Of a DNA stretch of 64,000 nucleotides, positions 1 to 64,000 are shown piece after piece. The number at the start of each line of letters is the position of its first letter. Within the stretch, counting starts at the first letter, position 1. Source of the stretch: Dehalococcoidia bacterium (GTDB lineage: Bacteria > Chloroflexota > Dehalococcoidia > Tepidiformales > Tepidiformaceae); assembly GCA_020432045.1 (NCBI GenBank), contig JAGQHB010000075.1:1-64000 (forward strand), read 5' to 3'. The translations under genes were made by a program, and so were the position numbers. The notes under the pieces were generated by a model that had not been told where the DNA came from, made no database searches, and saw nothing but the letters and a program-made list of their open reading frames with translations.

Positions 1-309
1 TCAGGGCTCCCCCCGATTTTTGGTGCAACCCCGGCCCCGGCGGCTGGTGCGCGGGTAGAACGACGGCCCGTCCTTGGGGCCGGTAGATTCGAATGGGGCC
101 ATGTCCTTGTCTCTGACGAGCGCCCCGAAGGGACGGACGTCAGCCCGCTCGTGGCACTCCTGCTCGCGTCGTGTGATGGCCAACAGACCGTCACAGGTGT
201 CATCGGTACGCTCGCCGAAAGGACCGGGCGTGCGCCGCAGGAGATGGCCTCCGCAGTCATCCAGGCGCTCGGCATTCTCTACACGGATGGTGCTGTCGAC
301 CTCGCCTGA
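1..309 (+). CDS. 3' end of an unidentified gene (partial)
   Basis: This reading frame is open from the window edge and stops with TGA at 307-309, leaving about 102 residues of a C-terminus. The last 55 residues look like a small helical, winged-helix-like module (around TDVSPLVALLLASCDG and LAERTGRAPQEMASAVIQAL), of the kind that closes some methyltransferase, PqqD-like or cupin-type proteins. I prefer this frame over the longer overlapping frames here because its composition is protein-like (alternating hydrophobic helices) while the others are Arg/Ser-rich. It converges with the metallopeptidase gene 8 bases downstream. The function cannot be told from this fragment. Confidence 0.6.
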   Translation, partial: SGLPPIFGATPAPAAGARVERRPVLGAGRFEWGHVLVSDERPEGTDVSPLVALLLASCDGQQTVTGVIGTLAERTGRAPQEMASAVIQALGILYTDGAVDLA

Positions 310-316
310 CCCCGTG

Positions 317-1555
317 TCAGTGTTCGAGGGTCGCCAACGCAGCGTCGAGATCACTCACGCTCGTCACCTCCCGCATCACCCGCAGGAATGCGCCTACATC
401 CCCCGTGAGCTCCCAAACCCGTTCAATCTTCGGTCCGACCGGGTTCGACGAGGCAGGCGAATCTGCGTACGTGCCATAAAACGCGAAGTACGCCTGGTTC
501 AGCTTCCGAATGAAGATCCCGTTGTCTTCGAAGAACTGCCGCTTTGCATCCATCGCCGCTTCGGCCGCATCCACCTTCCCGTCTGCCAGCAATGCGTCCA
601 CCTCCAGCCGAAGGGCTCGCATCTCCGCGCTGAAGTCAATCGTCACCGGGGTCGTCGCAGTCGTTACAGGACGGCGTCCGTCCTCCGCCGGGTCAAGGAC
701 CAGTGGTGCTGCCTTCCGGATGAGGTTCGCAATCTCGCGGCCGGCGATGTTTGCGGTCGTTTCGTTCAGTGTCTCTGCATCCCCGCCCTTTCCCCACTGA
801 CGGCCAAGTGGGTAGAACGCGACATAGTGATGCACCCACTCATGCGATGCTGTGTCCAGCAGACTGTCGTACGTCCGGTCGGCCGTCACGATTGCCGGGT
901 AGGCCGCGAGCCCCCCGATCGATACCACCAGCGAGACTGTCTTCTCGTCATCCTCGCTTTTCTCGATGCGCTGGATATCCTCCAGCGTCAGCCCGGGTTT
1001 TAGCAGTGTGTCGCCAACCCGTTCGATCCTGTCTCTGGGTGAACGCACGAGTAGCTGCGGGGGGGTCGTCAGTTCGAAGTCCACCGGTGGCCAGGTCAGC
1101 CGGATGTCGCCAAAGAGCGGCAGACCGCGCCGCAACCCAACCGATGTCACGGCGTCGTCAATCAGTCCTTCGACGAAGCGTTCCACGTCGTTCTCATACA
1201 GCGCCCGTTCGCTGGAGAGTGCGTCGACCAGCGCGGTGTCTGGAGGCGTCTGATCAAGTGCCCCCCGGAGCTGGGTCGTGAGCCGGAAATAGTTCCGGAC
1301 CGCCTCATCACCGGTAGCGGCATCCGGCTCTGGCCCAATCCCCAGCCGGGCCGTCGCATTTGCGAAGAGCGTGTCCGCCTCCCACCGCCAGACGTGATAC
1401 CGGTAGGCGCCGAGAGTGCCCCGGTCAGAGAAGAGCGCAAGTGCCAGTCCGGCCGTGAGCCCAATGATGACGGCGGCCACCGCCGTCATCGTCCATACCT
1501 GCGGCCTCCATGCGTGGAAGCCAACATCTTCCGCCGGACGGAATCCAGGCTTCAT
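317..1555 (-). CDS. membrane-anchored HEXXH metallopeptidase-like protein
   Basis: The protein has about 412 residues. One transmembrane segment near residues 25-45 is followed by a long extracytoplasmic domain. About two thirds along it carries HEWVHHY, an HEXXH zinc motif, and about 25 residues later NETTANIAGREI, whose Glu is well placed as the third zinc ligand of a gluzincin. This predicts a surface zinc peptidase, but I cannot name the family. GTG (1558) and ATG (1555) starts are adjacent; ATG is chosen because a TAGTCT -10 hexamer lies 6 bases upstream, fitting a leaderless transcript. It is transcribed alone, divergent from the RDD gene. Confidence 0.7.
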   Translation of the reverse strand: MKPGFRPAEDVGFHAWRPQVWTMTAVAAVIIGLTAGLALALFSDRGTLGAYRYHVWRWEADTLFANATARLGIGPEPDAATGDEAVRNYFRLTTQLRGALDQTPPDTALVDALSSERALYENDVERFVEGLIDDAVTSVGLRRGLPLFGDIRLTWPPVDFELTTPPQLLVRSPRDRIERVGDTLLKPGLTLEDIQRIEKSEDDEKTVSLVVSIGGLAAYPAIVTADRTYDSLLDTASHEWVHHYVAFYPLGRQWGKGGDAETLNETTANIAGREIANLIRKAAPLVLDPAEDGRRPVTTATTPVTIDFSAEMRALRLEVDALLADGKVDAAEAAMDAKRQFFEDNGIFIRKLNQAYFAFYGTYADSPASSNPVGPKIERVWELTGDVGAFLRVMREVTSVSDLDAALATLEH

Positions 1556-1561
1556 CACGCT

Positions 1562-1567
1562 AGACTA
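1562..1567 (-). promoter_or_regulatory. -10 hexamer TAGTCT, likely leaderless promoter
   Basis: TAGTCT ends 6 bases before the ATG of the metallopeptidase gene, leaving no room for a ribosome binding site. Confidence 0.45.
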
Positions 1568-1628
1568 CCCTGAGGCACGTTTGAAGGCCGTCAACACTTC
1601 TTTCTCCCTCCTGTAGCGTTGGGCATCC

Positions 1629-2222
1629 GTGGATACAATGAGCAATCGCATGGCCGCATCAGGCGCTTCCCCTCGCCCCCAGCCGCGTCCCATCCAGCTC
1701 ACCTACGCTTCATTCGAAGCTCGCGTGGCGGCGGCGACACTCGACCTGCTTGTCCTCTTCATCATCGGTGCCCTCCTCATCACCGCGGGTGCGCTGGTCA
1801 TCCTTATCTCGTCCGACTTTGAAAAGACCGACCCTTCCACGCTGTCAATCAACACCTTCTGGGCGTGTGTCGGCGCAATCGCCCCCGCTTCGCTCCTCTA
1901 CCTCTTCCTGTCCTACGCATGGAAGGGCCAGACGGTCGGAAAAGCGGTCATGCAGCTCATGATGGTCCGCTCCGATGGCCGTCCGCTCGGCGTATTTGGT
2001 GCCATCGCTCGCGTCATTGGAGTCCTGACCTACTTCCTCCTCTTCGGGCTCGGCGCAATCGGGGCGTTCATTCTGCGCGGCTCGACTCTTCCGGCTGCCA
2101 TCGCCATGGGGGCAGCGATGGCCTTTATCGTCATTGGCGTCCTCATCGCCGCCTTCGATGGCCGTCGCCGCATGCTCCATGACCGCATCGCCGGCACTAT
2201 CGTCGTGAAGTTGCAGGGCTGA
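1629..2222 (+). CDS. RDD family membrane protein
   Basis: This 197-residue polytopic protein has the hallmarks of the RDD family. The first helix (about residues 30-58) opens with an Arg and an Asp (ARVAAATLDLL). A short cytoplasmic loop carries KGQTVGKAVMQLMMVRSDG, the conserved KGQTxGK element that follows the second helix in this family. Two more hydrophobic segments lie near 115-145 and 150-180. RDD proteins are membrane proteins often linked to transport, but the substrate here is unknown. The start is GTG at 1629 or ATG at 1638. The stop TGA touches the ATG of the next gene, so the two are probably cotranscribed and translationally coupled. Confidence 0.8.
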   Translation: MDTMSNRMAASGASPRPQPRPIQLTYASFEARVAAATLDLLVLFIIGALLITAGALVILISSDFEKTDPSTLSINTFWACVGAIAPASLLYLFLSYAWKGQTVGKAVMQLMMVRSDGRPLGVFGAIARVIGVLTYFLLFGLGAIGAFILRGSTLPAAIAMGAAMAFIVIGVLIAAFDGRRRMLHDRIAGTIVVKLQG

Positions 2223-3119
2223 ATGGCCTCCAACCGGCAATCCCGCACCGTCCGCGGCCCACGCGAGCCAGTCTCTGTCATTGGTAGCCGCCTCGAACGG
2301 CCGCAGGGTCCTGGCGGGCACGTGCCTTACGCTGCTCTCCTCGGGCTGCTCACCTTCCTCCTCGTCGCGACGCTTTCGGTCTGGCAGCTAACATCCGGTG
2401 CAGTCGCCCGTCAGCTGCTTGCCGAGGGCATCGCCGCCCTCACGGATTCCGATAGTGTCCTCGCGCAAGCAAGACCGGCCATGGTCGATGCCGCGACGGC
2501 GGATCCGTCGGCGCCGGTCGTGGTCCCCGGGTTTCCCCTCGATGTGAGCTTCACCGCCCAGGAGGCACGGTCTGCCCCCGCCCGTGAGCTGCGGGACTTG
2601 TTGCTTGGCCGCTCAGCCGCAATTGTCTACTCGGACGGCCTTGCCGCCTTCGACCGTACCGGCGACGCGTCCCTCGGGTTCTTCTCCCGCGAAGGTCTCC
2701 TCGATTCATTCGTCGGCCAACTCTCCGAATCCAATCATTCACGCTCCAGTGTCGTCTTGCTGGTCCTTGCTGCGCTGACAGCTTTCGTCGTCGCCATGGT
2801 TACAGCGCGCACACGTGGGCATCGCCAGCTACGCACGATTGGGGTCCCGCTGTTTCTCGCCGGGATCTCTGGCTATGCCCTCTGCGCCACCATCATTCCC
2901 TTCGTTCTTGGGCACTGGTGGTCCGGGGACCCCTTCAGCGAAACGATAGACGGCCTCATATCCGACGCGATTGGGATCCCTCGACGGAACTTCCTCGTGC
3001 TCACCGTGCTTGGCCTCGCATTCACCCTCGCAGGGCTCGCGATCGAGGCCATCGCCCGGCGATTTGCCCCCTCCGACCCGGGATCACCACTTCCGGCCAC
3101 AACCCGCCGCTTTCGCTAA
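2223..3119 (+). CDS. hypothetical four-helix membrane protein
   Basis: I do not recognise this 298-residue protein. It has a cytoplasmic N-terminus of about 35 residues, a transmembrane segment near 37-58, an extracytoplasmic domain of roughly 120 residues with no cysteines, then three clustered transmembrane segments (about 177-194, 207-230 and 258-280) and a short Pro/Arg-rich tail. The layout resembles a membrane-anchored sensor or assembly factor without a catalytic domain. Its ATG follows directly on the stop of the RDD gene, so the two probably form one transcription unit. It overlaps the convergent endonuclease III gene by four bases at the 3' end. Confidence 0.6.
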   Translation: MASNRQSRTVRGPREPVSVIGSRLERPQGPGGHVPYAALLGLLTFLLVATLSVWQLTSGAVARQLLAEGIAALTDSDSVLAQARPAMVDAATADPSAPVVVPGFPLDVSFTAQEARSAPARELRDLLLGRSAAIVYSDGLAAFDRTGDASLGFFSREGLLDSFVGQLSESNHSRSSVVLLVLAALTAFVVAMVTARTRGHRQLRTIGVPLFLAGISGYALCATIIPFVLGHWWSGDPFSETIDGLISDAIGIPRRNFLVLTVLGLAFTLAGLAIEAIARRFAPSDPGSPLPATTRRFR

Positions 3120-3772
3120 CCGGGGCGCGAACCCGCCGGGCAGTCGGGCTGGAGCGGGCAGCGCTCGCATGCTGGCCGTCGTGCCCCACACGTCCGGCGC
3201 CCATGCTTGATCAACAGCATGTGGAATCTGTAGTAGTCCTCCGGGTCAACCGCAGCGGCGAGGTCATCGTGCGCCTGCTCTGGAGTGCGTCGTTCCGCTA
3301 CTAACCCCAACCGCTTCGAAACGCGTTCGACATGTGTGTCCACAGGCAGCGCTGGACGCCCCAGGCCGAACAGCAATACGCATGCCGCCGTTTTCGGCCC
3401 CACGCCCGGCAGCGACCGCAACCAGGTATTCGCGTCCTCAAGCGGCAGTTCCGCGAGAAATCCAAGACTCATATCCGGTGATCGGGCCGCCACTGCTTGC
3501 AACACCCGCTGGATACGCGGCCCCTTTTGATTTGCCAATCCGCCTGGCTGGATTACCTGCACCAAATCGGCCGCTGGTGCCGCAGCAATTTCGGCCCATG
3601 ATCCATACGCGCGGAGCATGGCGTTGAAGGCCCGCCCGCTGTTTGTGTCCGCGGTGTTCTGTGACAGGATCGTCAGGATCAGCTCGGCGAGCGGGTCGCC
3701 CGACGGCACGTTCACCGGCATCCCATACACCGGTGCGAGCCGTTCGATAACCTCGCCCGGTGAGAGCGTCAC
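3116..3772 (-). CDS. nth: endonuclease III (DNA glycosylase/AP lyase)
   Basis: This is a base-excision repair glycosylase that removes oxidised pyrimidines and nicks abasic sites. With the GTG start at 3772 it has 218 residues, the normal family length. The helix-hairpin-helix LPGVGPKTA supplies the catalytic Lys127, and PVDTHV the catalytic Asp145. The C-terminus has the iron-sulfur ligand pattern C-x6-C-x2-C-x5-C (Cys195, 202, 205, 211). The frame is open further upstream, but the GTG overlaps the TGA of the flavoprotein gene (GTGA), which fits translational coupling and the family N-terminus. Together the two genes form a minus-strand pair. Confidence 0.93.
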   Translation of the reverse strand: MTLSPGEVIERLAPVYGMPVNVPSGDPLAELILTILSQNTADTNSGRAFNAMLRAYGSWAEIAAAPAADLVQVIQPGGLANQKGPRIQRVLQAVAARSPDMSLGFLAELPLEDANTWLRSLPGVGPKTAACVLLFGLGRPALPVDTHVERVSKRLGLVAERRTPEQAHDDLAAAVDPEDYYRFHMLLIKHGRRTCGARRPACERCPLQPDCPAGSRPG

Positions 3773-4959
3773 GCTTGTTCCATCATCCGCGCGGCCAGCT
3801 TCGGCAGCAGTGGGAGGCGGCCAGTTTCCCGTGCGTACGTCGATTCTCCACGCTGCGTCGCGAAGAACGCGTCCCACAGGAATCCTGTGTGGTTCGATGC
3901 GAATAGCCAGGGCCGCCTCGCCCGCCGGAGCATCCCATAGAACATGAACGCCACGATTCGTGCCGCCCGCAGTTCCGGCATGATCTGGGTGTCGATCTCC
4001 CGCGTGTACGAGTCTAGCGAGCCGTCCGTCCCCATCGCCCGCAGTGTCGCCCTCGCGGCCGTCCTCCCCGAATCGATCGCGTAGAAGATGCCCTCGCCGG
4101 TAAATTCGTCTGCCAGGCCCGCCGCGTCGCCTGCAAGGAGCGCCCGGCCGCCGGCAATGACTTCGTCGCCTCGCCGGAACCGGATCTTGTGCCCACGAGC
4201 CATCTGAACCGACCCTCCCGCGAACCCTCGCCCGGCAATGAATTCGTCAGTTAGTGCCTTCATCTGGTTCCCCTGCCCCTGCGGCAACACGATCCCGAAC
4301 GAACCAACCCTGGCCTTTGGGAACAGCCATGCGTACCCCCACGGGTCGTACCCGAGGTCAATCACCGCCGTAGCGCTACTCGTCCGGGCGCCCGCTGGAG
4401 CCGCCACCTCCACTTCCCATGCCGCACACTCCGCCATGTTCGCCCCCAGGCCCAGTTGCTTGCCAGCCGGACTGTGCGCGCCATCGGCGCAGACGGCGAA
4501 GTCAGCCGCTGCCTCGAACCCGCCTTCAGAATGGATTCGGATGCCGCCATCCTGCTCGATGCGACGCACCGTGGTTCCGGCGCGAAACGCTGCACCCGCT
4601 ACCTGCGCCTTCTCCAGCAGGAGCGCGTCAAATCGTTCCCGCATCACCATGTGTGCGAAGGGTGCTCCCGAGCGCTTCGCAAACGAATGCTTCCCGCGAT
4701 ACGTCACTTCGATGCGCGACACTGATTGCTCGACAACGCTGTCGACCGGGAATGGCAACAGCCGTTCGGTCCGGAGCGGCACCCCGCCGCCACACGCCTT
4801 GTATCGGGGGAAGGTTGCCCGGTCCACGATCAGCACCCGTGCCCCGGCCGCCGCAAGCTCCCTCGCGGCCGTTGAGCCGGCGGGGCCTGCGCCGATCACG
4901 ATGGTGTCGAATCGTTCCACTTCGTTGATCGTAGCCGCCAGGCTGACAACGGGAAGCAT
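3769..4959 (-). CDS. geranylgeranyl reductase family FAD-dependent oxidoreductase
   Basis: This 396-residue flavoprotein starts with a Rossmann motif, GAGPAGS, near residues 23-29, followed by the family signature RYKACGGG. A second FAD-contacting motif, LLAGDAAGLADEFTGEG, lies in the C-terminal half. Family members saturate isoprenoid chains such as geranylgeranyl lipids, chlorophyll side chains or menaquinone tails, or act as related monooxygenases. No isoprenoid genes are next to it, so the substrate is open. A GAGGGA ribosome binding site precedes the ATG. It is divergent from rpsU, and its stop overlaps the nth start. Confidence 0.85.
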   Translation of the reverse strand: MLPVVSLAATINEVERFDTIVIGAGPAGSTAARELAAAGARVLIVDRATFPRYKACGGGVPLRTERLLPFPVDSVVEQSVSRIEVTYRGKHSFAKRSGAPFAHMVMRERFDALLLEKAQVAGAAFRAGTTVRRIEQDGGIRIHSEGGFEAAADFAVCADGAHSPAGKQLGLGANMAECAAWEVEVAAPAGARTSSATAVIDLGYDPWGYAWLFPKARVGSFGIVLPQGQGNQMKALTDEFIAGRGFAGGSVQMARGHKIRFRRGDEVIAGGRALLAGDAAGLADEFTGEGIFYAIDSGRTAARATLRAMGTDGSLDSYTREIDTQIMPELRAARIVAFMFYGMLRRARRPWLFASNHTGFLWDAFFATQRGESTYARETGRLPLLPKLAARMMEQA

Positions 4960-5054
4960 GCATGCTTCCCTCGCTGGCCCGCTGATGGTAGCCTGCGATT
5001 TCCGCGATACCCGTTTCGGGCATTCCCTCGCGAGAAGGCGGGTGATCTAGCTAC

Positions 5055-5270
5055 TTGGCCGAAGTTGTCATTTCCGACGGCGAACCTTTTGAAGTAGCAC
5101 TCAAGCGGTTCAATAAGCGCGTTCAGCAGGATGGCATTCTCGCAGAAGCGCGCCGTCGTGAGCACTATGAGAAGCCCAGCGTGAAGCGCAAGAAGAAGGA
5201 GCAGGCCCGCCTGCGCAAGCTTCGTAAGAAGCAGCTTCGCAGCGAAGCACGAGCGGCAAGCCGCCGCTAG
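5055..5270 (+). CDS. rpsU: small ribosomal subunit protein bS21
   Basis: This short, strongly basic protein of 71 residues matches S21: an N-terminal half around [17 protein letters not shown], then a Lys/Arg-rich helix ([16 protein letters not shown]). It helps the 30S subunit engage mRNA. The only sensible start is TTG at 5055, with a purine-rich AGAAGGCGGG about 14-20 bases upstream, a somewhat long spacing; an in-frame stop (TAG) lies in between, so no longer form is possible. A strong terminator follows 25 bases after the stop, making this a single-gene unit ahead of yqeY. Confidence 0.92.
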
Positions 5271-5294
5271 GCGCTTCCATACCGTTCCAACTCC

Positions 5295-5324
5295 AGCCCG
5301 GGCGCTTCAGTGCCCGGGCTTTCT
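5295..5324 (+). terminator. Rho-independent terminator after rpsU
   Basis: A perfect 9-bp stem (AGCCCGGGC with GCCCGGGCT), an 8-base loop and a trailing TTCTGTTT. It separates rpsU from yqeY, whose ATG comes 16 bases later. Confidence 0.8.
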
Positions 5325-5340
5325 GTTTCCGGGAGCCTCC

Positions 5341-5790
5341 ATGTCCAATCTCAAAGAACAACTCCAGTCCGACCTGCTTAATGCAATGCGTGCCCGGGAC
5401 GAAACACGAAAGAGTTCCCTCCGCATGCTCACCGCTGCGATAAAGAATGCCGAAATCGAAGCCCGCGCCCCACTCGCCGACGCGGACGTGCTCTCCGTCA
5501 TCCAGAAGCAGGTCAAGCAGCGCCGCGAAAGCATCATTGAATTCGAAAAGGGCGGCCGCCAGGATCTCGTCGACAAAGAACGGGCCGAGATGACAATCCT
5601 TGAGACGTATCTCCCGCCGCAGGCCGGGCGTGACCAGATCGAGGCCGCAGCACGCCGGATCATCGCCGAAACCGGAGCCAGTTCCGTGCGTGATATCGGG
5701 AAGGTGATGCCCCTACTCGTCAAAGAATTTGCTGGAACTGCGGATGGACGAACGATCAACGATGTCGTCCGCTCGCTCCTCGGCTCATAG
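5341..5790 (+). CDS. yqeY: GatB/YqeY domain protein
   Basis: This 149-residue all-helical protein is a standalone YqeY, related to the C-terminal tRNA-binding tail of the GatB subunit of Glu-tRNA(Gln) amidotransferase. Recognisable stretches are LNAMRARDETRKSSLRML near the N-terminus, KQVKQRRESIIEFEKGGR in the middle, LETYLPPQ, and DIGKVMPLL near the end. Its exact role is unsettled in the family; tRNA-dependent amidation or tRNA binding is usually proposed. Pairing with rpsU is common in bacteria and supports the call. It is 42 bases upstream of pgpH. Confidence 0.9.
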   Translation: MSNLKEQLQSDLLNAMRARDETRKSSLRMLTAAIKNAEIEARAPLADADVLSVIQKQVKQRRESIIEFEKGGRQDLVDKERAEMTILETYLPPQAGRDQIEAAARRIIAETGASSVRDIGKVMPLLVKEFAGTADGRTINDVVRSLLGS

Positions 5791-5818
5791 GGCGGGAAGG
5801 CCGCCAGGACCCCTCTGG

Positions 5819-5824
5819 TATGCT
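5819..5824 (+). promoter_or_regulatory. -10 hexamer TATGCT, likely leaderless promoter of pgpH
   Basis: TATGCT ends 8 bases before the pgpH ATG. No ribosome binding site fits between them. Confidence 0.45.
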
Positions 5825-5832
5825 GGCAGCGG

Positions 5833-7965
5833 ATGACTAGCACTGCCAGCTCGGCCCCGGCTCCCCTCATTGCGGGCATTGCACTTGGCTTCGTGGTCGC
5901 GCTCGTGACGGCACTGGCGATGCTCCCCGTCGCAATCGGCGGCGCTGATGTCCGGGCGGGCGATCGTGCCCCGAGCACCTTCCTCGCCCGCCGGGATGCA
6001 CAGTTCGAATCCACCGTGATTACGGATCAGCTCCGGGATCAGGCCGAGGCTCGCGTTCCGGTGCAGTATTTTCCCCCGGACCCCGCCGTCGCGACGAATC
6101 AGCGCGCCGCCGTTTCCGCGCTCCTCGATGGTTTGGCGAATGTTCGCCGCCGCAGCCTCCCCGTCGCACAGCGCCTCGCCGAGGCACAGACGCTCCCGGG
6201 CGCGGCCACCATCGATCCCTCCGTCATCGGAACGGTGCTCGACTTCGATGCCGCGACGTTCGATGACTTCAGGCTACGCGTGGACGCGGCCATTGTTGCC
6301 CTCATGGCGGCGCCGATTCTCGAGTCAGACATCAACGGCAAGATCAGCAACTACCTCGCCACCGCCACCATCGATTCGAACGCTGAGTTCGTCGCCGTCC
6401 GCGAAGTCCTTCAGAGTTTCGTCGTCCAGAACGTCCGGGTCGATGACCAGGCGACCAGCGAGGCTCGCGCTGCCGCCCGCGCTGCCGTGCCACCCTCAGT
6501 CGTAACCCTCACCCAGGGCCAGGTCGTTGTGCAGGAAGCTGATGTCCTCGACGAGGCAGATATCGAGGCCCTTGAACAGACAGGTGTGATCTCATCCGGC
6601 TTTGACACGGCGCGTGCCCTTGGCGGAATTCTTGTGGCAGCGCTTAGCGGGCTGCTCGTCGGCACCGGCGCCAGCCGCGCCGGCCGCTTTCGCCGGCCTG
6701 CCGCACCTGCCGTCTGGCTCGCCGGGGCAGTATTGATCGCCGCTCCTATCGCGGCCCGCGTAGCGTTCCCGTTCATCTTTCCGGACGACCAGCATCTCTA
6801 CATCGCGTTCGTGATCCCGTTTGCTGCAGCCGCACTTGTTGCTGCCGCCCTCGGCGGCTTCGCATTTGGTGCCATCGTTGCCGTGGTCACCGGGATGTCC
6901 GTCGCGATGGTGGCGATCACAGTTCCGGACCTCGCCGGTTCCCGCTTTTCCAACCCGATAGAGTCGTTTGCGATCGGCTTTGCCGTCACCCTCGCCGGCG
7001 TCGCCGGCAGCGCCGTTCTTTCGTCCCGCCACAGCGTGCTCCACTTCGCCCTCGCCGGGATTGCTGCAGCGGTCGCCATTTCCTCGCTGCTCGGGGCCAT
7101 CTGGCTCGTCGCCGCGCCCCGATCGGACGAGGACCTTCGCTGGCTCGTCCAGGCAGCTCTGGGCCACGGATTTGGTGCCGCCCTGCTTGCCAGCCTGACG
7201 GTCTCATTCTTCGCCGGTCGTCTTGGACTGCGGCACGAGGCCCGGCTTGAACGCCTCTTGCGGGGAGACCACCCGCTACTCATGCGGCTCCAGGACGAAG
7301 CCCCGGGTACTTACCACCACAGTATGATGGTGGCGACCCTCGCTGAGGCCGCCGCGCGCCGCATTGGCGCCGACGCCCGCCTTGCCCGGGTCGGCGCCAT
7401 GTTCCATGACATCGGCAAGCTCGCCCAGCCGCGCTACTACATCGAAAACACCGTCGAAGGTGAGGAGAACCCCCACCACGAGCTTCCTCCTGAAGCCAGT
7501 GCTGCGCGTATCAGGGAACACGTCACCAACGGCGTCGTACTCGCTCGCCAATACGGCCTACCCGCGGAAGTTCGCGTCTTCATCCCCGAGCACCATGGCA
7601 CGCGGCTGATCGCCTTCTTTTACCGCCAGGCCGTCAAGGACTCACCGCTTGTTGATGAAGCGGACTTTCAGTACGCCGGTCCTCGCCCCCAGTCCCGCGA
7701 GACCGCCATCGTCATGCTCGCCGATTCGTGCGAAGCGACGGTCCGGGCGCTCGAAGCCAGGGAAAATGTCGACATCAGGAAAGCAATCACTGACACCATC
7801 CAGGAGCGCTCCGATGAGGGCGAACTCGATGACTCCGGCCTCACTGTCCGCGACATCCGGGTCATCGCCGATACGTTCCGCGAAAATCTCCGCGCGCTGC
7901 ATCACCGCCGTATCGCATATCCACCGGCGGCGCCCGAAGAGGCACTCCGCCTTGGCCGGGCCTGA
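5833..7965 (+). CDS. pgpH: 7TMR-HDED/HD membrane hydrolase, PgpH-type c-di-AMP phosphodiesterase
   Basis: This 710-residue protein has the full PgpH layout: an N-terminal transmembrane helix (about 12-36), an extracytoplasmic 7TMR-HDED region to about residue 255, a seven-helix membrane block (about 260-480) and a cytoplasmic HD domain. The HD domain shows GTYHHSMM near residue 494, the metal pair HDIGK at about 525, an IPEHHGT motif and a later LADSCEA. PgpH enzymes hydrolyse cyclic di-AMP to pApA and so set the level of this messenger. That is notable because a c-di-AMP riboswitch lies at 36.5 kb. It converges with the MarC-like gene four bases downstream. Confidence 0.88.
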   Translation: MTSTASSAPAPLIAGIALGFVVALVTALAMLPVAIGGADVRAGDRAPSTFLARRDAQFESTVITDQLRDQAEARVPVQYFPPDPAVATNQRAAVSALLDGLANVRRRSLPVAQRLAEAQTLPGAATIDPSVIGTVLDFDAATFDDFRLRVDAAIVALMAAPILESDINGKISNYLATATIDSNAEFVAVREVLQSFVVQNVRVDDQATSEARAAARAAVPPSVVTLTQGQVVVQEADVLDEADIEALEQTGVISSGFDTARALGGILVAALSGLLVGTGASRAGRFRRPAAPAVWLAGAVLIAAPIAARVAFPFIFPDDQHLYIAFVIPFAAAALVAAALGGFAFGAIVAVVTGMSVAMVAITVPDLAGSRFSNPIESFAIGFAVTLAGVAGSAVLSSRHSVLHFALAGIAAAVAISSLLGAIWLVAAPRSDEDLRWLVQAALGHGFGAALLASLTVSFFAGRLGLRHEARLERLLRGDHPLLMRLQDEAPGTYHHSMMVATLAEAAARRIGADARLARVGAMFHDIGKLAQPRYYIENTVEGEENPHHELPPEASAARIREHVTNGVVLARQYGLPAEVRVFIPEHHGTRLIAFFYRQAVKDSPLVDEADFQYAGPRPQSRETAIVMLADSCEATVRALEARENVDIRKAITDTIQERSDEGELDDSGLTVRDIRVIADTFRENLRALHHRRIAYPPAAPEEALRLGRA

Positions 7966-7969
7966 TCCG

Positions 7970-8512
7970 CTAGACGGATTTAACGCTCTCGACAACCAGT
8001 CCCACGGCCAACACCACCAACCCGGCTCCGGTCATTCGTGCAATCGCCTCCATGGCCCGCGGCCAACGCTCCCCGGCGAACCATGCGAAGCCCACCGCAG
8101 CGATAACGCCAACCGCCGCCAAAGACACTCCCGCAAAGACCCCGTCGCTGGCGCCATAGTGAACGACGCCGACGGCCACGGCCGGGTTGAAGACCATCGG
8201 GAACGCCAGCGGGAAGATTCCTTCTCGCCACCCCCCCGCAAACGCCCGGTTCGTTCCCGGCCAAACGAGTGCTCCTAACCCCATCCCCATCATTACGACG
8301 CCGGCCGCCAGTTGAAAACTCGGTTCCGTCGTGCCGAGCAATTCGAGCACTCCGCTGGAGACCGTTGCGGCCACCAACGCAAGGCCAATCGCTGCCACAC
8401 CGGTAACGGTCGCGATCTGACGGCTGTCAATTCGCCCTTTCGCAGCCAACGCCACAGCCGCGGGATTCACCGCACAGAGCATCACCAGGATCGCTCTCAG
8501 TTCGTCGCTCAA
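7970..8512 (-). CDS. MarC-like integral membrane protein
   Basis: This 180-residue protein has six predicted transmembrane segments in the pattern of the MarC family: an NPA motif in the first helix (CAVNPAAVAL), FQLAAGVVMMGMGL in the middle, and PLAFPMVFNPAVAV, matching the family's second PLAxPxxxxP loop. MarC proteins have no firmly known function. It is the last gene of the five-gene operon that begins with the DUF4331 gene; its ATG overlaps the upstream stop as ATGA, which indicates coupling. It is slightly shorter than the usual 200 or so residues. Confidence 0.6.
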   Translation of the reverse strand: MSDELRAILVMLCAVNPAAVALAAKGRIDSRQIATVTGVAAIGLALVAATVSSGVLELLGTTEPSFQLAAGVVMMGMGLGALVWPGTNRAFAGGWREGIFPLAFPMVFNPAVAVGVVHYGASDGVFAGVSLAAVGVIAAVGFAWFAGERWPRAMEAIARMTGAGLVVLAVGLVVESVKSV

Positions 8513-9729
8513 TGCTCGCCCCGCTCATCCAGGATCGTGGCCGCTAGCAGCAGCGCTGAAATCGCATGCTGCTGATCGTCCATGCGCGTCAGGCTATCCC
8601 GGAACCAGGCCCCGTCCGCTCCCGCTGCACCTGCTTCGTCGTCGCTTTCGTACTGCCGGGCCACCAGCATGCCGGCTGTACAGACCGCCCGGTCGCCAAT
8701 CGGACCCCGGAGGTCGGCTATCCTCGGGTCGGTGCTCGCCAGCGTCCAGAGTGAGCCCAGCCCTTCTCCCCATGTCCCCATCCCCGCCGCGCGTGCCATC
8801 GGCCCTCGCACGAGCCGGGAGAAGTCGCTGTTCGTCCTCCGCGATTCCACCCGCACCAACAGCCCGAATCGACCTGCCAGCGAACGCGCATACTCGACGT
8901 GAGCGGCCCGCAGCCGCGGCGGTCCCGGCCACGCCGCGACTTCCGCGAGACCGTACGCTGCCCACTGGTCTGCCCACGGCGGGTAGTCCAGGCCTTCCGC
9001 CTCGTCTCGGTGCAGCGCGAGATAGTCTGCCGCCGCGAGCGCAGGCACATCCCAGCCTTCGCCCGGTAGCACCCGCTCGAGCAGTGCCAACGCCCAGAAG
9101 GTTTCACCCGTGTAGTACTTCGATCGTTCACCCGGCACCGGGGCCCTCGTTGAGGGGTCCCACGCCGCCAGGATCGCGCCTACTGGCTCCTGCATCGAGA
9201 CCAGGAACCGGCCCAACTGCCGCATCAGCTCGTCGTACTCCCGGTCATCCGTCGCGATCCGCCGTTGCGCCAGCCCGGCAAGCATCAGCGCGCTCGACCC
9301 GGTCTTGTACGTTTGGCCTCCCGGCTCCTTCAAGATCGCGCGGTCGTCGAAGAACGCCAGGTTTGCAATCATCCGGCCCAGTCCCGTGTCCGCCGCTTTG
9401 AGAAACCCGGGTTGCCCGGCCGCGGCCAATTGGTACAACGACATCGTCACCCCAGCGTGGCGAACCTCGTTATATCCAGGCACGTTGGCATCTTTCGCCA
9501 CGTTGTATTCGTACACATACGAGCCGTCGGCCCCCTGCGACCGTGTGATCCAACCTGCCGCCGCCAGGGCGGCCGCCATCGCTTCGTCCGCGGTGACTGC
9601 TGGACAGCGCTCGGGTGGGACAGCAAACGCCCGCAGGACGCCAGCCCCGGCGCCCCACAGCAGGATTGTCACCAGCAACCCTCGCATCACCGGGTCGAGC
9701 ATACGCGACAGCCGCCGCTGATTCGTCAC
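8509..9729 (-). CDS. secreted alpha/alpha-toroid protein (glycosidase or cyclase fold)
   Basis: This 406-residue protein has a signal peptide or anchor near residues 14-35. The rest is a series of paired helices typical of (alpha/alpha)6 toroids: GWITRSQGADGSYVYEYN, HAGVTMSLYQLA, KTGSSALMLAGLA, YYTGETFWALALLER and WADQWAAYGLAEVA. Repeats of this type occur in glycoside hydrolases, terpene cyclases and thioester-type proteins. Acidic and aromatic residues recur at the helix starts, but I cannot assign catalytic residues or a substrate. The GTG start is 7 bases after the transporter stop, and the stop overlaps the MarC start, so it sits inside the operon. Confidence 0.6.
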   Translation of the reverse strand: MTNQRRLSRMLDPVMRGLLVTILLWGAGAGVLRAFAVPPERCPAVTADEAMAAALAAAGWITRSQGADGSYVYEYNVAKDANVPGYNEVRHAGVTMSLYQLAAAGQPGFLKAADTGLGRMIANLAFFDDRAILKEPGGQTYKTGSSALMLAGLAQRRIATDDREYDELMRQLGRFLVSMQEPVGAILAAWDPSTRAPVPGERSKYYTGETFWALALLERVLPGEGWDVPALAAADYLALHRDEAEGLDYPPWADQWAAYGLAEVAAWPGPPRLRAAHVEYARSLAGRFGLLVRVESRRTNSDFSRLVRGPMARAAGMGTWGEGLGSLWTLASTDPRIADLRGPIGDRAVCTAGMLVARQYESDDEAGAAGADGAWFRDSLTRMDDQQHAISALLLAATILDERGEH

Positions 9730-9736
9730 CCCTGGC

Positions 9737-11290
9737 TTATAGCCCTGGCTGGTTCAGCGACTGGACCGTGATTAGCACCCCGGCCAGCGTCACCGCGAAT
9801 GCACTGACGATCGGCAGCGCCGTGACAATGTGCCCGAACACAGGTTTGCCCGCCAGGTGCGACAGCCCTGGCCGGTTGGAGAGGCGCTTCCCCAGTACAA
9901 CCGCGAACCCGATCGCCACCAGGACGCCCGCCAGCCCCGCGCTGAAGGCCACGATCAGCAGCATTCCGAAGAATACCTGTCCCAACGAGATCGCCGCGAG
10001 CATCACCACCAGTGCCGATGGGCAGGGGAGCAGCCCACCAGCCACACCCAGTGCGAACAGGCTCCTCCACGTCACTCCCGGCGCCTTCGATGGCATGGCG
10101 TGCGGGCTATGGTCATGCCCGTCTTCGGATTCGTCGTGCATATGTGGTATGGCCGGTGCGCTCCCGGGCATGTGCGAATGGCGCTTACCGAAAAGCCCGT
10201 GACGGTGCAGGCCATCATCGTCGTGACTGTGTGCGCGCAACGATCGCAACCGCGCCAGGAACAACGATGCCCCCATCACCACGATCAGCAGCCCTGAGCC
10301 CACGCCGAGGTAGACAAAAGCCTCCTCCGGCGCCAAGAGGTCCGAAGCCGCGATCGTGAAGAATCCCAGCGCGTAGACAGCTGCGGTATGCGTCGCAGTG
10401 ACCGTGAGTCCCAACGCCAGTGCATGCCTCGGCGTACCTCGCGATCCCACAAGGTAGGCCGCCACGACACTCTTGCCGTGGCCAGGCCCCAGTGCATGAA
10501 GCGCTCCGAACCCCACGGCCGCCAGCAGGCTCAGCAGGATGATCCCGAGCGACCGGTCGTTGTTGAGGAGCCGGCCAAGCCCGCCGTTTCCGGTTCTCTC
10601 GGCGCCGTGTTCTGCCTTGAACACGGCCGGCACAGCCGTCCCTGAAGCGGGCGCCCATGTGAACGCGACACTCGAGTCCGTCGGCGCGCCACTGGTCGCG
10701 ACCCCGCTGTAATCCCGTAATGCGTCACTTCGATCCACAAGAAGCCGCGGATCAACCGTTATCTGGCTGCCAGCCGATGGTTGCACCACCATCTCCCGCC
10801 ATCCGGGCCGGTCGGCGTAGTTAGTGTCCGAAAACCGCAAGGAAGATTCCTGCGCGCCCTCTACCTGCGCCCGCAGGACGACCGCGACGCGTAGCACATC
10901 CAGTGACGCCTGTCCGGTTCTAGCGCCCGCCGTTCGGTCTAGCATATCCAGTGCCTGTGGTATCCCGTCCACCGTCAGCACGATGTTCTTCGCCAGCCCA
11001 TCGGCGAACTCTGGAAGAAATGCGTCCAGCTCCGCCTGCGAAAGAGCACCATCTCCGTCGGCGTCAATCTGCTCTGCCATCTGGAACGTGGGTATCTCGG
11101 CGAAGTCCAGGACGTAGTGGATCACTACGACGTTCTCGTACAGCTCGAGTCGCGCGTACCGGTTGATCGTAAAGTTTCCCAGTGGGTGAGCAGCGGCTGT
11201 CTTTGCAGGCAGAGCCACCACGAGGAGCATGACTACCAGGCCCACCACGCACAGCTGGCAAGCTTTCCGTCCCGCTGCCCCCGCGATCAT
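9737..11290 (-). CDS. NicO/HupE-type nickel-cobalt efflux family transporter with EF-hand-like loop
   Basis: The protein has 517 residues and a signal sequence (about 12-34) followed by HPLGNFTINRYARLEL, the start of the extracytoplasmic domain found in many HupE/NicO proteins. Residues 76-87 form a canonical EF-hand loop (DADGDGALSQAE). The C-terminal half has six or more transmembrane helices with ALHALGPGHGKS and GLLPCPSALVV, the metal-site motifs of NicO/RcnA transporters. Between them lies a long His/Asp-rich loop with more than ten histidines, as expected for metal binding. The ATG at 11290 overlaps the TPR gene stop (ATGA) and gives the proper signal peptide; a longer frame exists but reads as noise. 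Confidence 0.83.
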   Translation of the reverse strand: MIAGAAGRKACQLCVVGLVVMLLVVALPAKTAAAHPLGNFTINRYARLELYENVVVIHYVLDFAEIPTFQMAEQIDADGDGALSQAELDAFLPEFADGLAKNIVLTVDGIPQALDMLDRTAGARTGQASLDVLRVAVVLRAQVEGAQESSLRFSDTNYADRPGWREMVVQPSAGSQITVDPRLLVDRSDALRDYSGVATSGAPTDSSVAFTWAPASGTAVPAVFKAEHGAERTGNGGLGRLLNNDRSLGIILLSLLAAVGFGALHALGPGHGKSVVAAYLVGSRGTPRHALALGLTVTATHTAAVYALGFFTIAASDLLAPEEAFVYLGVGSGLLIVVMGASLFLARLRSLRAHSHDDDGLHRHGLFGKRHSHMPGSAPAIPHMHDESEDGHDHSPHAMPSKAPGVTWRSLFALGVAGGLLPCPSALVVMLAAISLGQVFFGMLLIVAFSAGLAGVLVAIGFAVVLGKRLSNRPGLSHLAGKPVFGHIVTALPIVSAFAVTLAGVLITVQSLNQPGL

Positions 11291-12639
11291 CGTCCACCGC
11301 CCTGGACCGCAGCCCGCAGGGCGGTGATTTCCTCGTCGTAGGCTGGCACAAATCGCGCGTTCAGCATGTCCAACTCCGCAAGGAACGCGCGTGCTCCACT
11401 CGTGTCGCCTCGTGCCTGTGCGATGGCCGCAGCGTGGAAGGCGAATTGCGGATCGCGTTTCCCGGTTGCTCGCGCTATCTGGATGTGCTTCCAGGCGCCC
11501 TCCATGTCCCCCGTGCGGTAGAGAGCCCATGCGTAGGCGTCCGCTGCGGCGACAGAAGGACGCTCCTCGAACGCCTGCCGTGCCGCCGTCAGCACCTCGG
11601 CCGTCGCTCCTCCATGGTCGAGTGCGAACAGCAACGCCGTCAGGTCACCCCGGATTCCGTTCGCCGCCTCAAGGCTCGTGAGCGCGTGCACGAGCTGGAA
11701 CTGACGCTCAGCGGCCTCGATCTGGCCATCTAGCGCAAGCACATCCCCGAGGGTCCCCACATAGTCGATGTACGGCGCGATCGTGACCGCCTGATTCAAG
11801 TACTGCGCCGCGGCCGGCCAATCTCCTCGAGCCGCCGCCACCTTGCCTCGGCCTGCGAGTGCGTGCGGGTAATCAGGAAATGCCTCCAGCGCCCTCGCAA
11901 GAGATGCTTCAGCGCGGTCGAGGTCGCCGAGCACGAAATACAGGTGCCCGAGCTGCACGCTCGCCCACGCGGCCGGCTCCGGTTTCATCTCGCTGTCGAT
12001 CGCAGCCGTCCAAAACTGTTCAGCGAGATCCGTGTTACCCCGGACCTCCGCAACACTCGCGAGGCGCGAAAAGGCTGCGGGCCCGGGTGCCTTGTCCAGC
12101 ACCACGCGGTAGGCGCTGTCGGCCTCGTCGTAGCGGCCCATGGCAAATAGCGCATCCCCGAGGATTGCATGCGCATCTGCGAGGGTCGGCCGTTGGACCA
12201 TGGCTTCCCGGGCGAGTTCCTCTGCTCCACTGAAGTCGTGCTGCACGAGCCGGACGCTCGCCAGCGCCACGATGCTGCTGTAGTTCCCGGGCGCCGCACC
12301 CGTCGAGTGGACCGCCGCGACCTCAGCCCGGCCGATGTCCGCGACGTCTCCGCGTTCGCGGTATCGCTGCAGATAGAGCGAGACCAGCCGGTTGTAGCTC
12401 AGGCTATCCCGCGTCTCGACGACGCGTCCTTCGAAGAACGCGATGTCCGCGTCTCTGGTTGCTGCGTAGTCCGGCCCGGCGGCCGCGATGGGCGGACGAG
12501 ATACTTCGCCGCCCCCGCCCATCGCGTTCCGCACCAACAGGAACGCGGCGAGCGCGAACAGGACCATCGGTACATGCATCGTGGTGGCGGTCCACCAGCG
12601 TGAATGGCCAACCCCGAACATCGCTCGCGCGCGTTCCAT
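11287..12639 (-). CDS. membrane-anchored TPR repeat protein
   Basis: This 450-residue protein has an N-terminal transmembrane segment (about 20-40) and then successive tetratricopeptide repeats to the end, for example AHAILGDALFAMGRYDEADSA, SVQLGHLYFVLGDLDRAEAS and AYAWALYRTGDMEGAWKHI. TPR arrays form protein-binding superhelices; here the array should be extracytoplasmic. An AAAGGAG site precedes the ATG, 6 bases after the DUF4331 stop. Its stop overlaps the NicO start. The position between a secreted DUF4331 protein and a transporter suggests it bridges or assembles them, which is inference. Confidence 0.8.
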   Translation of the reverse strand: MERARAMFGVGHSRWWTATTMHVPMVLFALAAFLLVRNAMGGGGEVSRPPIAAAGPDYAATRDADIAFFEGRVVETRDSLSYNRLVSLYLQRYRERGDVADIGRAEVAAVHSTGAAPGNYSSIVALASVRLVQHDFSGAEELAREAMVQRPTLADAHAILGDALFAMGRYDEADSAYRVVLDKAPGPAAFSRLASVAEVRGNTDLAEQFWTAAIDSEMKPEPAAWASVQLGHLYFVLGDLDRAEASLARALEAFPDYPHALAGRGKVAAARGDWPAAAQYLNQAVTIAPYIDYVGTLGDVLALDGQIEAAERQFQLVHALTSLEAANGIRGDLTALLFALDHGGATAEVLTAARQAFEERPSVAAADAYAWALYRTGDMEGAWKHIQIARATGKRDPQFAFHAAAIAQARGDTSGARAFLAELDMLNARFVPAYDEEITALRAAVQGGGR

Positions 12640-12645
12640 CGTTCG

Positions 12646-13845
12646 TTAGCTCCTTTCACCATCCGGCCGGCGTCGCTGCACCACACCCGCCGCTGCGAGC
12701 AGTGCGCCTGCTGCAATCAGGCCCGCCGGGAGCGTCCAGCCGGGGCCGCCGCCCTCGTTCGAGGCCTGGTCCAGGCCGGAACCGGTGTTCGGAGCACCCG
12801 GCGCCGTTGCGCCATGAGGTGCCGCAAGGTACGGGAACGTCGATCCAAACGCCTTGTCGTTGGCGTCCACGCCGTCCCCAATCGTCGTGCTCCCAGTAAT
12901 CGCCTGGAGCGAAATGTCGATGACGTCGTCCGCCAGGCCGCGCCCGTTCAGGTAGCCGGCTGGCTTCGTGACATCAACCGTCAGGATGTCCGGCAGCAGG
13001 ATGCCCGCCAGTGCGTCGGTCGCCGGGCTGGCCAGCGAATCAAGTGCCGCCTTCACTTCATCGGTGTAGATGGCCGCGTCGCGGTCAGGGTTGTTGCTGT
13101 TGAAAGCATCTTTCTGGCCCGCTGGGATGAATACCGTATTGATCGCGGGCCGGCCCATTCGGTCGATCTGTTCCCACGTCCCCGCCGCGTTCTTCTTCGT
13201 CGTGGCGGCCCACACGCCGATCTGGCCATTCGGTGCAGCAGCGCTGATCACCGACTTCGGGATTTCGACGACGATCGCGGTCACATTCGTGCCCTTGAAT
13301 GTGTCGACACCCGTAAATTTCAACCCAGCCTGGAACCCTGCCAGGTCGAAGAAGAATGGGTCATCGCGAGGCCCGATGTAGAGCTTCGCTCCCGCCGCAT
13401 TCGTGACAGTCGTTACGGCCGAACCGGCGCTCGTCTTACCCGCTGGATGCGGAGTATCGATGGCGCGGTCGTGCGTGACAGCGTTCGCGTTCACAGCGTC
13501 GCCCCAGGCGATATCCTGTACGGCGCCAGAACCGGAAACCCAGATCTTGCCCGCGACGTCTGCAACGGCGTCACCGTTCGTATCGAACTTCAGGATGTAC
13601 GTGGCCTCCCGGTCCAACCTCAGAGCTCCGGTACTCGCTGGACTGGTCAGCGGGTTTACCGTCATAGCCACCACGAGGTTGCCCCCGTTTGCCGTGAACG
13701 CGTACAGGTCGTTGATGTCCAGTGCCGGGCTTCCCTGTGCAAGCGGTGCGTCGCGGTGGTCCGCTCCGAGCGCGGGTATCGCGCCGAAACTACCCACCGC
13801 GACGGCTGCCGCACCGAGGGCCAGCGTTGCTTTGCGAAGTCGCAT
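12646..13845 (-). CDS. DUF4331 family secreted protein with C-terminal membrane anchor
   Basis: This 399-residue exported protein has a signal peptide ending near residue 27, then ADHRDAP, the short His/Asp element that opens DUF4331 proteins, and ALDINDLYAF, with the family's paired aromatic and acidic residues. A later block has RMGRPAINTVFIP. The end is Gly-rich, then a transmembrane helix (about 365-390) and an Arg tail, resembling a surface anchor, though no LPXTG is present. The function of DUF4331 is not established. It is the first gene of the operon and has an AAGGAGA ribosome binding site. Confidence 0.8.
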   Translation of the reverse strand: MRLRKATLALGAAAVAVGSFGAIPALGADHRDAPLAQGSPALDINDLYAFTANGGNLVVAMTVNPLTSPASTGALRLDREATYILKFDTNGDAVADVAGKIWVSGSGAVQDIAWGDAVNANAVTHDRAIDTPHPAGKTSAGSAVTTVTNAAGAKLYIGPRDDPFFFDLAGFQAGLKFTGVDTFKGTNVTAIVVEIPKSVISAAAPNGQIGVWAATTKKNAAGTWEQIDRMGRPAINTVFIPAGQKDAFNSNNPDRDAAIYTDEVKAALDSLASPATDALAGILLPDILTVDVTKPAGYLNGRGLADDVIDISLQAITGSTTIGDGVDANDKAFGSTFPYLAAPHGATAPGAPNTGSGLDQASNEGGGPGWTLPAGLIAAGALLAAAGVVQRRRPDGERS

Positions 13846-13989
13846 CTGATTCTCCTTGTGCTGCGTCGGCCTCGCGCGCGGCCGCGTCCTCCCTCCATAC
13901 GGTCACGGCCTCGCTCCTGATCACTGGCCTGGTTCGAATGTCTTGACTCCTTCGTTGCCGCTTCGCCCTCACGCGCGACAATCCAAACC

Positions 13990-14628
13990 ATGAGCCTGTC
14001 TCGAATCGCCTCTTTCGGCCTCCCGCTGCTTGCCGTGTTCGCTTTCGCCGCCTGTGGTGGCGGCGATTCCTCCTCCTCCGCCTCTGTAAGCCCATCTCCG
14101 TCGGTTTCCGCATCGCCGGGCCGGTCGCCTTCACCATTTGCCTCCGCGTCCGCCTCGCCCGGCTCGAAGTCGGCCACGCCGGCGGCATCGGCCTCGCCAT
14201 CCGGCTCAGCCACGGCCACGGCGAGCACCACGACTAGTCCTGGTTCAGCTACGGCAACCGCGACGGCTGCACCCGCTACGTCCGCTGCGCCGGCCGCTCC
14301 CAGGGGCCCGTTGCCGACCGCCGCCGCCAGCTACTGCGACACGATCGGCCCCAACTCGCCGCCCAACAGCGTCCTCGGAATCCTGAGAATCGACGGCAAG
14401 GATGTGCCTGCTGGGACCCCCGTTCAGGTAGCGTTCGATGGAATCCCCGGACCCGCCGAGTACACACGCGCGGCCGGTGGCTATCGTGTCGATTTCGGCA
14501 CCTCCAGCACCACGGGCTGCCCCAATAAGAACGGCGCGAAGATCACCGTTATCGTCGAAGGCAAGACCTATGACATCGGTGCCACTGTCGGCTCACTCCC
14601 CGCCGTGCGCTTCGATATCGACGATTGA
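13990..14628 (+). CDS. lipoprotein with Ser/Ala/Pro-rich linker and small beta domain
   Basis: This 212-residue protein has a lipoprotein signal (hydrophobic stretch then AFAAC; lipid-modified Cys near residue 22). About 80 residues of low-complexity Ser/Ala/Pro/Thr spacer follow, then a C-terminal domain of about 100 residues. That domain opens with LRIDGKDVPAGTPVQVAFDG and contains a Cys pair. The same pattern, G-x-V-x-I-x-G-x-x-V-P-x-G-T followed by a DG turn, occurs in the secreted protein at 34243, so the two share a domain I cannot name. GACAAT lies 7 bases before the ATG as a possible leaderless -10 element. Confidence 0.7.
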   Translation: MSLSRIASFGLPLLAVFAFAACGGGDSSSSASVSPSPSVSASPGRSPSPFASASASPGSKSATPAASASPSGSATATASTTTSPGSATATATAAPATSAAPAAPRGPLPTAAASYCDTIGPNSPPNSVLGILRIDGKDVPAGTPVQVAFDGIPGPAEYTRAAGGYRVDFGTSSTTGCPNKNGAKITVIVEGKTYDIGATVGSLPAVRFDIDD

Positions 14629-14649
14629 GGCGCGTGCCGCTGCCCGCCC

Positions 14650-14655
14650 TATACT
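14650..14655 (+). promoter_or_regulatory. -10 hexamer TATACT, likely leaderless promoter of purQ
   Basis: TATACT ends 7 bases before the purQ ATG, in the short gap after the lipoprotein gene. Confidence 0.5.
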
Positions 14656-14662
14656 TGCCTTG

Positions 14663-15364
14663 ATGCGATTCGCGATCATCCGCTTCCCTGGCACCTGGAG
14701 TGACCGTGACACTCACCACGTCCTTCACACAGTGCTCGGCCAACAGGCAGACATTCTCTGGCACCGTGAGACCGACCTCTCTGCCTACGACGCCGTCGTC
14801 CTCCCCGGGGGCTTTTCCTACGGCGACTTCCTTCGTTGCGGTGCCATCGCGCGCTTCTCGCCTGTGATGGAAGAGGTCGTCCGCGTCGCGAAAAAGGGCG
14901 TCCCCGTCATCGGCATCTGCAACGGATTCCAGGTCCTCTGCGAAAGCGGACTCCTGCCCGGCGCCCTGATGCGGAACGACAGCCTCCAGTTCCGCTGCGA
15001 ATGGACGCACCTTCGCCGCGAGGGAGGCAACACCCCGTGGGCATCCAAACTCTCCACCGGTGATGTGATTCGTGTCCCGATCAGCCACGGTGAAGGCAAC
15101 TACTTCGCTGACGTAGAGACCCGCGAACGCCTTGAGGATGACGGTCGCGTCATCTTCCGCTACTGCGACGGATCAGGGCTCGTCACGCCCGAATCCAATC
15201 CCAACGGCAGCGTTGGCAACATCGCCGGCATCATCAACGCGAAGGGCAACGTCCTCGGCATGATGCCTCACCCCGAACGTGCCGGTGAAACCCTCACTGG
15301 CGGCACCGACGGCAACATCCTCTGGCAGTCCGTTATCGAGTCCTCGTTGACAATGGTGGTATAA
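14663..15364 (+). CDS. purQ: phosphoribosylformylglycinamidine synthase subunit PurQ
   Basis: This is the glutaminase subunit that feeds ammonia to PurL in the fourth step of purine synthesis. It has 233 residues, the normal size. It begins with MRFAIIRFPGTWSDRD, has LPGGFSYGDFLRCGAIA, the nucleophile elbow GICNGFQVL with the catalytic Cys, and MMPHPE near the end for the His/Glu of the triad. The frame extends upstream, but ATG 14663 matches the family N-terminus and has a -10 element just in front. PurL follows after two DUF4389 genes; the third subunit, PurS, is not in this window. Confidence 0.95.
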   Translation: MRFAIIRFPGTWSDRDTHHVLHTVLGQQADILWHRETDLSAYDAVVLPGGFSYGDFLRCGAIARFSPVMEEVVRVAKKGVPVIGICNGFQVLCESGLLPGALMRNDSLQFRCEWTHLRREGGNTPWASKLSTGDVIRVPISHGEGNYFADVETRERLEDDGRVIFRYCDGSGLVTPESNPNGSVGNIAGIINAKGNVLGMMPHPERAGETLTGGTDGNILWQSVIESSLTMVV

Positions 15365-15399
15365 CTCCCCTTAAGCACCCCGCTTGAGGAGTTCCGCCT

Positions 15400-15984
15400 T
15401 TGAGTAGCGCCCCCGCGTTCTACCCGATCACACTGGATATCGCGCCGCCCGCACCCCAGAGCCGCCTGACGGTCTTCTTCAGGATCCTGATGGTCATCCC
15501 CCATGAGATCATCCTCTACTTTCTGCAGATTGCCGGCCAGGTCATCACGCTCATCGCATGGTTTGCGATTCTCTTCACCGGGAAGTACCCGGCCGGCATG
15601 TATGGGTTCGTTGTGGGCTATCTGAGGTGGTCAACACGTGTCGGCGCCTACTCGGCGCTCCTAACCGGCGTCTATCCGCCATTCGCCCTTGATGAGGCGG
15701 TAGCCTATCCAGTCCGGGTAGGTGTCCAGCCCCAGTTGGAAGGACGTAACCGGCTCACCGTGTTTTTCCGCCTGCTCATGGTGATCCCGCACGTGATCGT
15801 CCTCGCGCTGGTGAGCATCGTGGCGGCATTGGCACTCATCGCCGGCTGGTTTGTCGCGCTGTTCACGGGAATCGTGCCCGAAGGTATTCATAACTTCGTT
15901 GCCGGCGTCTCACGTTGGAGCGTTCGCGTGAACGGATACGCCCTTCTCCTGACCGACGAATACCCTCCGTTCAGCATGAGTTAG
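15400..15984 (+). CDS. DUF4389 membrane protein
   Basis: This 194-residue protein has four predicted transmembrane segments arranged as two similar halves: each has FFR(I/L)LMVIPH followed by a hydrophobic helix, W-F-x-A/x-LFTG and then RWS-x-R-x-x-x-Y. This internal duplication is the DUF4389 pattern. The start is TTG at 15400 with GAGGAG nine bases upstream; that site lies in the 3' arm of a weak 7-bp hairpin (CTTAAGC with GCTTGAG), so initiation may be damped. It is 35 bases after purQ and 12 bases before a second DUF4389 gene. The role is unknown. Confidence 0.75.
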   Translation: MSSAPAFYPITLDIAPPAPQSRLTVFFRILMVIPHEIILYFLQIAGQVITLIAWFAILFTGKYPAGMYGFVVGYLRWSTRVGAYSALLTGVYPPFALDEAVAYPVRVGVQPQLEGRNRLTVFFRLLMVIPHVIVLALVSIVAALALIAGWFVALFTGIVPEGIHNFVAGVSRWSVRVNGYALLLTDEYPPFSMS

Positions 15985-15996
15985 TATCCCCACCGC

Positions 15997-17205
15997 ATGA
16001 CCTCTGACGACCAGCCCCCGGGTACGGGTACGTTGCTCGCCGCCTCCCCGTGGCCGCCGCCCCCGCCCCGCAACGACCGCTACCCCATGCTGTTCGATGT
16101 AGCCTATCCCGGCTCCCTCAGCCGCTGGAAAACTGCGCTCCGGCTCCCCCTGCTGCTACCGTTTCTGATACTCGCGTACCCGCTCTCTTTGCTTCTGCAG
16201 GGGGCGCTCGGCATCGGCTGGATGGCCGTCCTCGCCCGGCGAACATATCCCCAGTGGCTCTTCGCGGGCCTTTCTGGCGCCTTCGCATTTGTCGCCCGTA
16301 TCGATGCGTACCTGCTTCTGCTCACTGACCGCTACCCGTCCTTCAACCCTGGCAGCTCACCTGTCACGCTTGTGTATGCGGACCCTCCCGACGGCCGCCT
16401 CAGTCGCTGGCGCGTCCTCCTCTGGAAGTTCGCGCTTCTCATCCCGCACCTTTTCGTCCTCGCATTTCTCGGAATTGCCGTCGCGGTCGTCACGATGCTC
16501 GCCTGGTTCGCCATCCTCTTTACCGGCAACTATCCACGTGGCCTCTTTGGCTTCGTCACCGGCGTCGAGCGTTGGCGGTTCCGGACAACGGGCTACTTCG
16601 CCTCGTTCAATGATCGCCTCCCGCCGTTTTCCCTTGCTGCCGAAGCCGGCCCCGCTTCGAACGCCACCGCTGTTGTATGCGCCGTCCTTGGGCTCCTCGC
16701 ATTGGGTGGTTCCACTGGCCTGTTCGCGGCCGCTGCCGCGACCCTCAACAACCGGCACACGCTGGATATTGACTATGCCGCGCTGCAACGGGCAGGCGAT
16801 AGCGACAGCGGCTGGACCGTCTTCGATGACTCGGCCGGCGGGCGCACGTTCTCGGTCACGCTGGTTTCTGTCGCGGACCCGGACGACGGTACCTCCAGGG
16901 CCCTCGGGATTGATGACAATCTTCGGGCCGTTACGTTCCAGATGGTCTACTGGAACCTCACCGGCGTCGATCGTCAGCTCCTCGCTGCCTCAGCTCGTCT
17001 CAAGTTCGCGAGCTCGTCCGGAAACGGCTCGACTGCCGCCATCTTTGCCTTGGCTGACGGCGTCCCTGCCCCGGTGCACCTCGACGACAGCGTCCAGTCG
17101 ACCGTCCGGTTCACGTTCGTCATTCCGTTTGACGCCGATCCCACAGAGCTGCTGATTGACCCGCCCTGGTCCAACTTCCGTGGGATTCGCTTCCGTTTCG
17201 GCTAA
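15997..17205 (+). CDS. DUF4389 membrane protein with C-terminal extracytoplasmic domain
   Basis: This 402-residue protein has two DUF4389-like units (around SRWKTALRLPLLLPF and SRWRVLLWKFALLIPH) in the first 215 residues. A fifth transmembrane helix follows near 225-250, then a soluble domain of about 150 residues with beta-rich composition. That tail resembles a small immunoglobulin-like ligand domain, but I see no specific motif. It is in the same direction as purQ and the first DUF4389 gene and 39 bases ahead of purL. Why it lies between purine genes is unclear. Confidence 0.7.
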   Translation: MTSDDQPPGTGTLLAASPWPPPPPRNDRYPMLFDVAYPGSLSRWKTALRLPLLLPFLILAYPLSLLLQGALGIGWMAVLARRTYPQWLFAGLSGAFAFVARIDAYLLLLTDRYPSFNPGSSPVTLVYADPPDGRLSRWRVLLWKFALLIPHLFVLAFLGIAVAVVTMLAWFAILFTGNYPRGLFGFVTGVERWRFRTTGYFASFNDRLPPFSLAAEAGPASNATAVVCAVLGLLALGGSTGLFAAAAATLNNRHTLDIDYAALQRAGDSDSGWTVFDDSAGGRTFSVTLVSVADPDDGTSRALGIDDNLRAVTFQMVYWNLTGVDRQLLAASARLKFASSSGNGSTAAIFALADGVPAPVHLDDSVQSTVRFTFVIPFDADPTELLIDPPWSNFRGIRFRFG

Positions 17206-17232
17206 ATCCTGTCGCCTGTCCCGGACGGGCGC

Positions 17233-17238
17233 TACGCT
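17233..17238 (+). promoter_or_regulatory. -10 hexamer TACGCT, likely leaderless promoter of purL
   Basis: TACGCT ends 6 bases before the purL ATG, suggesting purL has its own promoter despite following purQ and the DUF4389 genes. Confidence 0.4.
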
Positions 17239-17244
17239 TCGCTT

Positions 17245-19494
17245 ATGCCCGTCACCCAGGAAGCCCTCGATGCCGTCGCCCTTAGCCGCGAGGAGTACGC
17301 CCTCCTTGTCCAACAGCTGGGGCGCGAACCGAATGAGGTTGAACTGGGCATGTTCGGTTCCCTGTGGAGCGAGCATTGCGGCTACAAGAACTCCAAGCCG
17401 CTCCTCCGCCTCTTTCCTACCGGTGGAGATCGCGTGCTCACCCGTGCCGGCGCCGAAAACGCCGGCGCGATCGATATCGGTGACGGCCTCTGCATCGTGA
17501 TGAAGGTCGAGTCCCACAATCACCCGTCCGCAATCGAACCCTACGAGGGCGCGGCGACCGGTGTCGGCGGTATTGTCCGGGACATCTTTGCCATGGGAGC
17601 CTACCCCATCGCCATCCTTGACTCGCTTCGATTTGGCCCCCTGAGCAGTGCCCAAAACCGGTACCTCTTCAACGGCGTCGTCGCCGGAGTTGGTGGCTAC
17701 GGCAACTGTCTTGGTATCCCCAATGTCGGCGGCGAAGTCTTCTTCTCCACCGGCTACGACGGCAATCCCCTCGTCAACGCCATGTGCGTCGGGCTCGCTG
17801 AGACCTCAAAGCTCGTCAGCGCCCGTGCCCGCGGTATCGGCAACCCGCTACTGCTCGTCGGCGCCGATACGGGTCGCGACGGCATCCACGGCGCATCTGG
17901 CCTTGCCAGCCGCACAGACCCCGAAGCCCGCTTCGAAGAGATGCGTCCGGCCGTACAGGTAGGCAACCCCTTCATGGAGAAGCTCCTCATGGAGGCCTGC
18001 TACGAACTCGCATCAGAACACGGGGATTGGATCGTCGGCCTCCAGGACCTCGGTGCAGCGGGACTCACCAGCTCCATCGTCGAATGCTGCGCCAAGGGTG
18101 GCGTCGGTGCCCTGCTCGACCTCGACCAGGTGCCGCGCCGCGAAGATGGCATGACTCCCTACGAAGTCATGCTTTCTGAAAGCCAGGAGCGCATGATCGT
18201 TATCGCGAAGCGAGAGCACGCGGCCGATGTCGCCGCCCTCTTCGCCCGCTGGGAGCTTCACTGCAACGAAATCGGTGAGGTCACTGAGGGTCGTGAAGTC
18301 GTCATCTCGTCTGAAGGAGTTGAGGTAGCCCGCGTCCCTGTCGACATTGCCACCGAACCGCCGGAATACACCCGCGTCGGCGTCGCTCCCGCATACCTCG
18401 CCGATCTCAACTCGTTCGACCTCTCCGCTCTCCCCGACATCGATCCCGGTGACGCGACCGCGGCGCTACTCTCGATGCTCGCTCGCCCCAACGTCGCCAG
18501 CCGCCGGGGCGTCTACCGGCAGTACGACCAGCAGGTGCTGAACAATACCGTCGTCGCGCCGGGTGGCGACGCGGCCGTGCTCCGCATCGCCGGTACCACC
18601 CGTGGGATCGCCCTCGCGACCGACTGCAACGCACGTGTCTGCTACCTCGACCCGTACGTCGGCGGTGCGCTCGCCGTGGCCGAAGCCGCTCGCAATGTCG
18701 TCTGCACCGGGGCCAGCCCTGTAGCCGTCACGGACTGCCTCAATTTCGGCGATCCGACCCGCCTCGATGTCTACTTCCAGATGTCGCAGGCCGTCCATGG
18801 CATCTCCGAAGCCTGCTCCGTCTTCGACACTCCCGTCGTCAGCGGAAACGTTAGCCTCTTCAACCAGACGGGCGACCGGCCTATCTACCCCACGCCCGTG
18901 ATCGGCATCCTCGGCCTCATTGAAGATGTCTCGCACCGCCTCCAGGCAGGGTTCACCCACCCCGGCTGTGATGTCTGGCTCCTCGGCTCATCAGTCGAAC
19001 AGCCCGCCGCCTCGCTTGCCGCGTCCGAGTATCTGGAGTCCGAGCATGGCCTCGTCGCGGGATGCCCGTCGGTCGACCTGCAGGCAGAGGCGCGCCTCCA
19101 ACGGCTCATCCTTCGGGCCCACGACGAATCACTCCTCCAAAGCGCTCACGACTGTTCCGAAGGCGGTCTCGCCGTCACCCTGGCCGAATCCGCAATGCTC
19201 GGTGGCGCCGGTTTCGAAGGGTTTGTTGAAGTGACGGGCCGCCTTGATGCAGGACTGTTCGGCGAGGCGGCAGGGCGCATCGTTGTCAGCGTTGTGCCCG
19301 ACATCTTCCGCCAGGGCGGCGGCAGCGGCCGCATGGGCGACCTCGCACGTTCAGCCGGTGTTCCCGCCGTGCGAATCGGCCGAACCAACGATTCCGGTGC
19401 TTTCCGGTTCGGCCCGATCGACGCAACAATCCCCGACCTCATCGAAGCCTGGGAATCGCTTGTGCGCGGCGAGGTCCCTGCGAGCATCCGCTAG
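17245..19494 (+). CDS. purL: phosphoribosylformylglycinamidine synthase subunit PurL
   Basis: This is the ATP-dependent synthetase that converts FGAR to FGAM in purine synthesis. At 749 residues it is the small PurL that works with separate PurQ and PurS. Signature blocks are present in order: LGMFGSLWSEHCGYKNSK, VESHNHPSAIEPYEGAATG (ATP and substrate binding), VRDIFAMGAYPIA, DLGAAGLTSS, DNCLNFGDP-like VTDCLNFGDP, SGNVSLFNQT and HDCSEGGLAV near the end. Both AIRS-type halves are complete. It converges with the M16 peptidase gene. Confidence 0.96.
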   Translation: MPVTQEALDAVALSREEYALLVQQLGREPNEVELGMFGSLWSEHCGYKNSKPLLRLFPTGGDRVLTRAGAENAGAIDIGDGLCIVMKVESHNHPSAIEPYEGAATGVGGIVRDIFAMGAYPIAILDSLRFGPLSSAQNRYLFNGVVAGVGGYGNCLGIPNVGGEVFFSTGYDGNPLVNAMCVGLAETSKLVSARARGIGNPLLLVGADTGRDGIHGASGLASRTDPEARFEEMRPAVQVGNPFMEKLLMEACYELASEHGDWIVGLQDLGAAGLTSSIVECCAKGGVGALLDLDQVPRREDGMTPYEVMLSESQERMIVIAKREHAADVAALFARWELHCNEIGEVTEGREVVISSEGVEVARVPVDIATEPPEYTRVGVAPAYLADLNSFDLSALPDIDPGDATAALLSMLARPNVASRRGVYRQYDQQVLNNTVVAPGGDAAVLRIAGTTRGIALATDCNARVCYLDPYVGGALAVAEAARNVVCTGASPVAVTDCLNFGDPTRLDVYFQMSQAVHGISEACSVFDTPVVSGNVSLFNQTGDRPIYPTPVIGILGLIEDVSHRLQAGFTHPGCDVWLLGSSVEQPAASLAASEYLESEHGLVAGCPSVDLQAEARLQRLILRAHDESLLQSAHDCSEGGLAVTLAESAMLGGAGFEGFVEVTGRLDAGLFGEAAGRIVVSVVPDIFRQGGGSGRMGDLARSAGVPAVRIGRTNDSGAFRFGPIDATIPDLIEAWESLVRGEVPASIR

Positions 19495-19588
19495 GTCTGA
19501 GGTCGGGCATCGTCCACCGCCACAGAGTCCGCGTACCCTTGCGAACGTCTCTCACCGCGATCACCGGGCCGGGCGTCGCCCTCACGCG

Positions 19589-20863
19589 TCAGCCTGTAAG
19601 GGCGCTCGCCAACTCGTCTTCGTTCAGTCCAGGCCCGACGACCGAGCAGTGGAATACGTTGTCCGTCAGGAGCCTCAGCGCGACCTTCTGCACGTCCTCC
19701 GCGGTCACAGCTTCCATTTGCGCGACCGCATCGTCGATGGACTCGATCGCCCCTTTCGTAAGCAAGAGCTCTCCGTGCCGTTGTGCCAATGAATGCGCCG
19801 TCTCCTGCGATAGCCGGAAACGCCCGATAGCGTGATCCTTCGCCATCCGCAGCTCATCGGCTGGCACTAGCTCGTCCCGCATTTTCAGCGCTTCTGCGAT
19901 GCACACCTGGACGGTCTCGACAAGCTTGTCGCGGTTCACGCCGGCTGAAATGGTAAATGCCCCCGTATCGGCGAGGTATCCGTACCCTGAGCCAACCGAA
20001 TACGCCAGGCCACGCCGTTCGCGCACCTCCCGGAACAGCCGCGATGACATTCCCGCTCCGAGTACGTCGTTCATGATCCGCAACTTGAACCGATCCGGGT
20101 CCTCCCGGCCAAAGATCGACGCCCCGATGTAGACACTGCACTGGTCGATATCGCGGCTCTCACAGACCACCCTCGGGCCGCGGATCGCCGGATCATGTGG
20201 CGTCACGCCCGGAACGGTGCCGCTCGGCATATCACCGAGCCAGCGTTCCGCGAGTTCCAGCACATGCCCGTGTGACACATTGCCGGCCACCGATAGCACA
20301 ATGTTGCTCGGGTGGTACCACCGGCCAATGTGCTCGACGAAGTCCGGTCGCTGCATCTCCTGGACTATTTCGACTGTGCCGCCAACATCCCACCCCGTCG
20401 GCTGGTCTCCGTAGACCGCGCCCCCGATCAGCCGTCCCGCCCAGGATCCCGGGTTGTCATGGTTTCGCTTCAGCTCCTGCTGTACCACACTTCGCTCGCG
20501 GTCGATCTCGGCCTGTTCAAGCTTGGAATTCCGCAGCATGTCTGCTGCCACGTCCAGCGCCACGTCAAACCGGTCGAACGGGACGATGTTCCAGTAGCAC
20601 GTGAACTCTTTGTTTGTGTACGCGTTCAGTGTGCCGCCCGCGCCCTCGATCGCCTGCGCGATCAGGATCGCGTCAGGTCGCCGCTCTGTGCCCTTGAACA
20701 CCATATGTTCGAGGAAGTGGGTGATTCCGTTCAGCCGTTTGGGTTCCGACCGCGAGCCTACTCCGACGAACAGGTTGACCGAAACGGCCTGGGTCGTTGG
20801 CATCGGCGCCGTGACCACCCGGAGACCGTTGGAAAGTGTGCTGACTTCAATAGTGACCGCCAA
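19589..20863 (-). CDS. M16 family zinc peptidase (pitrilysin/processing peptidase type)
   Basis: This 424-residue protein has the inverted zinc motif HFLEH at residues 49-53, within NGITHFLEHMVFKG, then EGAGGTLNAYTNKEFTCYW, and the downstream Glu region (ERSVVQQEL) that completes the metal site. The second half carries RLFREVRERRGLAYSVGS, the conserved substrate-binding Arg/Tyr block. Such enzymes degrade short peptides or leader sequences. The start is TTG at 20863, preceded by a strong AGGAGG, with TAGAAT about 20 bases further up. The frame is open upstream but Arg-rich and unlike the family. Confidence 0.88.
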   Translation of the reverse strand: MAVTIEVSTLSNGLRVVTAPMPTTQAVSVNLFVGVGSRSEPKRLNGITHFLEHMVFKGTERRPDAILIAQAIEGAGGTLNAYTNKEFTCYWNIVPFDRFDVALDVAADMLRNSKLEQAEIDRERSVVQQELKRNHDNPGSWAGRLIGGAVYGDQPTGWDVGGTVEIVQEMQRPDFVEHIGRWYHPSNIVLSVAGNVSHGHVLELAERWLGDMPSGTVPGVTPHDPAIRGPRVVCESRDIDQCSVYIGASIFGREDPDRFKLRIMNDVLGAGMSSRLFREVRERRGLAYSVGSGYGYLADTGAFTISAGVNRDKLVETVQVCIAEALKMRDELVPADELRMAKDHAIGRFRLSQETAHSLAQRHGELLLTKGAIESIDDAVAQMEAVTAEDVQKVALRLLTDNVFHCSVVGPGLNEDELASALTG

Positions 20864-20932
20864 AGGCTGCCTCCTGCGGCGGCATTCTACTGGCGTTTCC
20901 CGCTGCCGAAAGTGCGACGTATCTTCCTGCCG

Positions 20933-20938
20933 TACGAT
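20933..20938 (+). promoter_or_regulatory. -10 hexamer TACGAT, likely leaderless promoter
   Basis: TACGAT ends 6 bases before the ATG at 20945. The divergent M16 promoter (TAGAAT on the minus strand, 20884-20889) is 50 bases away. Confidence 0.45.
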
Positions 20939-20944
20939 CTTTCC

Positions 20945-21916
20945 ATGCGTATCGAACTTCCGGCGCGTTTCGTGCCGAATTGGACCAGTGCGGTGGGCGC
21001 GATCGAGGGTATCTTGCTCTCCCTCGGAGACCCGCTGCCGCGCCACGGCATCATGGGGCTCACCGGCCACGCCTGGCACTTTTGCCTCGGGACCCACGCC
21101 GGTGTCGTCGCGCTCCCCTCAGGCCCCACCAGCATCGACTGGGACGCTGCCGTCGCCGCGTACAGCCGTATCGGTTGGCGCTGGGAACGGTTCTCCTCGA
21201 CGCCCTCAGATGAAGGCTTGGAGGGCGCCCGCGAAAGTGCCCTCGCCTGGGCGCTTCCCCACCTCACCGCCGGCAGGCCGCTCGTCGGCTGGGACTTCCA
21301 TCTACGCGAACACGCCGTCGTGTTCGGCTACGACGATGCCTCCCGTGCATTTCTCGTGGACGACCTTCTCTCGCCTCAATACGGCTCCAGCTTTCCGCTT
21401 CGGGATTGGCCGGCCGCGTCGGTTCAGCTGGATCTGTTCGCGCCCGTCGAGCGAGTCGAAGTCGATCCCCTCGACGCCGTATTCGAAGCGATCGAAGGCG
21501 CTCTGGCCTGTTTCGACGGCACGTTCGGCGCCGTCGATCAGCAACCGCGCGGCATCGCCGGACTCGATGCCTGGGCTGACGCACTCGATAGTACGACCGA
21601 GGTCGATCGTGCCGGTAACGCCTACACGATCGCGGTCCTCCTCGCGGCCCGCAGCGATGGCGCTCTCTTCGTCGCCGACCTCATCGACGCGATTCCCGAT
21701 CTCTCCGGACCACTTCGCGACGCCAGTAATGCCCTTCGCGATGAAATCCGCGCCCTCTCGCCTCTTGCCACTCTGTTCCCGTTCCCAGCCGGTGGCCACG
21801 GCAACGTCGATGTCCCTGGGCTCCGCCGCGCTGCCGCCATGGCCATCCGCCAGGCAGCCGGGGCAGAACGCCGCACCGCGGCCGCCTTCACCCGCCTCCT
21901 CAAAGCCGTGAGCTAG
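20945..21916 (+). CDS. BtrH_N/C39-like protein, possibly inactive
   Basis: This 323-residue soluble protein has an N-terminal part (about 1-160) that looks like a papain-like fold of the BtrH_N or C39 type: an opening helix with AVGAIEGILLSLGD, then about 100 residues later the His block GWDFHLREHAVVFGYDD followed by FLVDDLLSPQYG. In active C39 peptidases a Cys sits in the first helix; here I see none, so this may be a non-catalytic relative. The C-terminal half is helical and unassigned. It starts at ATG 20945 and ends just before the convergent purH. Confidence 0.5.
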   Translation: MRIELPARFVPNWTSAVGAIEGILLSLGDPLPRHGIMGLTGHAWHFCLGTHAGVVALPSGPTSIDWDAAVAAYSRIGWRWERFSSTPSDEGLEGARESALAWALPHLTAGRPLVGWDFHLREHAVVFGYDDASRAFLVDDLLSPQYGSSFPLRDWPAASVQLDLFAPVERVEVDPLDAVFEAIEGALACFDGTFGAVDQQPRGIAGLDAWADALDSTTEVDRAGNAYTIAVLLAARSDGALFVADLIDAIPDLSGPLRDASNALRDEIRALSPLATLFPFPAGGHGNVDVPGLRRAAAMAIRQAAGAERRTAAAFTRLLKAVS

Positions 21917-21929
21917 GGTCAGGTGTTCC

Positions 21930-23492
21930 TCAGTGCCGGAAATGCCGGTGCCCGGTCAACACCATCGCCACCCCGTACTGGTTGCAGCAGTCGATACCGT
22001 CCTGGTCCCGCATGCTTCCACCCGGGTGGATGATCGCTGCCACCCCCGCCTCGCAGGCCCGCTCGACGGCATCGCCCCACGCGAACGGGAAGAATGCGTC
22101 GCTCGCCATCACCGCACCGCGAACCTCGTCGCCAGCCTTCTCAGTGGCAATCTCTGCGCTCTTGACCCGGTTTGGCTGGCCGCTGCCCATCCCCAGCAGT
22201 CGGCAGTCCTTTACCACCGTGATCGCATTGCTCTTCACATGCTTCACGCAGCGCCACGCAAACTTCAGATCTTCCAGCTGTTCCGGGGTTGGGCTCGCGT
22301 TTGTGACCACGTTCAGCTCGACATCCTCTGGCCCCAGGTCATCTGCGTCCTGGACCAGCCACCCACCGCCAACCTGGCGCAGCGAACGTCCACCTTTGGC
22401 GCGCGGCAGCGCTTCAAGGATGCGAAGGTCCTTGGACTTTCCTTTCAGGATCTCCAGGCCCGCGTCCGTATAACCGGGCGCCACGACGATCTCGTAGAAC
22501 ATCCGGGTCGTCCCATCGTTCGGACTCCGGAACTCACGGAGCTCACGAGCCAGCACGTCATCCACTACCCGGTTGAATGCCACGATCCCGCCGAAGGCAC
22601 TCGTCGCATCCCCCTGTACTGCCAGCCGGTACGCTTCCAGCAGGTCCTCACGCGTTGCCACTCCGCACGGGTTCGTGTGCTTCACGACGACGCATGTCGG
22701 GCCCGGGAACTCGTTGACACAGTTCCATGCCGCGTCAGCATCCAGGTAGTTGTTGTAGGACATCTCCTTCCCGTGGTGCTGAACCGCTGTGGCAATGCCA
22801 CCCAGTCCCCGCTCGACCAGCGAGGCATCGACATAAAACGCCGCGGACTGGTGCGGATTCTCGCCGTACCGAAGCCCCTGCGACAACGTCATCGGCACCG
22901 TCAGGCTCGGCGCGGGCTCACCACCATCCCACAGCCACTCCGAGACGGCACTGTCGTAGGCAGCGACGTGTGCGAACGCCTTCCACGCCAGCCGCTTCCG
23001 GTACGTGCTGTCCGCCGTGTTCGTCCGGACGCGCTCCAGCATGTCTCCGTAGCCGGCCGGATCCACCACCACGAGCACGTCGTTATGGTTCTTCGCAGCG
23101 GCCCGAAGCATCGTCGGACCGCCAATGTCGATGTTTTCGATGCCTTCCTCGAACGTCACGCCCGGCTTGGTCACGGTCGCGACGAACGGGTAGAGGTTGC
23201 AGCACACGAGGTCGATTGTCCCGATGCCGTGTTTCGCCAACGCCTCGCGGTGTGACGCCAGGTCTCGCCGCGCAAGGATGCCACCGTGGACCACCGGGTG
23301 CAGCGTCTTCACGCGCCCGTCCAGCATTTCCGGCGAACCCGTAATCTCTTCCACCTGCCGCACCGGGATACCCGCGCTGCTTATCGTGGCGTAAGTCCCG
23401 CCGGTCGATACCAGCTCCCAGCCAAGTTCCACGAGTCCGCGGGCAAACTCAACGATTCCGGTCTTGTCGTAGACCCCTAACAGTGCGCGCAT
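21930..23492 (-). CDS. purH: bifunctional AICAR transformylase/IMP cyclohydrolase
   Basis: PurH carries out the last two steps of IMP synthesis, formylating AICAR with 10-formyl-tetrahydrofolate and closing the ring. The 520 residues cover both domains: an N-terminal MGS-like cyclohydrolase (STGGTYATISSAGIPV, TGSPEMLDGRVKTLHP) and the C-terminal transformylase (RYGENPHQSAAFY, CVVVKHTNPCG, GMGSGQPNR, SDAFFPF). CCGGAGG lies 8 bases before the ATG. It is preceded by a ZTP riboswitch, so its expression responds to the AICAR-triphosphate alarm for folate shortage. Confidence 0.96.
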   Translation of the reverse strand: MRALLGVYDKTGIVEFARGLVELGWELVSTGGTYATISSAGIPVRQVEEITGSPEMLDGRVKTLHPVVHGGILARRDLASHREALAKHGIGTIDLVCCNLYPFVATVTKPGVTFEEGIENIDIGGPTMLRAAAKNHNDVLVVVDPAGYGDMLERVRTNTADSTYRKRLAWKAFAHVAAYDSAVSEWLWDGGEPAPSLTVPMTLSQGLRYGENPHQSAAFYVDASLVERGLGGIATAVQHHGKEMSYNNYLDADAAWNCVNEFPGPTCVVVKHTNPCGVATREDLLEAYRLAVQGDATSAFGGIVAFNRVVDDVLARELREFRSPNDGTTRMFYEIVVAPGYTDAGLEILKGKSKDLRILEALPRAKGGRSLRQVGGGWLVQDADDLGPEDVELNVVTNASPTPEQLEDLKFAWRCVKHVKSNAITVVKDCRLLGMGSGQPNRVKSAEIATEKAGDEVRGAVMASDAFFPFAWGDAVERACEAGVAAIIHPGGSMRDQDGIDCCNQYGVAMVLTGHRHFRH

Positions 23493-23525
23493 GCCAATGC
23501 CTCCGGGTGAGTGGATTCACTCCCC

Positions 23526-23610
23526 GCGGCCCAGGCGTACGGCCGTGTTCATGTGGGAAAGCCGCCGGGCTCCCTCGCGGTCACTCCCGCGTTCGCCAGT
23601 CACCCGACGC
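23526..23610 (-). ncRNA. ZTP riboswitch (pfl motif) upstream of purH
   Basis: Read on the minus strand, the leader contains the two conserved blocks of the ZTP/pfl aptamer: GGGTGACTGGCGAAC, followed by a GCGG hairpin and GAGGGAGCCC, and after a variable linker GCCGTACGCCTGGGC. Order and spacing match the known class. Just downstream is a short hairpin (GAGTG and CACTC around AATC) directly before the CCGGAGG ribosome binding site of purH, with no T-run, which suggests control of translation rather than termination. ZTP binding should turn purH on when 10-formyl-tetrahydrofolate runs low. Confidence 0.93.
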
Positions 23611-23614
23611 GGCG

Positions 23615-23620
23615 ATTGTA
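23615..23620 (-). promoter_or_regulatory. -10 hexamer TACAAT of the purH/ZTP transcript
   Basis: TACAAT on the minus strand ends 5 bases before the aptamer start, placing the transcript start at the riboswitch 5' end. A weak TGCACA lies 17 bases upstream as a possible -35 element. Confidence 0.6.
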
Positions 23621-23659
23621 GCAGGCCAACATTCGCCTGTGCAGTGTCGCAAGCTCGCC

Positions 23660-24928
<1,269 letters not shown>

Positions 24929-24980
24929 TCACCGCCATCCGTAGGAGCGTTGGTCGCGCCACTGATGACGGCGCCGCAGT

Positions 24981-25892
24981 TCAGCTTGGCCGAAGCGAGA
25001 CGAACGAGCCACCATACCGTCGCCCTCGTACTGTCGCTCGAACCCTTCGGAACCCGGCCGCGAGGCCCGTTGGGTCTCGCCGTGTCGCGCTCGCTTCCAC
25101 CAACCGGCAGGCTTCGCGGTATCCCAGCTTTTCGTACGCCCGGACCGCCGGCCGGTTGTCCGGATCGACCGTGAGCACGACGTCATCGCAGAACTGCAAC
25201 AGCGCAGCCGTCACTGCGCTCGTTGTCGCAGTCGCGTAGCCCTTCCCACGGTGCTGGCGCTGCGTGAACACATTACCCACGACGGCGACCCCTTCATGCC
25301 GCGAAACGACGTGCGTCCCCGCCACTGACACGAGCCGCCCTTCGACGAAGATTCCACGGTAGAGCCCCGCATCGATGTGCTCCGGAACGTAGTAGCTTGG
25401 CGCCCCATCCGAGGCATACAGGCCGTTCAGCCGCCGGATGTCAAATCCGTTGAGCCCGATGGTGTTCTCATCGACCGGCCGGAACAGTGCCCTGTTCACG
25501 TGCATTCGCATCATTGGCTGCTGGCTGGCAAGGCGGTATACGGTTTGGAGCGCTGGTGTATGGCCGGGCTCGCAGGTCGCATAGGTGTGTGACGGGCCCG
25601 GCTCGATCGAAAGTAACGCGGCCACCGCATCGGGGTCGCCCATCGAGAACATCGCCTCGCCCAGGCCGCCACGGCTATGCAGGACCAGCCCGGTCCCAGT
25701 ATCACCTCGCGCATAGAACCACTGCGTCCGTTCGAACAGCCCCGGCTCTAGCTGCCCAAGCGCATAGGCCGAATACTCCACCCGCTGCCGCAGGAAATCC
25801 CGGATGCGCTTTCGATCCTCCAGCCTCGTGACCACATAGTCATAGGTCTGGCGACCAAGTCTCCCCCTCCACGGCAACCCGTGCTCGGCCAT
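24981..25892 (-). CDS. GNAT family N-acetyltransferase
   Basis: This 303-residue protein has its acetyl-CoA binding motif in the C-terminal third: VVGNVFTQRQHRGKGYATATT, the Q/R-x-x-G-x-G/A core of GNAT enzymes, followed by VLTVDPDNRPAVRAYEKLGY, a standard motif B. The N-terminal 150 residues are divergent. The acceptor substrate is unknown. The ATG abuts the stop of the PfkB gene, so the two are cotranscribed; the context is nucleoside and methionine salvage, which may be incidental. Confidence 0.8.
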   Translation of the reverse strand: MAEHGLPWRGRLGRQTYDYVVTRLEDRKRIRDFLRQRVEYSAYALGQLEPGLFERTQWFYARGDTGTGLVLHSRGGLGEAMFSMGDPDAVAALLSIEPGPSHTYATCEPGHTPALQTVYRLASQQPMMRMHVNRALFRPVDENTIGLNGFDIRRLNGLYASDGAPSYYVPEHIDAGLYRGIFVEGRLVSVAGTHVVSRHEGVAVVGNVFTQRQHRGKGYATATTSAVTAALLQFCDDVVLTVDPDNRPAVRAYEKLGYREACRLVEASATRRDPTGLAAGFRRVRATVRGRRYGGSFVSLRPS

Positions 25893-26804
25893 CTAGCCGT
25901 CAACCTCCACACGCGTAAGCGCCCGGAACGTCCGGTATCGCTTCTCCACTTCGTCCCGCGTGAGCGTGAACAGCCGCGTCGGCCCGAGCCCTTCGACGCA
26001 GAACGAAGCCACCGTCGAACCGTAGAGGATCCCACGCCGAATTTCCACGGCCGTTATCTCTTCCACACTATCGAGGTACCCCATGAACGCGCCCGCAAAT
26101 GCGTCACCGGCCCCCGTGGGATCGATCACTTCTTCGAGGGGATACCCCGGTGCCACGAAGTATTCGTCCTTTGTGGCATATACGGCCCCGTACTCGCCAA
26201 GCTTGATGATCACGGCATTCGCGCCCCGTTCGAGCAGGTTCCGCGTCGCCTTCGCGATGCTTGCCTCCCCTGTAAGTTCGCGCGCCTCGCCATCGTTCAT
26301 CGTCACGAACGTGGCCTCTCCCAGGACTTCCAGGATTTCGCGGGGCCAGTTCGCGATGTAGAAGCGGATCGTATCCATGATCGTTGCGCGCTTCGCCGTC
26401 AACTGCCCGCTGAGTTCGCGCTGCACGTACGGATGTGCCGCCGAAAGTACCGCAGACCTCGTATCTCGCCATGCTGCCGGAACCTCTGGCTGCCAGGTTT
26501 CGTTCACGCCGACGTGCGTATACAGGTCTTCCCGCGTGTTCAGGTCGTAGCCGTACTTCGCGCCCCACCGGCTCGTTGTGCCGTCCTCGGTGGTCAGTCC
26601 GCTGATATCGATGCGCGGGTGCGCCAGCTGTGCTCGCATCGAAGCCGGGAAGTCCGGCCCAACTGCGGCGAGCAGCCGTACATCCGTGAACAACGCGCCC
26701 GCAAACAGCGTGAACGTTGCCGATCCGCCCAGCGATGCCCCCGTCGCCCCGAATGGCGTCTCGATCTCGTCGACCGCAATCCAACCGGAAACCAACAGAC
26801 TCAT
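25893..26804 (-). CDS. PfkB family carbohydrate/nucleoside kinase, candidate adenosine kinase
   Basis: This 303-residue kinase has the ribokinase-family frame: an N-terminal Gly-Gly motif (GASLGGSATFTLFAGALF) and the C-terminal signature DPTGAGDAFAGAFMGYL, which holds the catalytic Asp and anion hole. The ATG overlaps the mtnP stop (ATGA), so the two proteins are made together. Members phosphorylate sugars, adenosine or other nucleosides. With MtnP, MtnA and AhcY as neighbours, adenosine made by AhcY is a reasonable substrate; a pentose or methylthioribose is also possible. The family call is firm, the substrate is inference. Confidence 0.85.
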   Translation of the reverse strand: MSLLVSGWIAVDEIETPFGATGASLGGSATFTLFAGALFTDVRLLAAVGPDFPASMRAQLAHPRIDISGLTTEDGTTSRWGAKYGYDLNTREDLYTHVGVNETWQPEVPAAWRDTRSAVLSAAHPYVQRELSGQLTAKRATIMDTIRFYIANWPREILEVLGEATFVTMNDGEARELTGEASIAKATRNLLERGANAVIIKLGEYGAVYATKDEYFVAPGYPLEEVIDPTGAGDAFAGAFMGYLDSVEEITAVEIRRGILYGSTVASFCVEGLGPTRLFTLTRDEVEKRYRTFRALTRVEVDG

Positions 26805-27670
26805 GTGCTCAACCGCCGTGCCAGTATCGGATCCAGCCGGGCTTTCGCATTAGGCGCAATGGCCGCCGGGTCGGTCACGAGTCCGCTATCTAATGCAAAC
26901 CCACAACCACACTGGCGGCTGCCTTCCAACCCGGTCGCAAACCGTCGAATTAGTTCCACACTCGTCGCAACATTCTGCTGCAGCACCGCGAACACGCTTG
27001 CCGCGTCTACCGCCTCATGCTCATCGTGCCAGGAGTCGTAATCGGTTACCGCCGCGACCACTGCGTAGCAAATCTCAGCCTCGCGTGCCAGCTTCGCCTC
27101 AGGCAGTGCCGTCATGCCGACGACGGAAGCGCCCCAGCTCCGGTACAAGGTGCTTTCCGCCCGCGTCCCAAAGGCAGGCCCTTCGATGCACACATACGTC
27201 CCACGATCGATGACACGCGCCCCGGCCGCTGTGGCCGCGCTGATTGCAGTAGCGCGCAGCACCCGGCACACCGGGTCCGCGAACCCAACGTGCGCGACCA
27301 CGCCATCGCCAAAGTAGGTCGAGGCCCGTGCGCCGCGCGTCCGGTCGATGAATTGGTCCACCACCACGAGGTCGCCCGGGTGGCAGCCCTCCTGCAGGCT
27401 GCCAACTGCCGAGATCGCCAACACCCGATCGACCCCCAGCGACTTCAGCGCCCAGAAGTTCGCACGCTGCGGCAGTTCCGAGGGAAGCAGCCGATGGCCC
27501 TTGCCATGACGGGACAGGAACGCCACACGCCGGCCTTCCAGCGTCCCGATCCTGATTGTGTCGCTCGTCGCGCCAAAGGGTGTGTCCACCGGGGCATCCC
27601 GAATGTCGGTCAGGCCCGGCATCTCATAGAACCCGGAACCGCCGAGCACCGCAAAGTCGATGCGTTCCAT
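26801..27670 (-). CDS. mtnP: S-methyl-5'-thioadenosine phosphorylase
   Basis: MtnP cleaves methylthioadenosine with phosphate into adenine and methylthioribose 1-phosphate. The protein has 289 residues. It starts with IDFAVLGGSGFYEMPGL and has the phosphate-binding FLSRHGKGHRLLPSELPQRAN, then VCIEGPAFGTRAES, GMTALPEAKLAREAEICYA and VTDYDSWH, all in the MTAP order. ATG 27670 fits the family N-terminus; the frame runs far upstream through mtnA but without family sequence. TACACT lies 8 bases before the start. Its stop overlaps the PfkB kinase start. Confidence 0.94.
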   Translation of the reverse strand: MERIDFAVLGGSGFYEMPGLTDIRDAPVDTPFGATSDTIRIGTLEGRRVAFLSRHGKGHRLLPSELPQRANFWALKSLGVDRVLAISAVGSLQEGCHPGDLVVVDQFIDRTRGARASTYFGDGVVAHVGFADPVCRVLRATAISAATAAGARVIDRGTYVCIEGPAFGTRAESTLYRSWGASVVGMTALPEAKLAREAEICYAVVAAVTDYDSWHDEHEAVDAASVFAVLQQNVATSVELIRRFATGLEGSRQCGCGFALDSGLVTDPAAIAPNAKARLDPILARRLST

Positions 27671-27678
27671 GTGATGCG

Positions 27679-27684
27679 AGTGTA
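27679..27684 (-). promoter_or_regulatory. -10 hexamer TACACT, likely leaderless promoter of mtnP
   Basis: TACACT on the minus strand ends 8 bases before the mtnP ATG, in the 26-base gap after mtnA. Confidence 0.45.
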
Positions 27685-27696
27685 GCCGCGTGCTTC

Positions 27697-28725
27697 TTAC
27701 TGTCCGCTCATCAGTGCGCGCAAGGATGGCCCAAATGGCGGCGGTGCGATTCCACTCTCCGTCACGATAGCTGCGATCAACTCGCCCGGTGTGACGTCGA
27801 ACGCAGGGTTGTACGCGTCGACCCCATCGGGCGCCCAGCGTTGTCCTCCGAATCCCCCAACCTCGGACGCGCTCCGGAACTCGATCGGGATCCCCGCTCC
27901 ATTTGGACAGGTCAGGTCTATCGTGCTGCGTGGTGCCGCGATGATGAACGGCACGCCGTGTCGCGAGGCCACGGCCGCCAGCCCGTACGTCCCTATCTTG
28001 TTCGCGGAGTCTCCATTCGCAGCGATGCGGTCCGCACCCGTAATCACCAGTCCAACTGTTCCGCTTGCGATTAGTGACGCTGCCGCCGTGTCCGGAAGCA
28101 GTGTCGCCGGGATTCCGAGCCGCCCGAGCTCCCACGCCGTCAACCGCGCTCCCTGTAGCAGCGGGCGAGTCTCCGTCGCGTAGCACCGCACCAGGCGCCC
28201 TTCGTCCCACGCCCTGGAGATCACGCCCAGCGCCGTGCCTGACCCACCGGTGGCGAGTGCTCCCGTGTTGCAATGCGTCAGCACCGCGGCCCCCGTGGGC
28301 ACCAACTCCGCCCCGAATGCTGCGAGTGCTTCATCTTCTGCGATCCGTTGCGCCTTGAACTCGATCGCCCGCTTCCATAGCAGTTCCAGGCGTTCGGGCT
28401 CCGGGACCGAAAGAGCCGCCGCCAGTCCAGCATCCACTGCGGCGCCCAGGTCAACCGCCGTCGGTCGCGTTTCGCGCAGTTGTCGTGCTGATTGCATCAG
28501 GTGCTCGGCTGACACCCCCCGTGTCGCTGCTGCGATCCCGAGCCCACACGCTCCCGCCAGTCCCAGCAGTGGCGCGCCGCGGACGCGCAGCATCTGGATC
28601 GCTTCACACAACGCCTCCACGGATGAGATTTCCAGCCAAACCTCGTCCTGTGGGAGCCGGGTCTGATCCAGCAGCACCAGCCCACGCGGCGGCTCAATCC
28701 GAAGCGGTTCGACGGAAATCCTCAT
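27697..28725 (-). CDS. mtnA: S-methyl-5-thioribose-1-phosphate isomerase
   Basis: MtnA converts methylthioribose 1-phosphate, the MtnP product, to the ribulose form. The 342 residues include MLRVRGAPLLGLAGACG near the start, VLTHCNTGALATGGSGTALG with the active-site Cys, and VITGADRIAANGDSANKIGT with the catalytic Asp, followed by YNPAFDVTP. TAGAAT lies 7 bases upstream of the ATG. No mtnB, mtnC, mtnD or mtnE gene is in the window, so whether the classic methionine salvage pathway or a shorter shunt follows is open. Confidence 0.95.
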   Translation of the reverse strand: MRISVEPLRIEPPRGLVLLDQTRLPQDEVWLEISSVEALCEAIQMLRVRGAPLLGLAGACGLGIAAATRGVSAEHLMQSARQLRETRPTAVDLGAAVDAGLAAALSVPEPERLELLWKRAIEFKAQRIAEDEALAAFGAELVPTGAAVLTHCNTGALATGGSGTALGVISRAWDEGRLVRCYATETRPLLQGARLTAWELGRLGIPATLLPDTAAASLIASGTVGLVITGADRIAANGDSANKIGTYGLAAVASRHGVPFIIAAPRSTIDLTCPNGAGIPIEFRSASEVGGFGGQRWAPDGVDAYNPAFDVTPGELIAAIVTESGIAPPPFGPSLRALMSGQ

Positions 28726-28732
28726 CGCCGGA

Positions 28733-28738
28733 ATTCTA
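28733..28738 (-). promoter_or_regulatory. -10 hexamer TAGAAT, likely leaderless promoter of mtnA
   Basis: TAGAAT on the minus strand ends 7 bases before the mtnA ATG, in the gap after marR. Confidence 0.5.
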
Positions 28739-28758
28739 CCGGGTGGCGCACCCGCTCG

Positions 28759-29211
28759 TTACTGTGTTGCCGGGTGCATCGCGGAACGCTCGACTTCAGC
28801 GAGATCGCCACCGAGCCGCTGCCGCGTCCCCGGTCCAACACCTGCCAGCACATCGTGGAGGCTTGTTCCGAGTGACTGGCGAAGCTGCGTGACCAGCCTC
28901 TCCCCTTTTTCCGTCAATACCAGCCGCACCGCCCTCCGGTCGCTCATGTCGCGCAGCCGCTCAATGAGGCCCGCGCGCTCTATCCGATCGAGCACACCCG
29001 TGACCGTTTGCGACTGCTGCGAAAGGTATTGTGCGACGAGGTGTGGCTGCGGCTGTTCGAATGACTCAATCGCCAGCAGCGTAACGGCCTGCACGAACGT
29101 AACGTCATGCTCCCGTGTCAACCGCTGGTCGAGTTCGCGGACGACTGTATTCGTCGTCCGGTATAGCGCCGTTACAAGGTCCAGGTCCGAAGCGCGTTCG
29201 GAATCCTCCAT
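28759..29211 (-). CDS. MarR family transcriptional regulator
   Basis: This 150-residue protein has a MarR winged helix: FVQAVTLLAIESFEQPQPHLVAQYLSQ as the first helices, SQQSQTVTGVLDRIERAGLI as the recognition helix and wing entry, and RLRDMSDRRAVRLVLTEKGERL for the wing, with the family's D-x-R-x-x-x-(V/L)-x-L-T. MarR proteins usually repress neighbouring genes and respond to small ligands. AAGGAG precedes the ATG. About 60-80 bases upstream lies an imperfect inverted repeat (GTTC, ten bases, GAAC) that could be its own operator. Whether it controls mtnA downstream or acts elsewhere is unknown. Confidence 0.88.
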   Translation of the reverse strand: MEDSERASDLDLVTALYRTTNTVVRELDQRLTREHDVTFVQAVTLLAIESFEQPQPHLVAQYLSQQSQTVTGVLDRIERAGLIERLRDMSDRRAVRLVLTEKGERLVTQLRQSLGTSLHDVLAGVGPGTRQRLGGDLAEVERSAMHPATQ

Positions 29212-29364
29212 GTGTCTGATGCTCCTTGGTGAGATGCCCGTCCCAAACCAAACCGCATGATCATGTTCAACGATATACGAACGAGCGTCCGCCGATCGGC
29301 CCTTGACATCGCCAATCAGGTGGCGGGCAGGTTTCTTTTTCCCCGGTAGTCCCGCTCCTGTAGC

Positions 29365-29880
29365 TCAGGAATAACGGACCACTGCCTCTACCGGGTAAGG
29401 GCGAAGCCGTTCGCGCCCACGCAAAGCCTCTAATTCAATCGCGAAACCCATTCCGCCCACCACGCCGCCAATCAGTTCGACCAGCTTCGCCGCCGCCAGC
29501 ACGGTGCCGCCTGTCGCCAGCAGGTCATCGACGATGTATACGACCGTTCCGGAAACCATCGCGTCGCGGTGGATGTCCAGCTGGCTCTCCCCATACTCCA
29601 GCGAGTACTCGACCGACATTCGTGCGGCCGGCAGCTTGCCCGGTTTGCGCACTGGCACCAGCGGCAGTCCTAACCGCAGCGCCAGCGGCGCCGCAAACAG
29701 AAACCCCCGTGACTCGATCCCCACGATCGCGGTCGCCCCCGTTGCGCGGGCGTCCGCTTCGAACGCGTCAATCACGGCGCCGAACGCTTCCGCGTTCGCC
29801 AGCAACGGTGTGATGTCACGGAAGAGGATGCCTGGCTTGGGAAAGTCCGGCACGTCGCGGATGTACTGTTTCAAGTCCAT
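29365..29880 (-). CDS. apt: adenine phosphoribosyltransferase
   Basis: Apt makes AMP from adenine and PRPP and so recovers the adenine released by MtnP. The 171 residues match the family: YIRDVPDFPKPGILFRDITPLL at the start, GIESRGFLFAAPLA, VPVRKPGKLP, and the PRPP loop VYIVDDLLATGGT. TAGACT lies 6 bases before the ATG as a leaderless-type -10 element. The gap to marR (29212-29364) holds the marR control region and a weak 5-bp hairpin (CGCCA/TGGCG) without a clear T-run. Confidence 0.95.
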   Translation of the reverse strand: MDLKQYIRDVPDFPKPGILFRDITPLLANAEAFGAVIDAFEADARATGATAIVGIESRGFLFAAPLALRLGLPLVPVRKPGKLPAARMSVEYSLEYGESQLDIHRDAMVSGTVVYIVDDLLATGGTVLAAAKLVELIGGVVGGMGFAIELEALRGRERLRPYPVEAVVRYS

Positions 29881-29886
29881 CCACGG

Positions 29887-29892
29887 AGTCTA
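29887..29892 (-). promoter_or_regulatory. -10 hexamer TAGACT, likely leaderless promoter of apt
   Basis: TAGACT on the minus strand ends 6 bases before the apt ATG. Confidence 0.45.
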
Positions 29893-29932
29893 CGTGCCTC
29901 TCGCCGTCTCCGGACTTGCGAAGTCGCGTCGC

Positions 29933-31180
29933 TCAGGCCGCCCGGAAGATCGGCAACGTCGGCCACTGTTGGCCCATCAAGTCCGAGGACGGCACGCCCA
30001 GCCACTTTTCGATGAGCGTTGCGTAGACGGACCGGAAGTCCACCGTGTAGAGCAGGTTCCCGCGGTCAATCAAGTTCGTCAGGCTCGGCTGGTCGCCGTA
30101 GATCCCGCGCTGCACTCCGTTGCCTAACACGATCATCCCGCCTGCCGAACCGTGGTCTGTGCTTCCGTTCGCGTTCTCCTCCACGCGCCTGGAAAACTCG
30201 GTCCAGGTTGCCACCACCACGTCGTCCGCACGTCCGTGTGCGGCCAGGTCCCGGTAAAAGGCCGTCAGCCCTTCATCGAGCGTCTGAAGCAGTGCCGGAT
30301 GGTCCTCCTGCTGGTTCGTATGCGTGTCGAAGCCTCCGAGGGTCACGTGCCCAACCCGGATGCCGAGACCCCCGGCGATCGTCTCTGCGATCAGCTTGAG
30401 CCCCGACGCGAACGAGCTATCCGGATACTCGACTGCCGGCACGTACGCCTGGTGGACTGCCGCCAGCGATGTTGAAGCCGATACGGCCGTCTCAGCCGTC
30501 GTCTCTAGTAACACGCCGAATGGTGAATTCGCCGGGTATTCCTCGTAGAGCTTCATCAGCGTGGAGCTTCGGGCAGCTGTCGGTTGGACTGCCTGTCCCC
30601 GTTCGCGAAATCCGAAATCATTCGGATTCGCCACCGCCGTCACGGGGACATGCTCGCTGCGTAGTGCCGGCGGAGTCGATCCTCCGGCGTTGAACCCGAA
30701 GAACGGGTCATGCGCCTCCGATTCCATCGAATCCAGCGTCCGCCCTAGCCACCCGTGGTCCAGCTTCAGCTCCGGGTCCCCTGCCTCCCAGATCGCCATC
30801 GACTTGAAGTGGCTGTAGTTCTGGTTCGGATAGCCAACGCCCCGCACGAACGCGACGCGTCCCTCGTCCCAGAGTCCCTTGAGGCCCGTTAGCTGTGGTG
30901 CAAGCGCCGCAGAGTCATCCAGCTTCAAGAGCGTTTCCGCCGGAGTGCCCAGCGTCGGCCGGGCTGCATAGTAGGCCGGGTCCGCGTACGGGACGAGCGT
31001 GTTGGTGAAGTCGTTCCCACCCGCAAGCTGCACGAGCACCAGGATCTTGCCGCTGCTCGCTTGTGCCAGTGCCGGGTTCTGCGCCGCGAATGCCACGGCC
31101 CCTTTGAGCAACGAATTCGCTGTCGTCCCGATGCTCACCAGGGCGACCCCGCCCTTTACAAAGTCTCGTCGTGAAAGCAT
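29933..31180 (-). CDS. DUF1501 family Tat-exported protein
   Basis: This 415-residue protein has a twin-arginine signal (SRRDFVK at residues 3-9, hydrophobic core to about 34). The body begins LVLVQLAGGNDFTNTLVPY, the DUF1501 opening, which belongs to the alkaline-phosphatase-like (sulfatase) superfamily, and later has HVTLGGFDTHTNQQ and TEFSRRVEENANGSTDHGSAGG, the conserved Asp/His metal-type blocks. GAAAGGA precedes the ATG. DUF1501 and DUF1800 genes commonly occur side by side and probably act together outside the membrane; their substrate is not established. Confidence 0.9.
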   Translation of the reverse strand: MLSRRDFVKGGVALVSIGTTANSLLKGAVAFAAQNPALAQASSGKILVLVQLAGGNDFTNTLVPYADPAYYAARPTLGTPAETLLKLDDSAALAPQLTGLKGLWDEGRVAFVRGVGYPNQNYSHFKSMAIWEAGDPELKLDHGWLGRTLDSMESEAHDPFFGFNAGGSTPPALRSEHVPVTAVANPNDFGFRERGQAVQPTAARSSTLMKLYEEYPANSPFGVLLETTAETAVSASTSLAAVHQAYVPAVEYPDSSFASGLKLIAETIAGGLGIRVGHVTLGGFDTHTNQQEDHPALLQTLDEGLTAFYRDLAAHGRADDVVVATWTEFSRRVEENANGSTDHGSAGGMIVLGNGVQRGIYGDQPSLTNLIDRGNLLYTVDFRSVYATLIEKWLGVPSSDLMGQQWPTLPIFRAA

Positions 31181-31196
31181 GGAAGTGTCCTTTCGC

Positions 31197-32879
31197 CTAG
31201 ATCAGCTGAAATTCAGGGCTCGCCGCGACCAGGTAGACCGCCGTCGCTGCCCGTTCGTCCGGGTTTCTGATGCCATCGACCAGCACCGAGATCGCTGTCC
31301 GGCTCGCGGCTGCCAGGTCGCCATCCACCAACCGGTCGGCCGCGGCGCTCACCATCGCGTCCGCCGGCAAACCGGCGAGTGCAGGGAACGTGACCACGCC
31401 CCGCCCGCGCGGAAACAGAAACTCATCGAGGAAGTTCGCCCGTGCAAAGAACGTGCTTGACGAAAGCCACCCGGTGCCGCCTGCCCATCCGGCGACGTTT
31501 GGCGGTTCGAACAGCACCTGGTCCATGCCGCTGTAGAAGTTCGAGCGGCCGGTCCGTGCCGCCCCGCCGGCTATGGCAACGTCCCGGCTCAGGTCTATCT
31601 CAGTGCCCCTGACCAGTCCCACCAGCAGTTCTACCGGACTGCGGACCTTTCCCCGGTACGCACGTTCCGAATAGAACTCGTCGCTCAGCAGGATCGCGCG
31701 CACGACCTCTCGGATGCTGTGGCCGCTGTTCTTCCAGACGCCTTCGAACCGTTCGATCAACTCGGGCTCGGGGTCCGCATATGCCAGCTCGCTCCAAAGC
31801 CGCGCGCACACGTACCGGCCCGTGGCCGCCTGTTCCATGATGATCGCGATGATGTCCTCGCCGTTGAACATCCCCGTCTTGCCGAGGAATGTCTTTTCGC
31901 CGCTATCGTGTTCCCGCGCGTCGAAGACAAAGTCCGGTCGATACGTCGAGATGATTTCCATCTGCCGCTCGAGGCGTTCTGCGTCGGACAGCTTCGCCCG
32001 CTCCTCTCGCGACAGGAACGGTGGCCGCGAAAGACGCCAGCCGGTAAACGCCCGTGCGCTCTCCCGCACGTCGTCTTCGCTGTAATTGCCCTCTCCCATC
32101 GTGTAGAGCTCCATCAGCTCGCGTGGGAAGTTCTCGTTCGGGTGCTCTTTCGAACTCTCCACACTGTCCAGGTACATCATCATCGCCGGGTCTTTCGCCA
32201 CGGCCTGTACAAGATCATCGAATCTTCCGGCCGCGTGCTTCCGGAACAACTCGTTTTGCCAGACCATCCAGCTCGCCCGCTGCCCCCCGATTTTGCTGAT
32301 CTGGCTCGTTAGAAGGCTGTGCCAGATCAGAGTCAGCCGCTCTTCCAACGGCCGTGCCGTGTACGCCATCCGCGTCAGCCACCACTTCTGCATATCGGCG
32401 ATGAGCTGGCCACGCGCGCTCGCCGTGTACGTCAGCTGGAAGTTGGCGGCCGTGATGCGGGCGTCCAGGGCACTGTTGTCGACCTGGTCGAAGTCAACCA
32501 GCTGTGACACGGCCTCTTCCCGGCTCAACCCTGCGAACTCTTCGATCTCTGCGAGGCTCCCACCGAATCCTGCCCGCCTCAGCAGGTGTGCCGCGCGCAG
32601 TCTCGCGTCTGTGACAACGGCTGTGCTGCTCGGACGCGGGGTCGCCGGTGCCGCCGGCGTTGTGCTCAGCAGGGCAGTGCGTTCCACATCGCCGCTTACC
32701 GGCGATGCCGCGCCGCCCTCCGCCGTTAGGCCAATTACGGCTGCGGTCGCCCCGGCTGCTGCGATGCCAGCCGTTCCCATCACTACCGCTCGCCGCGTCG
32801 AGCGCCGTTGCAAGAATCCCGGCGTCTTTTCTGGCCGTGCCACGGGTTCTTCGTCGACTGGCATCTCTTCGCACCTCAC
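31197..32879 (-). CDS. DUF1800 family Tat-exported protein
   Basis: This 560-residue protein is the usual partner of the DUF1501 protein. Near the N-terminus RRSTRRAVVMGTAG and the following hydrophobic stretch form a Tat-type signal. The DUF1800 body starts at about residue 90 (RLRAAHLLRRAGFGGS), then WWLTRMAYTARPLEERLTLIWHSLLTSQ, NENFPRELMELYTMGEGNYSE, and FTGWRLSRPPF. It is mainly helical. The start is GTG 32879 or ATG 32864. It is 16 bases upstream of the DUF1501 gene and clearly in the same operon. Confidence 0.9.
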   Translation of the reverse strand: MRCEEMPVDEEPVARPEKTPGFLQRRSTRRAVVMGTAGIAAAGATAAVIGLTAEGGAASPVSGDVERTALLSTTPAAPATPRPSSTAVVTDARLRAAHLLRRAGFGGSLAEIEEFAGLSREEAVSQLVDFDQVDNSALDARITAANFQLTYTASARGQLIADMQKWWLTRMAYTARPLEERLTLIWHSLLTSQISKIGGQRASWMVWQNELFRKHAAGRFDDLVQAVAKDPAMMMYLDSVESSKEHPNENFPRELMELYTMGEGNYSEDDVRESARAFTGWRLSRPPFLSREERAKLSDAERLERQMEIISTYRPDFVFDAREHDSGEKTFLGKTGMFNGEDIIAIIMEQAATGRYVCARLWSELAYADPEPELIERFEGVWKNSGHSIREVVRAILLSDEFYSERAYRGKVRSPVELLVGLVRGTEIDLSRDVAIAGGAARTGRSNFYSGMDQVLFEPPNVAGWAGGTGWLSSSTFFARANFLDEFLFPRGRGVVTFPALAGLPADAMVSAAADRLVDGDLAAASRTAISVLVDGIRNPDERAATAVYLVAASPEFQLI

Positions 32880-32996
32880 CGGTAGCTGTTGACCGATGAA
32901 TGGCGTGGCCGGCTAAAAAGGTGCCGGGCTGGCGTCAGAATCGTCGCCTGTCACCCACTCGACACCGGATCCTGGCTCCGTCAGGCCGCTCAGTTC

Positions 32997-34226
32997 CTAA
33001 ACGCAGCCGCTTTCGCCGGCAGCCACGAGCGGGGCTGACCCGGATGTTTCGACGTACGTTTCGCGCCAGCCCAATGGAAGGGCTCCCCAATCGCGCTCGA
33101 CGTCCACGAACCAGCCGTCGGGCGCGCAAATCACACGCCGGGGGAAGGATCCGCAATCCCCAGCGTTCTCTTCACATTCGAACAGCCGGGACGGATGGTT
33201 AATGATCGGTATGATCTGAGTTGCCGTCGGAGTGGGTATTGGCACCAGCGTCGGTGTCGGTGTCGGGAATGGCGTCACCGTCGGCACGAACGTCGGCGTT
33301 GGGACGCTCGTCGGCGCCTGGGTTGGCGCCTGCGTCGAAACGGAAGCCTGCGTTGGCGTCGGTTCGCTGCTGCCTGGTGTCGGTGTGGCAGCCGGCGTGC
33401 CCGGGGTTCCCGGTGTACCGGAGGTTCCCGGAGTGCCCGAAGCTGCCGGGCTTGGGCTTGTTCCCGGGCTGCCCGCCGTCACCGTCGTTGTCCGTGTCCG
33501 GGATGGCACGGGGATTACCGAAGCGTTGGCGCCCGGCGTCCCGGTCTCCGCAATCACCGCTCCGCCGTCATCCCCTCCGCCCCGGGTAAAGACATACCCC
33601 AGGGCCGCCACCCCGAGCAGCCCAAAGAATGCGGCCGCAACAATCGCGAAAACTCGGCTCGATCGCTGATCGTCTCCGTCGCCCGGCCGCAAGAATGGTG
33701 TTCGCTCCCGTACATATCCGTCGTCGACCGCGTCCGGTGGGATGACCGGCGGTGGTGTCGGCCGGCCTGGGCTCGTTGCTGCCCTTGGCGGTGCAGGCGG
33801 TGCAGGTGGTGCAGGTGGCGGAGTCGCGCGTTCCGGTGGAGGAGGCAACGTCCCGGCTTCTTCCGGTTCCGGCATCCGCGGCGACGTTGACCTTGCGAAC
33901 GGGTCGACCGGCCTGCGTCCTTCGGCTGTCTCCAATCCGGTGCGCGCTTCCGGCTGCACCGGCGGAAACGCCTGCGTATTGGCCGGTGCGCCCCCGAGTC
34001 CCTGCAGCGCGAGTTCCGCCAACAGCGGCGCCGCGTCCAGGCGCAGGTAACTGGAATACGAACGGATGAATCCGCGCACGTACACCGGTGCCGGCAGCGC
34101 ATCAAACTCGTCGCGCTCGATCGCTTCGAGGAACCGTTGAGAGATGCGCGTATCCTGGGCAACCTGCTCAATGGTCAGGCCCCGCTGTTCGCGCGCATTT
34201 CGTAGTGTGGAACCAACGCTGGGCAT
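32997..34226 (-). CDS. RodZ-like HTH membrane protein with Thr/Pro-rich stalk
   Basis: The 409-residue protein begins with a RodZ-type helix-turn-helix (LRNAREQRGLTIEQVAQDT, then RFLEAIERDEFDALPAPVYVRGFIRSYSSYL, residues 7-60). A Pro-rich cytoplasmic linker, one transmembrane helix (192-214), a long Thr/Pro/Ser stalk (about 225-345) and a C-terminal domain of about 65 residues with three cysteines follow. RodZ proteins link the cell-shape machinery to the membrane; here the extracytoplasmic part is unusual. ATG 34226 is the natural family start. It is divergent from the sortase operon, with only 16 bases between the start codons. Confidence 0.8.
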   Translation of the reverse strand: MPSVGSTLRNAREQRGLTIEQVAQDTRISQRFLEAIERDEFDALPAPVYVRGFIRSYSSYLRLDAAPLLAELALQGLGGAPANTQAFPPVQPEARTGLETAEGRRPVDPFARSTSPRMPEPEEAGTLPPPPERATPPPAPPAPPAPPRAATSPGRPTPPPVIPPDAVDDGYVRERTPFLRPGDGDDQRSSRVFAIVAAAFFGLLGVAALGYVFTRGGGDDGGAVIAETGTPGANASVIPVPSRTRTTTVTAGSPGTSPSPAASGTPGTSGTPGTPGTPAATPTPGSSEPTPTQASVSTQAPTQAPTSVPTPTFVPTVTPFPTPTPTLVPIPTPTATQIIPIINHPSRLFECEENAGDCGSFPRRVICAPDGWFVDVERDWGALPLGWRETYVETSGSAPLVAAGESGCV

Positions 34227-34242
34227 TCGACCGACATAAAGT

Positions 34243-34830
34243 ATGCGGAATCTGTCAAATACGCGAACACCGATTGCTGCGGCACTCCTGGCCGGTGCGG
34301 TCGTCGCCGCTTTCTCGGCGATCCCGCCGGCTTTCGCGCAGCCCCCGCAGATCCCGGCCACGTTTTTCGGCAGAGTGTCCATCGAAGGCGCACCGGTCCC
34401 TCCTGGTACGCAAATACGGGCATTCGTCGATGGCACCGACTGCACACAGCCGGGCGGGTCCGGCACGTTCGATGATGCGGGGGTGAGCCGCTACCTGGTC
34501 GATGTAATGCACGAAACCCAGTCGCCCGGATGCGGCCGCACCGGGGCGATGGTCGCATTCAAGATCGGAGACCAGCCTGCTGGTCAGTCAGCGCCCTGGA
34601 ACTCCGGCCCCGTCGTACTCGATCTATTCATCGGTCCTCCTCCCCGGATCGAGCCTCCCGCTCCTGGCGCGGAAACCGCGAACGGCGACTGGATACCCCG
34701 TTTACTGCTGGAGATCATCGTCGGCGTGCTCGCGGTCGGGGCCGCGGGCGCAGTCATCCTGTTTCGGAAAGCGCGGGAAAACTCCGGGCCTTCAGGATCC
34801 CCACGCAATCCTGAACCTCCGCTAAGCTGA
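34243..34830 (+). CDS. secreted protein with C-terminal transmembrane anchor
   Basis: This 195-residue protein has a signal peptide (cleavage near residue 30, after PPAFA), a domain of about 110 residues beginning FFGRVSIEGAPVPPGTQIRA, and a C-terminal membrane helix (about 155-177) with a positive tail. The domain matches the one in the lipoprotein at 13990 (a V-P-x-G-T turn, DG, a later Gly-Cys). The C-terminal helix plus tail resembles a cell-wall sorting region, but no clear LPXTG precedes it. As first gene ahead of two sortases it is a possible substrate. Confidence 0.65.
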   Translation: MRNLSNTRTPIAAALLAGAVVAAFSAIPPAFAQPPQIPATFFGRVSIEGAPVPPGTQIRAFVDGTDCTQPGGSGTFDDAGVSRYLVDVMHETQSPGCGRTGAMVAFKIGDQPAGQSAPWNSGPVVLDLFIGPPPRIEPPAPGAETANGDWIPRLLLEIIVGVLAVGAAGAVILFRKARENSGPSGSPRNPEPPLS

Positions 34831-34842
34831 ACTAAGGGCTTT

Positions 34843-35541
34843 GTGCCCCCTTTTGCGATGAAGACACTTCGAATCCTCGCTGCCTTTTCATTTGTCGCGG
34901 GCCTTGGCCTGCTCGTCGTCGGATTCCTGCGCTCGGGTGATTCGTCCGCGGGCGGGCTGGCGGCAGCGCCCACAGAGTTCGTTTCCACCCCGACGCCCAC
35001 ACCCGCCGCGACCCTTGAACCAACGGCCACCGTCCCCGGTCAGCCCACACCGACGCCCACGCCACTGCCGTTCGATGGCCCGGTGAGCCGGTTGATTATT
35101 CCGCGCTTCGGTGTCGATTCCGCCGTGGAACTCATTGGGCTCCTTCCCAACAATCAGCTCGACGTCCCCAAGGATCCGCACAACAGCGGTTGGTACGACA
35201 TCTACGACCGCCCCGGATACCTCGGTAATGCAGTCTTCTCGGCCCATGTCGACTATTTCCCGGATATTCGTGGCCCGTTCTTCAATCTCTCGAAGATCGA
35301 TCCAAGCGACGAGATCGTCGTCCGCATGGAGGACGGCACGGAATACCACTACCGCGTTATCAAGAAGCAACGCTATGACGCCAGCACCATTCCAATGGGA
35401 GACCTCATCTGGCCATCCGACAAACCCGCTGACCAGGAATGGATAACGCTCATCACCTGCGGCGGCCGGTTTGACGGCGCCCCAAATCAGCCCGGCGAAT
35501 ACCTCGACCGCGACGTGGTTGTTGCCGAACGTATTAAGTAG
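34843..35541 (+). CDS. class F-like sortase 1
   Basis: Sortases are membrane transpeptidases that attach or cross-link surface proteins. This 232-residue protein has an N-terminal membrane anchor (about 9-29), a Thr/Pro linker, and the sortase domain from about residue 80. The catalytic triad is readable: His135 in FSAHVDY, Cys206 in TLITCGG and Arg223 in YLDRDVVV. The TLxTC motif and lack of extra helices fit class F-like or related enzymes. The start is GTG 34843 (AAGGG 5 bases upstream) or ATG 34858. It follows the secreted protein by 12 bases and precedes a second sortase by 58 bases. Confidence 0.85.
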   Translation: MPPFAMKTLRILAAFSFVAGLGLLVVGFLRSGDSSAGGLAAAPTEFVSTPTPTPAATLEPTATVPGQPTPTPTPLPFDGPVSRLIIPRFGVDSAVELIGLLPNNQLDVPKDPHNSGWYDIYDRPGYLGNAVFSAHVDYFPDIRGPFFNLSKIDPSDEIVVRMEDGTEYHYRVIKKQRYDASTIPMGDLIWPSDKPADQEWITLITCGGRFDGAPNQPGEYLDRDVVVAERIK

Positions 35542-35599
35542 ACCACCGTATCCGGATAACGCCCGGCCAACGCCCAGCACTTCAGGAGTCCCCGGCTCA

Positions 35600-36322
35600 A
35601 TGATGAATGTTCGTTTTCTACCCCTGGTTCTGCTCGCCGCCGGCGCTATCGGAGCATTGGCGCTCGCTGCCTGTGGTGGTAGCAGCGCAGCGGAGACGCC
35701 CGCCGCCGGCGCGACCACATCACTGCCGGCTCCTTCCGCAACGGCCACTCCGACGATGCGGCCCACGAACACTCCCACGCCTGTCCCGACACCAACGCCC
35801 TATAACGGACGCATCGCTCGCTTCCAGGTGCCGGGCCTCGGGATCGATGCGCCGATCGAAGAGCTTGCGATCAATAGCCTTGGGGAGCTTGATACCCCCA
35901 AAGCCGAGAACGTTGCCGTCGGCTGGTACTACATCTACGACAAGCCCGGGCGGCTTAATCCCGACAACCGCGGCTGGGTCGACTTCGGCGGGAAGCAGAT
36001 CGTTAACGGCTTCACCGGCAACTCCGTTTTCTCAGCCCACGTCTACTACCACAACGTCCCGGCCCCATTCCAGAAGATGGCCCAGGCTAAGGCTGGAGAC
36101 CAGGTCTTGGTCACGATGGAGGACGGCCGTCAGTACAAGTACGAAGTCGTCTCCAATCAGCAATACAACCGTGATACCATCCCGATGGGAGACATCATCT
36201 GGCCCAAACAAAAGCCGGCTGATGAAGAATGGATCACGATGATCACCTGTGGTGGCGAGCTCGATGCCACCGGCTGGGAGTATCTCTCCCGCGACGTTGT
36301 CGTCGCGCGCCGTATACCCTGA
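35600..36322 (+). CDS. class F-like sortase 2 with lipoprotein signal
   Basis: This 240-residue sortase resembles its upstream neighbour (shared PTP linker, W-Y-x-I-Y-D, FSAHV, TIPMGD-I-W, EWIT-ITCGG). The triad is His147, Cys217 and Arg231. In contrast to the usual single membrane anchor, residues 8-25 end in LAAC followed by Gly-Gly, a lipobox, so it should be a lipoprotein. It also has a 20-residue insertion before the catalytic His. CAGGAG lies about 11 bases before the ATG. The two sortases probably arose by duplication and may differ in substrate. Confidence 0.85.
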   Translation: MMNVRFLPLVLLAAGAIGALALAACGGSSAAETPAAGATTSLPAPSATATPTMRPTNTPTPVPTPTPYNGRIARFQVPGLGIDAPIEELAINSLGELDTPKAENVAVGWYYIYDKPGRLNPDNRGWVDFGGKQIVNGFTGNSVFSAHVYYHNVPAPFQKMAQAKAGDQVLVTMEDGRQYKYEVVSNQQYNRDTIPMGDIIWPKQKPADEEWITMITCGGELDATGWEYLSRDVVVARRIP

Positions 36323-36385
36323 GCATGCGGCGGCATAGGCGCCGTCTATCGAGCGGTAAATTCGTGATGAATTTCGCAATCGGGG

Positions 36386-36415
36386 TTGACACCCTTCCCC
36401 GCGGTTCGTTACGTT
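36386..36415 (+). promoter_or_regulatory. promoter TTGACA-N18-TACGTT for the riboswitch transcript
   Basis: TTGACA (36386-36391) and TACGTT (36410-36415) are 18 bases apart, a good sigma70-type promoter. The -35 region is embedded in GGGTTGACACCCTT (36384-36397), which recurs exactly upstream of the TasA-like gene at 46386. The 50 bases between this promoter and the aptamer hold a GGGCCC/GGGCCC hairpin (36425-36443). Confidence 0.6.
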
Positions 36416-36464
36416 GCGCCCACCGGGCCCAGTTTTGCGGGCCCATGTGATCCTGTACAAGCAG

Positions 36465-36596
36465 GTGAGCAACTGCAGAATGCGCGGTTCCGCGCAACGG
36501 GGGACCCATTGCATGGGGTGAATTCGGCCTTGCCGATAGGGCGTTCCTTCCGCCCGAACCCGTCAGCTAACCCCGTACGCAGCAGAAGGCCTGGCG
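36465..36596 (+). ncRNA. cyclic di-AMP riboswitch (ydaO/yuaA class)
   Basis: The leader contains the conserved blocks of the ydaO aptamer in order: CGGGGGACCCA (36498-36508), GGGGTGAATTC, a TAGGGCG/CGCCCG paired region, and GAACCCGTCAGCTAACCCCG (36556-36575). These match the known class closely. Boundaries are approximate. About 20 bases later a perfect 7-bp hairpin (GCGTGCC/GGCACGC, 36618-36633) lies between aptamer and ribosome binding site, with no T-run after it. In known cases c-di-AMP turns expression off; how the signal is read here is not clear. Confidence 0.93.
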
Positions 36597-36674
36597 GACA
36601 CCCGTCCGTTACGAGGCGCGTGCCTTGGCACGCATCATCCAGGCTTCGGCCAATTCCGTAGGAGGAATCCCACC

Positions 36675-36893
36675 ATGCCTGCTCTGCAGGAAGCGCCCCC
36701 CAAGTCCTGCCCCAAGTGCCGCGGCACTATGATCGTCGAACGCGACTGGCACGGCACCTACGGTAGCTGCATCATGTGCGGCTACGTTCACGAAGTGCTC
36801 ACCAGCCCCCCCGTTGATCTCGCGGCCGAAGAAGCAGCACTGCCCCAGCGCCAGCGGCGGCGTCAGCCGTCCCACGGCAAGCTTCGACTCTGA
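36675..36893 (+). CDS. small zinc-ribbon protein under a c-di-AMP riboswitch
   Basis: This 72-residue protein has one zinc ribbon with ligands Cys12, Cys15, Cys32 and Cys35 (CPKC and CIMC), then an acidic stretch and a basic tail (QRQRRRQ). AGGAGG stands 9 bases before the ATG. It has no membrane segment. The gene is alone between a strong promoter with riboswitch and a strong terminator, so the cell controls it by c-di-AMP. Usual targets of this riboswitch are wall hydrolases and potassium or osmolyte transporters, so this gene is unusual. Its function is unknown; nucleic-acid or protein binding are possibilities. Confidence 0.8.
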   Translation: MPALQEAPPKSCPKCRGTMIVERDWHGTYGSCIMCGYVHEVLTSPPVDLAAEEAALPQRQRRRQPSHGKLRL

Positions 36894-36924
36894 TTTTCGC
36901 CCATCGGCGTTAGCGGAATCGCAA

Positions 36925-36967
36925 GGCGGGGGTCACGGCTCAAGAGTTCGTGGCCCCCGCCCTTTTT
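36925..36967 (+). terminator. Rho-independent terminator of the zinc-ribbon gene
   Basis: A long stem (GGCGGGGG-CACG with CGTG-CCCCCGCC), an 11-base loop and TTTTT. It closes the riboswitch transcription unit before the methyltransferase gene. Confidence 0.9.
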
Positions 36968-36995
36968 CTGCCTGTCGCTTCGTCAATCGGCACGC

Positions 36996-37001
36996 TACCC
37001 T
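36996..37001 (+). promoter_or_regulatory. -10 hexamer TACCCT, likely leaderless promoter
   Basis: TACCCT ends 7 bases before the GTG start of the methyltransferase gene. Confidence 0.4.
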
Positions 37002-37008
37002 TCCGTCC

Positions 37009-37773
37009 GTGCAAGACCCATACGCCGTTGACGCTGCGTACTACGACCTCATCCATGAAGACGTCGATGACGACATCGGCCTCTGGCTATCGTTCGCTGG
37101 ACGAACGACACTCCCGTTTCTGGAGATCGGCGCCGGCTCCGGGCGCATCAGCGTCGCCCTTGCCCAGGCCGGCCACGCCGTCACCGCGCTCGACCCGTCT
37201 CCTTCCATGCTCACCCTCGCCAAGAGCAGGGCAGATGCCGCTGGGGTCCCGCTGGAACTCGTCCATGCCACGCTCCACACCGCCCGCCTTGAATCCGGGC
37301 GCTTCGGCGTTGTCCTCTTCCCGGCCGATGTCTTCCTCTATGCTGCCGATGCCGGGGAACAGGCCCTCTTGCTGGCTGCTGCCGCGACTGTCGTCCACTT
37401 CAGCGGCCTCGTGATCCTCGATCTGCCAGGCCCTGCGCTCGGGCTCGACCCGTCGTCCAACGGCGACCTGCTCCTCGCATGGTCTGGCGAAACCGCGGAT
37501 GGAGACGAACTCGAAGTCTGGCATGTCCACGAGGACAATCTCGCAGACCAGACCCGCACGCTCCGGGTCCGCTATGAACGCACCGCCCCGGATGGCGCCC
37601 TCTTCCGCGAGACGACCATTCACAGCCTTCGGTATGTCCACCCTCAAGAGTGTCGCCACCTGCTGGAGCGTGCTGGGCTCCAGGTGACCGACGTCTTCGG
37701 CGACTATGAGCTCGGTCCCCTCACTAACGATTCGGCCCGGATGATCGTCTGCGCCCGGAGGATCGCCGGGTGA
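37009..37773 (+). CDS. class I SAM-dependent methyltransferase
   Basis: This 254-residue protein has the SAM-binding motif I FLEIGAGSGRISVALAQAG near residues 35-53, then an acidic post-I loop (ALDPSPSML) and motif II-IV region (VVLFPADVFLYA). The N-terminus AAYYDLIHEDVDDD is typical of small-molecule methyltransferases. The substrate is unknown. GTG 37009 is preferred over a longer frame because the terminator of the previous gene would otherwise lie inside it. Its TGA overlaps the GTG of plsX, so the two are coupled. Confidence 0.82.
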   Translation: MQDPYAVDAAYYDLIHEDVDDDIGLWLSFAGRTTLPFLEIGAGSGRISVALAQAGHAVTALDPSPSMLTLAKSRADAAGVPLELVHATLHTARLESGRFGVVLFPADVFLYAADAGEQALLLAAAATVVHFSGLVILDLPGPALGLDPSSNGDLLLAWSGETADGDELEVWHVHEDNLADQTRTLRVRYERTAPDGALFRETTIHSLRYVHPQECRHLLERAGLQVTDVFGDYELGPLTNDSARMIVCARRIAG

Positions 37774-38798
37774 CCACTCGCATCGTGCTCGATGCCATGG
37801 GCGGCGATGACGCCCCCGGCCCGGTCATCGAAGGGGCCGTCGCTGCCGCCCGCAACCTCAAGCGCTGCGAAGTAGTCCTCGTGGGCCCGGAACCCACCAT
37901 TCGCGAATCACTCGCCTGCTTCCCGGACGCCCCTGATGTCACGGTGGTGCACGCCCCGGACGTCATCGGTATGCACGACCACGCAACGGACACCATCCGC
38001 AGCCGGCCAGATGCATCAATCAACGTCGGACTGCGGCTCGTGAAGTCAGGCGACGCTCATGCCTTTGTCACGGCGGGCAACACGGGTGCCACGATGGCCG
38101 CCGCGTTGCTGACGCTCGGACGCGTCCGCGGTATTTCGCGACCTGCACTCGCCATCGTCTATTCGACACCCACCGGCAAACGCAAGCTCCTCCTCGATGT
38201 CGGCGCCAACGCAGACTGCCGCCCTCTGCATCTCATCCAGTTCGCACACATGGGCTCGGCCTTCATGCGTGGGCGATTTTCGCTCCCTCAGCCCAGCGTC
38301 GGCCTGCTCTCAATCGGAGAAGAAGATTCCAAGGGCAACGCCGTCACCGTCGAAGTGAACCAGGCGCTCCGTGCTGGCCAGCTGAACTTCGCCGGCAACG
38401 TTGAAGGCAATGACATCCTCCGCGACACAGTGGACGTTACGGTCTGCGACGGCTTCGCCGGGAACATCCTCCTCAAGACCGTCGAGGGTGTCGCGGAATC
38501 GCTCTTCGCAGAAATCCGCAAGGCTGCCACCGCGAAGCCCTGGAACCGCATTGCCGGGCTCATGCTCAAGCCCGAACTCCGCAGAGTCCGGGACCGGCTT
38601 GATTACTCTGAGCACGGCGGCGCACAGCTCCTGGGGGTTGAGGGCATCGCCATCATCTCTCACGGTCGATCAAACGCGCGTGCTATCTTCAGCGCGGTGA
38701 GGGCAGCGCGCGATGCGCACGAGTCTGGCGCGCTCGAGTTGATCCGCGAAGTCGGCGCGACCATGCCGGCCCGCAAACTCGACCGCACCGAGGAATAG
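37770..38798 (+). CDS. plsX: phosphate acyltransferase PlsX
   Basis: PlsX makes acyl-phosphate from acyl-ACP, the first step of phospholipid synthesis with PlsY. The 342 residues include IVLDAMGGDDAPGPVIEGAV at the start, VTAGNTGATMAAALLTLGR, LLDVGANADCRPLHL, LLSIGEEDSKGN, and VCDGFAGNILLKTVEG, all in family order. The GTG start overlaps the methyltransferase stop (GTGA). No fabH, fabD or acpP follows, unlike many genomes; the gene converges with cimA 32 bases downstream. Confidence 0.95.
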   Translation: MTTRIVLDAMGGDDAPGPVIEGAVAAARNLKRCEVVLVGPEPTIRESLACFPDAPDVTVVHAPDVIGMHDHATDTIRSRPDASINVGLRLVKSGDAHAFVTAGNTGATMAAALLTLGRVRGISRPALAIVYSTPTGKRKLLLDVGANADCRPLHLIQFAHMGSAFMRGRFSLPQPSVGLLSIGEEDSKGNAVTVEVNQALRAGQLNFAGNVEGNDILRDTVDVTVCDGFAGNILLKTVEGVAESLFAEIRKAATAKPWNRIAGLMLKPELRRVRDRLDYSEHGGAQLLGVEGIAIISHGRSNARAIFSAVRAARDAHESGALELIREVGATMPARKLDRTEE

Positions 38799-38830
38799 CG
38801 CCGCCCCCGGCACTTCCTGAGTTCGCAGTG

Positions 38831-40441
38831 TCAGGCCGGCGTTCTCTGCTCCGCTGGCGGGAGCACCAGCGCATACTCCAGGGCATCCGACAGCGCGATC
38901 CAGCTCGCGTCGATGATGTCCGTCGAAGCCCCGACCGTCGTCCAATATCGCTCGCCATCCGTGCTGGAGATGAGCACACGCACCTTGGCCGCCGAGGCGG
39001 ACTGGCTGTCCAGCACCCGAACTTTGTAGTCCGTCAGCTTCACGCCGCGAATCTGCGGGTAGAACGACACCAGTGCCTTGCGCGCCGCGCTGTCGAGTGC
39101 ATTCACCGGCCCGTTTCCTTCAGCGGCGGTGTGCTCGGTTTCGCCACCGACACGCAGTTTCACGACCGCCTCGGCCAACATCTCATTGCCAATATCTTCG
39201 CGCGCGCCACGCCGGCGCCGTTCAACGATTACGAAGTCTTCGAGTTCGAACGGCCGTTGATATCCCGGCATGGTCCGGCGCACCAGCAGCTCGAAGCTCG
39301 CCTCCGCGCCTTCGTACTGGTAGCCCTCGCTCTCCTTCTGTTTCACCGCTTCCAGTAGCTCCCGTATCTCCGCGGCCGTAAACGGATACGTGATGCCCTG
39401 GTCCTGTAGCTTGCGAAGGATGTTCCTCTGGCCCGACAGTTCGCTCACGAGCACCCGGCTCGTGTTCCCAACCAACCCGGGATCCGTGTGCTGGTACGCG
39501 TCCGGGTCTTTCATGATCCCCGCTACGTGGTATCCGGCCTTGTGCGCGAACGCGCTCGCCCCGACATACGGCGCCTGCGGGTTCGGGTTCAGGTTCGCCA
39601 GCTCGTTTGCGAGCACCGAGACTTCCGTGAGTCGTGCCAGCTGCTCGTCTTCGATCACACTCAACCCCATCTTCAGCTTGAGGTTCGCGATGATCGTGAG
39701 CATGTCCGCGTTGCCGCACCGTTCGCCCCAGCCGTTCACGCAACCCTGCACCTGCCAGACACCGGCTTCTACGGCGGCCATCGAATTTGCCACCGCCAGG
39801 CCCGCGTCGTTGTGACAATGGATCCCGAAGCGGGTATCCGGGGCACGCATCTGCGCGGCTTCGATCGCCGCTAACATCTTCCTCGTAGTCATCCCGCCAT
39901 TCGTGTCGCAAAGCACGAGCGCGTCGGCGCCCGCACGTGCCGCCGTCGCCAGGCATTGAAGCGAATAGTCGGGGTCTGCCCCAAACCCGTCGAAGAAGTG
40001 TTCTGCGTCGAAGAACACGGTCTTGCCGAGCTCTTTGAAGTAGCTCACCGTGTCGGCGATCATCGCCAGGTTCTCCTCGGCGGATGTCCCGAGTATTTCC
40101 CGCACCTGGTACATCGATGCCTTGCCAACGAGTGTCACGCCCGGTGTGTTCGCCGATCGTATCGCCTGGATGTTCGGGTCGTCGTCGCAGCGCGAACCGG
40201 GCTTCCGAGTCCCTCCAAAGGCACTCACCTTGGCGTTCTTCAGGCCTGCGTCCGGCAGTCGCCGGAAATACTCTGCATCTTTCGGATTCGACCCAGGGAA
40301 CCCGCCCTCGATCCACTCGAGACCAAGCTCGTCCAGCTTGCGCGTGATTCGGATCTTGTCCTCGACGGAGAGCGAAATCCCCTCCATCTGTGCGCCGTCG
40401 CGCAACGTCGTGTCGTAAAGCTGCACCCTGTCCGTTGGCAT
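38831..40441 (-). CDS. cimA: (R)-citramalate synthase
   Basis: CimA condenses pyruvate with acetyl-CoA to citramalate and opens a threonine-independent route to isoleucine. The 536 residues fit the CimA/LeuA-like class: VQLYDTTLRDGAQMEGISLS with the catalytic Arg-Asp, GGFPGSNPKDAEYF, FDAEHFFDGF, LCDTNGGMTTRKML and HCHNDAGLAVANS for the metal site, then HKAGYHVAGI and a C-terminal regulatory domain (residues about 400-520) of the LeuA dimer type. GGGGAGGT precedes the ATG. The leader carries a small open frame with alternative hairpins. Confidence 0.93.
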   Translation of the reverse strand: MPTDRVQLYDTTLRDGAQMEGISLSVEDKIRITRKLDELGLEWIEGGFPGSNPKDAEYFRRLPDAGLKNAKVSAFGGTRKPGSRCDDDPNIQAIRSANTPGVTLVGKASMYQVREILGTSAEENLAMIADTVSYFKELGKTVFFDAEHFFDGFGADPDYSLQCLATAARAGADALVLCDTNGGMTTRKMLAAIEAAQMRAPDTRFGIHCHNDAGLAVANSMAAVEAGVWQVQGCVNGWGERCGNADMLTIIANLKLKMGLSVIEDEQLARLTEVSVLANELANLNPNPQAPYVGASAFAHKAGYHVAGIMKDPDAYQHTDPGLVGNTSRVLVSELSGQRNILRKLQDQGITYPFTAAEIRELLEAVKQKESEGYQYEGAEASFELLVRRTMPGYQRPFELEDFVIVERRRRGAREDIGNEMLAEAVVKLRVGGETEHTAAEGNGPVNALDSAARKALVSFYPQIRGVKLTDYKVRVLDSQSASAAKVRVLISSTDGERYWTTVGASTDIIDASWIALSDALEYALVLPPAEQRTPA

Positions 40442-40515
40442 TCAAACCTCCCCACCGCGCTTGCGGTCCTATGGAGACGACTCCAGTCGCCCTGTTCTGC
40501 ACAGTCCGTGGGAAG

Positions 40516-40587
40516 TCAGGCAATCGCGGCCCCGCGGGATTGCCGCGGGGAGAATCTCACCATCTGAAGCGTCCAACGCGCATTCAT
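40516..40587 (-). CDS. 23-residue leader peptide upstream of cimA
   Basis: An ATG at 40587 opens a 23-codon frame beginning MNARWTLQM and ending GAAIA, stopping 74 bases before cimA. TACGTT lies 7 bases upstream of this ATG, the same spacing as at other apparently leaderless genes here, so the transcript probably starts at this small frame. It is not rich in Ile, Leu or Val, so classic amino-acid attenuation is not obvious. It may act by moving ribosomes over the hairpins inside it. Whether it is translated is unproven. Confidence 0.4.
   Translation of the reverse strand: MNARWTLQMVRFSPRQSRGAAIA
40519..40550 (-). promoter_or_regulatory. two mutually exclusive hairpins in the cimA leader
   Basis: Hairpin A: CCCCGCGG (40530-40537) pairs perfectly with CCGCGGGG (40543-40550), 5-base loop. 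Hairpin B: GGCAATC (40519-40525) pairs with GATTGCC (40538-40544), 12-base loop. They share bases and cannot form together. No T-run follows, so a classic terminator is not seen. Confidence 0.45.
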
Positions 40588-40594
40588 CCGCCCA

Positions 40595-40600
40595 AACGTA
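40595..40600 (-). promoter_or_regulatory. -10 hexamer TACGTT of the cimA transcript
   Basis: TACGTT on the minus strand ends 7 bases before the ATG of the 23-codon leader frame. The remaining intergenic stretch to 40726 shows no further gene. Confidence 0.45.
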
Positions 40601-40726
40601 GCACAGGCGGCGCTATACGAAATCACTTGCACCATCCGTCTCCTTCGCTCCCTGCGCGCACGTCTCGCCGTGTCCTCGAATTGACCGGCCCTTCCCTCTT
40701 TGCTCGATGCTCCGCACTCTAGGGCA

Positions 40727-41560
40727 GTGAACGTCGCCGCTCTCCCATACACCCTGCTCATCATCCTCGCCGAGATGAGCATCGGAAGCCTGCTCATCAC
40801 TGTCGCCTCAGACCTCCGCGGCGGCGTTACCCGTGGCTTCGTCATGACGATGGCATTTGTCGTCGCGATCTTCGCCGGCCTTGCCCTCTGGACAGCCGCC
40901 TCGATCCACATCGGCAGTGATGTCGACGGGTACCCCATCGACCCGGACTGGTTCGACCCGGCTCGCAACATGATCATCGTCGTGCTCGCCTTCAGCATCG
41001 TTTATACCCTCGCCGTCTTCATGGGCTGGGACCCCGTCGGTCGAATCGCGGGCATCCTCGGCTCTGTAGCGGGCCTGCTAGCCGTCGGCCTCCTGGCAGG
41101 GATGTTCGCACCACCCACGTGGGGTTATCCGGCCGTCTTTCTGGCGTTGCTCGCTGGCACGCTCGCCATGGGTGCAGTGTCCGTCTCAATGACATGGGGG
41201 CACTGGTATCTGACCGAAGGCGCCCTCCCATCGTGGCCGCTCCGGGATCTCGCTCTCATCCTTCTCGGCTCACTCGTGCTGCAGTCGCTCGTGCTGACGC
41301 TGAACCTGATCGTCCCCGTCCGGCAGGTGCCCTCACCCGAGAGCCCCGTCGATGTCAGTCTCCTCGCGAACCCGGCGCTCTATCTCCGAATCGGCGTCGG
41401 CCTCGTGTTCCCGCTCATCCTCGCGGTCCTCTCGCTCCGCACGACACAGATCCGCGCGATGCAGAGTGCCACCGGCCTTCTCTATATATGCATGGGTGCC
41501 GTGTTCGCAGGCGAAGTTCTCGCCAAGGGCCTCATGTTCATCACCGGCAGGCCCGTCTGA
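40727..41560 (+). CDS. hypothetical eight-helix membrane protein
   Basis: This 277-residue protein is almost entirely membrane-embedded, with about eight hydrophobic segments. Polar features are few: an acidic loop with DVDGYPIDPDWFDP after the second helix, and WGHWYLTEGALPSW between helices 5 and 6, whose His/Trp could bind a cofactor. The overall shape recalls cytochrome-like membrane subunits, but I cannot place it in a family. The GTG start at 40727 is preferred because it opens directly into the first helix. It is divergent from cimA and converges with the DsbA-like gene. Confidence 0.6.
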   Translation: MNVAALPYTLLIILAEMSIGSLLITVASDLRGGVTRGFVMTMAFVVAIFAGLALWTAASIHIGSDVDGYPIDPDWFDPARNMIIVVLAFSIVYTLAVFMGWDPVGRIAGILGSVAGLLAVGLLAGMFAPPTWGYPAVFLALLAGTLAMGAVSVSMTWGHWYLTEGALPSWPLRDLALILLGSLVLQSLVLTLNLIVPVRQVPSPESPVDVSLLANPALYLRIGVGLVFPLILAVLSLRTTQIRAMQSATGLLYICMGAVFAGEVLAKGLMFITGRPV

Positions 41561-41599
41561 AGTCGTCCCCGCCCCTGTAGCTCCGCTTCGTCACCAACG

Positions 41600-42433
41600 C
41601 TATGGAAGCGACTGCCACTCCGCCTGCCGCGCGAACAACAGGTCGTGCATCTCCCAGAACTTGCTCTGCTCCCCGGCACAGACGGCGGCGGCGCTCGCAT
41701 TCCCCGCATTCGGATGTATCTGGACGATCGGGAAGTGCAAAAACGCCAGCGCCACATCAGCGCCCAGCTTTGTCCGCACCACTGGCAACGTCTCGTCGTT
41801 CCAACGCTTGCAGAATGGGCACTGGAAGTCGCTGAACTCGGCCATCACGACCTTCGCCGATGGGCTTCCATCGAACGCCGCTCCCGTAAGGTCGACCTTT
41901 GCATCCGTGATCTGGAAACGGCCCGCGGCCGCCAGCTGCTGTATCGCCGGTGAGTACGCGTCGAGGCTGGTCGCGCCCCCCTTTAGCTCCACGCTGATGA
42001 CCTCTTCGAACACCGCGGCCGGCTGCGAACCCACCACCAGTTTGTTGTTGATAAAAAACGACGGTGTTCCCGTCAGCCCAAGGTCCAGCGCCTGCCGGTA
42101 GCCAGCGTTGATCGTATCCGCGGTCGATTGCTTCGAAAGGCATGCGCGGAACTCGGATTCATCGAGTGACAGCGAACGGCTGTAGCCCAGGAACGTCGTG
42201 AGCAGGTCCTGGGCCTGGCTCGCACCCGTTACAACGGTCGACTCGTCGCCGTTGATGGCCACGGCCGGCGTGGCGGCGCTGTCATCGCCCCGGGTCAAGA
42301 AAAACGCTACCGCGACAATCGCCGCGCCCAGCACGATTGCCCCCGGCATCAGGAAGTACGTCCACGTCGGCCGAACGCTACGCGGGGGCTCTGCTGCTTC
42401 TGGTTCGGCCTCAGTCGTTTCGGTGGGCTCCAT
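41600..42433 (-). CDS. DsbA-like thioredoxin-fold protein in circularly permuted order
   Basis: This 277-residue protein has a cytoplasmic Glu/Pro tail, a transmembrane anchor (25-47) and an extracytoplasmic thioredoxin-type part. The parts are in reversed order compared with DsbA. Residues 73-150 look like the DsbA C-terminal half (FRACLSKQSTADTINAGY, then GTPSFFINNKLVVG with the cis-Pro loop at Pro124). Residues 171-277 look like the N-terminal half (VVMAEFSDFQCPFCKRW with the CPFC redox pair at 205-208, FWEMHDLLFARQ). The frame ends right after that, with no second cis-Pro half. It is probably a disulfide oxidoreductase. GGAGGGG precedes the ATG. Confidence 0.82.
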   Translation of the reverse strand: MEPTETTEAEPEAAEPPRSVRPTWTYFLMPGAIVLGAAIVAVAFFLTRGDDSAATPAVAINGDESTVVTGASQAQDLLTTFLGYSRSLSLDESEFRACLSKQSTADTINAGYRQALDLGLTGTPSFFINNKLVVGSQPAAVFEEVISVELKGGATSLDAYSPAIQQLAAAGRFQITDAKVDLTGAAFDGSPSAKVVMAEFSDFQCPFCKRWNDETLPVVRTKLGADVALAFLHFPIVQIHPNAGNASAAAVCAGEQSKFWEMHDLLFARQAEWQSLP

Positions 42434-42477
42434 TGCCCCTCCATCGTATGAGGGGCCCGTCACCCGGGCGATGCGCC

Positions 42478-43140
42478 TTAACCTGCGTCCCGGCCCCGCA
42501 ACACCGCCAGCGTCAGCGCTTCTACCGTCACAAGGCCCGGGCTCGACTCCTGCGCCGCTTCCACCCAGCTCCGTGCGTCCGCCCGGCTGAAGCCAAGTGC
42601 CACGATCGTCTCCACCACATCCGCCACCAACCGCGTCCCCTCCAGCGCTCGTACATCGACAGGAAGTGCGATTCCCGAATCCTGCATCGCCGCCTCGGCC
42701 ACAACCTTGCCCCGCAACGTCGCGATGATCTTGTCCGCGCTTCGTGCGCCGATTCCGGGCAGTTTCGAAAGTGCCGTCCGATCCTCCTGCTCGATCGCCC
42801 TGGCAATCGTGCTCACCGAGACCGTCATCGCCTTCGCCGCCTTCGAAGGCCCCAACCCCTCGACCGTGATGAACTTCCGGAAGAAATCTCGTTCCGCCCG
42901 CCGCAGGAATCCCACCAACACCGGTACCGGCTGGTTCGCCGAAGCCGAGTAATGGATGTGCAGCCCGACCTCGGGTCCTTCGCCCGCCTCCGCTATCTCC
43001 CCGTCTCCGGCCAGCACCTGCACTTCGGGCCAGAGGAACAGTGGCAGCAGCACCTCGTACCGCACCCCCGCGACATCCACCTCCACCGACGGCCCGGCGA
43101 TGTCCATCCTCGCAAGAGTCCCTCGCAGGTGCGTGATCAC
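42478..43140 (-). CDS. ruvA: Holliday junction branch migration protein RuvA
   Basis: RuvA binds four-way DNA junctions and loads the RuvB motor. The 220 residues show the N-terminal OB fold (ITHLRGTLARMDIAGPSVEVDVAGVRYEVLLP), the two helix-hairpin-helix motifs (FITVEGLGPSKAAKAM and LSKLPGIGARSADKIIATLRGK), and a C-terminal three-helix domain (VVETIVALGFSRADARSWV) that contacts RuvB. The OB part is slightly longer than usual (an insert near residue 45). GTG start. RuvB and RuvC are not in the window. It lies 44 bases upstream of the DsbA-like gene. Confidence 0.93.
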   Translation of the reverse strand: MITHLRGTLARMDIAGPSVEVDVAGVRYEVLLPLFLWPEVQVLAGDGEIAEAGEGPEVGLHIHYSASANQPVPVLVGFLRRAERDFFRKFITVEGLGPSKAAKAMTVSVSTIARAIEQEDRTALSKLPGIGARSADKIIATLRGKVVAEAAMQDSGIALPVDVRALEGTRLVADVVETIVALGFSRADARSWVEAAQESSPGLVTVEALTLAVLRGRDAG

Positions 43141-43185
43141 GATTGTGCCTCCAGGCGCGAATGGTTCGAATTCGTGTAGCGACGG

Positions 43186-44964
43186 CTAGCTCGGTGTGGC
43201 AACTACCTCGTGCTCGCCCTCCAGGGCGCAAACCACTCCGGCTCCCATTACCGCGTAGGCGCGGCCGGGGCCTCCGGTCGGGCGGCTGTAGCCAAACCAG
43301 CCGCTATCTACGGCTGTAACTTCCGGGACGGCCAGTGCCACGTCAACTCGGCTCGTGCTGGCCGTTGCGATACCCCGGATGATCCCATCGGGCCCGGCAA
43401 TGAGGACGGTGCTCGGCCGCGCGTCTCGCGAGAGGTCCCACGCCCAGCCAGACACCCCGGCCCCCGCCGGGCTCCTGGCGTCCAACGTTGTGTCGAAGAA
43501 TCCGCGGCAGTCATTCGACGAGATCACATAACGATTCGCCAACGGCGTGTCCAGGAGCTCCGAAAGGTCGTCTCCCCTGAACACCGAGAGATCGTAGCGT
43601 TTCAGGATCGGCACAAATGCCTTGATGTCGCCTGGCGCCGGGTACAGCCGGATGAGTGCCGAATCGTCATACACGCCCACGCGTATCGCATCGCTGGTCG
43701 CTTCCAAATTATCGAAGGTGTCCGCCCAGGGTTGGACTGCCCACCAGGCAGAGCCAAGGGCGGTCGTGACCAGGAACGCTCCCGCCACGATGCCTGCCAA
43801 TCTTGCCCCACGCACCACTCGGAAGCCGCCAGTACTGGCGCTGGCCAGGATAACGATACAGGTCCAAAGAGTGGCCGCCGGCATCACATATCTCGGAGCC
43901 TCAGCCGCTCCGATCCCCAGCGGAGACCGTCCCACGGCAATCAGGCCGATCGTCAGAGACGAAAATAGCACCTGCGCCACCAGCAACGTTGTTGCTCCCT
44001 CGGCGCGATCCCTTCTCCGCATCGCCTGCGCCAGGACCAGGCCGATTCCCACTAAACCAACGGCGCCGAGCAGCCGGGCCGCTTGCTGCCCCAACATCGG
44101 CAGCACCGGCCCACCGATGACGACGAGTGCGAAGTCGACAACGCGGTCGGGTCTCGCCAGCGATGCCACCGGATCCTGGCTCTCCGCTGGTTGTGAATAC
44201 CCGGCAAAGTAGGCAGCGCTGCAAATGATGCCGGCGGTTACGATCGTTATGAGCCAGGCGCGCGGCGCGCGGAGCCACCAAGCCATGATCGCAAGTAGCG
44301 CCCAAACCCAGATGCCATTCGCCACGCTGTACTGGGACACGATTGCGAGCGCGACCGCCACGCCAACCAGCCCCGTTCGAACGCGCGGGCGTTTCGCCGA
44401 ATGAGCTGCTGCAAGTGCGGCAAGTGCTCCCGTCCCAGCCGTATAGCCGATCGTCCAGAGCACTTGGAACGGGATGATGAACGTTTCAATTTGTGCCGTC
44501 GTGAACTGAAGTGCCAGTGCTGCCGCACAGCACACCACAAACGTTCGCATCCCGATCCGTTGCTGCATATAGAGCCCGAACGCTGCTGCGCTTAGGACTA
44601 CTGACTCCGCGAACTGAAGCGTGATGTTTACGGCTGGGTACAGGTAACCCTGTCCGCCGAAGAACTGAAAATCGGCGAAAAGGACCAGTCGTGGAAACGC
44701 CGGCCTGTGCTCATTGTGCTGCGCGAACCAATCGGCAAGACCGTAGTCGCCCGCGCGTAGCCGGCCAAAGTCTGCCACCGTCGCCCATTCGTCGTAGTAC
44801 GGCAGGTTCGTGTGCAAGGCCACGGCCGTCGCGATCGCTTCGGCGAATACAAGGAGTGCTACGATCCCGGTTGCCACCGTCGCCAGGTCCGCCAGGGTCA
44901 CGCGCTCAGTCGCACTCCTGGAGTTCACCAGCCCCTCCAGCTGAGCGCGAGTCCGTCTGATCAC
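43186..44964 (-). CDS. polytopic GT-C-like membrane protein
   Basis: This 592-residue protein has about ten to twelve transmembrane helices and a C-terminal extracytoplasmic domain. The first loop after helix 1 contains YYDEW and shortly after QHNEHRPAFPRL; acidic residues in this first loop are the mark of GT-C glycosyltransferases that use polyprenyl-phosphate sugars. The C-terminal 170 residues are beta-rich. I cannot assign donor or acceptor. The next gene upstream, on the opposite strand, is a dolichol-phosphate-mannose-synthase-like enzyme that could make such a donor. TATCAT lies 6 bases before the GTG start. Confidence 0.65.
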   Translation of the reverse strand: MIRRTRAQLEGLVNSRSATERVTLADLATVATGIVALLVFAEAIATAVALHTNLPYYDEWATVADFGRLRAGDYGLADWFAQHNEHRPAFPRLVLFADFQFFGGQGYLYPAVNITLQFAESVVLSAAAFGLYMQQRIGMRTFVVCCAAALALQFTTAQIETFIIPFQVLWTIGYTAGTGALAALAAAHSAKRPRVRTGLVGVAVALAIVSQYSVANGIWVWALLAIMAWWLRAPRAWLITIVTAGIICSAAYFAGYSQPAESQDPVASLARPDRVVDFALVVIGGPVLPMLGQQAARLLGAVGLVGIGLVLAQAMRRRDRAEGATTLLVAQVLFSSLTIGLIAVGRSPLGIGAAEAPRYVMPAATLWTCIVILASASTGGFRVVRGARLAGIVAGAFLVTTALGSAWWAVQPWADTFDNLEATSDAIRVGVYDDSALIRLYPAPGDIKAFVPILKRYDLSVFRGDDLSELLDTPLANRYVISSNDCRGFFDTTLDARSPAGAGVSGWAWDLSRDARPSTVLIAGPDGIIRGIATASTSRVDVALAVPEVTAVDSGWFGYSRPTGGPGRAYAVMGAGVVCALEGEHEVVATPS

Positions 44965-44970
44965 TGGCGG

Positions 44971-44976
44971 ATGATA
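44971..44976 (-). promoter_or_regulatory. -10 hexamer TATCAT, likely leaderless promoter
   Basis: TATCAT on the minus strand ends 6 bases before the GTG start of the GT-C-like gene. The plus-strand promoter of the divergent gene is about 50 bases away (TATGCT near 45030). Confidence 0.4.
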
Positions 44977-45071
44977 CCTCGTACAACTGGGGCCATACGC
45001 CTCCCGCTACCTGGTCTGCGTCGTATGCTTCGTGCGGTGAATAGTAGGCTCTGGCCGCGACGAGACAATGA

Positions 45072-46235
45072 ATGGCCGGTTTGCCCTTGGTGAATCTCCC
45101 CGATGGGGCCGGATCGCCGGCTCAGCTCCCCGTCCTGAGCATCGTCATTCCCGCCCGGAACGAGGCCGGGAACATCGCGGCGCTCCTTGCCGCGCTCGAC
45201 CGCGAACTGGCACACGTCTCCCGCGAATACGTGCTCGTCGACGATAGCGACGACGACACGCCTCAGAAGGCCCGCGATGCCCGGCCGCAAGCTCCGCTCA
45301 ACGTCTGCCACCGGGGTGCCGGCGAACGGCACGGCGGCCTGGGCGGCGCCGTCACACTGGGTATGCGCAGCGCCCGTGGTCGTTGGGCATGCGTCATGGA
45401 CGCCGACCTGCAACACCCCCCCGAGGCTGTAAGGCGACTCCTGGAAGCGGCCCAGGGAGAGGCATTCGACCTCGTCGTTGCCAGCCGTTACGTCGAGGGT
45501 GGCTCCGCAGCAGGTCTGAGTAGCCCGGTGCGCAAGTTTGTTTCGAGGCTGGCGTCACGGCTGCCCCGCTGGCTCCTGTACCCCCGCATCGGCGCCGTGT
45601 CCGATGTCGTGAGCGGCTTCTTCCTCGTGCGCCGCGACGCGGTCGATTGGGCAGCGCTCCGGCCTCGCGGATTCAAGATTTTGCTCGAACTGATGGCCCG
45701 TACCCCCGGCCTCCGTGCTACCGAAATCCCGTATACGTTCGGCGAACGGACCGCCGGTGAGTCAAAGGCAAGCTTGCGCGAAGGGGTTCGATTCCTCAGG
45801 CAACTCGTTTCTCTCTGGTTGTCCGAACCCGGCGCTGGCCGGCTCTGGAAGTTCCTCGCCGTCGGCGCCACTGGACTCGCGGTCAACGCGGCAGCTTTCG
45901 CCGCCGTCCATCGTGCCGGCGCCTCGCCCTTCCTCGCGTGGATTGCCGGTGTCGAAACGTCCGTCCTCTCCAACTTCGCGCTCAACGCACTCGTCACCTT
46001 CAGGGACCGTCTGGTGCTCCGTCGCGGCACACAGGTCGCCGCTGCGCTCGCCGGCTACCATGCAGCAACCGTCGTTGGCATTGCCGTCAACGCTGTAATC
46101 TTCTCGGCCGGTGTCGCCGCCACAGATATCGACCCACTCGCCTGGGCGATGCTCAGCGCCACCGCCGGTGCGCTCGTGAACTACAGCCTGGCTGGCCGAA
46201 TCGCCTTTCGGCGACGCCCGGCCCCATGGATCTGA
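45072..46235 (+). CDS. family 2 glycosyltransferase with GtrA domain (polyprenyl-phosphate sugar synthase type)
   Basis: The 387 residues hold two domains. The first (about 18-235) is a DPM1-like GT2: LSIVIPARNEAGNIAALL, VLVDDSDDDT, CVMDADLQHPPEAV with the DxD-type metal site, and VVASRYVEGGS. The second (about 255-380) is a GtrA-type block of four transmembrane helices (KFLAVGATGLAVNAAAFAAV, NFALNALVTFRDR). Such enzymes attach a sugar to polyprenyl phosphate and pass it across the membrane for GT-C enzymes, which fits the divergent neighbour. ATG 45072 follows an in-frame stop, so no longer form exists. Confidence 0.85.
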   Translation: MAGLPLVNLPDGAGSPAQLPVLSIVIPARNEAGNIAALLAALDRELAHVSREYVLVDDSDDDTPQKARDARPQAPLNVCHRGAGERHGGLGGAVTLGMRSARGRWACVMDADLQHPPEAVRRLLEAAQGEAFDLVVASRYVEGGSAAGLSSPVRKFVSRLASRLPRWLLYPRIGAVSDVVSGFFLVRRDAVDWAALRPRGFKILLELMARTPGLRATEIPYTFGERTAGESKASLREGVRFLRQLVSLWLSEPGAGRLWKFLAVGATGLAVNAAAFAAVHRAGASPFLAWIAGVETSVLSNFALNALVTFRDRLVLRRGTQVAAALAGYHAATVVGIAVNAVIFSAGVAATDIDPLAWAMLSATAGALVNYSLAGRIAFRRRPAPWI

Positions 46236-46679
46236 ACGCGGCGGAGACGGGTCGAAGCCCGCATCGCTTCTCTTGCGCAGATCTCGACCTAAGCCGCTTC
46301 ACCATGCCCAAAGAATTTCTCCAATCCCGCGACCGCTGCTCGGCGCACTGTCCGGTTAACCAGATTGGGTCGAATTCCGTTACAGGGTTGACACCCTTTC
46401 GTCAGTTGACGCAGAGTGTCCGTCAAGGTGGACGAAAGTCCGTCTTTCTTGGATCAACCCTCCACCAGTCCCGGCTGCAACCGGGATGGGTCGGCGCGAA
46501 GAGTGCAGCACATCCGCCGTTTGGCAGGCGTGCAGAGGCCCGGAAAGGAGTGCTCTCCCCCCTCACAAGCACGTTAACGACTATCCCCAAAGTCGATCGT
46601 CCTCGGCCGCAAGGCCATCAGGCTCTGTGCACGAAAAAGTTGCACACGAGCAAATTCTCAAAGGGAGAGAACCTTCTAC
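46236..46679 (+). other. 444-base non-coding leader region of the TasA/SipW module
   Basis: I see no gene here. A promoter-like TTGACA (46388-46393) and CAGAGT (46412-46417) with an 18-base spacer would give a leader of about 260 bases. Within it are several clear hairpins: GGAC/GTCC around GAAA (46450-46461), TCCCGG/CCGGGA around CTGCAA (46469-46486), and a long-range GGTGGA/TCCACC pairing (from 46447 to about 46466). I cannot match it to a known riboswitch class. The first 140 bases (46236-46380) show nothing notable. Confidence 0.5.
46388..46417 (+). promoter_or_regulatory. promoter TTGACA-N18-CAGAGT with shared GGGTTGACACCCTT element
   Basis: The -35 region is embedded in GGGTTGACACCCTT (46386-46399), identical over 14 bases to the element in front of the c-di-AMP riboswitch at 36384. 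The arms GGGT and ACCC are inverted and could be an operator. Confidence 0.45.
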
Positions 46680-47162
46680 ATGCGCAAGATTTTCGGCGGC
46701 GCCATGCTCTTTTCGGCAGTTGGCGCGACCATCCTCGGCGGTGCCCTCGCATGGCAGGACACCCAGATCACCGACTTCGAGACCGTCGACGTCGGAACAG
46801 TTGCGTTTGCCATCGACTACACCGAGGCGCCCGGCGCAATGCTCGGACCCAACGACGATTCTCCGAACCTCGTCGGTGGTGGCCTTCTGAGCAACACCGG
46901 CAGCCTCAACCTCTACTGGGTCGGTGGGGCGGTTGGCATGGCTGGCACAAGCAACAACGCCACCTGCAATGCTGCCAACTTCGTTGGCACCGTGACGCCG
47001 CTTGCTGACCTTGCCTTCGGCGGAGAGCTCAGCGCTGGTGAGCTCGGTCAGCAAGGCTTCCAGGTCGATATTGCCGTCAAGTCGTCGGCTCCTGAGGCCT
47101 GCATGGGTGAGACCCTCACCTACACCGTCGCCGTCACCATGGGCACCCAGCCCGTAAACTAG
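46680..47162 (+). CDS. TasA/CalY-like secreted protein
   Basis: This 160-residue protein has a SipW-dependent type signal: basic MRK, a hydrophobic core (GAMLFSAVGATILGGALAW) and then a short Thr/Asp-rich region. The mature part is a beta-rich domain of about 130 residues with two cysteines. This pattern is that of TasA, camelysin and related fibre-forming or surface proteins, which are processed by SipW-type signal peptidases; such a peptidase is encoded just downstream. AAAGGGAGAG lies about 12 bases before the ATG. It is probably a biofilm or surface fibre subunit. Confidence 0.75.
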   Translation: MRKIFGGAMLFSAVGATILGGALAWQDTQITDFETVDVGTVAFAIDYTEAPGAMLGPNDDSPNLVGGGLLSNTGSLNLYWVGGAVGMAGTSNNATCNAANFVGTVTPLADLAFGGELSAGELGQQGFQVDIAVKSSAPEACMGETLTYTVAVTMGTQPVN

Positions 47163-47204
47163 GTCTGAATGTTCGACGCCATGCGGCGTCGGTCACAACC
47201 TTTC

Positions 47205-47252
47205 GTTTGGTGGCGGGAGCGGTTAGCTCCCGCCACCAAACGCACTCCTTTT
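47205..47252 (+). terminator. strong Rho-independent terminator after the TasA-like gene
   Basis: A perfect 16-bp stem (GTTTGGTGGCGGGAGC with its complement at 47226-47241), 5-base loop, then TTTTT after a 7-base spacer. A smaller hairpin (GACGCC/GGCGTC, 47174-47189) precedes it. It allows much more TasA-like than SipW transcript. Confidence 0.9.
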
Positions 47253-47296
47253 TCATCGAAGCCGAGGGGTCGCAGTTGGGCTTGTAACCCGTTCAT

Positions 47297-48667
47297 ATGC
47301 TGGAACAAGAAAATAAGCACTGGATTCTTGCTGTTGTCAGCGCTTTCGGTGGCATCCTATTTGGGCTTTCCATCGCCGCCGCTGCTGTAGCCCTTTTTGC
47401 TACGCTCTTTCTCAACTATCACATTATTTCGGTAAAGACTGGCTCGATGGCGCCCGCCATCGAAAAAGGTGACTTCGTTGTCGTCCGCCCTGCTCGCATC
47501 GACAAGATCAAGCAGGGAGACGTCATCCTCTTCAATCAGGCGAATACCGGTCTCCCGTTTGTCCATCGCGTCATCGGTATCCGCGAAAACCAACTCAACA
47601 TCGTCGATGGAGACCAGAAGCTCATCAGCCAGAAGCGTGAGTTCTTCTTCACCACGAAAGGCGACGCCAACACGGCTAACGACGGCGGGACCGTCTCCAA
47701 GAACGAATACATCGGTCGCGTCTGGTTCCACGTCCCGACTTTCGGCATCGTTGCCGCGGGCCTTTCACCCACGTGGTTCCTGATCGGACTTGTGGTCTTT
47801 TTCGGCGTCCTCTGGGCAGCCTGGGAGGTCTTCCACCGCCGCGGTGGAGGCTCTGGCAGCCGCCGCGCGAAGGGCAAAGCTCGCAAATCTGGCCGCCCGC
47901 TCCCGACCCCCGCAGGCCGTATGGAATTCCGGCGGCGGCCTTCCACGGTGAAGCGGCTCGCCACGAGGGCGACAGACGCTTTTATTGATGCCGCCGATAG
48001 GCTCCTGTACGTGGCCCAGATCGTGCCGTCCCGGCTCCGATCGTTCGTCACCGGCAAGACCCGTCCACAGATGCACCGGCCAACTCGTGGCCTCGTCCGT
48101 ACAGGTTCCGGCCTCTGGATCCTGCTCCCGGCCGCCGTCTGGATTGCAGCGATTGGTATCATGCTTGGCGCCTCCGCCTTCGCCGCTCCAGGAACTCCCG
48201 GCCGGTGGGAGGGTCAGGCAGAGGTTGGCGGACAGATTAAGGTCAAGGTCGTCACGCCGACGCCCACGCGTACGCCCTACGGGTACAAGGCGCCGAGCCC
48301 TTCGCCGAGTCCGGGCCAGCAACAGGCGCCTGCACCGTCCGGCCCCAGCTGTAACGACGTCGTCGCAACACCGGCCCCCACGTCCCGGTCTTTCAATCCG
48401 TTCGGACATGGCAGCAACAACCGGGTGTCGACGCCTGAACCCGCCGCGACATGTGAGCCCACCCCGGCGCCGACAGCAACCGTGACGCCGTCCCCGTCGC
48501 CTCCGGTCACGGAAGAGCCAACGGCAACCGAGGAACCGACTGCAACCGAGGAACCGACTGCGACGGAGGAGCCAACGGCAACCGAAGAGCCAACGGCAAC
48601 CGAGGAACCGACTGCAACGGAAGAGCCAACGGCAACGGAAGAGCCAACGGCAACCGCGACTTCCTGA
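47297..48667 (+). CDS. sipW: SipW-type signal peptidase I with extra C-terminal membrane domain and repeat tail
   Basis: The 456 residues start with a transmembrane helix (about 12-40) and the peptidase S26B catalytic part: Ser50 in VKTGSMAPAIEKGD and His90 in LPFVHRVIGI. The His in place of the bacterial Lys marks the SipW/ER type. A second helix lies near 155-178. Beyond that the protein is unusual: a basic linker, a third transmembrane helix (about 272-296), a Pro/Thr-rich region and eight EEPTAT repeats at the end. The next gene upstream is its likely substrate. The start ATG has no clear ribosome binding site. Confidence 0.88.
   Translation: MLEQENKHWILAVVSAFGGILFGLSIAAAAVALFATLFLNYHIISVKTGSMAPAIEKGDFVVVRPARIDKIKQGDVILFNQANTGLPFVHRVIGIRENQLNIVDGDQKLISQKREFFFTTKGDANTANDGGTVSKNEYIGRVWFHVPTFGIVAAGLSPTWFLIGLVVFFGVLWAAWEVFHRRGGGSGSRRAKGKARKSGRPLPTPAGRMEFRRRPSTVKRLATRATDAFIDAADRLLYVAQIVPSRLRSFVTGKTRPQMHRPTRGLVRTGSGLWILLPAAVWIAAIGIMLGASAFAAPGTPGRWEGQAEVGGQIKVKVVTPTPTRTPYGYKAPSPSPSPGQQQAPAPSGPSCNDVVATPAPTSRSFNPFGHGSNNRVSTPEPAATCEPTPAPTATVTPSPSPPVTEEPTATEEPTATEEPTATEEPTATEEPTATEEPTATEEPTATEEPTATATS
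48512..48655 (+). repeat. eight 18-base tandem repeats encoding EEPTAT
   Basis: Eight in-frame copies of an 18-base unit fall into two alternating sequence types (GAAGAGCCAACGGCAACC and GAGGAACCGACTGCAACC), ending 12 bases before the sipW stop. Such arrays readily gain or lose copies, so length variation between strains is likely. Confidence 0.95.
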
Positions 48668-48740
48668 CCTGACGCTGCGTCCTTTGCCGATGGAATAGTG
48701 CCCGGGCTTCCGTCTTTTTGGTCGTTGGCCACTCCGCCTG

Positions 48741-48746
48741 TACTAT
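48741..48746 (+). promoter_or_regulatory. -10 hexamer TACTAT, likely leaderless promoter of the CLC gene
   Basis: TACTAT ends 7 bases before the ATG at 48754. Confidence 0.45.
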
Positions 48747-48753
48747 CGGAGCC

Positions 48754-50793
48754 ATGGCAGCTACGGCGGTTCTACGCCGCGAGACTGGCCGCCGCCTCCG
48801 ACGTGCAAGCTCGCAACCAATCTCTCGCGCAATCTGGCTCGGGGTTCTCATCGGGCTTGTGTCAGGCCTCGGTGCAATCCTCTTTTCCGAAGCAATCATC
48901 TTCGCCACCGAGCATCTCCTCGGTGCTGCCGCGGGCTTTCACCCCCCGGAACCCCTCGGTGAGGGTGGACCGGGCAGCGACGCGTTTGACGCTCCCGACC
49001 GCCTCTGGGTTCTCCCGCTGATCCTCGGCTTCGGCGGCCTGATGTCCGGCATCCTCGTTTACTACCTGGCGCCCGAGGCAGAGGGCCACGGCACCGACGC
49101 CGCGATAGAGGCGTTCCACCTCAAGGGCGGACGCACCCGCCTTCGTGTCATCCCCGTGAAACTCCTCGCTTCGGCCTTCACCATCGGTTCCGGTGGTGCT
49201 GCCGGCCGCGAAGGCCCGACCGCGCAGATTGGCGGTGGCTTCGGTTCCTTCATCGCCGACCGTCTTAACCTCGGAGCGATAGAGCGGCGGAAAGCCCTGG
49301 CCGCTGGCATGGGCGCCGGCATTGGGGCTATCTTCCGCGCACCTCTGGGCGGCGCAATGATGGCTGCCGAGGTGATGTACACCCATGACTTCGAGGCCGA
49401 CGTAATCCTCTTGGGCCTGATCTCATCAATCGTCGCCTACGCCGTCTTCGGCTCGTACTACGACTACTCCCCGATGTTTGGAAACACGGCCGACTTCGAG
49501 TTTAAGCACGCTTACGAACTGTTGTATTACGCCGGGCTTGGCGCCGTCTGCGGACTCATGGGTATCCTCTACGTCCGCGGTTTTTACGGCACTCATGCTC
49601 TTTTCAAGCGCCTCAACGTCCCCTGGATTGCCAAGCCGGTGATCGGTGGCGTCCTTGCCGGTTGCATCGGTATGGTGATTCCAGAGTCCATCCACGTCGG
49701 CTATGGCTGGGTCCAGCGCTCGCTCACCGTCGAGCAGCTGGCCGATTTCAGCCCATGGCTTCTTCTCGCGCTGCCATTTGCAAGGATCGCTACCACATCC
49801 CTCACTGTGGGGTCCGGTGGTTCAGGCGGTATCTTCGGCCCCGGCATGGTCATCGGCGGTGTCACGGGCGCACTCGCGTTTCGTATCTTTCACGATGTCC
49901 CTGGGTTTCCCCAGGAGCCCGGTCCCGTCGTCATCATCGGTATGATCGCGATGTTTGGAAGCGTGTCGCACGCTCCCCTCGCCATGCTCCTGATGGTCGG
50001 GGAAATGACTGGGAACCTCTCGCTGCTTGCACCCGCTATGGTTGCCGTTGCTGTCGCAACCCTCCTCGTCGGTGACATCACGATCTACAAGAGCCAGGTG
50101 CCTACGCGCGCGGACTCTAATGCCCACCGCCACCGTTTCGCCTTCCCGTTGTTGAGTGCGCTTCCGGCTCAGCGCGCCGTTTCGCCATTACCTCAGATAC
50201 CGGACGACTACAGCCTCCTCCAGGCGATTTCCGTGGTGGAGTCCTCCGGCAGTACGCAAGCGGTCGTCGTTGCAGCCAATGGCACGCTCGTTGGCGATGT
50301 CAGCCTGGAGTCGCTGCGCGCGGGTGCTGCCGAAAACGCGAACCAGCCTGTGACTGCGATCGCCGGCAGGATTCCCTCGACGATCCCCGCTGATATGCCG
50401 CTTGATGAAGCACTCGACCGGTTGACCGCACAGGAGCGCCGTTGGCTGCCCGTCGTCGACCAGCACGACCGTGGGCGTATCCTCGGAGCCTTTGACGCCG
50501 CCGCTCTCATTCGATCATACCGGCGTGCCGTGAGCTCTCAGGTGCGCCCACTGACGCCCGTCGATGAGGACGTCAGCACCCTGGAGCTAACGCTCCCGGA
50601 GGCCTCGCCCGTGGCTGGCCTGCGTCTTTCCGAGGCCAACCTGCCGCCTGGCGTCCGCATCCTCACGGTTGAGCGTGACGGCCATGTGACGCCCCCCGAT
50701 GGTTCGACGCTACTCGAAGTCGGGGACCGTCTCACGATCGCTCTCCCGGCCACCACCAGTGCCCGTGTCCTCACGCGCTTCCTTGGGGACTAG
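48754..50793 (+). CDS. CLC chloride channel/transporter with CBS pair and RCK_C-like tail
   Basis: This 679-residue protein has the CLC membrane core (about 25-450) with the selectivity motifs GREGP near residue 152, carrying the gating Glu, and GSGGSGGIFGPG near 355. A cytoplasmic part follows: a CBS pair (about 485-595; SLLQAISVVESSGSTQAVVV and TIPADMPLDEALDRLTAQERRWLPVVD) and then a segment of about 65 residues with GLRLSEANLPPGVRILTVERDG and LEVGDRLTIALP, which looks like an RCK_C/TrkA_C domain. Such domains bind nucleotides including c-di-AMP in some transporters; binding here is inference. Confidence 0.9.
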   Translation: MAATAVLRRETGRRLRRASSQPISRAIWLGVLIGLVSGLGAILFSEAIIFATEHLLGAAAGFHPPEPLGEGGPGSDAFDAPDRLWVLPLILGFGGLMSGILVYYLAPEAEGHGTDAAIEAFHLKGGRTRLRVIPVKLLASAFTIGSGGAAGREGPTAQIGGGFGSFIADRLNLGAIERRKALAAGMGAGIGAIFRAPLGGAMMAAEVMYTHDFEADVILLGLISSIVAYAVFGSYYDYSPMFGNTADFEFKHAYELLYYAGLGAVCGLMGILYVRGFYGTHALFKRLNVPWIAKPVIGGVLAGCIGMVIPESIHVGYGWVQRSLTVEQLADFSPWLLLALPFARIATTSLTVGSGGSGGIFGPGMVIGGVTGALAFRIFHDVPGFPQEPGPVVIIGMIAMFGSVSHAPLAMLLMVGEMTGNLSLLAPAMVAVAVATLLVGDITIYKSQVPTRADSNAHRHRFAFPLLSALPAQRAVSPLPQIPDDYSLLQAISVVESSGSTQAVVVAANGTLVGDVSLESLRAGAAENANQPVTAIAGRIPSTIPADMPLDEALDRLTAQERRWLPVVDQHDRGRILGAFDAAALIRSYRRAVSSQVRPLTPVDEDVSTLELTLPEASPVAGLRLSEANLPPGVRILTVERDGHVTPPDGSTLLEVGDRLTIALPATTSARVLTRFLGD

Positions 50794-50875
50794 TGCCGCC
50801 ATCGCCCGCGCCGGGCCACCGGTGGTGGATGGTCAATCATTTGTGCAATGGCCCTGAGTCGTCTGGCTCGGTGGG

Positions 50876-51268
50876 CTACGACGCAGGCGCTACCGCTTCT
50901 CCCTCCACGACCGTTTCGCCTTTCTGGTTTTCGGTCCAGACGCGAATCGTCGCTAGCCCGTCGGCGATGCTTACGACCTCGGCTTTCGACGTCAGCGTGT
51001 CGCCGGGCCACACCTGGCGTGTGAAACGCACGCCGTACTTCTTGAGGCTCGCCGCCCCAAGCCAATCCGTGAGCATTCGCGCCGTGAGCCCCATGGAAAA
51101 CATGCCGTGTGCGAACACGCTCGGATAGCCCGCATTCCCGGTCGCCACGGTGTCATCGTGATGGAGCGGGTTGAAATCACCGCTGGCGCCCGCGTACTTC
51201 ACTACGTGCGTGCGGTTGACGTTTTCGATGACCACAGCCTCGTGGGTATCGCCTACTTTCAGTGCCAT
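50876..51268 (-). CDS. MaoC-like dehydratase (hydratase 2 motif)
   Basis: This 130-residue hot-dog-fold protein has the hydratase 2 motif around YAGASGDFNPLHHDD with the catalytic Asp and His, and FAHGMFSMGLTARMLTDW after it. Such enzymes hydrate trans-2-enoyl-CoA or dehydrate 3-hydroxyacyl-CoA. ATG 51268 with AAGGTGAGG upstream is chosen; the longer frame reads into the upstream gene. The preceding gene, 13 bases away, encodes a larger MaoC-type protein without this motif, so the two probably form a heteromer as in HadA/HadB-type dehydratases. Confidence 0.85.
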   Translation of the reverse strand: MALKVGDTHEAVVIENVNRTHVVKYAGASGDFNPLHHDDTVATGNAGYPSVFAHGMFSMGLTARMLTDWLGAASLKKYGVRFTRQVWPGDTLTSKAEVVSIADGLATIRVWTENQKGETVVEGEAVAPAS

Positions 51269-51281
51269 CGTCCTCACCTTC

Positions 51282-51770
51282 CTACTGGTCCACGGCGCGT
51301 TCGGTTTGTACGCCGATTGACCGCGCCGTGACGCAAAGCACACCGTCCTGGTTCCGGTACTCGGTGATCGATTCGCTGAAGAGTAGCTTTCCGCCGCGGC
51401 GGCCCTGCTTTTCCCAGCGCTCGCCCGGCCGCGATGTCACGGTCAGCGTGTCGCCAACGTGAACCGGGTGGTGGTACTCATAATGCTGTTCAGCATGGAG
51501 ACCTCGTGCCACTCCCCCGCCACCTCCCTCGGGCCCGTCGCCCCGGTGCCGCGGTGCCGTGCCCTTGCGCGGACGTGTCAGATCCAAGAAGTAGTCAGGA
51601 TCCCAGTGTGCGCTGCATTGCACGAACGTTGGAGGGATCACAATCCCTCCCAGCGCTTTGGTGGCCGGGTCACCTGGCTCCGAGAACTCGGGTCGGATGT
51701 CGAGCAGCGAGCGCGCAAACAGCATCACCTGCGTCCGGTCAATCGGAAATTCAAACCCCTCGTCAGCCAC
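51282..51770 (-). CDS. MaoC-like dehydratase N-terminal-type subunit (FAS1_DH-like)
   Basis: This 162-residue hot-dog protein matches the MaoC dehydratase N-terminal type: FPIDRTQVMLFARSL at the start, then IVIPPTFVQCSAHWD, and HYEYHHPVHVGDTLTVTSRPGERWEKQGRRGGKLLFSESITEYRNQDG broken over the central strands. It lacks the catalytic Asp/His motif that its partner downstream carries, so it is probably the substrate-binding half of a heterodimer. The GTG start has a very good AGAGGAGG six bases upstream; TAGACT lies about 33 bases further up. Confidence 0.78.
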   Translation of the reverse strand: MADEGFEFPIDRTQVMLFARSLLDIRPEFSEPGDPATKALGGIVIPPTFVQCSAHWDPDYFLDLTRPRKGTAPRHRGDGPEGGGGGVARGLHAEQHYEYHHPVHVGDTLTVTSRPGERWEKQGRRGGKLLFSESITEYRNQDGVLCVTARSIGVQTERAVDQ

Positions 51771-51855
51771 GGCTGCCTCCTCTTTTGGTAGTAGTGCGCA
51801 GTCTACGCGCTCCCAGGAGCCCTTTCGATGGGTTCAATGATCGCTCCCCGCCCGG

Positions 51856-51861
51856 TAGAGT
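51856..51861 (+). promoter_or_regulatory. -10 hexamer TAGAGT of the acylase gene
   Basis: TAGAGT lies 36 bases before the ATG at 51898. The transcript would have a leader of about 30 bases with a strong GGAGGAGG, unlike the leaderless genes nearby. Confidence 0.4.
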
Positions 51862-51897
51862 GCGGGCGTCCGGACTTTGCGACCGGAGGAGGATCCA

Positions 51898-54180
51898 ATG
51901 AGCACCTTGGAAGCCACTCGCCCCGAAGATTGCCTCGCAATGCACGCAGGTGAACTCCGCCTGAGCGGCCTCGATGCTTCGATCACCATCATCCGTGATC
52001 GCTGGGGTGTGCCTCACATCCGGGCAGGTAGCATTCGCGACGCTTTCTTCGGTCAGGGCTTTTGCATCGGCCAGGACCGCCTCTGGCAGCTCGAACTCTA
52101 TCGCCACATGGCCCACGGGCGTGCGGCCTCTCTGCTTAACAAAGGCCTGCTCCGGCTCGATATCCAGAATCGCCGGCTGGGCTTTGGCCGCCTCGCTGCC
52201 GCCGAATGGGAACACCAGTCCGCCGAGGCGAAACTTGTCCTCCAAGCCTATGCCGACGGGATCAATGCGGCGATCGCTACGCAGCCCCGGCCATATGAAT
52301 TCGTCCAACTCGACCACGCCATGGCACCCTGGACTCCAATCGACTCGCTCGCCGTGATCAAGATGGTCAATTCTGGCAACCAGTGGGCCACGAAACTGAA
52401 GTTCGGGCAGATCGCTTCAAAATTGGGTGCCGAGGCGGTCGAAGCCCTCGTACCGGGCGTTCCGGTCGGTGGCGCGCTCATCACCCCATCTGGTGCCCGC
52501 TGGACTGGCCAACCCCACCCCTTCAAGGAAGACATCCTGTCCGCCATGGGCCAGCCTGACGGCCCCCAGAACTCTGGCGGCGGCTCCAACTGTTGGGTGA
52601 TCCACGGGTCCCGCACTGCGACAGGCTGGCCACTGGTTGCCGGTGACCCGCATCTCGGCCTCACTGTCCCGGCACAGTGGTACCTCGTCCACATGGAGTG
52701 CCCCGAATTCACCGCGGCTGGCCCCTGCAATCCGTGCTACCCGGGCCCCGTGTTCTACGGCCACAACACGCACGTCGCCTGGACCATGACCCACGCGCAG
52801 GGCGACCGCTGGGACGTCTATCGCGAAAGAGTCCGCCGTACGGCCGGGGGCCCGGAAGTGCTGTTCAATGGCGCCTGGGAGCCCATGCAACGCCTCGACG
52901 AGTCATTCGATGTCCGGGATCAGCCAGCCGTGCGAGAGACTATCTGGCTGACCCGCCACGGTCCGGTGATCTTTGGCGACCCGCTGGTCGACGACGAGGT
53001 GCTTGCAGCTCGTTGGGGCCTCGCCGAACCGGCACACGACACCGACGCCATGCTGGCCATGCTCCGCGCTTCCAACCTCGATGAGGCTCGTACCGCCCTG
53101 CGCCGCTACGACTCCGTTAGCGGAAACTACTGCTTCGCCGACATCGCCGGTCGCATCGCCTATCAGTACAGCGGCCGCATCCCGGCCCGGCCCGCATGGC
53201 TGCTGCCCGTCCCCGGCTGGGATGGCCAGCACGAATGGACCGGCGACGTCCCGAAGGAGGAACTCCCGATTGGCGAGAACCCCGAAAACGGGTTCTTCGT
53301 CACCGCTAACAACCGCACGACCACGCCCGATTACCCCCACTACCTCACCTACATGGCGACACGGTTCCGGGCTGATCGCCTGCGCGAACTCCTCGACCCG
53401 CTCGAACAGGCGACGGCGGCTGACTGCCAGCGCCTGCAGTCCGACCTCACCAGCATCCATGCCCGTGACATGGCCGCCTGGCTCACGCGCTCGCTCGCAC
53501 CGGACCCCGCGGCCGCCCGTCTTCAGGGCATTCTCAGCGGATGGGATGGGCATATGCCGCCTGACTCAGCCGCGGCTCTCGTGTTCGACTTCGCCTGCGA
53601 GGCCCTTGCCGAACGCACCCTCCGCGCTTACTACGCACCCGCCTACAATGTGCCCGACTTCACCGTCATGGAGCAGCGCCGCGTCCTCTACGAACAGATG
53701 GCGGAAGGTGCTCACCTCATGCTGGTTCACGATACTTCGTGGGACACGGCAGCTCATGCAGCTCTCTCCGTTGCCGCCGGGCGCATTGAAGCACGCTTCG
53801 GCGCCGATCCTTCCGGCTGGCGTTGGAGCGATGCTCATGTCGTTTCCTGGCGCCACAACCTCGGCCGGGACGACCGCTACGCGGCCATCCTCAATATTGG
53901 CGATGTCCCCATCGGCGGCCACGGAGATACGCCGTTCAACACCATGACCGACCATGGTGCTGCCTCGACACATGGTGTCTCCTACCGGCAGATTATCGAC
54001 CTGGCGGACGTCAACGCGATGCAGGTCTGCCTGCCGCCCGGTAACTCCGGCCAGCCCGGCTCACCGCACTATGCCGATGGGATCGACTCCTGGCGCGACG
54101 TGGAATATCACCCGCTCCACGTCCACTGGGCGGACATTAATGCCAATGCCGAGGCGATGCTGACGCTCATCCCGGGGTAG
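51898..54180 (+). CDS. penicillin acylase family Ntn hydrolase
   Basis: This 760-residue protein is a single-chain precursor of the penicillin amidase family. The N-terminal part (ITIIRDRWGVPHIRA, FGQGFCIGQDRLWQLELYRHMAHGR) is the alpha chain. Autoproteolysis before Ser230 in GGGSNCWVIHG should free the nucleophilic Ser of the beta chain, followed by LVAGDPHLGLTVPAQWY. Substrates in the family include acyl-homoserine lactones, cyclic imides, antibiotics and other amides; none is indicated here. No signal peptide is seen, so it may be cytoplasmic. GGAGGAGG stands 7 bases before the ATG. Confidence 0.9.
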   Translation: MSTLEATRPEDCLAMHAGELRLSGLDASITIIRDRWGVPHIRAGSIRDAFFGQGFCIGQDRLWQLELYRHMAHGRAASLLNKGLLRLDIQNRRLGFGRLAAAEWEHQSAEAKLVLQAYADGINAAIATQPRPYEFVQLDHAMAPWTPIDSLAVIKMVNSGNQWATKLKFGQIASKLGAEAVEALVPGVPVGGALITPSGARWTGQPHPFKEDILSAMGQPDGPQNSGGGSNCWVIHGSRTATGWPLVAGDPHLGLTVPAQWYLVHMECPEFTAAGPCNPCYPGPVFYGHNTHVAWTMTHAQGDRWDVYRERVRRTAGGPEVLFNGAWEPMQRLDESFDVRDQPAVRETIWLTRHGPVIFGDPLVDDEVLAARWGLAEPAHDTDAMLAMLRASNLDEARTALRRYDSVSGNYCFADIAGRIAYQYSGRIPARPAWLLPVPGWDGQHEWTGDVPKEELPIGENPENGFFVTANNRTTTPDYPHYLTYMATRFRADRLRELLDPLEQATAADCQRLQSDLTSIHARDMAAWLTRSLAPDPAAARLQGILSGWDGHMPPDSAAALVFDFACEALAERTLRAYYAPAYNVPDFTVMEQRRVLYEQMAEGAHLMLVHDTSWDTAAHAALSVAAGRIEARFGADPSGWRWSDAHVVSWRHNLGRDDRYAAILNIGDVPIGGHGDTPFNTMTDHGAASTHGVSYRQIIDLADVNAMQVCLPPGNSGQPGSPHYADGIDSWRDVEYHPLHVHWADINANAEAMLTLIPG

Positions 54181-54194
54181 TCACCGCGGCATCG

Positions 54195-54968
54195 TTAGAC
54201 CAGACGGATCCGGAGCCCGCCGATGAGCATCGTGCCGTCATCGACCGGCAGTCCCTGACTCCTTGCCGCCGTGATGATCGCATCCCGGTCATTTGTGACC
54301 ACATCGATGCCGCCGAGCCCCTCCGGTCGCCCGTCAGTGCAGGCCACGAACCGGATCGTGGCATTGTCCAACGCCAGTTCGTATGTGCTTTCCCCGCGGC
54401 TCTCCAGACGCCATTCCGCGATGGCAGCCCATCGTGTGGCAACCGTCGCCGGGTCGTCACATTGAACCTCCGCCGCCACGATGTCTCCCACGCGTTCCGT
54501 GTGCCGCGCAGCGGTCCAACCAGCACCGCCCGCCGGGTCCCAGGGGCCATCCGCATCGTGCGCCCGGGCGCCAAGCTGTTCGTCGATCTCGAAGAACGAC
54601 CCGCCAGTGTCCTTTGGGTGCATCTGCATGTTGCGGAATGTATCCCGGTCGGACTGGCTCACCAGCCGGATGCCCAGCTCAGCCACACGTGCCCGGCGCG
54701 GCGCGTGGTCATCGCATTGTGCGATCACCATGTAGCCGCCGTCGCCTCCGCGCCGTTCGAGGTAGCGGCCTCCGGCGGTCCCTGGCTCCGTCGGCGCGAC
54801 GACTTCGAGAAACTGGTTCCCGACGGGCATCAAGACGTTCTCAAGCCCGTATTTGCCCACGCCCGGGTCACGATGACATACCGCGATGCCGAGGACCTGG
54901 CGCAGATCTTCAACTACCGGTTCCAGTTCTGCCACGACGATTGCGATCTGGCGGAGCCTCAACCACAT
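54195..54968 (-). CDS. VOC superfamily (glyoxalase-like) protein
   Basis: This 257-residue protein looks like two VOC half-barrels in one chain: residues 1-125 begin LRLRQIAIVVAELEPVVEDLRQVLG, and the second half begins near VGDIVAAEVQCDDPATVATRWAAI. This is the layout of the Glyoxalase_3-like group. Metal ligands are not certain. It is 5 bases after coaE, the last gene of the OB-fold/thiolase/deacetylase/coaE operon, and converges with the acylase gene. The function is unknown. Confidence 0.65.
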   Translation of the reverse strand: MWLRLRQIAIVVAELEPVVEDLRQVLGIAVCHRDPGVGKYGLENVLMPVGNQFLEVVAPTEPGTAGGRYLERRGGDGGYMVIAQCDDHAPRRARVAELGIRLVSQSDRDTFRNMQMHPKDTGGSFFEIDEQLGARAHDADGPWDPAGGAGWTAARHTERVGDIVAAEVQCDDPATVATRWAAIAEWRLESRGESTYELALDNATIRFVACTDGRPEGLGGIDVVTNDRDAIITAARSQGLPVDDGTMLIGGLRIRLV

Positions 54969-54973
54969 GGCTG

Positions 54974-55690
54974 CTACCGTGCCATTTCCGGCGCCGGGAC
55001 GCCCGCTGCCTTGAGCTGTTCACGCCGCCTCTCGAGGAACTTCTCCCACCATGGCTCGAACACAGACGTCAGGGGCTCGCCTGCCATGTGCATCCCGTAG
55101 ATGCGTTCGTACTCGCCCGCCACCGCGTCCTCCAGTGCCTCGCGTCCGCCCACATTGTCATAAACCCAGTCTGCGCCAGGAGCCCGCACATCTCGGGGCA
55201 CCATGGATTTCAGCCGCTGGGTCACCTCTTCCTCGCTCATCCCCCGCGTCTCAACCAATCGGTGCCGCGCCGTGTCGTCATCCACCGCGATCAACCACGT
55301 CTGATCACACCAGCGTGCGTACCCCGGCTCCATCAGGTTGACCGCTTCCATCACTGCCACAGCGTCGTCCGGGAGTTCAGCTCGCCAGCGGTCGATCTCG
55401 GCATGGATAGCATCAGTAATGGATCCCATCGCTGTTGTGAGCTTGGTCATCTCCTCCGGCTTGCCGAAGACCTTCGCCCCGAGCACTTTCCGGTCGACAA
55501 ACCCATCAGCTCCGACGACGTCCGTTCCAAATGCTTCAACGACACGGTCGAACCCCGGCGTGCCGGGGTCGTAGAGTCGATGCACGAGCTTGTCGGCGTC
55601 GCAATGGATGGCGCCCCGCTCCACCAGGAGCTGCGCAACCGTTGACTTTCCGGCCGCGATCGTCCCCGTCAGGCCAATCACCAGTGGCAT
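54974..55690 (-). CDS. coaE: dephospho-CoA kinase
   Basis: CoaE phosphorylates dephospho-CoA to CoA, the last step of CoA synthesis. The 238 residues start with a P-loop (IGLTGTIAAGKSTVAQLL), then HCDADKLVHRLYDPGTPG with the conserved Asp-Ala-Asp, and a lid region with GMSEEEVTQRL near residue 140. The end is longer than usual by about 35 residues. ATG 55690 is chosen by the family start; a longer frame overlaps the deacetylase gene. It lies 10 bases after the deacetylase gene and 5 before the VOC gene, in an acyl-CoA-related operon. Confidence 0.88.
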   Translation of the reverse strand: MPLVIGLTGTIAAGKSTVAQLLVERGAIHCDADKLVHRLYDPGTPGFDRVVEAFGTDVVGADGFVDRKVLGAKVFGKPEEMTKLTTAMGSITDAIHAEIDRWRAELPDDAVAVMEAVNLMEPGYARWCDQTWLIAVDDDTARHRLVETRGMSEEEVTQRLKSMVPRDVRAPGADWVYDNVGGREALEDAVAGEYERIYGMHMAGEPLTSVFEPWWEKFLERRREQLKAAGVPAPEMAR

Positions 55691-55700
55691 TCGTCCCTCC

Positions 55701-56549
55701 TCAGGCTTCGAATGGATGTGCTTCCCGCCATCGGCGGGCGACGGCTCCCATCGTTTCGAACCGTACGCCGGGTGCAGCACTCATGTGCTCGATGAGCCGT
55801 TCCAGCATCATCACGCGGCTCCCCCGCCCGATGATCTGCGGATGCATCGTCAGTGTGAACACGCCACCCGGATGGTTGGCCAGCGCGTAGTCGAACTCCG
55901 CCGACCACGTCTCGTAGACATCGGACGGAGATCGCAGTCCGACGTGATGCCGCTGCCAGTTCAGGCCGAAGTAGGGCCAGTCGTCCAGTGCCCAATCCAC
56001 CGGGAGCTCGACGATCGGGACGCGCGGCCCCGGAACGAATGGACCCTCCGCACTCACCACGTCGTCTTGTCGCGCCCAGTACGGCTCGAAGTCCGCCGCC
56101 ATCAGGCTTGAGTCGTAGCTGAAGCCGTTCGCCAGCAGCAGTCCAACCGTGGCTTCAGAATGATCCCACGCTGGCGAGCGGAATCCCTCCGGACCCGTTC
56201 CCGTCAGACGCGTGATCGAAGCAATGCCCCGTTCGACAGCTATCCGCTCCTCTTCAGCCGTAACGGCGCCGGGATTCTCATGGCAGTAGTTGTGATGGCC
56301 AACTTCGTGCCCGCCGTCCACCACTGCACGGCATGCATCCGGAAACGAATCAATAGTGTGGCCCGGGATGAAAAATGTGGCGGGAATGGAATGGCGCGCG
56401 AGCAGATCGAGGATCCGCCGCGCGCCAACCAGTCCATACTCTCCTCGTGATACCGCCGATGGGCTCTGCTGCCGCATCGACCCGATCCACAGTGACACCG
56501 CGTCGAAGTCGAAGCTCAGGCAGACAGACAGGCCATCAACGTTGCTCAC
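55701..56549 (-). CDS. polysaccharide deacetylase family protein (NodB/PuuE type)
   Basis: This 282-residue protein belongs to carbohydrate esterase family 4 by motif: CLSFDFDAVS with the catalytic and metal Asp, HEVGHHNYCHENPG in place of the HxxxH metal motif, GFRSPAWDHS, and LTMHPQIIGRG at the end. No signal peptide is seen, and the sequence is closer to the cytoplasmic PuuE/allantoinase-like group than to secreted chitin deacetylases. It may hydrolyse an amide or a cyclic imide. The GTG start is 6 bases after the thiolase stop, so it is cotranscribed with it. Confidence 0.82.
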   Translation of the reverse strand: MSNVDGLSVCLSFDFDAVSLWIGSMRQQSPSAVSRGEYGLVGARRILDLLARHSIPATFFIPGHTIDSFPDACRAVVDGGHEVGHHNYCHENPGAVTAEEERIAVERGIASITRLTGTGPEGFRSPAWDHSEATVGLLLANGFSYDSSLMAADFEPYWARQDDVVSAEGPFVPGPRVPIVELPVDWALDDWPYFGLNWQRHHVGLRSPSDVYETWSAEFDYALANHPGGVFTLTMHPQIIGRGSRVMMLERLIEHMSAAPGVRFETMGAVARRWREAHPFEA

Positions 56550-56555
56550 GAGTGT

Positions 56556-57704
56556 TTAGGGCCGTTCGTTCGAGAACACGATCGTCCCCGAAGCCATGAA
56601 CATGCCGCCCACGCCGTGCGAGACCGCCACCTTCACGTCAGGGACCTGCGCCGCGGCCGTGCCACGGACCTGACGCACGCTCTCCTGCAGCGCGTACATG
56701 CCGTACATGCCGGAGTGCGTGTAGCTCAGGCCACCGCCGTTCGTGTTGAGCGGCAGCTTCCCGCCGGGGCGAGTGTTGCCTGCCGCGATGAACGGACCGG
56801 CTTCGCCACGGCCCACGAACCCGAGGTCCTCGAGCCCGTAAATCGGCAGGTGAGCGAATGCGTCGTAAATCATCAGGTGATTCACGTCCTTATGCGTGAT
56901 GCCAGCGTCCGACATCGCCCGTGGTCCGGCCACGCGGAACGCACCCGAGCGGGTGAGGTCCTTCATCTGGCTCACCATCGGTGTCTCGACGCTCTCGCCA
57001 GTGCCCAGGATGTACACCGGCTTGGTCGGAAAGTCCTTCGCCCGGTCAGCCGAGGTGATGATCAGCGCGCCGGCGCCGTCCGTTACCAGGCAGCACATCA
57101 GCAGCCGGAACGGGTAGGCGATCATGCGCGAATTCAACACGTCGTCAACCGTGATCGGGTCCTTCATCACAGCGTTCGGGTTCTTCCCTGCCCATTCGCG
57201 CTGTGCCACGGCCACGGCCGCGAGGTGCTCCTCAGTCGTCCCCGTTTCCTTCATGTAGCGCTTCACCGGGATGGTGAACATCGATGGCGGTCCGGTGACG
57301 CCGGTCCAGCCTTCGTACTGTGCGTTCATCGTCTGGCGGCCGCCACCGAATCCGGCACGACCGAGTTGCGACTTTCCGCTTTCGCCGTGCGTTACGAGGA
57401 TCGTCTTCGCCAGGCCTGCTTCAATCGCCGCCACCGCGTGGCGGACGTGCAGCATGAACGAGCACCCGCCGACGCTAGTGCCGTCGACGTAGCTTGGCGG
57501 GTCCATGCCGAGGTACCAGGCGACTTCAGCCGGGTTACCAACACACGCGATGCCGTCCACGTCCTTCGGGCCGATGCCCGCATCCTTCATGGCGGCGATG
57601 GCAGCTCCGGCCTGGAGGCCCAGCTGCGAAAGTTCGGGAATACGCCCCGATGCGTTGACCATCTCCGCCGCGCCAACGACGGCGGTTCCACCTCGAGTCG
57701 GCAT
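56556..57704 (-). CDS. thiolase family protein (SCP-x/lipid-transfer type)
   Basis: This 382-residue protein has the thiolase fold of the SCP-x-like branch: an N-terminal GTAVVGAAEM, DGIACVGNPAEVAW, the Cys-containing TSVGGCSFMLHVRHAV where the nucleophile is expected, HLMIYDAFAHLPIYGLEDLGF, NTNGGGLSYTHSGMYGM and the C-terminal VSHGVGGMF. The usual C-terminal CxxGG Cys is replaced by His. Such proteins work with OB-fold (DUF35) partners in degradation of sterol side chains or branched acyl-CoA; here the partner gene ends just 3 bases upstream. Confidence 0.85.
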   Translation of the reverse strand: MPTRGGTAVVGAAEMVNASGRIPELSQLGLQAGAAIAAMKDAGIGPKDVDGIACVGNPAEVAWYLGMDPPSYVDGTSVGGCSFMLHVRHAVAAIEAGLAKTILVTHGESGKSQLGRAGFGGGRQTMNAQYEGWTGVTGPPSMFTIPVKRYMKETGTTEEHLAAVAVAQREWAGKNPNAVMKDPITVDDVLNSRMIAYPFRLLMCCLVTDGAGALIITSADRAKDFPTKPVYILGTGESVETPMVSQMKDLTRSGAFRVAGPRAMSDAGITHKDVNHLMIYDAFAHLPIYGLEDLGFVGRGEAGPFIAAGNTRPGGKLPLNTNGGGLSYTHSGMYGMYALQESVRQVRGTAAAQVPDVKVAVSHGVGGMFMASGTIVFSNERP

Positions 57705-57707
57705 TGT

Positions 57708-58121
57708 TTAGCCTCCCTTTGCCGGCCGGAACAGCGGCAGCGTCACTTCTTCGTTCACCGTATGCGGCGCCAGTTCGAGGGCCATGTCCAGGATCAATGC
57801 CTCGGGCGTCTGCTCACAGTCGGTGATGTTCGTCAGCATCGTCGGACCCTCCGCGAGCTTCACCACACACAGGCCGACGGGCCCTTCGAACCCTGGAGGG
57901 GGCCGGTTGTTGATGACGTAGCTCAGGAGCGTGGCCTTGCCACTCGCCTGGAACCACTCGACTTCCTGGGATGGGTCCCCGGGGAAGAACGGCCGCGGCG
58001 GGAAATACGCCTGGCCGGACTTCTTGCTGCGCTGCAGCATCAATTTGCCCTCCTTGAGTCCTTCCCAGTAGGGAGCAGACTCCGGAGTGGCCTGGGGGAT
58101 GTAACGAGAATAGTCGTGCAA
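57708..58121 (-). CDS. OB-fold (DUF35) protein lacking its zinc-ribbon cysteines
   Basis: This 137-residue protein is the small partner of the thiolase. The N-terminal helix (YIPQATPESAPYWEGLKEGKLML) and OB fold (TLLSYVINNRPPPGFEGPVGLCVVKL) fit DUF35/OB_aCoA. In the rubredoxin-like zinc part the four expected cysteines are replaced: QRSKKSGQAYFPPRPFFPGD has none. It should therefore fold without zinc. The start is uncertain: TTG 58121 gives the family N-terminus with AGGCGG upstream; GTG 58145 is the alternative. Confidence 0.78.
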   Translation of the reverse strand: MHDYSRYIPQATPESAPYWEGLKEGKLMLQRSKKSGQAYFPPRPFFPGDPSQEVEWFQASGKATLLSYVINNRPPPGFEGPVGLCVVKLAEGPTMLTNITDCEQTPEALILDMALELAPHTVNEEVTLPLFRPAKGG

Positions 58122-58152
58122 ACCCTTCCGCCTTTCATGTTTCACAGGGTGT

Positions 58153-58169
58153 CCGGGAGTCTCTCCCGG
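58153..58169 (-). promoter_or_regulatory. 7-bp hairpin upstream of the OB-fold gene
   Basis: CCGGGAG and CTCCCGG form a perfect stem with a 3-base loop, 30 bases before the TTG start and 8 before the alternative GTG. No T-run follows. It may influence start choice, but no more can be said. Confidence 0.3.
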
Positions 58170-58241
58170 CACAGGAAACGGAACCCTACATGTCTACCCT
58201 GCCGCGCCGGGCGGGGCAAGCGAATCCACTGATTTCCTGCC

Positions 58242-60215
58242 TTACTCGTTCACTTCCTGCCCATACAGCGCCTCGCGCAGATCAACGGCAAGGTTCTTGC
58301 CGTCCAGCAAGAGGTGCCGCGGATTAAACCCGTCCGCGCGCACCGCCATCCTCAGCCCCGACGGTGCGATGTCTGCCGGCAGCGCAAAGCCTGCAAGGCC
58401 GTCCCTGTTCGTCCTCGTTCGCGCAACTACCCCGTCGACGTGGTCGGTGACCAGGATGTCCGCGCCTTCAACTGGAGCATGGTCTCCGGCGGTGTTTCCA
58501 TCGTGGTCCCGGACCCATGCCCGCCCGCTCCGGCCATCGTGGGCCACCTCGATTTCCACCTCGACATCCCGCAGATAGATGAACGGCTCCGTCGTCACCG
58601 TCGCCATGCCATCGCGCTCAGGGATGCGTGCCGGGTTCGCAAGCAGCGTCACATCCTGGACCGCCATCCCGTGGTCCGTCGTAATCACGAACAACGTTGA
58701 CTCGAAAAGACCCAGTTCCTCCAGCAGGCCCAGGATGTGTCCGATCCGGAGGTCCGTCTCGTCGAGCGCCTGCCTTGCACCCTCGTGATGCGGCCCGTAG
58801 TCATGTGCAGCCGAATCGGGTTGGCTGAACTCGTGGAATACGAACCGTGGAGGCGCATGCGAATGATCGAGGAAAAGCTGCCGGGCCTGCGCCAGCCCGC
58901 GATTGTCGATCTCACCCATCATCTTGTGCCCGTGCTCTTCCAGTTCATCCTTCCAGCGCGGGCTGATCTCGTGTTCGGTCTCCCTCGTAAGTTCGATGAG
59001 CCAGGCTCGATCGCCGACGAGTCGCCGCTCCAGCGTCGCGTGGTCCGCGCCGCGTACACACGGCTCAATGATCGAAGCCGTCAGTGCTCCACCATGCGCT
59101 CCATCCCAGTCCCCATACACGCGGTGGAAGGCCTCGAAGAGCGTCTCTACCCGGCCGGAGAGGAATGCTGCCGTGTCGAATTGCTGCCCCTGCGGCGACA
59201 CCACCTGTTGCTGGGCGCGCATGTAATAGCTGGGGTTCACGATCCCGTGGTGCCCGCACCACGCACCTGTGCCGATCGCGTTGTGGCTTGGCCAGGTGAT
59301 GCTTGGGAAGTTCGTGATGCTTCCGTGCTCCAACATCGCTCCGCACTCGATTAGCCGGCGCAGATTCGGGATAGATCCAGGGTCTCGTTCCAGCCGGTAG
59401 CGCAGCTCCGTGTGGGACTGTCCGTCCAGCAGCAGCAGATACACGCGTTCCGGGCCCGCACCCCGGGGCTCCCGCACTGCCTCGATAACTTCGCCGTCCT
59501 GCCACCGCAAGAATCGGCACGCCTCGTGGCCCAGTTCTGAGCACCGGCGGCCATCCATGTGCCGCCCGTCGACTATGGGAAACCCGAGCATCGCAGCGAT
59601 CGTCGGCGCGACATCGACCTGTTTCGCCGTCGCGATGATGCTGGCGCCGCGCTTCGCTCCCGGTCCGCTGAAGACGAGCGGAGACCGGCTCTGGATGACA
59701 TCCACGTTCCCGTGCTGGCCCGGCTGGCGTCCGAATGCGTAGCTCTCCGCCTCGACAACCAGGTCCGGCGCATCCGGCGCGTCGAAGAGCTGCGAGATCC
59801 GCTCGTAGGCATACGGGTACGTCAGACGCTCATGAGGCACGAATGCCCGCATCACGTCGTCCGGTGCACCGCCGGCCGTAAGCTCCTCGTCGTAGCTCGA
59901 AAGCGCGAACGGATCCTGCCGCTCGATCGGGTTTTCGCCCACCACCTCGATGACCTGGTAGTCATAACCACCGCACCCGTCGCGGAGCCGCACCCACCGA
60001 ACCATGCCGCGCAGCGCCCATGCTTCGTAACTGCAATGATTCGCCTCGTCCACGCGCATTGTCGCCACGAAGTCGGTCCATCGCTTGCCATCACGAGAAG
60101 TCAACAGCTTCAGGATTGCCAGGTTGCCGGATTCCTGCTGGTGACTGGCAAGCCCCTGGCCGCCGATGAGCGGCGGATCGTCGTTGAGTGCTGGGTTCGG
60201 TCCTGTCGTGGTCAA
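58242..60215 (-). CDS. alkaline-phosphatase superfamily phosphodiesterase with permuted motif order
   Basis: This 657-residue protein has motifs of type I phosphodiesterases/nucleotide pyrophosphatases. Residues 150-211 (FGRQPGQHG, PLVFSGPGAKRG, DVAPTIAAMLG) are what normally closes the fold. Residues 250-520 hold what normally opens it: LLLLDGQSHTEL, NFPSITWPSHN with the nucleophile Thr near 307, HEFSQPDSAAHDYGPHHEGA, and ITTDHGM near 512. So the C-terminal part of the fold precedes the N-terminal part. A beta-rich tail of about 140 residues follows. The start is TTG 60215; TAGCAT lies 27 bases upstream (60243-60248). Confidence 0.75.
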   Translation of the reverse strand: MTTTGPNPALNDDPPLIGGQGLASHQQESGNLAILKLLTSRDGKRWTDFVATMRVDEANHCSYEAWALRGMVRWVRLRDGCGGYDYQVIEVVGENPIERQDPFALSSYDEELTAGGAPDDVMRAFVPHERLTYPYAYERISQLFDAPDAPDLVVEAESYAFGRQPGQHGNVDVIQSRSPLVFSGPGAKRGASIIATAKQVDVAPTIAAMLGFPIVDGRHMDGRRCSELGHEACRFLRWQDGEVIEAVREPRGAGPERVYLLLLDGQSHTELRYRLERDPGSIPNLRRLIECGAMLEHGSITNFPSITWPSHNAIGTGAWCGHHGIVNPSYYMRAQQQVVSPQGQQFDTAAFLSGRVETLFEAFHRVYGDWDGAHGGALTASIIEPCVRGADHATLERRLVGDRAWLIELTRETEHEISPRWKDELEEHGHKMMGEIDNRGLAQARQLFLDHSHAPPRFVFHEFSQPDSAAHDYGPHHEGARQALDETDLRIGHILGLLEELGLFESTLFVITTDHGMAVQDVTLLANPARIPERDGMATVTTEPFIYLRDVEVEIEVAHDGRSGRAWVRDHDGNTAGDHAPVEGADILVTDHVDGVVARTRTNRDGLAGFALPADIAPSGLRMAVRADGFNPRHLLLDGKNLAVDLREALYGQEVNE

Positions 60216-60277
60216 GAGGGCGCCTTCGGCCGTGATGGCCGGATGCTACCATCCGTGCCCCCACACGGCGCGATCGC

Positions 60278-61282
60278 TCAGGCGGGCTCGGAAACCGCTG
60301 TGCCCTGCCCGCGAAGACGGCGGATGAACTTGCCAACGTCCCCGTTGTCCCACGCCACCAGCACCTGGCTTGCCACGCCAATCGAGCTGTACGTCCCCGC
60401 GACGATCCCGACGAGCAGCACCAGCAGGAAGTTCCTGATCGACTCGCCGCCTATCAGCAGCATCGCAAGCACCGTAATCACGACGACCAGTGATGTATTG
60501 ATCGATCGTGCAAGTGTCTCCGTCAGGCTCGCGTTCACCGCCTCTTCGAACGGTACGTACTGGTCGTGCTGCACCATCTCGCGCACTCGGTCGAACACAA
60601 CGATCGTGTCGTGCACCGAGAAGCCGATAACGGTCAGGATCGCCGTGATGAACGCCGTGTCCACTTCGGTCCCACGGAACTCTCCGAGGAATGCGAAGAG
60701 ACCAAGGACGATGAACGCGTCATGCGTCAGTGCGATGACGGCTGCGACCCCGTAGCGGTAGGGTCGCCGCATCCGGCGGAAGGCAATCGAGATATAGATA
60801 AGGATCGCGATCGAGGCCGCAATTACAGCGAATGTTGCATTTCGTGCGATCTCGCTTGAAACGGTCTCCGAGATGGTCGAAAAATCGCGCCGAATGACGC
60901 CTGTGCACCCGTCCGCACTCGTCGTCCCGAACTTCGCACACAGCGCCTCCTGGATGTCGTCGATCTCGCCCCTCACCGGCACGGCTGGCCCCACGCTCCC
61001 GCCGGACGTTGGCGCGGGCCCGGCCAGCTCCGATGTGCGGATCAGGAATGCGTTGTCGCCAGCGGATTGGATGCGTGCCTCGCCGTGGCCCAGCGCGGAA
61101 AGTTCCGCTTTGAGGTCCGGTTGCGTTACGCCGCCGTTCGGAAACTCGAACGTAAAGGTGGTTCCCGAAGTGAACTCAATGCCTGGTTTCAGGCCCCACA
61201 GAGCCAGGAATATAGCCGCAACGATGAAGAGGACCAGGGAGACAGAAAGGTAATACCAGCGCTTGCCGGCGAAATCGAACAT
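60278..61282 (-). CDS. secF: protein translocase subunit SecF
   Basis: SecF works with SecD to help pull exported proteins across the membrane. The 334 residues have a first transmembrane helix (about 10-30), GLKPGIEFTSGTTFTFEF (the family D/E-F-x-G-G element), a periplasmic domain of about 100 residues, and five C-terminal helices with AVIALTHDAFIVLGLFAFLG, VIGFSVHDTIVVFDRVRE and SLTETLARSINTSLVVV. The ATG shares one base with the secD stop (TGATG), so translation is coupled. Confidence 0.95.
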   Translation of the reverse strand: MFDFAGKRWYYLSVSLVLFIVAAIFLALWGLKPGIEFTSGTTFTFEFPNGGVTQPDLKAELSALGHGEARIQSAGDNAFLIRTSELAGPAPTSGGSVGPAVPVRGEIDDIQEALCAKFGTTSADGCTGVIRRDFSTISETVSSEIARNATFAVIAASIAILIYISIAFRRMRRPYRYGVAAVIALTHDAFIVLGLFAFLGEFRGTEVDTAFITAILTVIGFSVHDTIVVFDRVREMVQHDQYVPFEEAVNASLTETLARSINTSLVVVITVLAMLLIGGESIRNFLLVLLVGIVAGTYSSIGVASQVLVAWDNGDVGKFIRRLRGQGTAVSEPA

Positions 61283-62727
61283 CAGCGTCCACCCCCGGTT
61301 TCCGCGTGCCTTCTAACAGTCCTGGCCTTTTGCTCCTCTGCATTCCAGAGCCAGTGATTCCGTGCCCATGGCGTCCCAACGATCATCTTGAGGAACGTCC
61401 GTGTCACGGTGATGGCGCTGAACATCGAAATGAGTACGCCAATCGCGAGCGTCAGTGCGAAGCCCTTCACCAGGTTCGCGCCGAACTGGTCGCCGAACCA
61501 GTACAGGATCAGACAGGTGATAAGCGTCGACGCATTCGAGTCCCGGATCGAGGTCCATGCGCGGCGGAACCCGATATCGATCGCCGCGTTCAGCGTGCGC
61601 CCCCGGCGCATCTCTTCCTTCATACGTTCGAAGATCAGGATGTTGGCGTCGACCGCCATGCCTACCGAAAGCACGAACGCCGCGATACCCGAAAGCGTCA
61701 ACGTGATTGGCCACATCTTGAAGACAGCCAGCGTGAGCGCCGTGTACACAGCCAGCGCCGCAGCCGCCAGCACCCCCGGCAGTCGGTAGTACAGGATCAT
61801 GAACAGGGCGACGGCCAGCAGTCCGATCTCGCCGGCATGCACCGAATTAACAACGGAGTCTTCGCCCAGTGTCGCGCTCACTTCGTTGGCCTGGATGATC
61901 CGCATCGGCACAGGCAGCGCACCGCTGTTTAGCAGATCGCTCAAATTCTGCGCTTCCGTGAAGCTGAATCCCCCCGTGATCTGTCCTCGGTCCGAGATGA
62001 TGGAGTTCACGTTCGCGCTGGAGATGATCTGCCCGTCGATTGTCACCACGAGTAACCGTCGCGGGTCGCCGTCCGCATACCGTGTCGCGTTCGCTGTGAT
62101 CTGTTCGAGGAGCTTGGACCCCAGGCTCGTCGTCTCGAAGTTCACACTGATCGCCGTCCCCTGCGTCGCAGGGAACGTATTGTTCTTCAAATGCTGACCA
62201 GTCATCTCCACGCACCCGGGCGGCGGCGTCGCGCCCGAGGCCTGGGGCAGGCACAGGGTCTTCCCATCAGGTGAGCCAAGGGCCGGGACCAACTCCGAAG
62301 CGTCGTTGTAGACCTGGAACTCCAGCTGCGCCGTGCGGCCAACCTGCTCCTGCGCCGCCTGCAATGTCACTCCGGGGATCTGGACGACAATCCGGTCGTC
62401 ACCGGCAATTGTCACCTCCGATTCGCTCACGCCAAGGCTGTTGACCCGGCGCTCGATGACGCGCTTTGCACCGCCGACCGCCTCTTTGATATCGCCGTCA
62501 TAGCCTTCCGGCGGGTCGGCCTGCAAGGCGATATAGGCTCCGCCGCGCAGGTCCAGGCCGAGTCGCATCGTCTCTCGCTCGAAGCTGCCAATCTTGATGC
62601 CTCGCCCTTCTGGCCAGAAATCGCCGGGCAGGTAGCGGTGCGGCGTGTTGGGCCAGACGGCGACAATGGCAAACGCTGTCAGGGCAACGACGAAAGTAAA
62701 CAGTCCGACGGTCGTCCTACTACGCAC
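61282..62727 (-). CDS. secD: protein translocase subunit SecD
   Basis: SecD is the larger half of the SecDF complex. The 481 residues include a first transmembrane helix (about 7-28), LGLDLRGGAYIALQ (the D-L-R-G-G signature), VIERRVNSLGVSESEVTIAGDDRIVVQIPG (P1 domain), and C-terminal helices with LSGIAAFVLSVGMAVDANILIFERMKEE and NASTLITCLILYWFG. GTG 62727 is chosen because it overlaps the yajC end by 8 bases and has AGGAGG 12 bases upstream; a start at 62790 would overlap yajC by 71 bases. Order yajC-secD-secF is the common operon. Confidence 0.95.
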   Translation of the reverse strand: MRSRTTVGLFTFVVALTAFAIVAVWPNTPHRYLPGDFWPEGRGIKIGSFERETMRLGLDLRGGAYIALQADPPEGYDGDIKEAVGGAKRVIERRVNSLGVSESEVTIAGDDRIVVQIPGVTLQAAQEQVGRTAQLEFQVYNDASELVPALGSPDGKTLCLPQASGATPPPGCVEMTGQHLKNNTFPATQGTAISVNFETTSLGSKLLEQITANATRYADGDPRRLLVVTIDGQIISSANVNSIISDRGQITGGFSFTEAQNLSDLLNSGALPVPMRIIQANEVSATLGEDSVVNSVHAGEIGLLAVALFMILYYRLPGVLAAAALAVYTALTLAVFKMWPITLTLSGIAAFVLSVGMAVDANILIFERMKEEMRRGRTLNAAIDIGFRRAWTSIRDSNASTLITCLILYWFGDQFGANLVKGFALTLAIGVLISMFSAITVTRTFLKMIVGTPWARNHWLWNAEEQKARTVRRHAETGGGR

Positions 62728-63067
62728 TCTGGCGAGTGGCCTCCTCAGGATTGGCGCCCGCTGGCCCGGGCCGGTCTTCCAGGTCCTCAAGCGTCGTCAG
62801 ACGCCGCTGAATCGCATCGCTCACCGCTCGCACCCGTACGCCTGGGCTCAACTCGAGGATGACTTCCGTTGGCGCATCGGGCGACTGCACGATGTCCATC
62901 ACTTCCCCGATGAGGCCCCCCGTTGTCACGATCTCATCGCCGATTCGCAGCGCCCGTACAGCATCTCGCTGCGATCGCTGCTGTTTCAACACCGGCCGCA
63001 ACAGGATGAAGTAGAACGCCGCCACCGCCGCGACGGTGTAAAAGATGACGCTCCACATGACTGCCAT
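62720..63067 (-). CDS. yajC: preprotein translocase subunit YajC
   Basis: YajC is a small accessory protein of the SecDF complex. The 115 residues hold one transmembrane helix (about 3-22, FYTVAAVAAFYFILLRPVLKQQR) and a cytoplasmic domain with LRIGDEIVTTGGLIGEVMDI, the family signature. ATG 63067 with AGGAGT upstream is chosen; the longer frame runs back into the HD gene. It is 19 bases after that gene and overlaps secD by 8 bases. Confidence 0.93.
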   Translation of the reverse strand: MAVMWSVIFYTVAAVAAFYFILLRPVLKQQRSQRDAVRALRIGDEIVTTGGLIGEVMDIVQSPDAPTEVILELSPGVRVRAVSDAIQRRLTTLEDLEDRPGPAGANPEEATRQSA

Positions 63068-63086
63068 CGGGGACTCCTGGTACCGC

Positions 63087-63980
63087 TCAACCGCTGGAGG
63101 CGGTCTCGTCTCGCATTCTCGCGAGGGTGGCTTGAGCGAGAGCCAACGCATCTGCCCGCTCCCGGATCGAGCCGTTGAGCTGGGCGTCGCGAACCGATGT
63201 TAGGACTGCCCCTAACAAGCGTCCACCGGGCAGGTCAAGGTCGTGCATCAGGTCTTCGCCCGTAATCAAAGGCGGCTCGCCCGGCTCGGTTACTGCCCAC
63301 GCCCGTGCCAGGACGTAGCTCGCGAAGCCGCAATGCCTCCGAAAGTGCTCTCGTGTGTAATTCGGCCCCCGTGTCGCCCATCCGTCGGCCATCTGCACCA
63401 GTAAGAGCGCGAGGACATGCCCATCCAAGTCCGTCACAAACCGCCGGATCGCACGGTCGGTGGGAGGCCAGTTTCTGATCAGCTCGCCCGGCCGGAGGTG
63501 GTACCTCACCATCCGCCGCACGAAGTCCGTCGCCACTTCGCCGAACCCGAGCTCCGGTAGCCGCTCTGCCACCATCTCGCCGCCGCGCGGTCCATGCCGT
63601 GGGAAGCGCAGGCGCCCTTCCACAATCGTCGCCGTCTCCGGCTTGGCAATGTCATGGACCAACGCCGATAGCCGCAGCAGCTGGCGCAGCGGCACGCCGC
63701 CGACATCGCCTTGCAGCGTCTCATCGAGGTCCAGCCAACTGATTTCTGCCCGGAGCAACCTGCCGGTGTCACCATTGCCGATGAGGTCGTCCATCGCCCG
63801 CACCGCTGCCAGGCAGTGATCGAGCACCGTGTAGTGGTGCAACTCGGGCTGTTTGAAGCCGCGCCCATCTTCCAGCGCTGGAAACCAGGCAGTCAGGATC
63901 CCCCGATCGTCCAGCGTACGCAGCGCCTCACCACTTTGCGGGTCGGAGAGCGCTTCGCGGAGCTCCGCGGGCATCGTCAT
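63087..63980 (-). CDS. HD-domain protein resembling the C-terminal part of tRNA nucleotidyltransferase
   Basis: This 297-residue protein has no nucleotidyltransferase motif but matches the region that follows it in CCA-adding enzymes: LDDRGILTAWFPAL, HHYTVLDHCLAAV, then LLRLSALVHDIAKPETAT with the HD pair, RHGPRGGEMVAERL, and RRMVRYHLRPGEL. So it looks like an HD phosphohydrolase derived from, or split from, a polyA-polymerase/CCA enzyme. An in-frame TAG lies just before the ATG, so the frame does not run on past the window. It is the first gene of the visible yajC-secD-secF operon and may follow another gene beyond the edge. Confidence 0.78.
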   Translation of the reverse strand: MTMPAELREALSDPQSGEALRTLDDRGILTAWFPALEDGRGFKQPELHHYTVLDHCLAAVRAMDDLIGNGDTGRLLRAEISWLDLDETLQGDVGGVPLRQLLRLSALVHDIAKPETATIVEGRLRFPRHGPRGGEMVAERLPELGFGEVATDFVRRMVRYHLRPGELIRNWPPTDRAIRRFVTDLDGHVLALLLVQMADGWATRGPNYTREHFRRHCGFASYVLARAWAVTEPGEPPLITGEDLMHDLDLPGGRLLGAVLTSVRDAQLNGSIRERADALALAQATLARMRDETASSG

Positions 63981-64000
63981 GCCCTACGCCCGCGGATGAG

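Follow-up and report, generated by a model that had tools for sequence, protein, structure and literature searches.

Riboswitches of the ydaO/yuaA class (RF00379), which respond to c-di-AMP, are generally regarded as turning OFF the genes for transporters, osmolyte functions and wall enzymes, and the c-di-AMP switches described in the open literature are OFF (PMC9337991 among the sources). The aptamer has been crystallised (RNA-Puzzle 12), and pairing of its loop ACUCCUUCGACCC with its 3' end GAAGGAG forms the ligand-bound pseudoknot (PMC5393176). The direction of control can be read from the layout of the leader, since an aptamer that overlaps the terminator stem makes an ON switch and one that lies apart from it an OFF switch (PMC9337991). 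Here we describe an RF00379 leader in front of a gene for a near-invariant 72-aa zinc-ribbon protein in the window, the whole 64,000-nt stretch of DNA that was analysed. As far as open papers show, the pairing of this known riboswitch class with such a protein is so far undescribed; no precedent was found in the open-access literature.

A c-di-AMP riboswitch with a single small gene

The host belongs to the Tepidiformaceae (class Dehalococcoidia, Chloroflexota), as placed by its named relatives. A sequence-only reading of the window had proposed a ydaO-type riboswitch set between a promoter and a strong terminator, with one small four-cysteine zinc-ribbon gene as its only output. All of these elements were recovered at the locus (Table 1). 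The program cmscan matched the aptamer over the full RF00379 model (1-134), above the gathering cut-off of 38 bits, and the 72-aa ORF is the only one in the unit at the window locus. The promoter (36386-36415) was not called by a simple pattern scanner; we regard it as credible because TTGACA-17/18-TAgcgT is retained in nearly all leaders of the family, sister genera included.

Table 1 Features of the riboswitch-controlled unit in the window.
Feature	Position	Strand	Basis or remark
CRP/FNR-type candidate palindrome TTGTGA-N6-TCRCAA (window: TCGTGATGAATTTCGCAA)	36362..36379	.	Beside -35; family conservation
-35 element TTGACA	36386..36391	+	Sequence; conserved among family leaders
-10 element TACGTT (sister genera: TAgcgT)	36410..36415	+	18-nt spacer; family leaders
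c-di-AMP (ydaO/yuaA) riboswitch aptamer, RF00379	36464..36596	+	84.7 bits, E 2.7e-18 (cmscan)
Aptamer pseudoknot loop strand CCTTC	36546..36550	+	Position matches CUCCUUC of the crystallised aptamer; covaries across loci
Aptamer pseudoknot 3' strand GAAGG	36585..36589	+	In sister genera also 5' arm of the leader terminator
Downstream structure, a potential competitor of the pseudoknot, with GAAGGCCTGG pairing CCAGGCTTC around two hairpins	36585..36648	+	MFE fold 36580-36660
Shine-Dalgarno AGGAGG	36660..36665	+	Sequence; 9 nt 5' of ORF
72-aa zinc-ribbon ORF	36675..36893	+	ORF list, conservation, AF2 model
Intrinsic terminator closing the unit	36925..36967 (stem 36925-36962 + U5)	+	-30.7 kcal/mol, z -5.8

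Just 5' of the -35 element, the palindrome recurs with 0-1 mismatch at 31 of 34 family loci but in none of 170 shuffled controls. Outside the family, 32 of 64 loci of the class have a comparable site, with at most two mismatches, near the -10 element or the start (6 of 320 shuffles). The candidate site is conserved and stands beside a promoter, as a TGTGA-N6-TCACA operator does, and a related palindrome in the host genome (C104:62345-62362, L286) adjoins a gene that reads as a Crp/Fnr (cNMP-binding-type) regulator. A CRP/FNR-type factor probably provides a second input at the promoter. Further palindromes (L274, L278, L282, L287) lie near genes that, by eye, resemble those for ATP synthase, ETF and NADH dehydrogenase subunits.

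Elsewhere in the window, a ZMP/ZTP riboswitch (23522-23613, minus strand, 49.4 bits) lies directly 5' of a 520-aa purH-like gene (21930-23492, minus strand); purH is a usual target of that class.

The unit is retained across Dehalococcoidia

The proposal could be doubted if homologs of the protein stood without the riboswitch. This objection fails because RF00379 lies directly 5' of the gene at 87 of the 99 homolog loci examined, with 32/34 in the family and 55/65 elsewhere. Full-length homologs occur in 110 of 294 genomes of the class; RF00379 is carried by 109 of these 110 and by 18 of the 184 genomes that lack the protein (Fisher p ~4e-60, a value that overstates independence as species share ancestry). 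In at least 10 genomes (G070, G114, G140, G142, G152, G171, G222, G264, G293, G303), the sole RF00379 found under the strict filters of the large search is the copy 5' of the zinc-ribbon gene. Judged from the class genomes as a whole, riboswitch and gene form an old module that is kept across much of Dehalococcoidia. The riboswitch is absent, with promoter and gene kept, at L027, L031 and in family f21 (L103-L107, L109).

Upstream of the gene at L052 we observed a decayed-looking c-di-AMP aptamer with flanking motifs kept and the core lost. Family f21 has one or two c-di-AMP riboswitches (L251-L256) away from the zinc-ribbon gene, with no clear gene just downstream of them. In some families, cobalamin riboswitches occur close to the zinc-ribbon gene (L053, L054, L056, L057, L071, L079, L092).

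A near-invariant zinc-ribbon protein

The protein consists of two cysteine pairs (C12-x2-C15 and C32-x2-C35), a helix (46-55) and a near-invariant basic C-terminal tail (59-72; RQRRRQPSHGKLRL). The four cysteines, G17, E22, D24, G36 and the stretch RRRQPSHG do not vary among 73 distinct sequences. Sister genera are separated by 21-34 codon differences but a single residue change, so the ORF is truly protein-coding. The gene is single-copy and occurs in all 22 good genomes of the family, where its main copy shows roughly the conservation of ribosomal S12 (86-99% identity versus 87-98%, using full-length S12 matches from nearly the same set of genomes). At class level the identity of full-length homologs is 48-69%. 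The AF2 model (pLDDT 73.7) places a ribbon at residues 11-42 (strands 18-23, 27-32 and 38-42), followed by the short helix and a loose tail; with two CxxC knuckles in a three-strand ribbon, the modelled protein has the make-up of a zinc ribbon and is predicted to be a zinc protein.

No curated family covers the 72-aa protein, and all Pfam and NCBIfam models stay below their cut-offs. Of the TFIIB/RPB9 zinc-ribbon models, PF08271 scored 22.9 bits against a gathering threshold of 29 and PF02150 scored 19.0 against 25.2. The best fold matches were RNA polymerase III subunit ribbons, at E ~0.1 or worse. Zinc ribbons of the TFIIB, RPB9 and Elf1 type are alike in the ribbon fold with CxxC pairs but differ in that their scores are sub-threshold and the tail of the 72-aa protein is not matched; membership of RPB9, TFIIB or Elf1 was rejected, every match being below cut-off or significance. 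A likeness of the tail to ribosomal L34 (QPS..HGFR) was dropped as too weak (host L34, KRTFQPHNRRRARRHGFRHRM), and a PDB search with the tail gave no match. Because the protein joins a ribbon to a basic tail, our guess is that it binds nucleic acid, RNA polymerase or the ribosome.

In related leaders the pseudoknot and the terminator share one strand

At the corresponding position, the leaders of the class have the pseudoknot pairing of the crystallised aptamer, in many covarying versions (CCTTC/GAAGG, GCCTTTC/GAAAGGC, CCTGATTC/GGATCAGG, ACTGGATC/GATCCAGT). Scored against its own tail, the loop gave a mean of 15.2, versus a mean of 11.9 and a maximum of 12.8 over 500 permutations. Of the 87 leaders, 49 have no recognised terminator and 38 have an intrinsic terminator between aptamer and gene. 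The 5' arm of this terminator is the 3' strand of the pseudoknot (L063, for example: GAAAGGCC...GGCCTTTT). When this strand was blocked, the terminator lost at least 4 kcal/mol in 37 of the 38 leaders (median 14.3), in an energy model that leaves pseudoknots outside and with leaders of one family not independent of each other; the result was the same when the strand was set by position alone. The leaders with this overlap span six families (f1, f34, f53, f59, f68, f70), and a seventh family contributes one doubtful case.

Other terminator-bearing c-di-AMP leaders of the class (n = 18) showed a median loss of 0. A terminator of -12 kcal/mol or lower was still formed with the strand blocked in 15 of these 18 comparators versus 5 of the 38 zinc-ribbon leaders (Fisher p 5e-7, the leaders not being fully independent). 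The comparator terminators mostly stand apart from the aptamer, and several resemble by eye the Dehalobacter OFF design (PMC9337991). The exceptions are L242, with another small zinc ribbon as target, and L266 and L269, whose genes read by eye as membrane glycosyltransferase-like. Both designs occur in one genome in G210 (L063 vs L234), G270 (L050 vs L247) and G262 (L086 vs L240). We also observed that the two glycosyltransferase-like membrane genes have the ON-type terminator overlap.

In 37 of the 38 terminator-bearing leaders an aptamer strand thus lies within the terminator stem, and because of this sharing the published rule (PMC9337991) predicts that they are ON switches. We consider this a strong computational case for ON wiring in the relatives' terminator-bearing leaders.

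The leader in the window differs from these 38 related leaders with clear terminators: the competing helix is present, with no U-tract or clear terminator. It keeps GAAGGCCTGG, and this strand folds with CCAGGCTTC (MFE fold of 36580-36660, -32.3 kcal/mol, z -2.0). Folding of the window leader gave no predicted change in Shine-Dalgarno access. As the U-tract is lost and access is not predicted to change, the ON direction is a prediction for the class that may or may not extend to the window copy. Hiding of the Shine-Dalgarno sequence as a general mechanism was rejected, folding across leaders giving mixed signs.

The c-di-AMP regulon of the host and its class

The host genome encodes a diadenylate cyclase (PF02457, 141 bits) and contains 11 RF00379 matches. 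Near the other copies are genes for an MFS transporter, a SulP transporter, a G5/3D-domain (Rpf-like) protein, PRC-barrel and cytidylate-kinase-like proteins, a 62-aa double-CxxC protein and a KamA-like protein, the last read from sequence and without a Pfam match. Among the c-di-AMP targets named by eye across the class are osmolyte enzymes (OtsA-like and KamA/AblA-like), MFS transporters and a number of small zinc-binding proteins. OtsA-like or KamA/AblA-like genes were seen 3' of the riboswitch at L244, L264, L265, L267 and L270 and at L112, L238 and L243 (by eye).

Small CxxC/CxxC proteins are a recurring target type of c-di-AMP riboswitches in Dehalococcoidia. Further examples were observed at L110, L257, L258, L239, L240, L242, L245, L246, L247, L248 and L268; these proteins, L110 and several others being zinc-ribbon-like, are not full-length homologs of the 72-aa protein.

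The sequence-only reading had also suggested envelope control, on account of upstream sortases and a RodZ-like protein. Two sortases (PF04203), a RodZ-like HTH_25 protein and a methyltransferase do neighbour the gene in the window, but the sortases are not conserved neighbours: in the flanks retrieved, none adjoins the gene at the other 98 homolog loci. With sortase adjacency confined to the window genome and osmolyte and transport genes in the wider regulon, we rejected the envelope context; from the gene content the theme of the regulon looks osmotic rather than envelope-related. Shadow reading frames overwhelmed a clustering of the neighbours over all loci.

Discussion

We favour, at a probability of roughly 0.6, the reading of this one-gene unit as an old module whose c-di-AMP riboswitch controls a zinc-ribbon protein and, in its best-preserved form, turns it ON at high c-di-AMP. 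In that form, found in six families, the ligand-bound pseudoknot and the leader terminator would compete for one strand, so that c-di-AMP binding would hold the pseudoknot, break the terminator and let transcription through. The osmolyte and transporter genes of the regulon would keep the usual OFF wiring. The start of transcription is probably set also by the CRP/FNR-type factor, and the protein made at high c-di-AMP would probably bind RNA polymerase, the ribosome or nucleic acid. In the window copy, which has lost the U-tract, control, if any, would take another route.

The same module could instead work as a normal OFF switch, for example by hiding the ribosome site, with the terminator overlap incidental. 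Known c-di-AMP switches are OFF, two host switches (L111, L115) show by eye an arrangement of pseudoknot strand, anti-SD and SD that fits OFF, and blocking the pseudoknot strand makes the Shine-Dalgarno sequence less accessible in the folds of L096, L098 and L094. The dependence of the terminator on that strand in 37 of 38 leaders across six families speaks against an incidental overlap, as does the prevalence of strand-independent terminators among the comparators (15/18) rather than the zinc-ribbon leaders (5/38), and we consider OFF wiring possible but unlikely.

For the window alone, the riboswitch may be a decaying relic or only weakly active, leaving expression to the promoter and the CRP/FNR-type site. 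The lost U-tract would fit this, as would the relatives described above that have lost the aptamer (L027, L031, f21) or carry a degraded-looking one (L052) while promoter and gene stay; yet the window aptamer scores 84.7 bits with core and pseudoknot intact, and we consider this reading unlikely. That the switch serves an ordinary envelope or osmolyte target, the small ORF being a minor passenger, draws on the nearby sortases and RodZ-like gene. We give this next to no credence: the unit is bounded by a promoter and a terminator of its own, the protein is near-invariant and the sortases are not conserved neighbours, which refutes it as far as sequence can.

If the favoured reading of an ON-wired module is correct, a conserved, regulatory-looking protein as the main output, in some cases the sole one, would give c-di-AMP signalling in Chloroflexota a second tier. 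With the same aptamer wired in opposite ways within one genome, a single signal would divide its genes into an ON set and an OFF set.

Compared with described systems, the unit shares its aptamer class, core motifs and pseudoknot with Bacillus subtilis ydaO/kimA. There the target differs from the small zinc ribbon found here, and the gene is switched OFF through terminator formation, whereas the leaders of the zinc-ribbon relatives share a strand between terminator and pseudoknot and are predicted to be ON. Streptomyces rpfA and Corynebacterium glutamicum nlpC are alike in having an aptamer leader that is also under cAMP-type control; their targets are wall enzymes rather than a zinc-ribbon protein, and the nlpC switch represses. 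In the tandem Na+/c-di-AMP riboswitch of Dehalobacter, which precedes an N-acetyl-beta-lysine precursor gene, the OFF half resembles the comparator leaders of the class, its c-di-AMP aptamer and terminator being separate; in the zinc-ribbon leaders the two overlap, as they do for the Na+ ON aptamer (PMC9337991).
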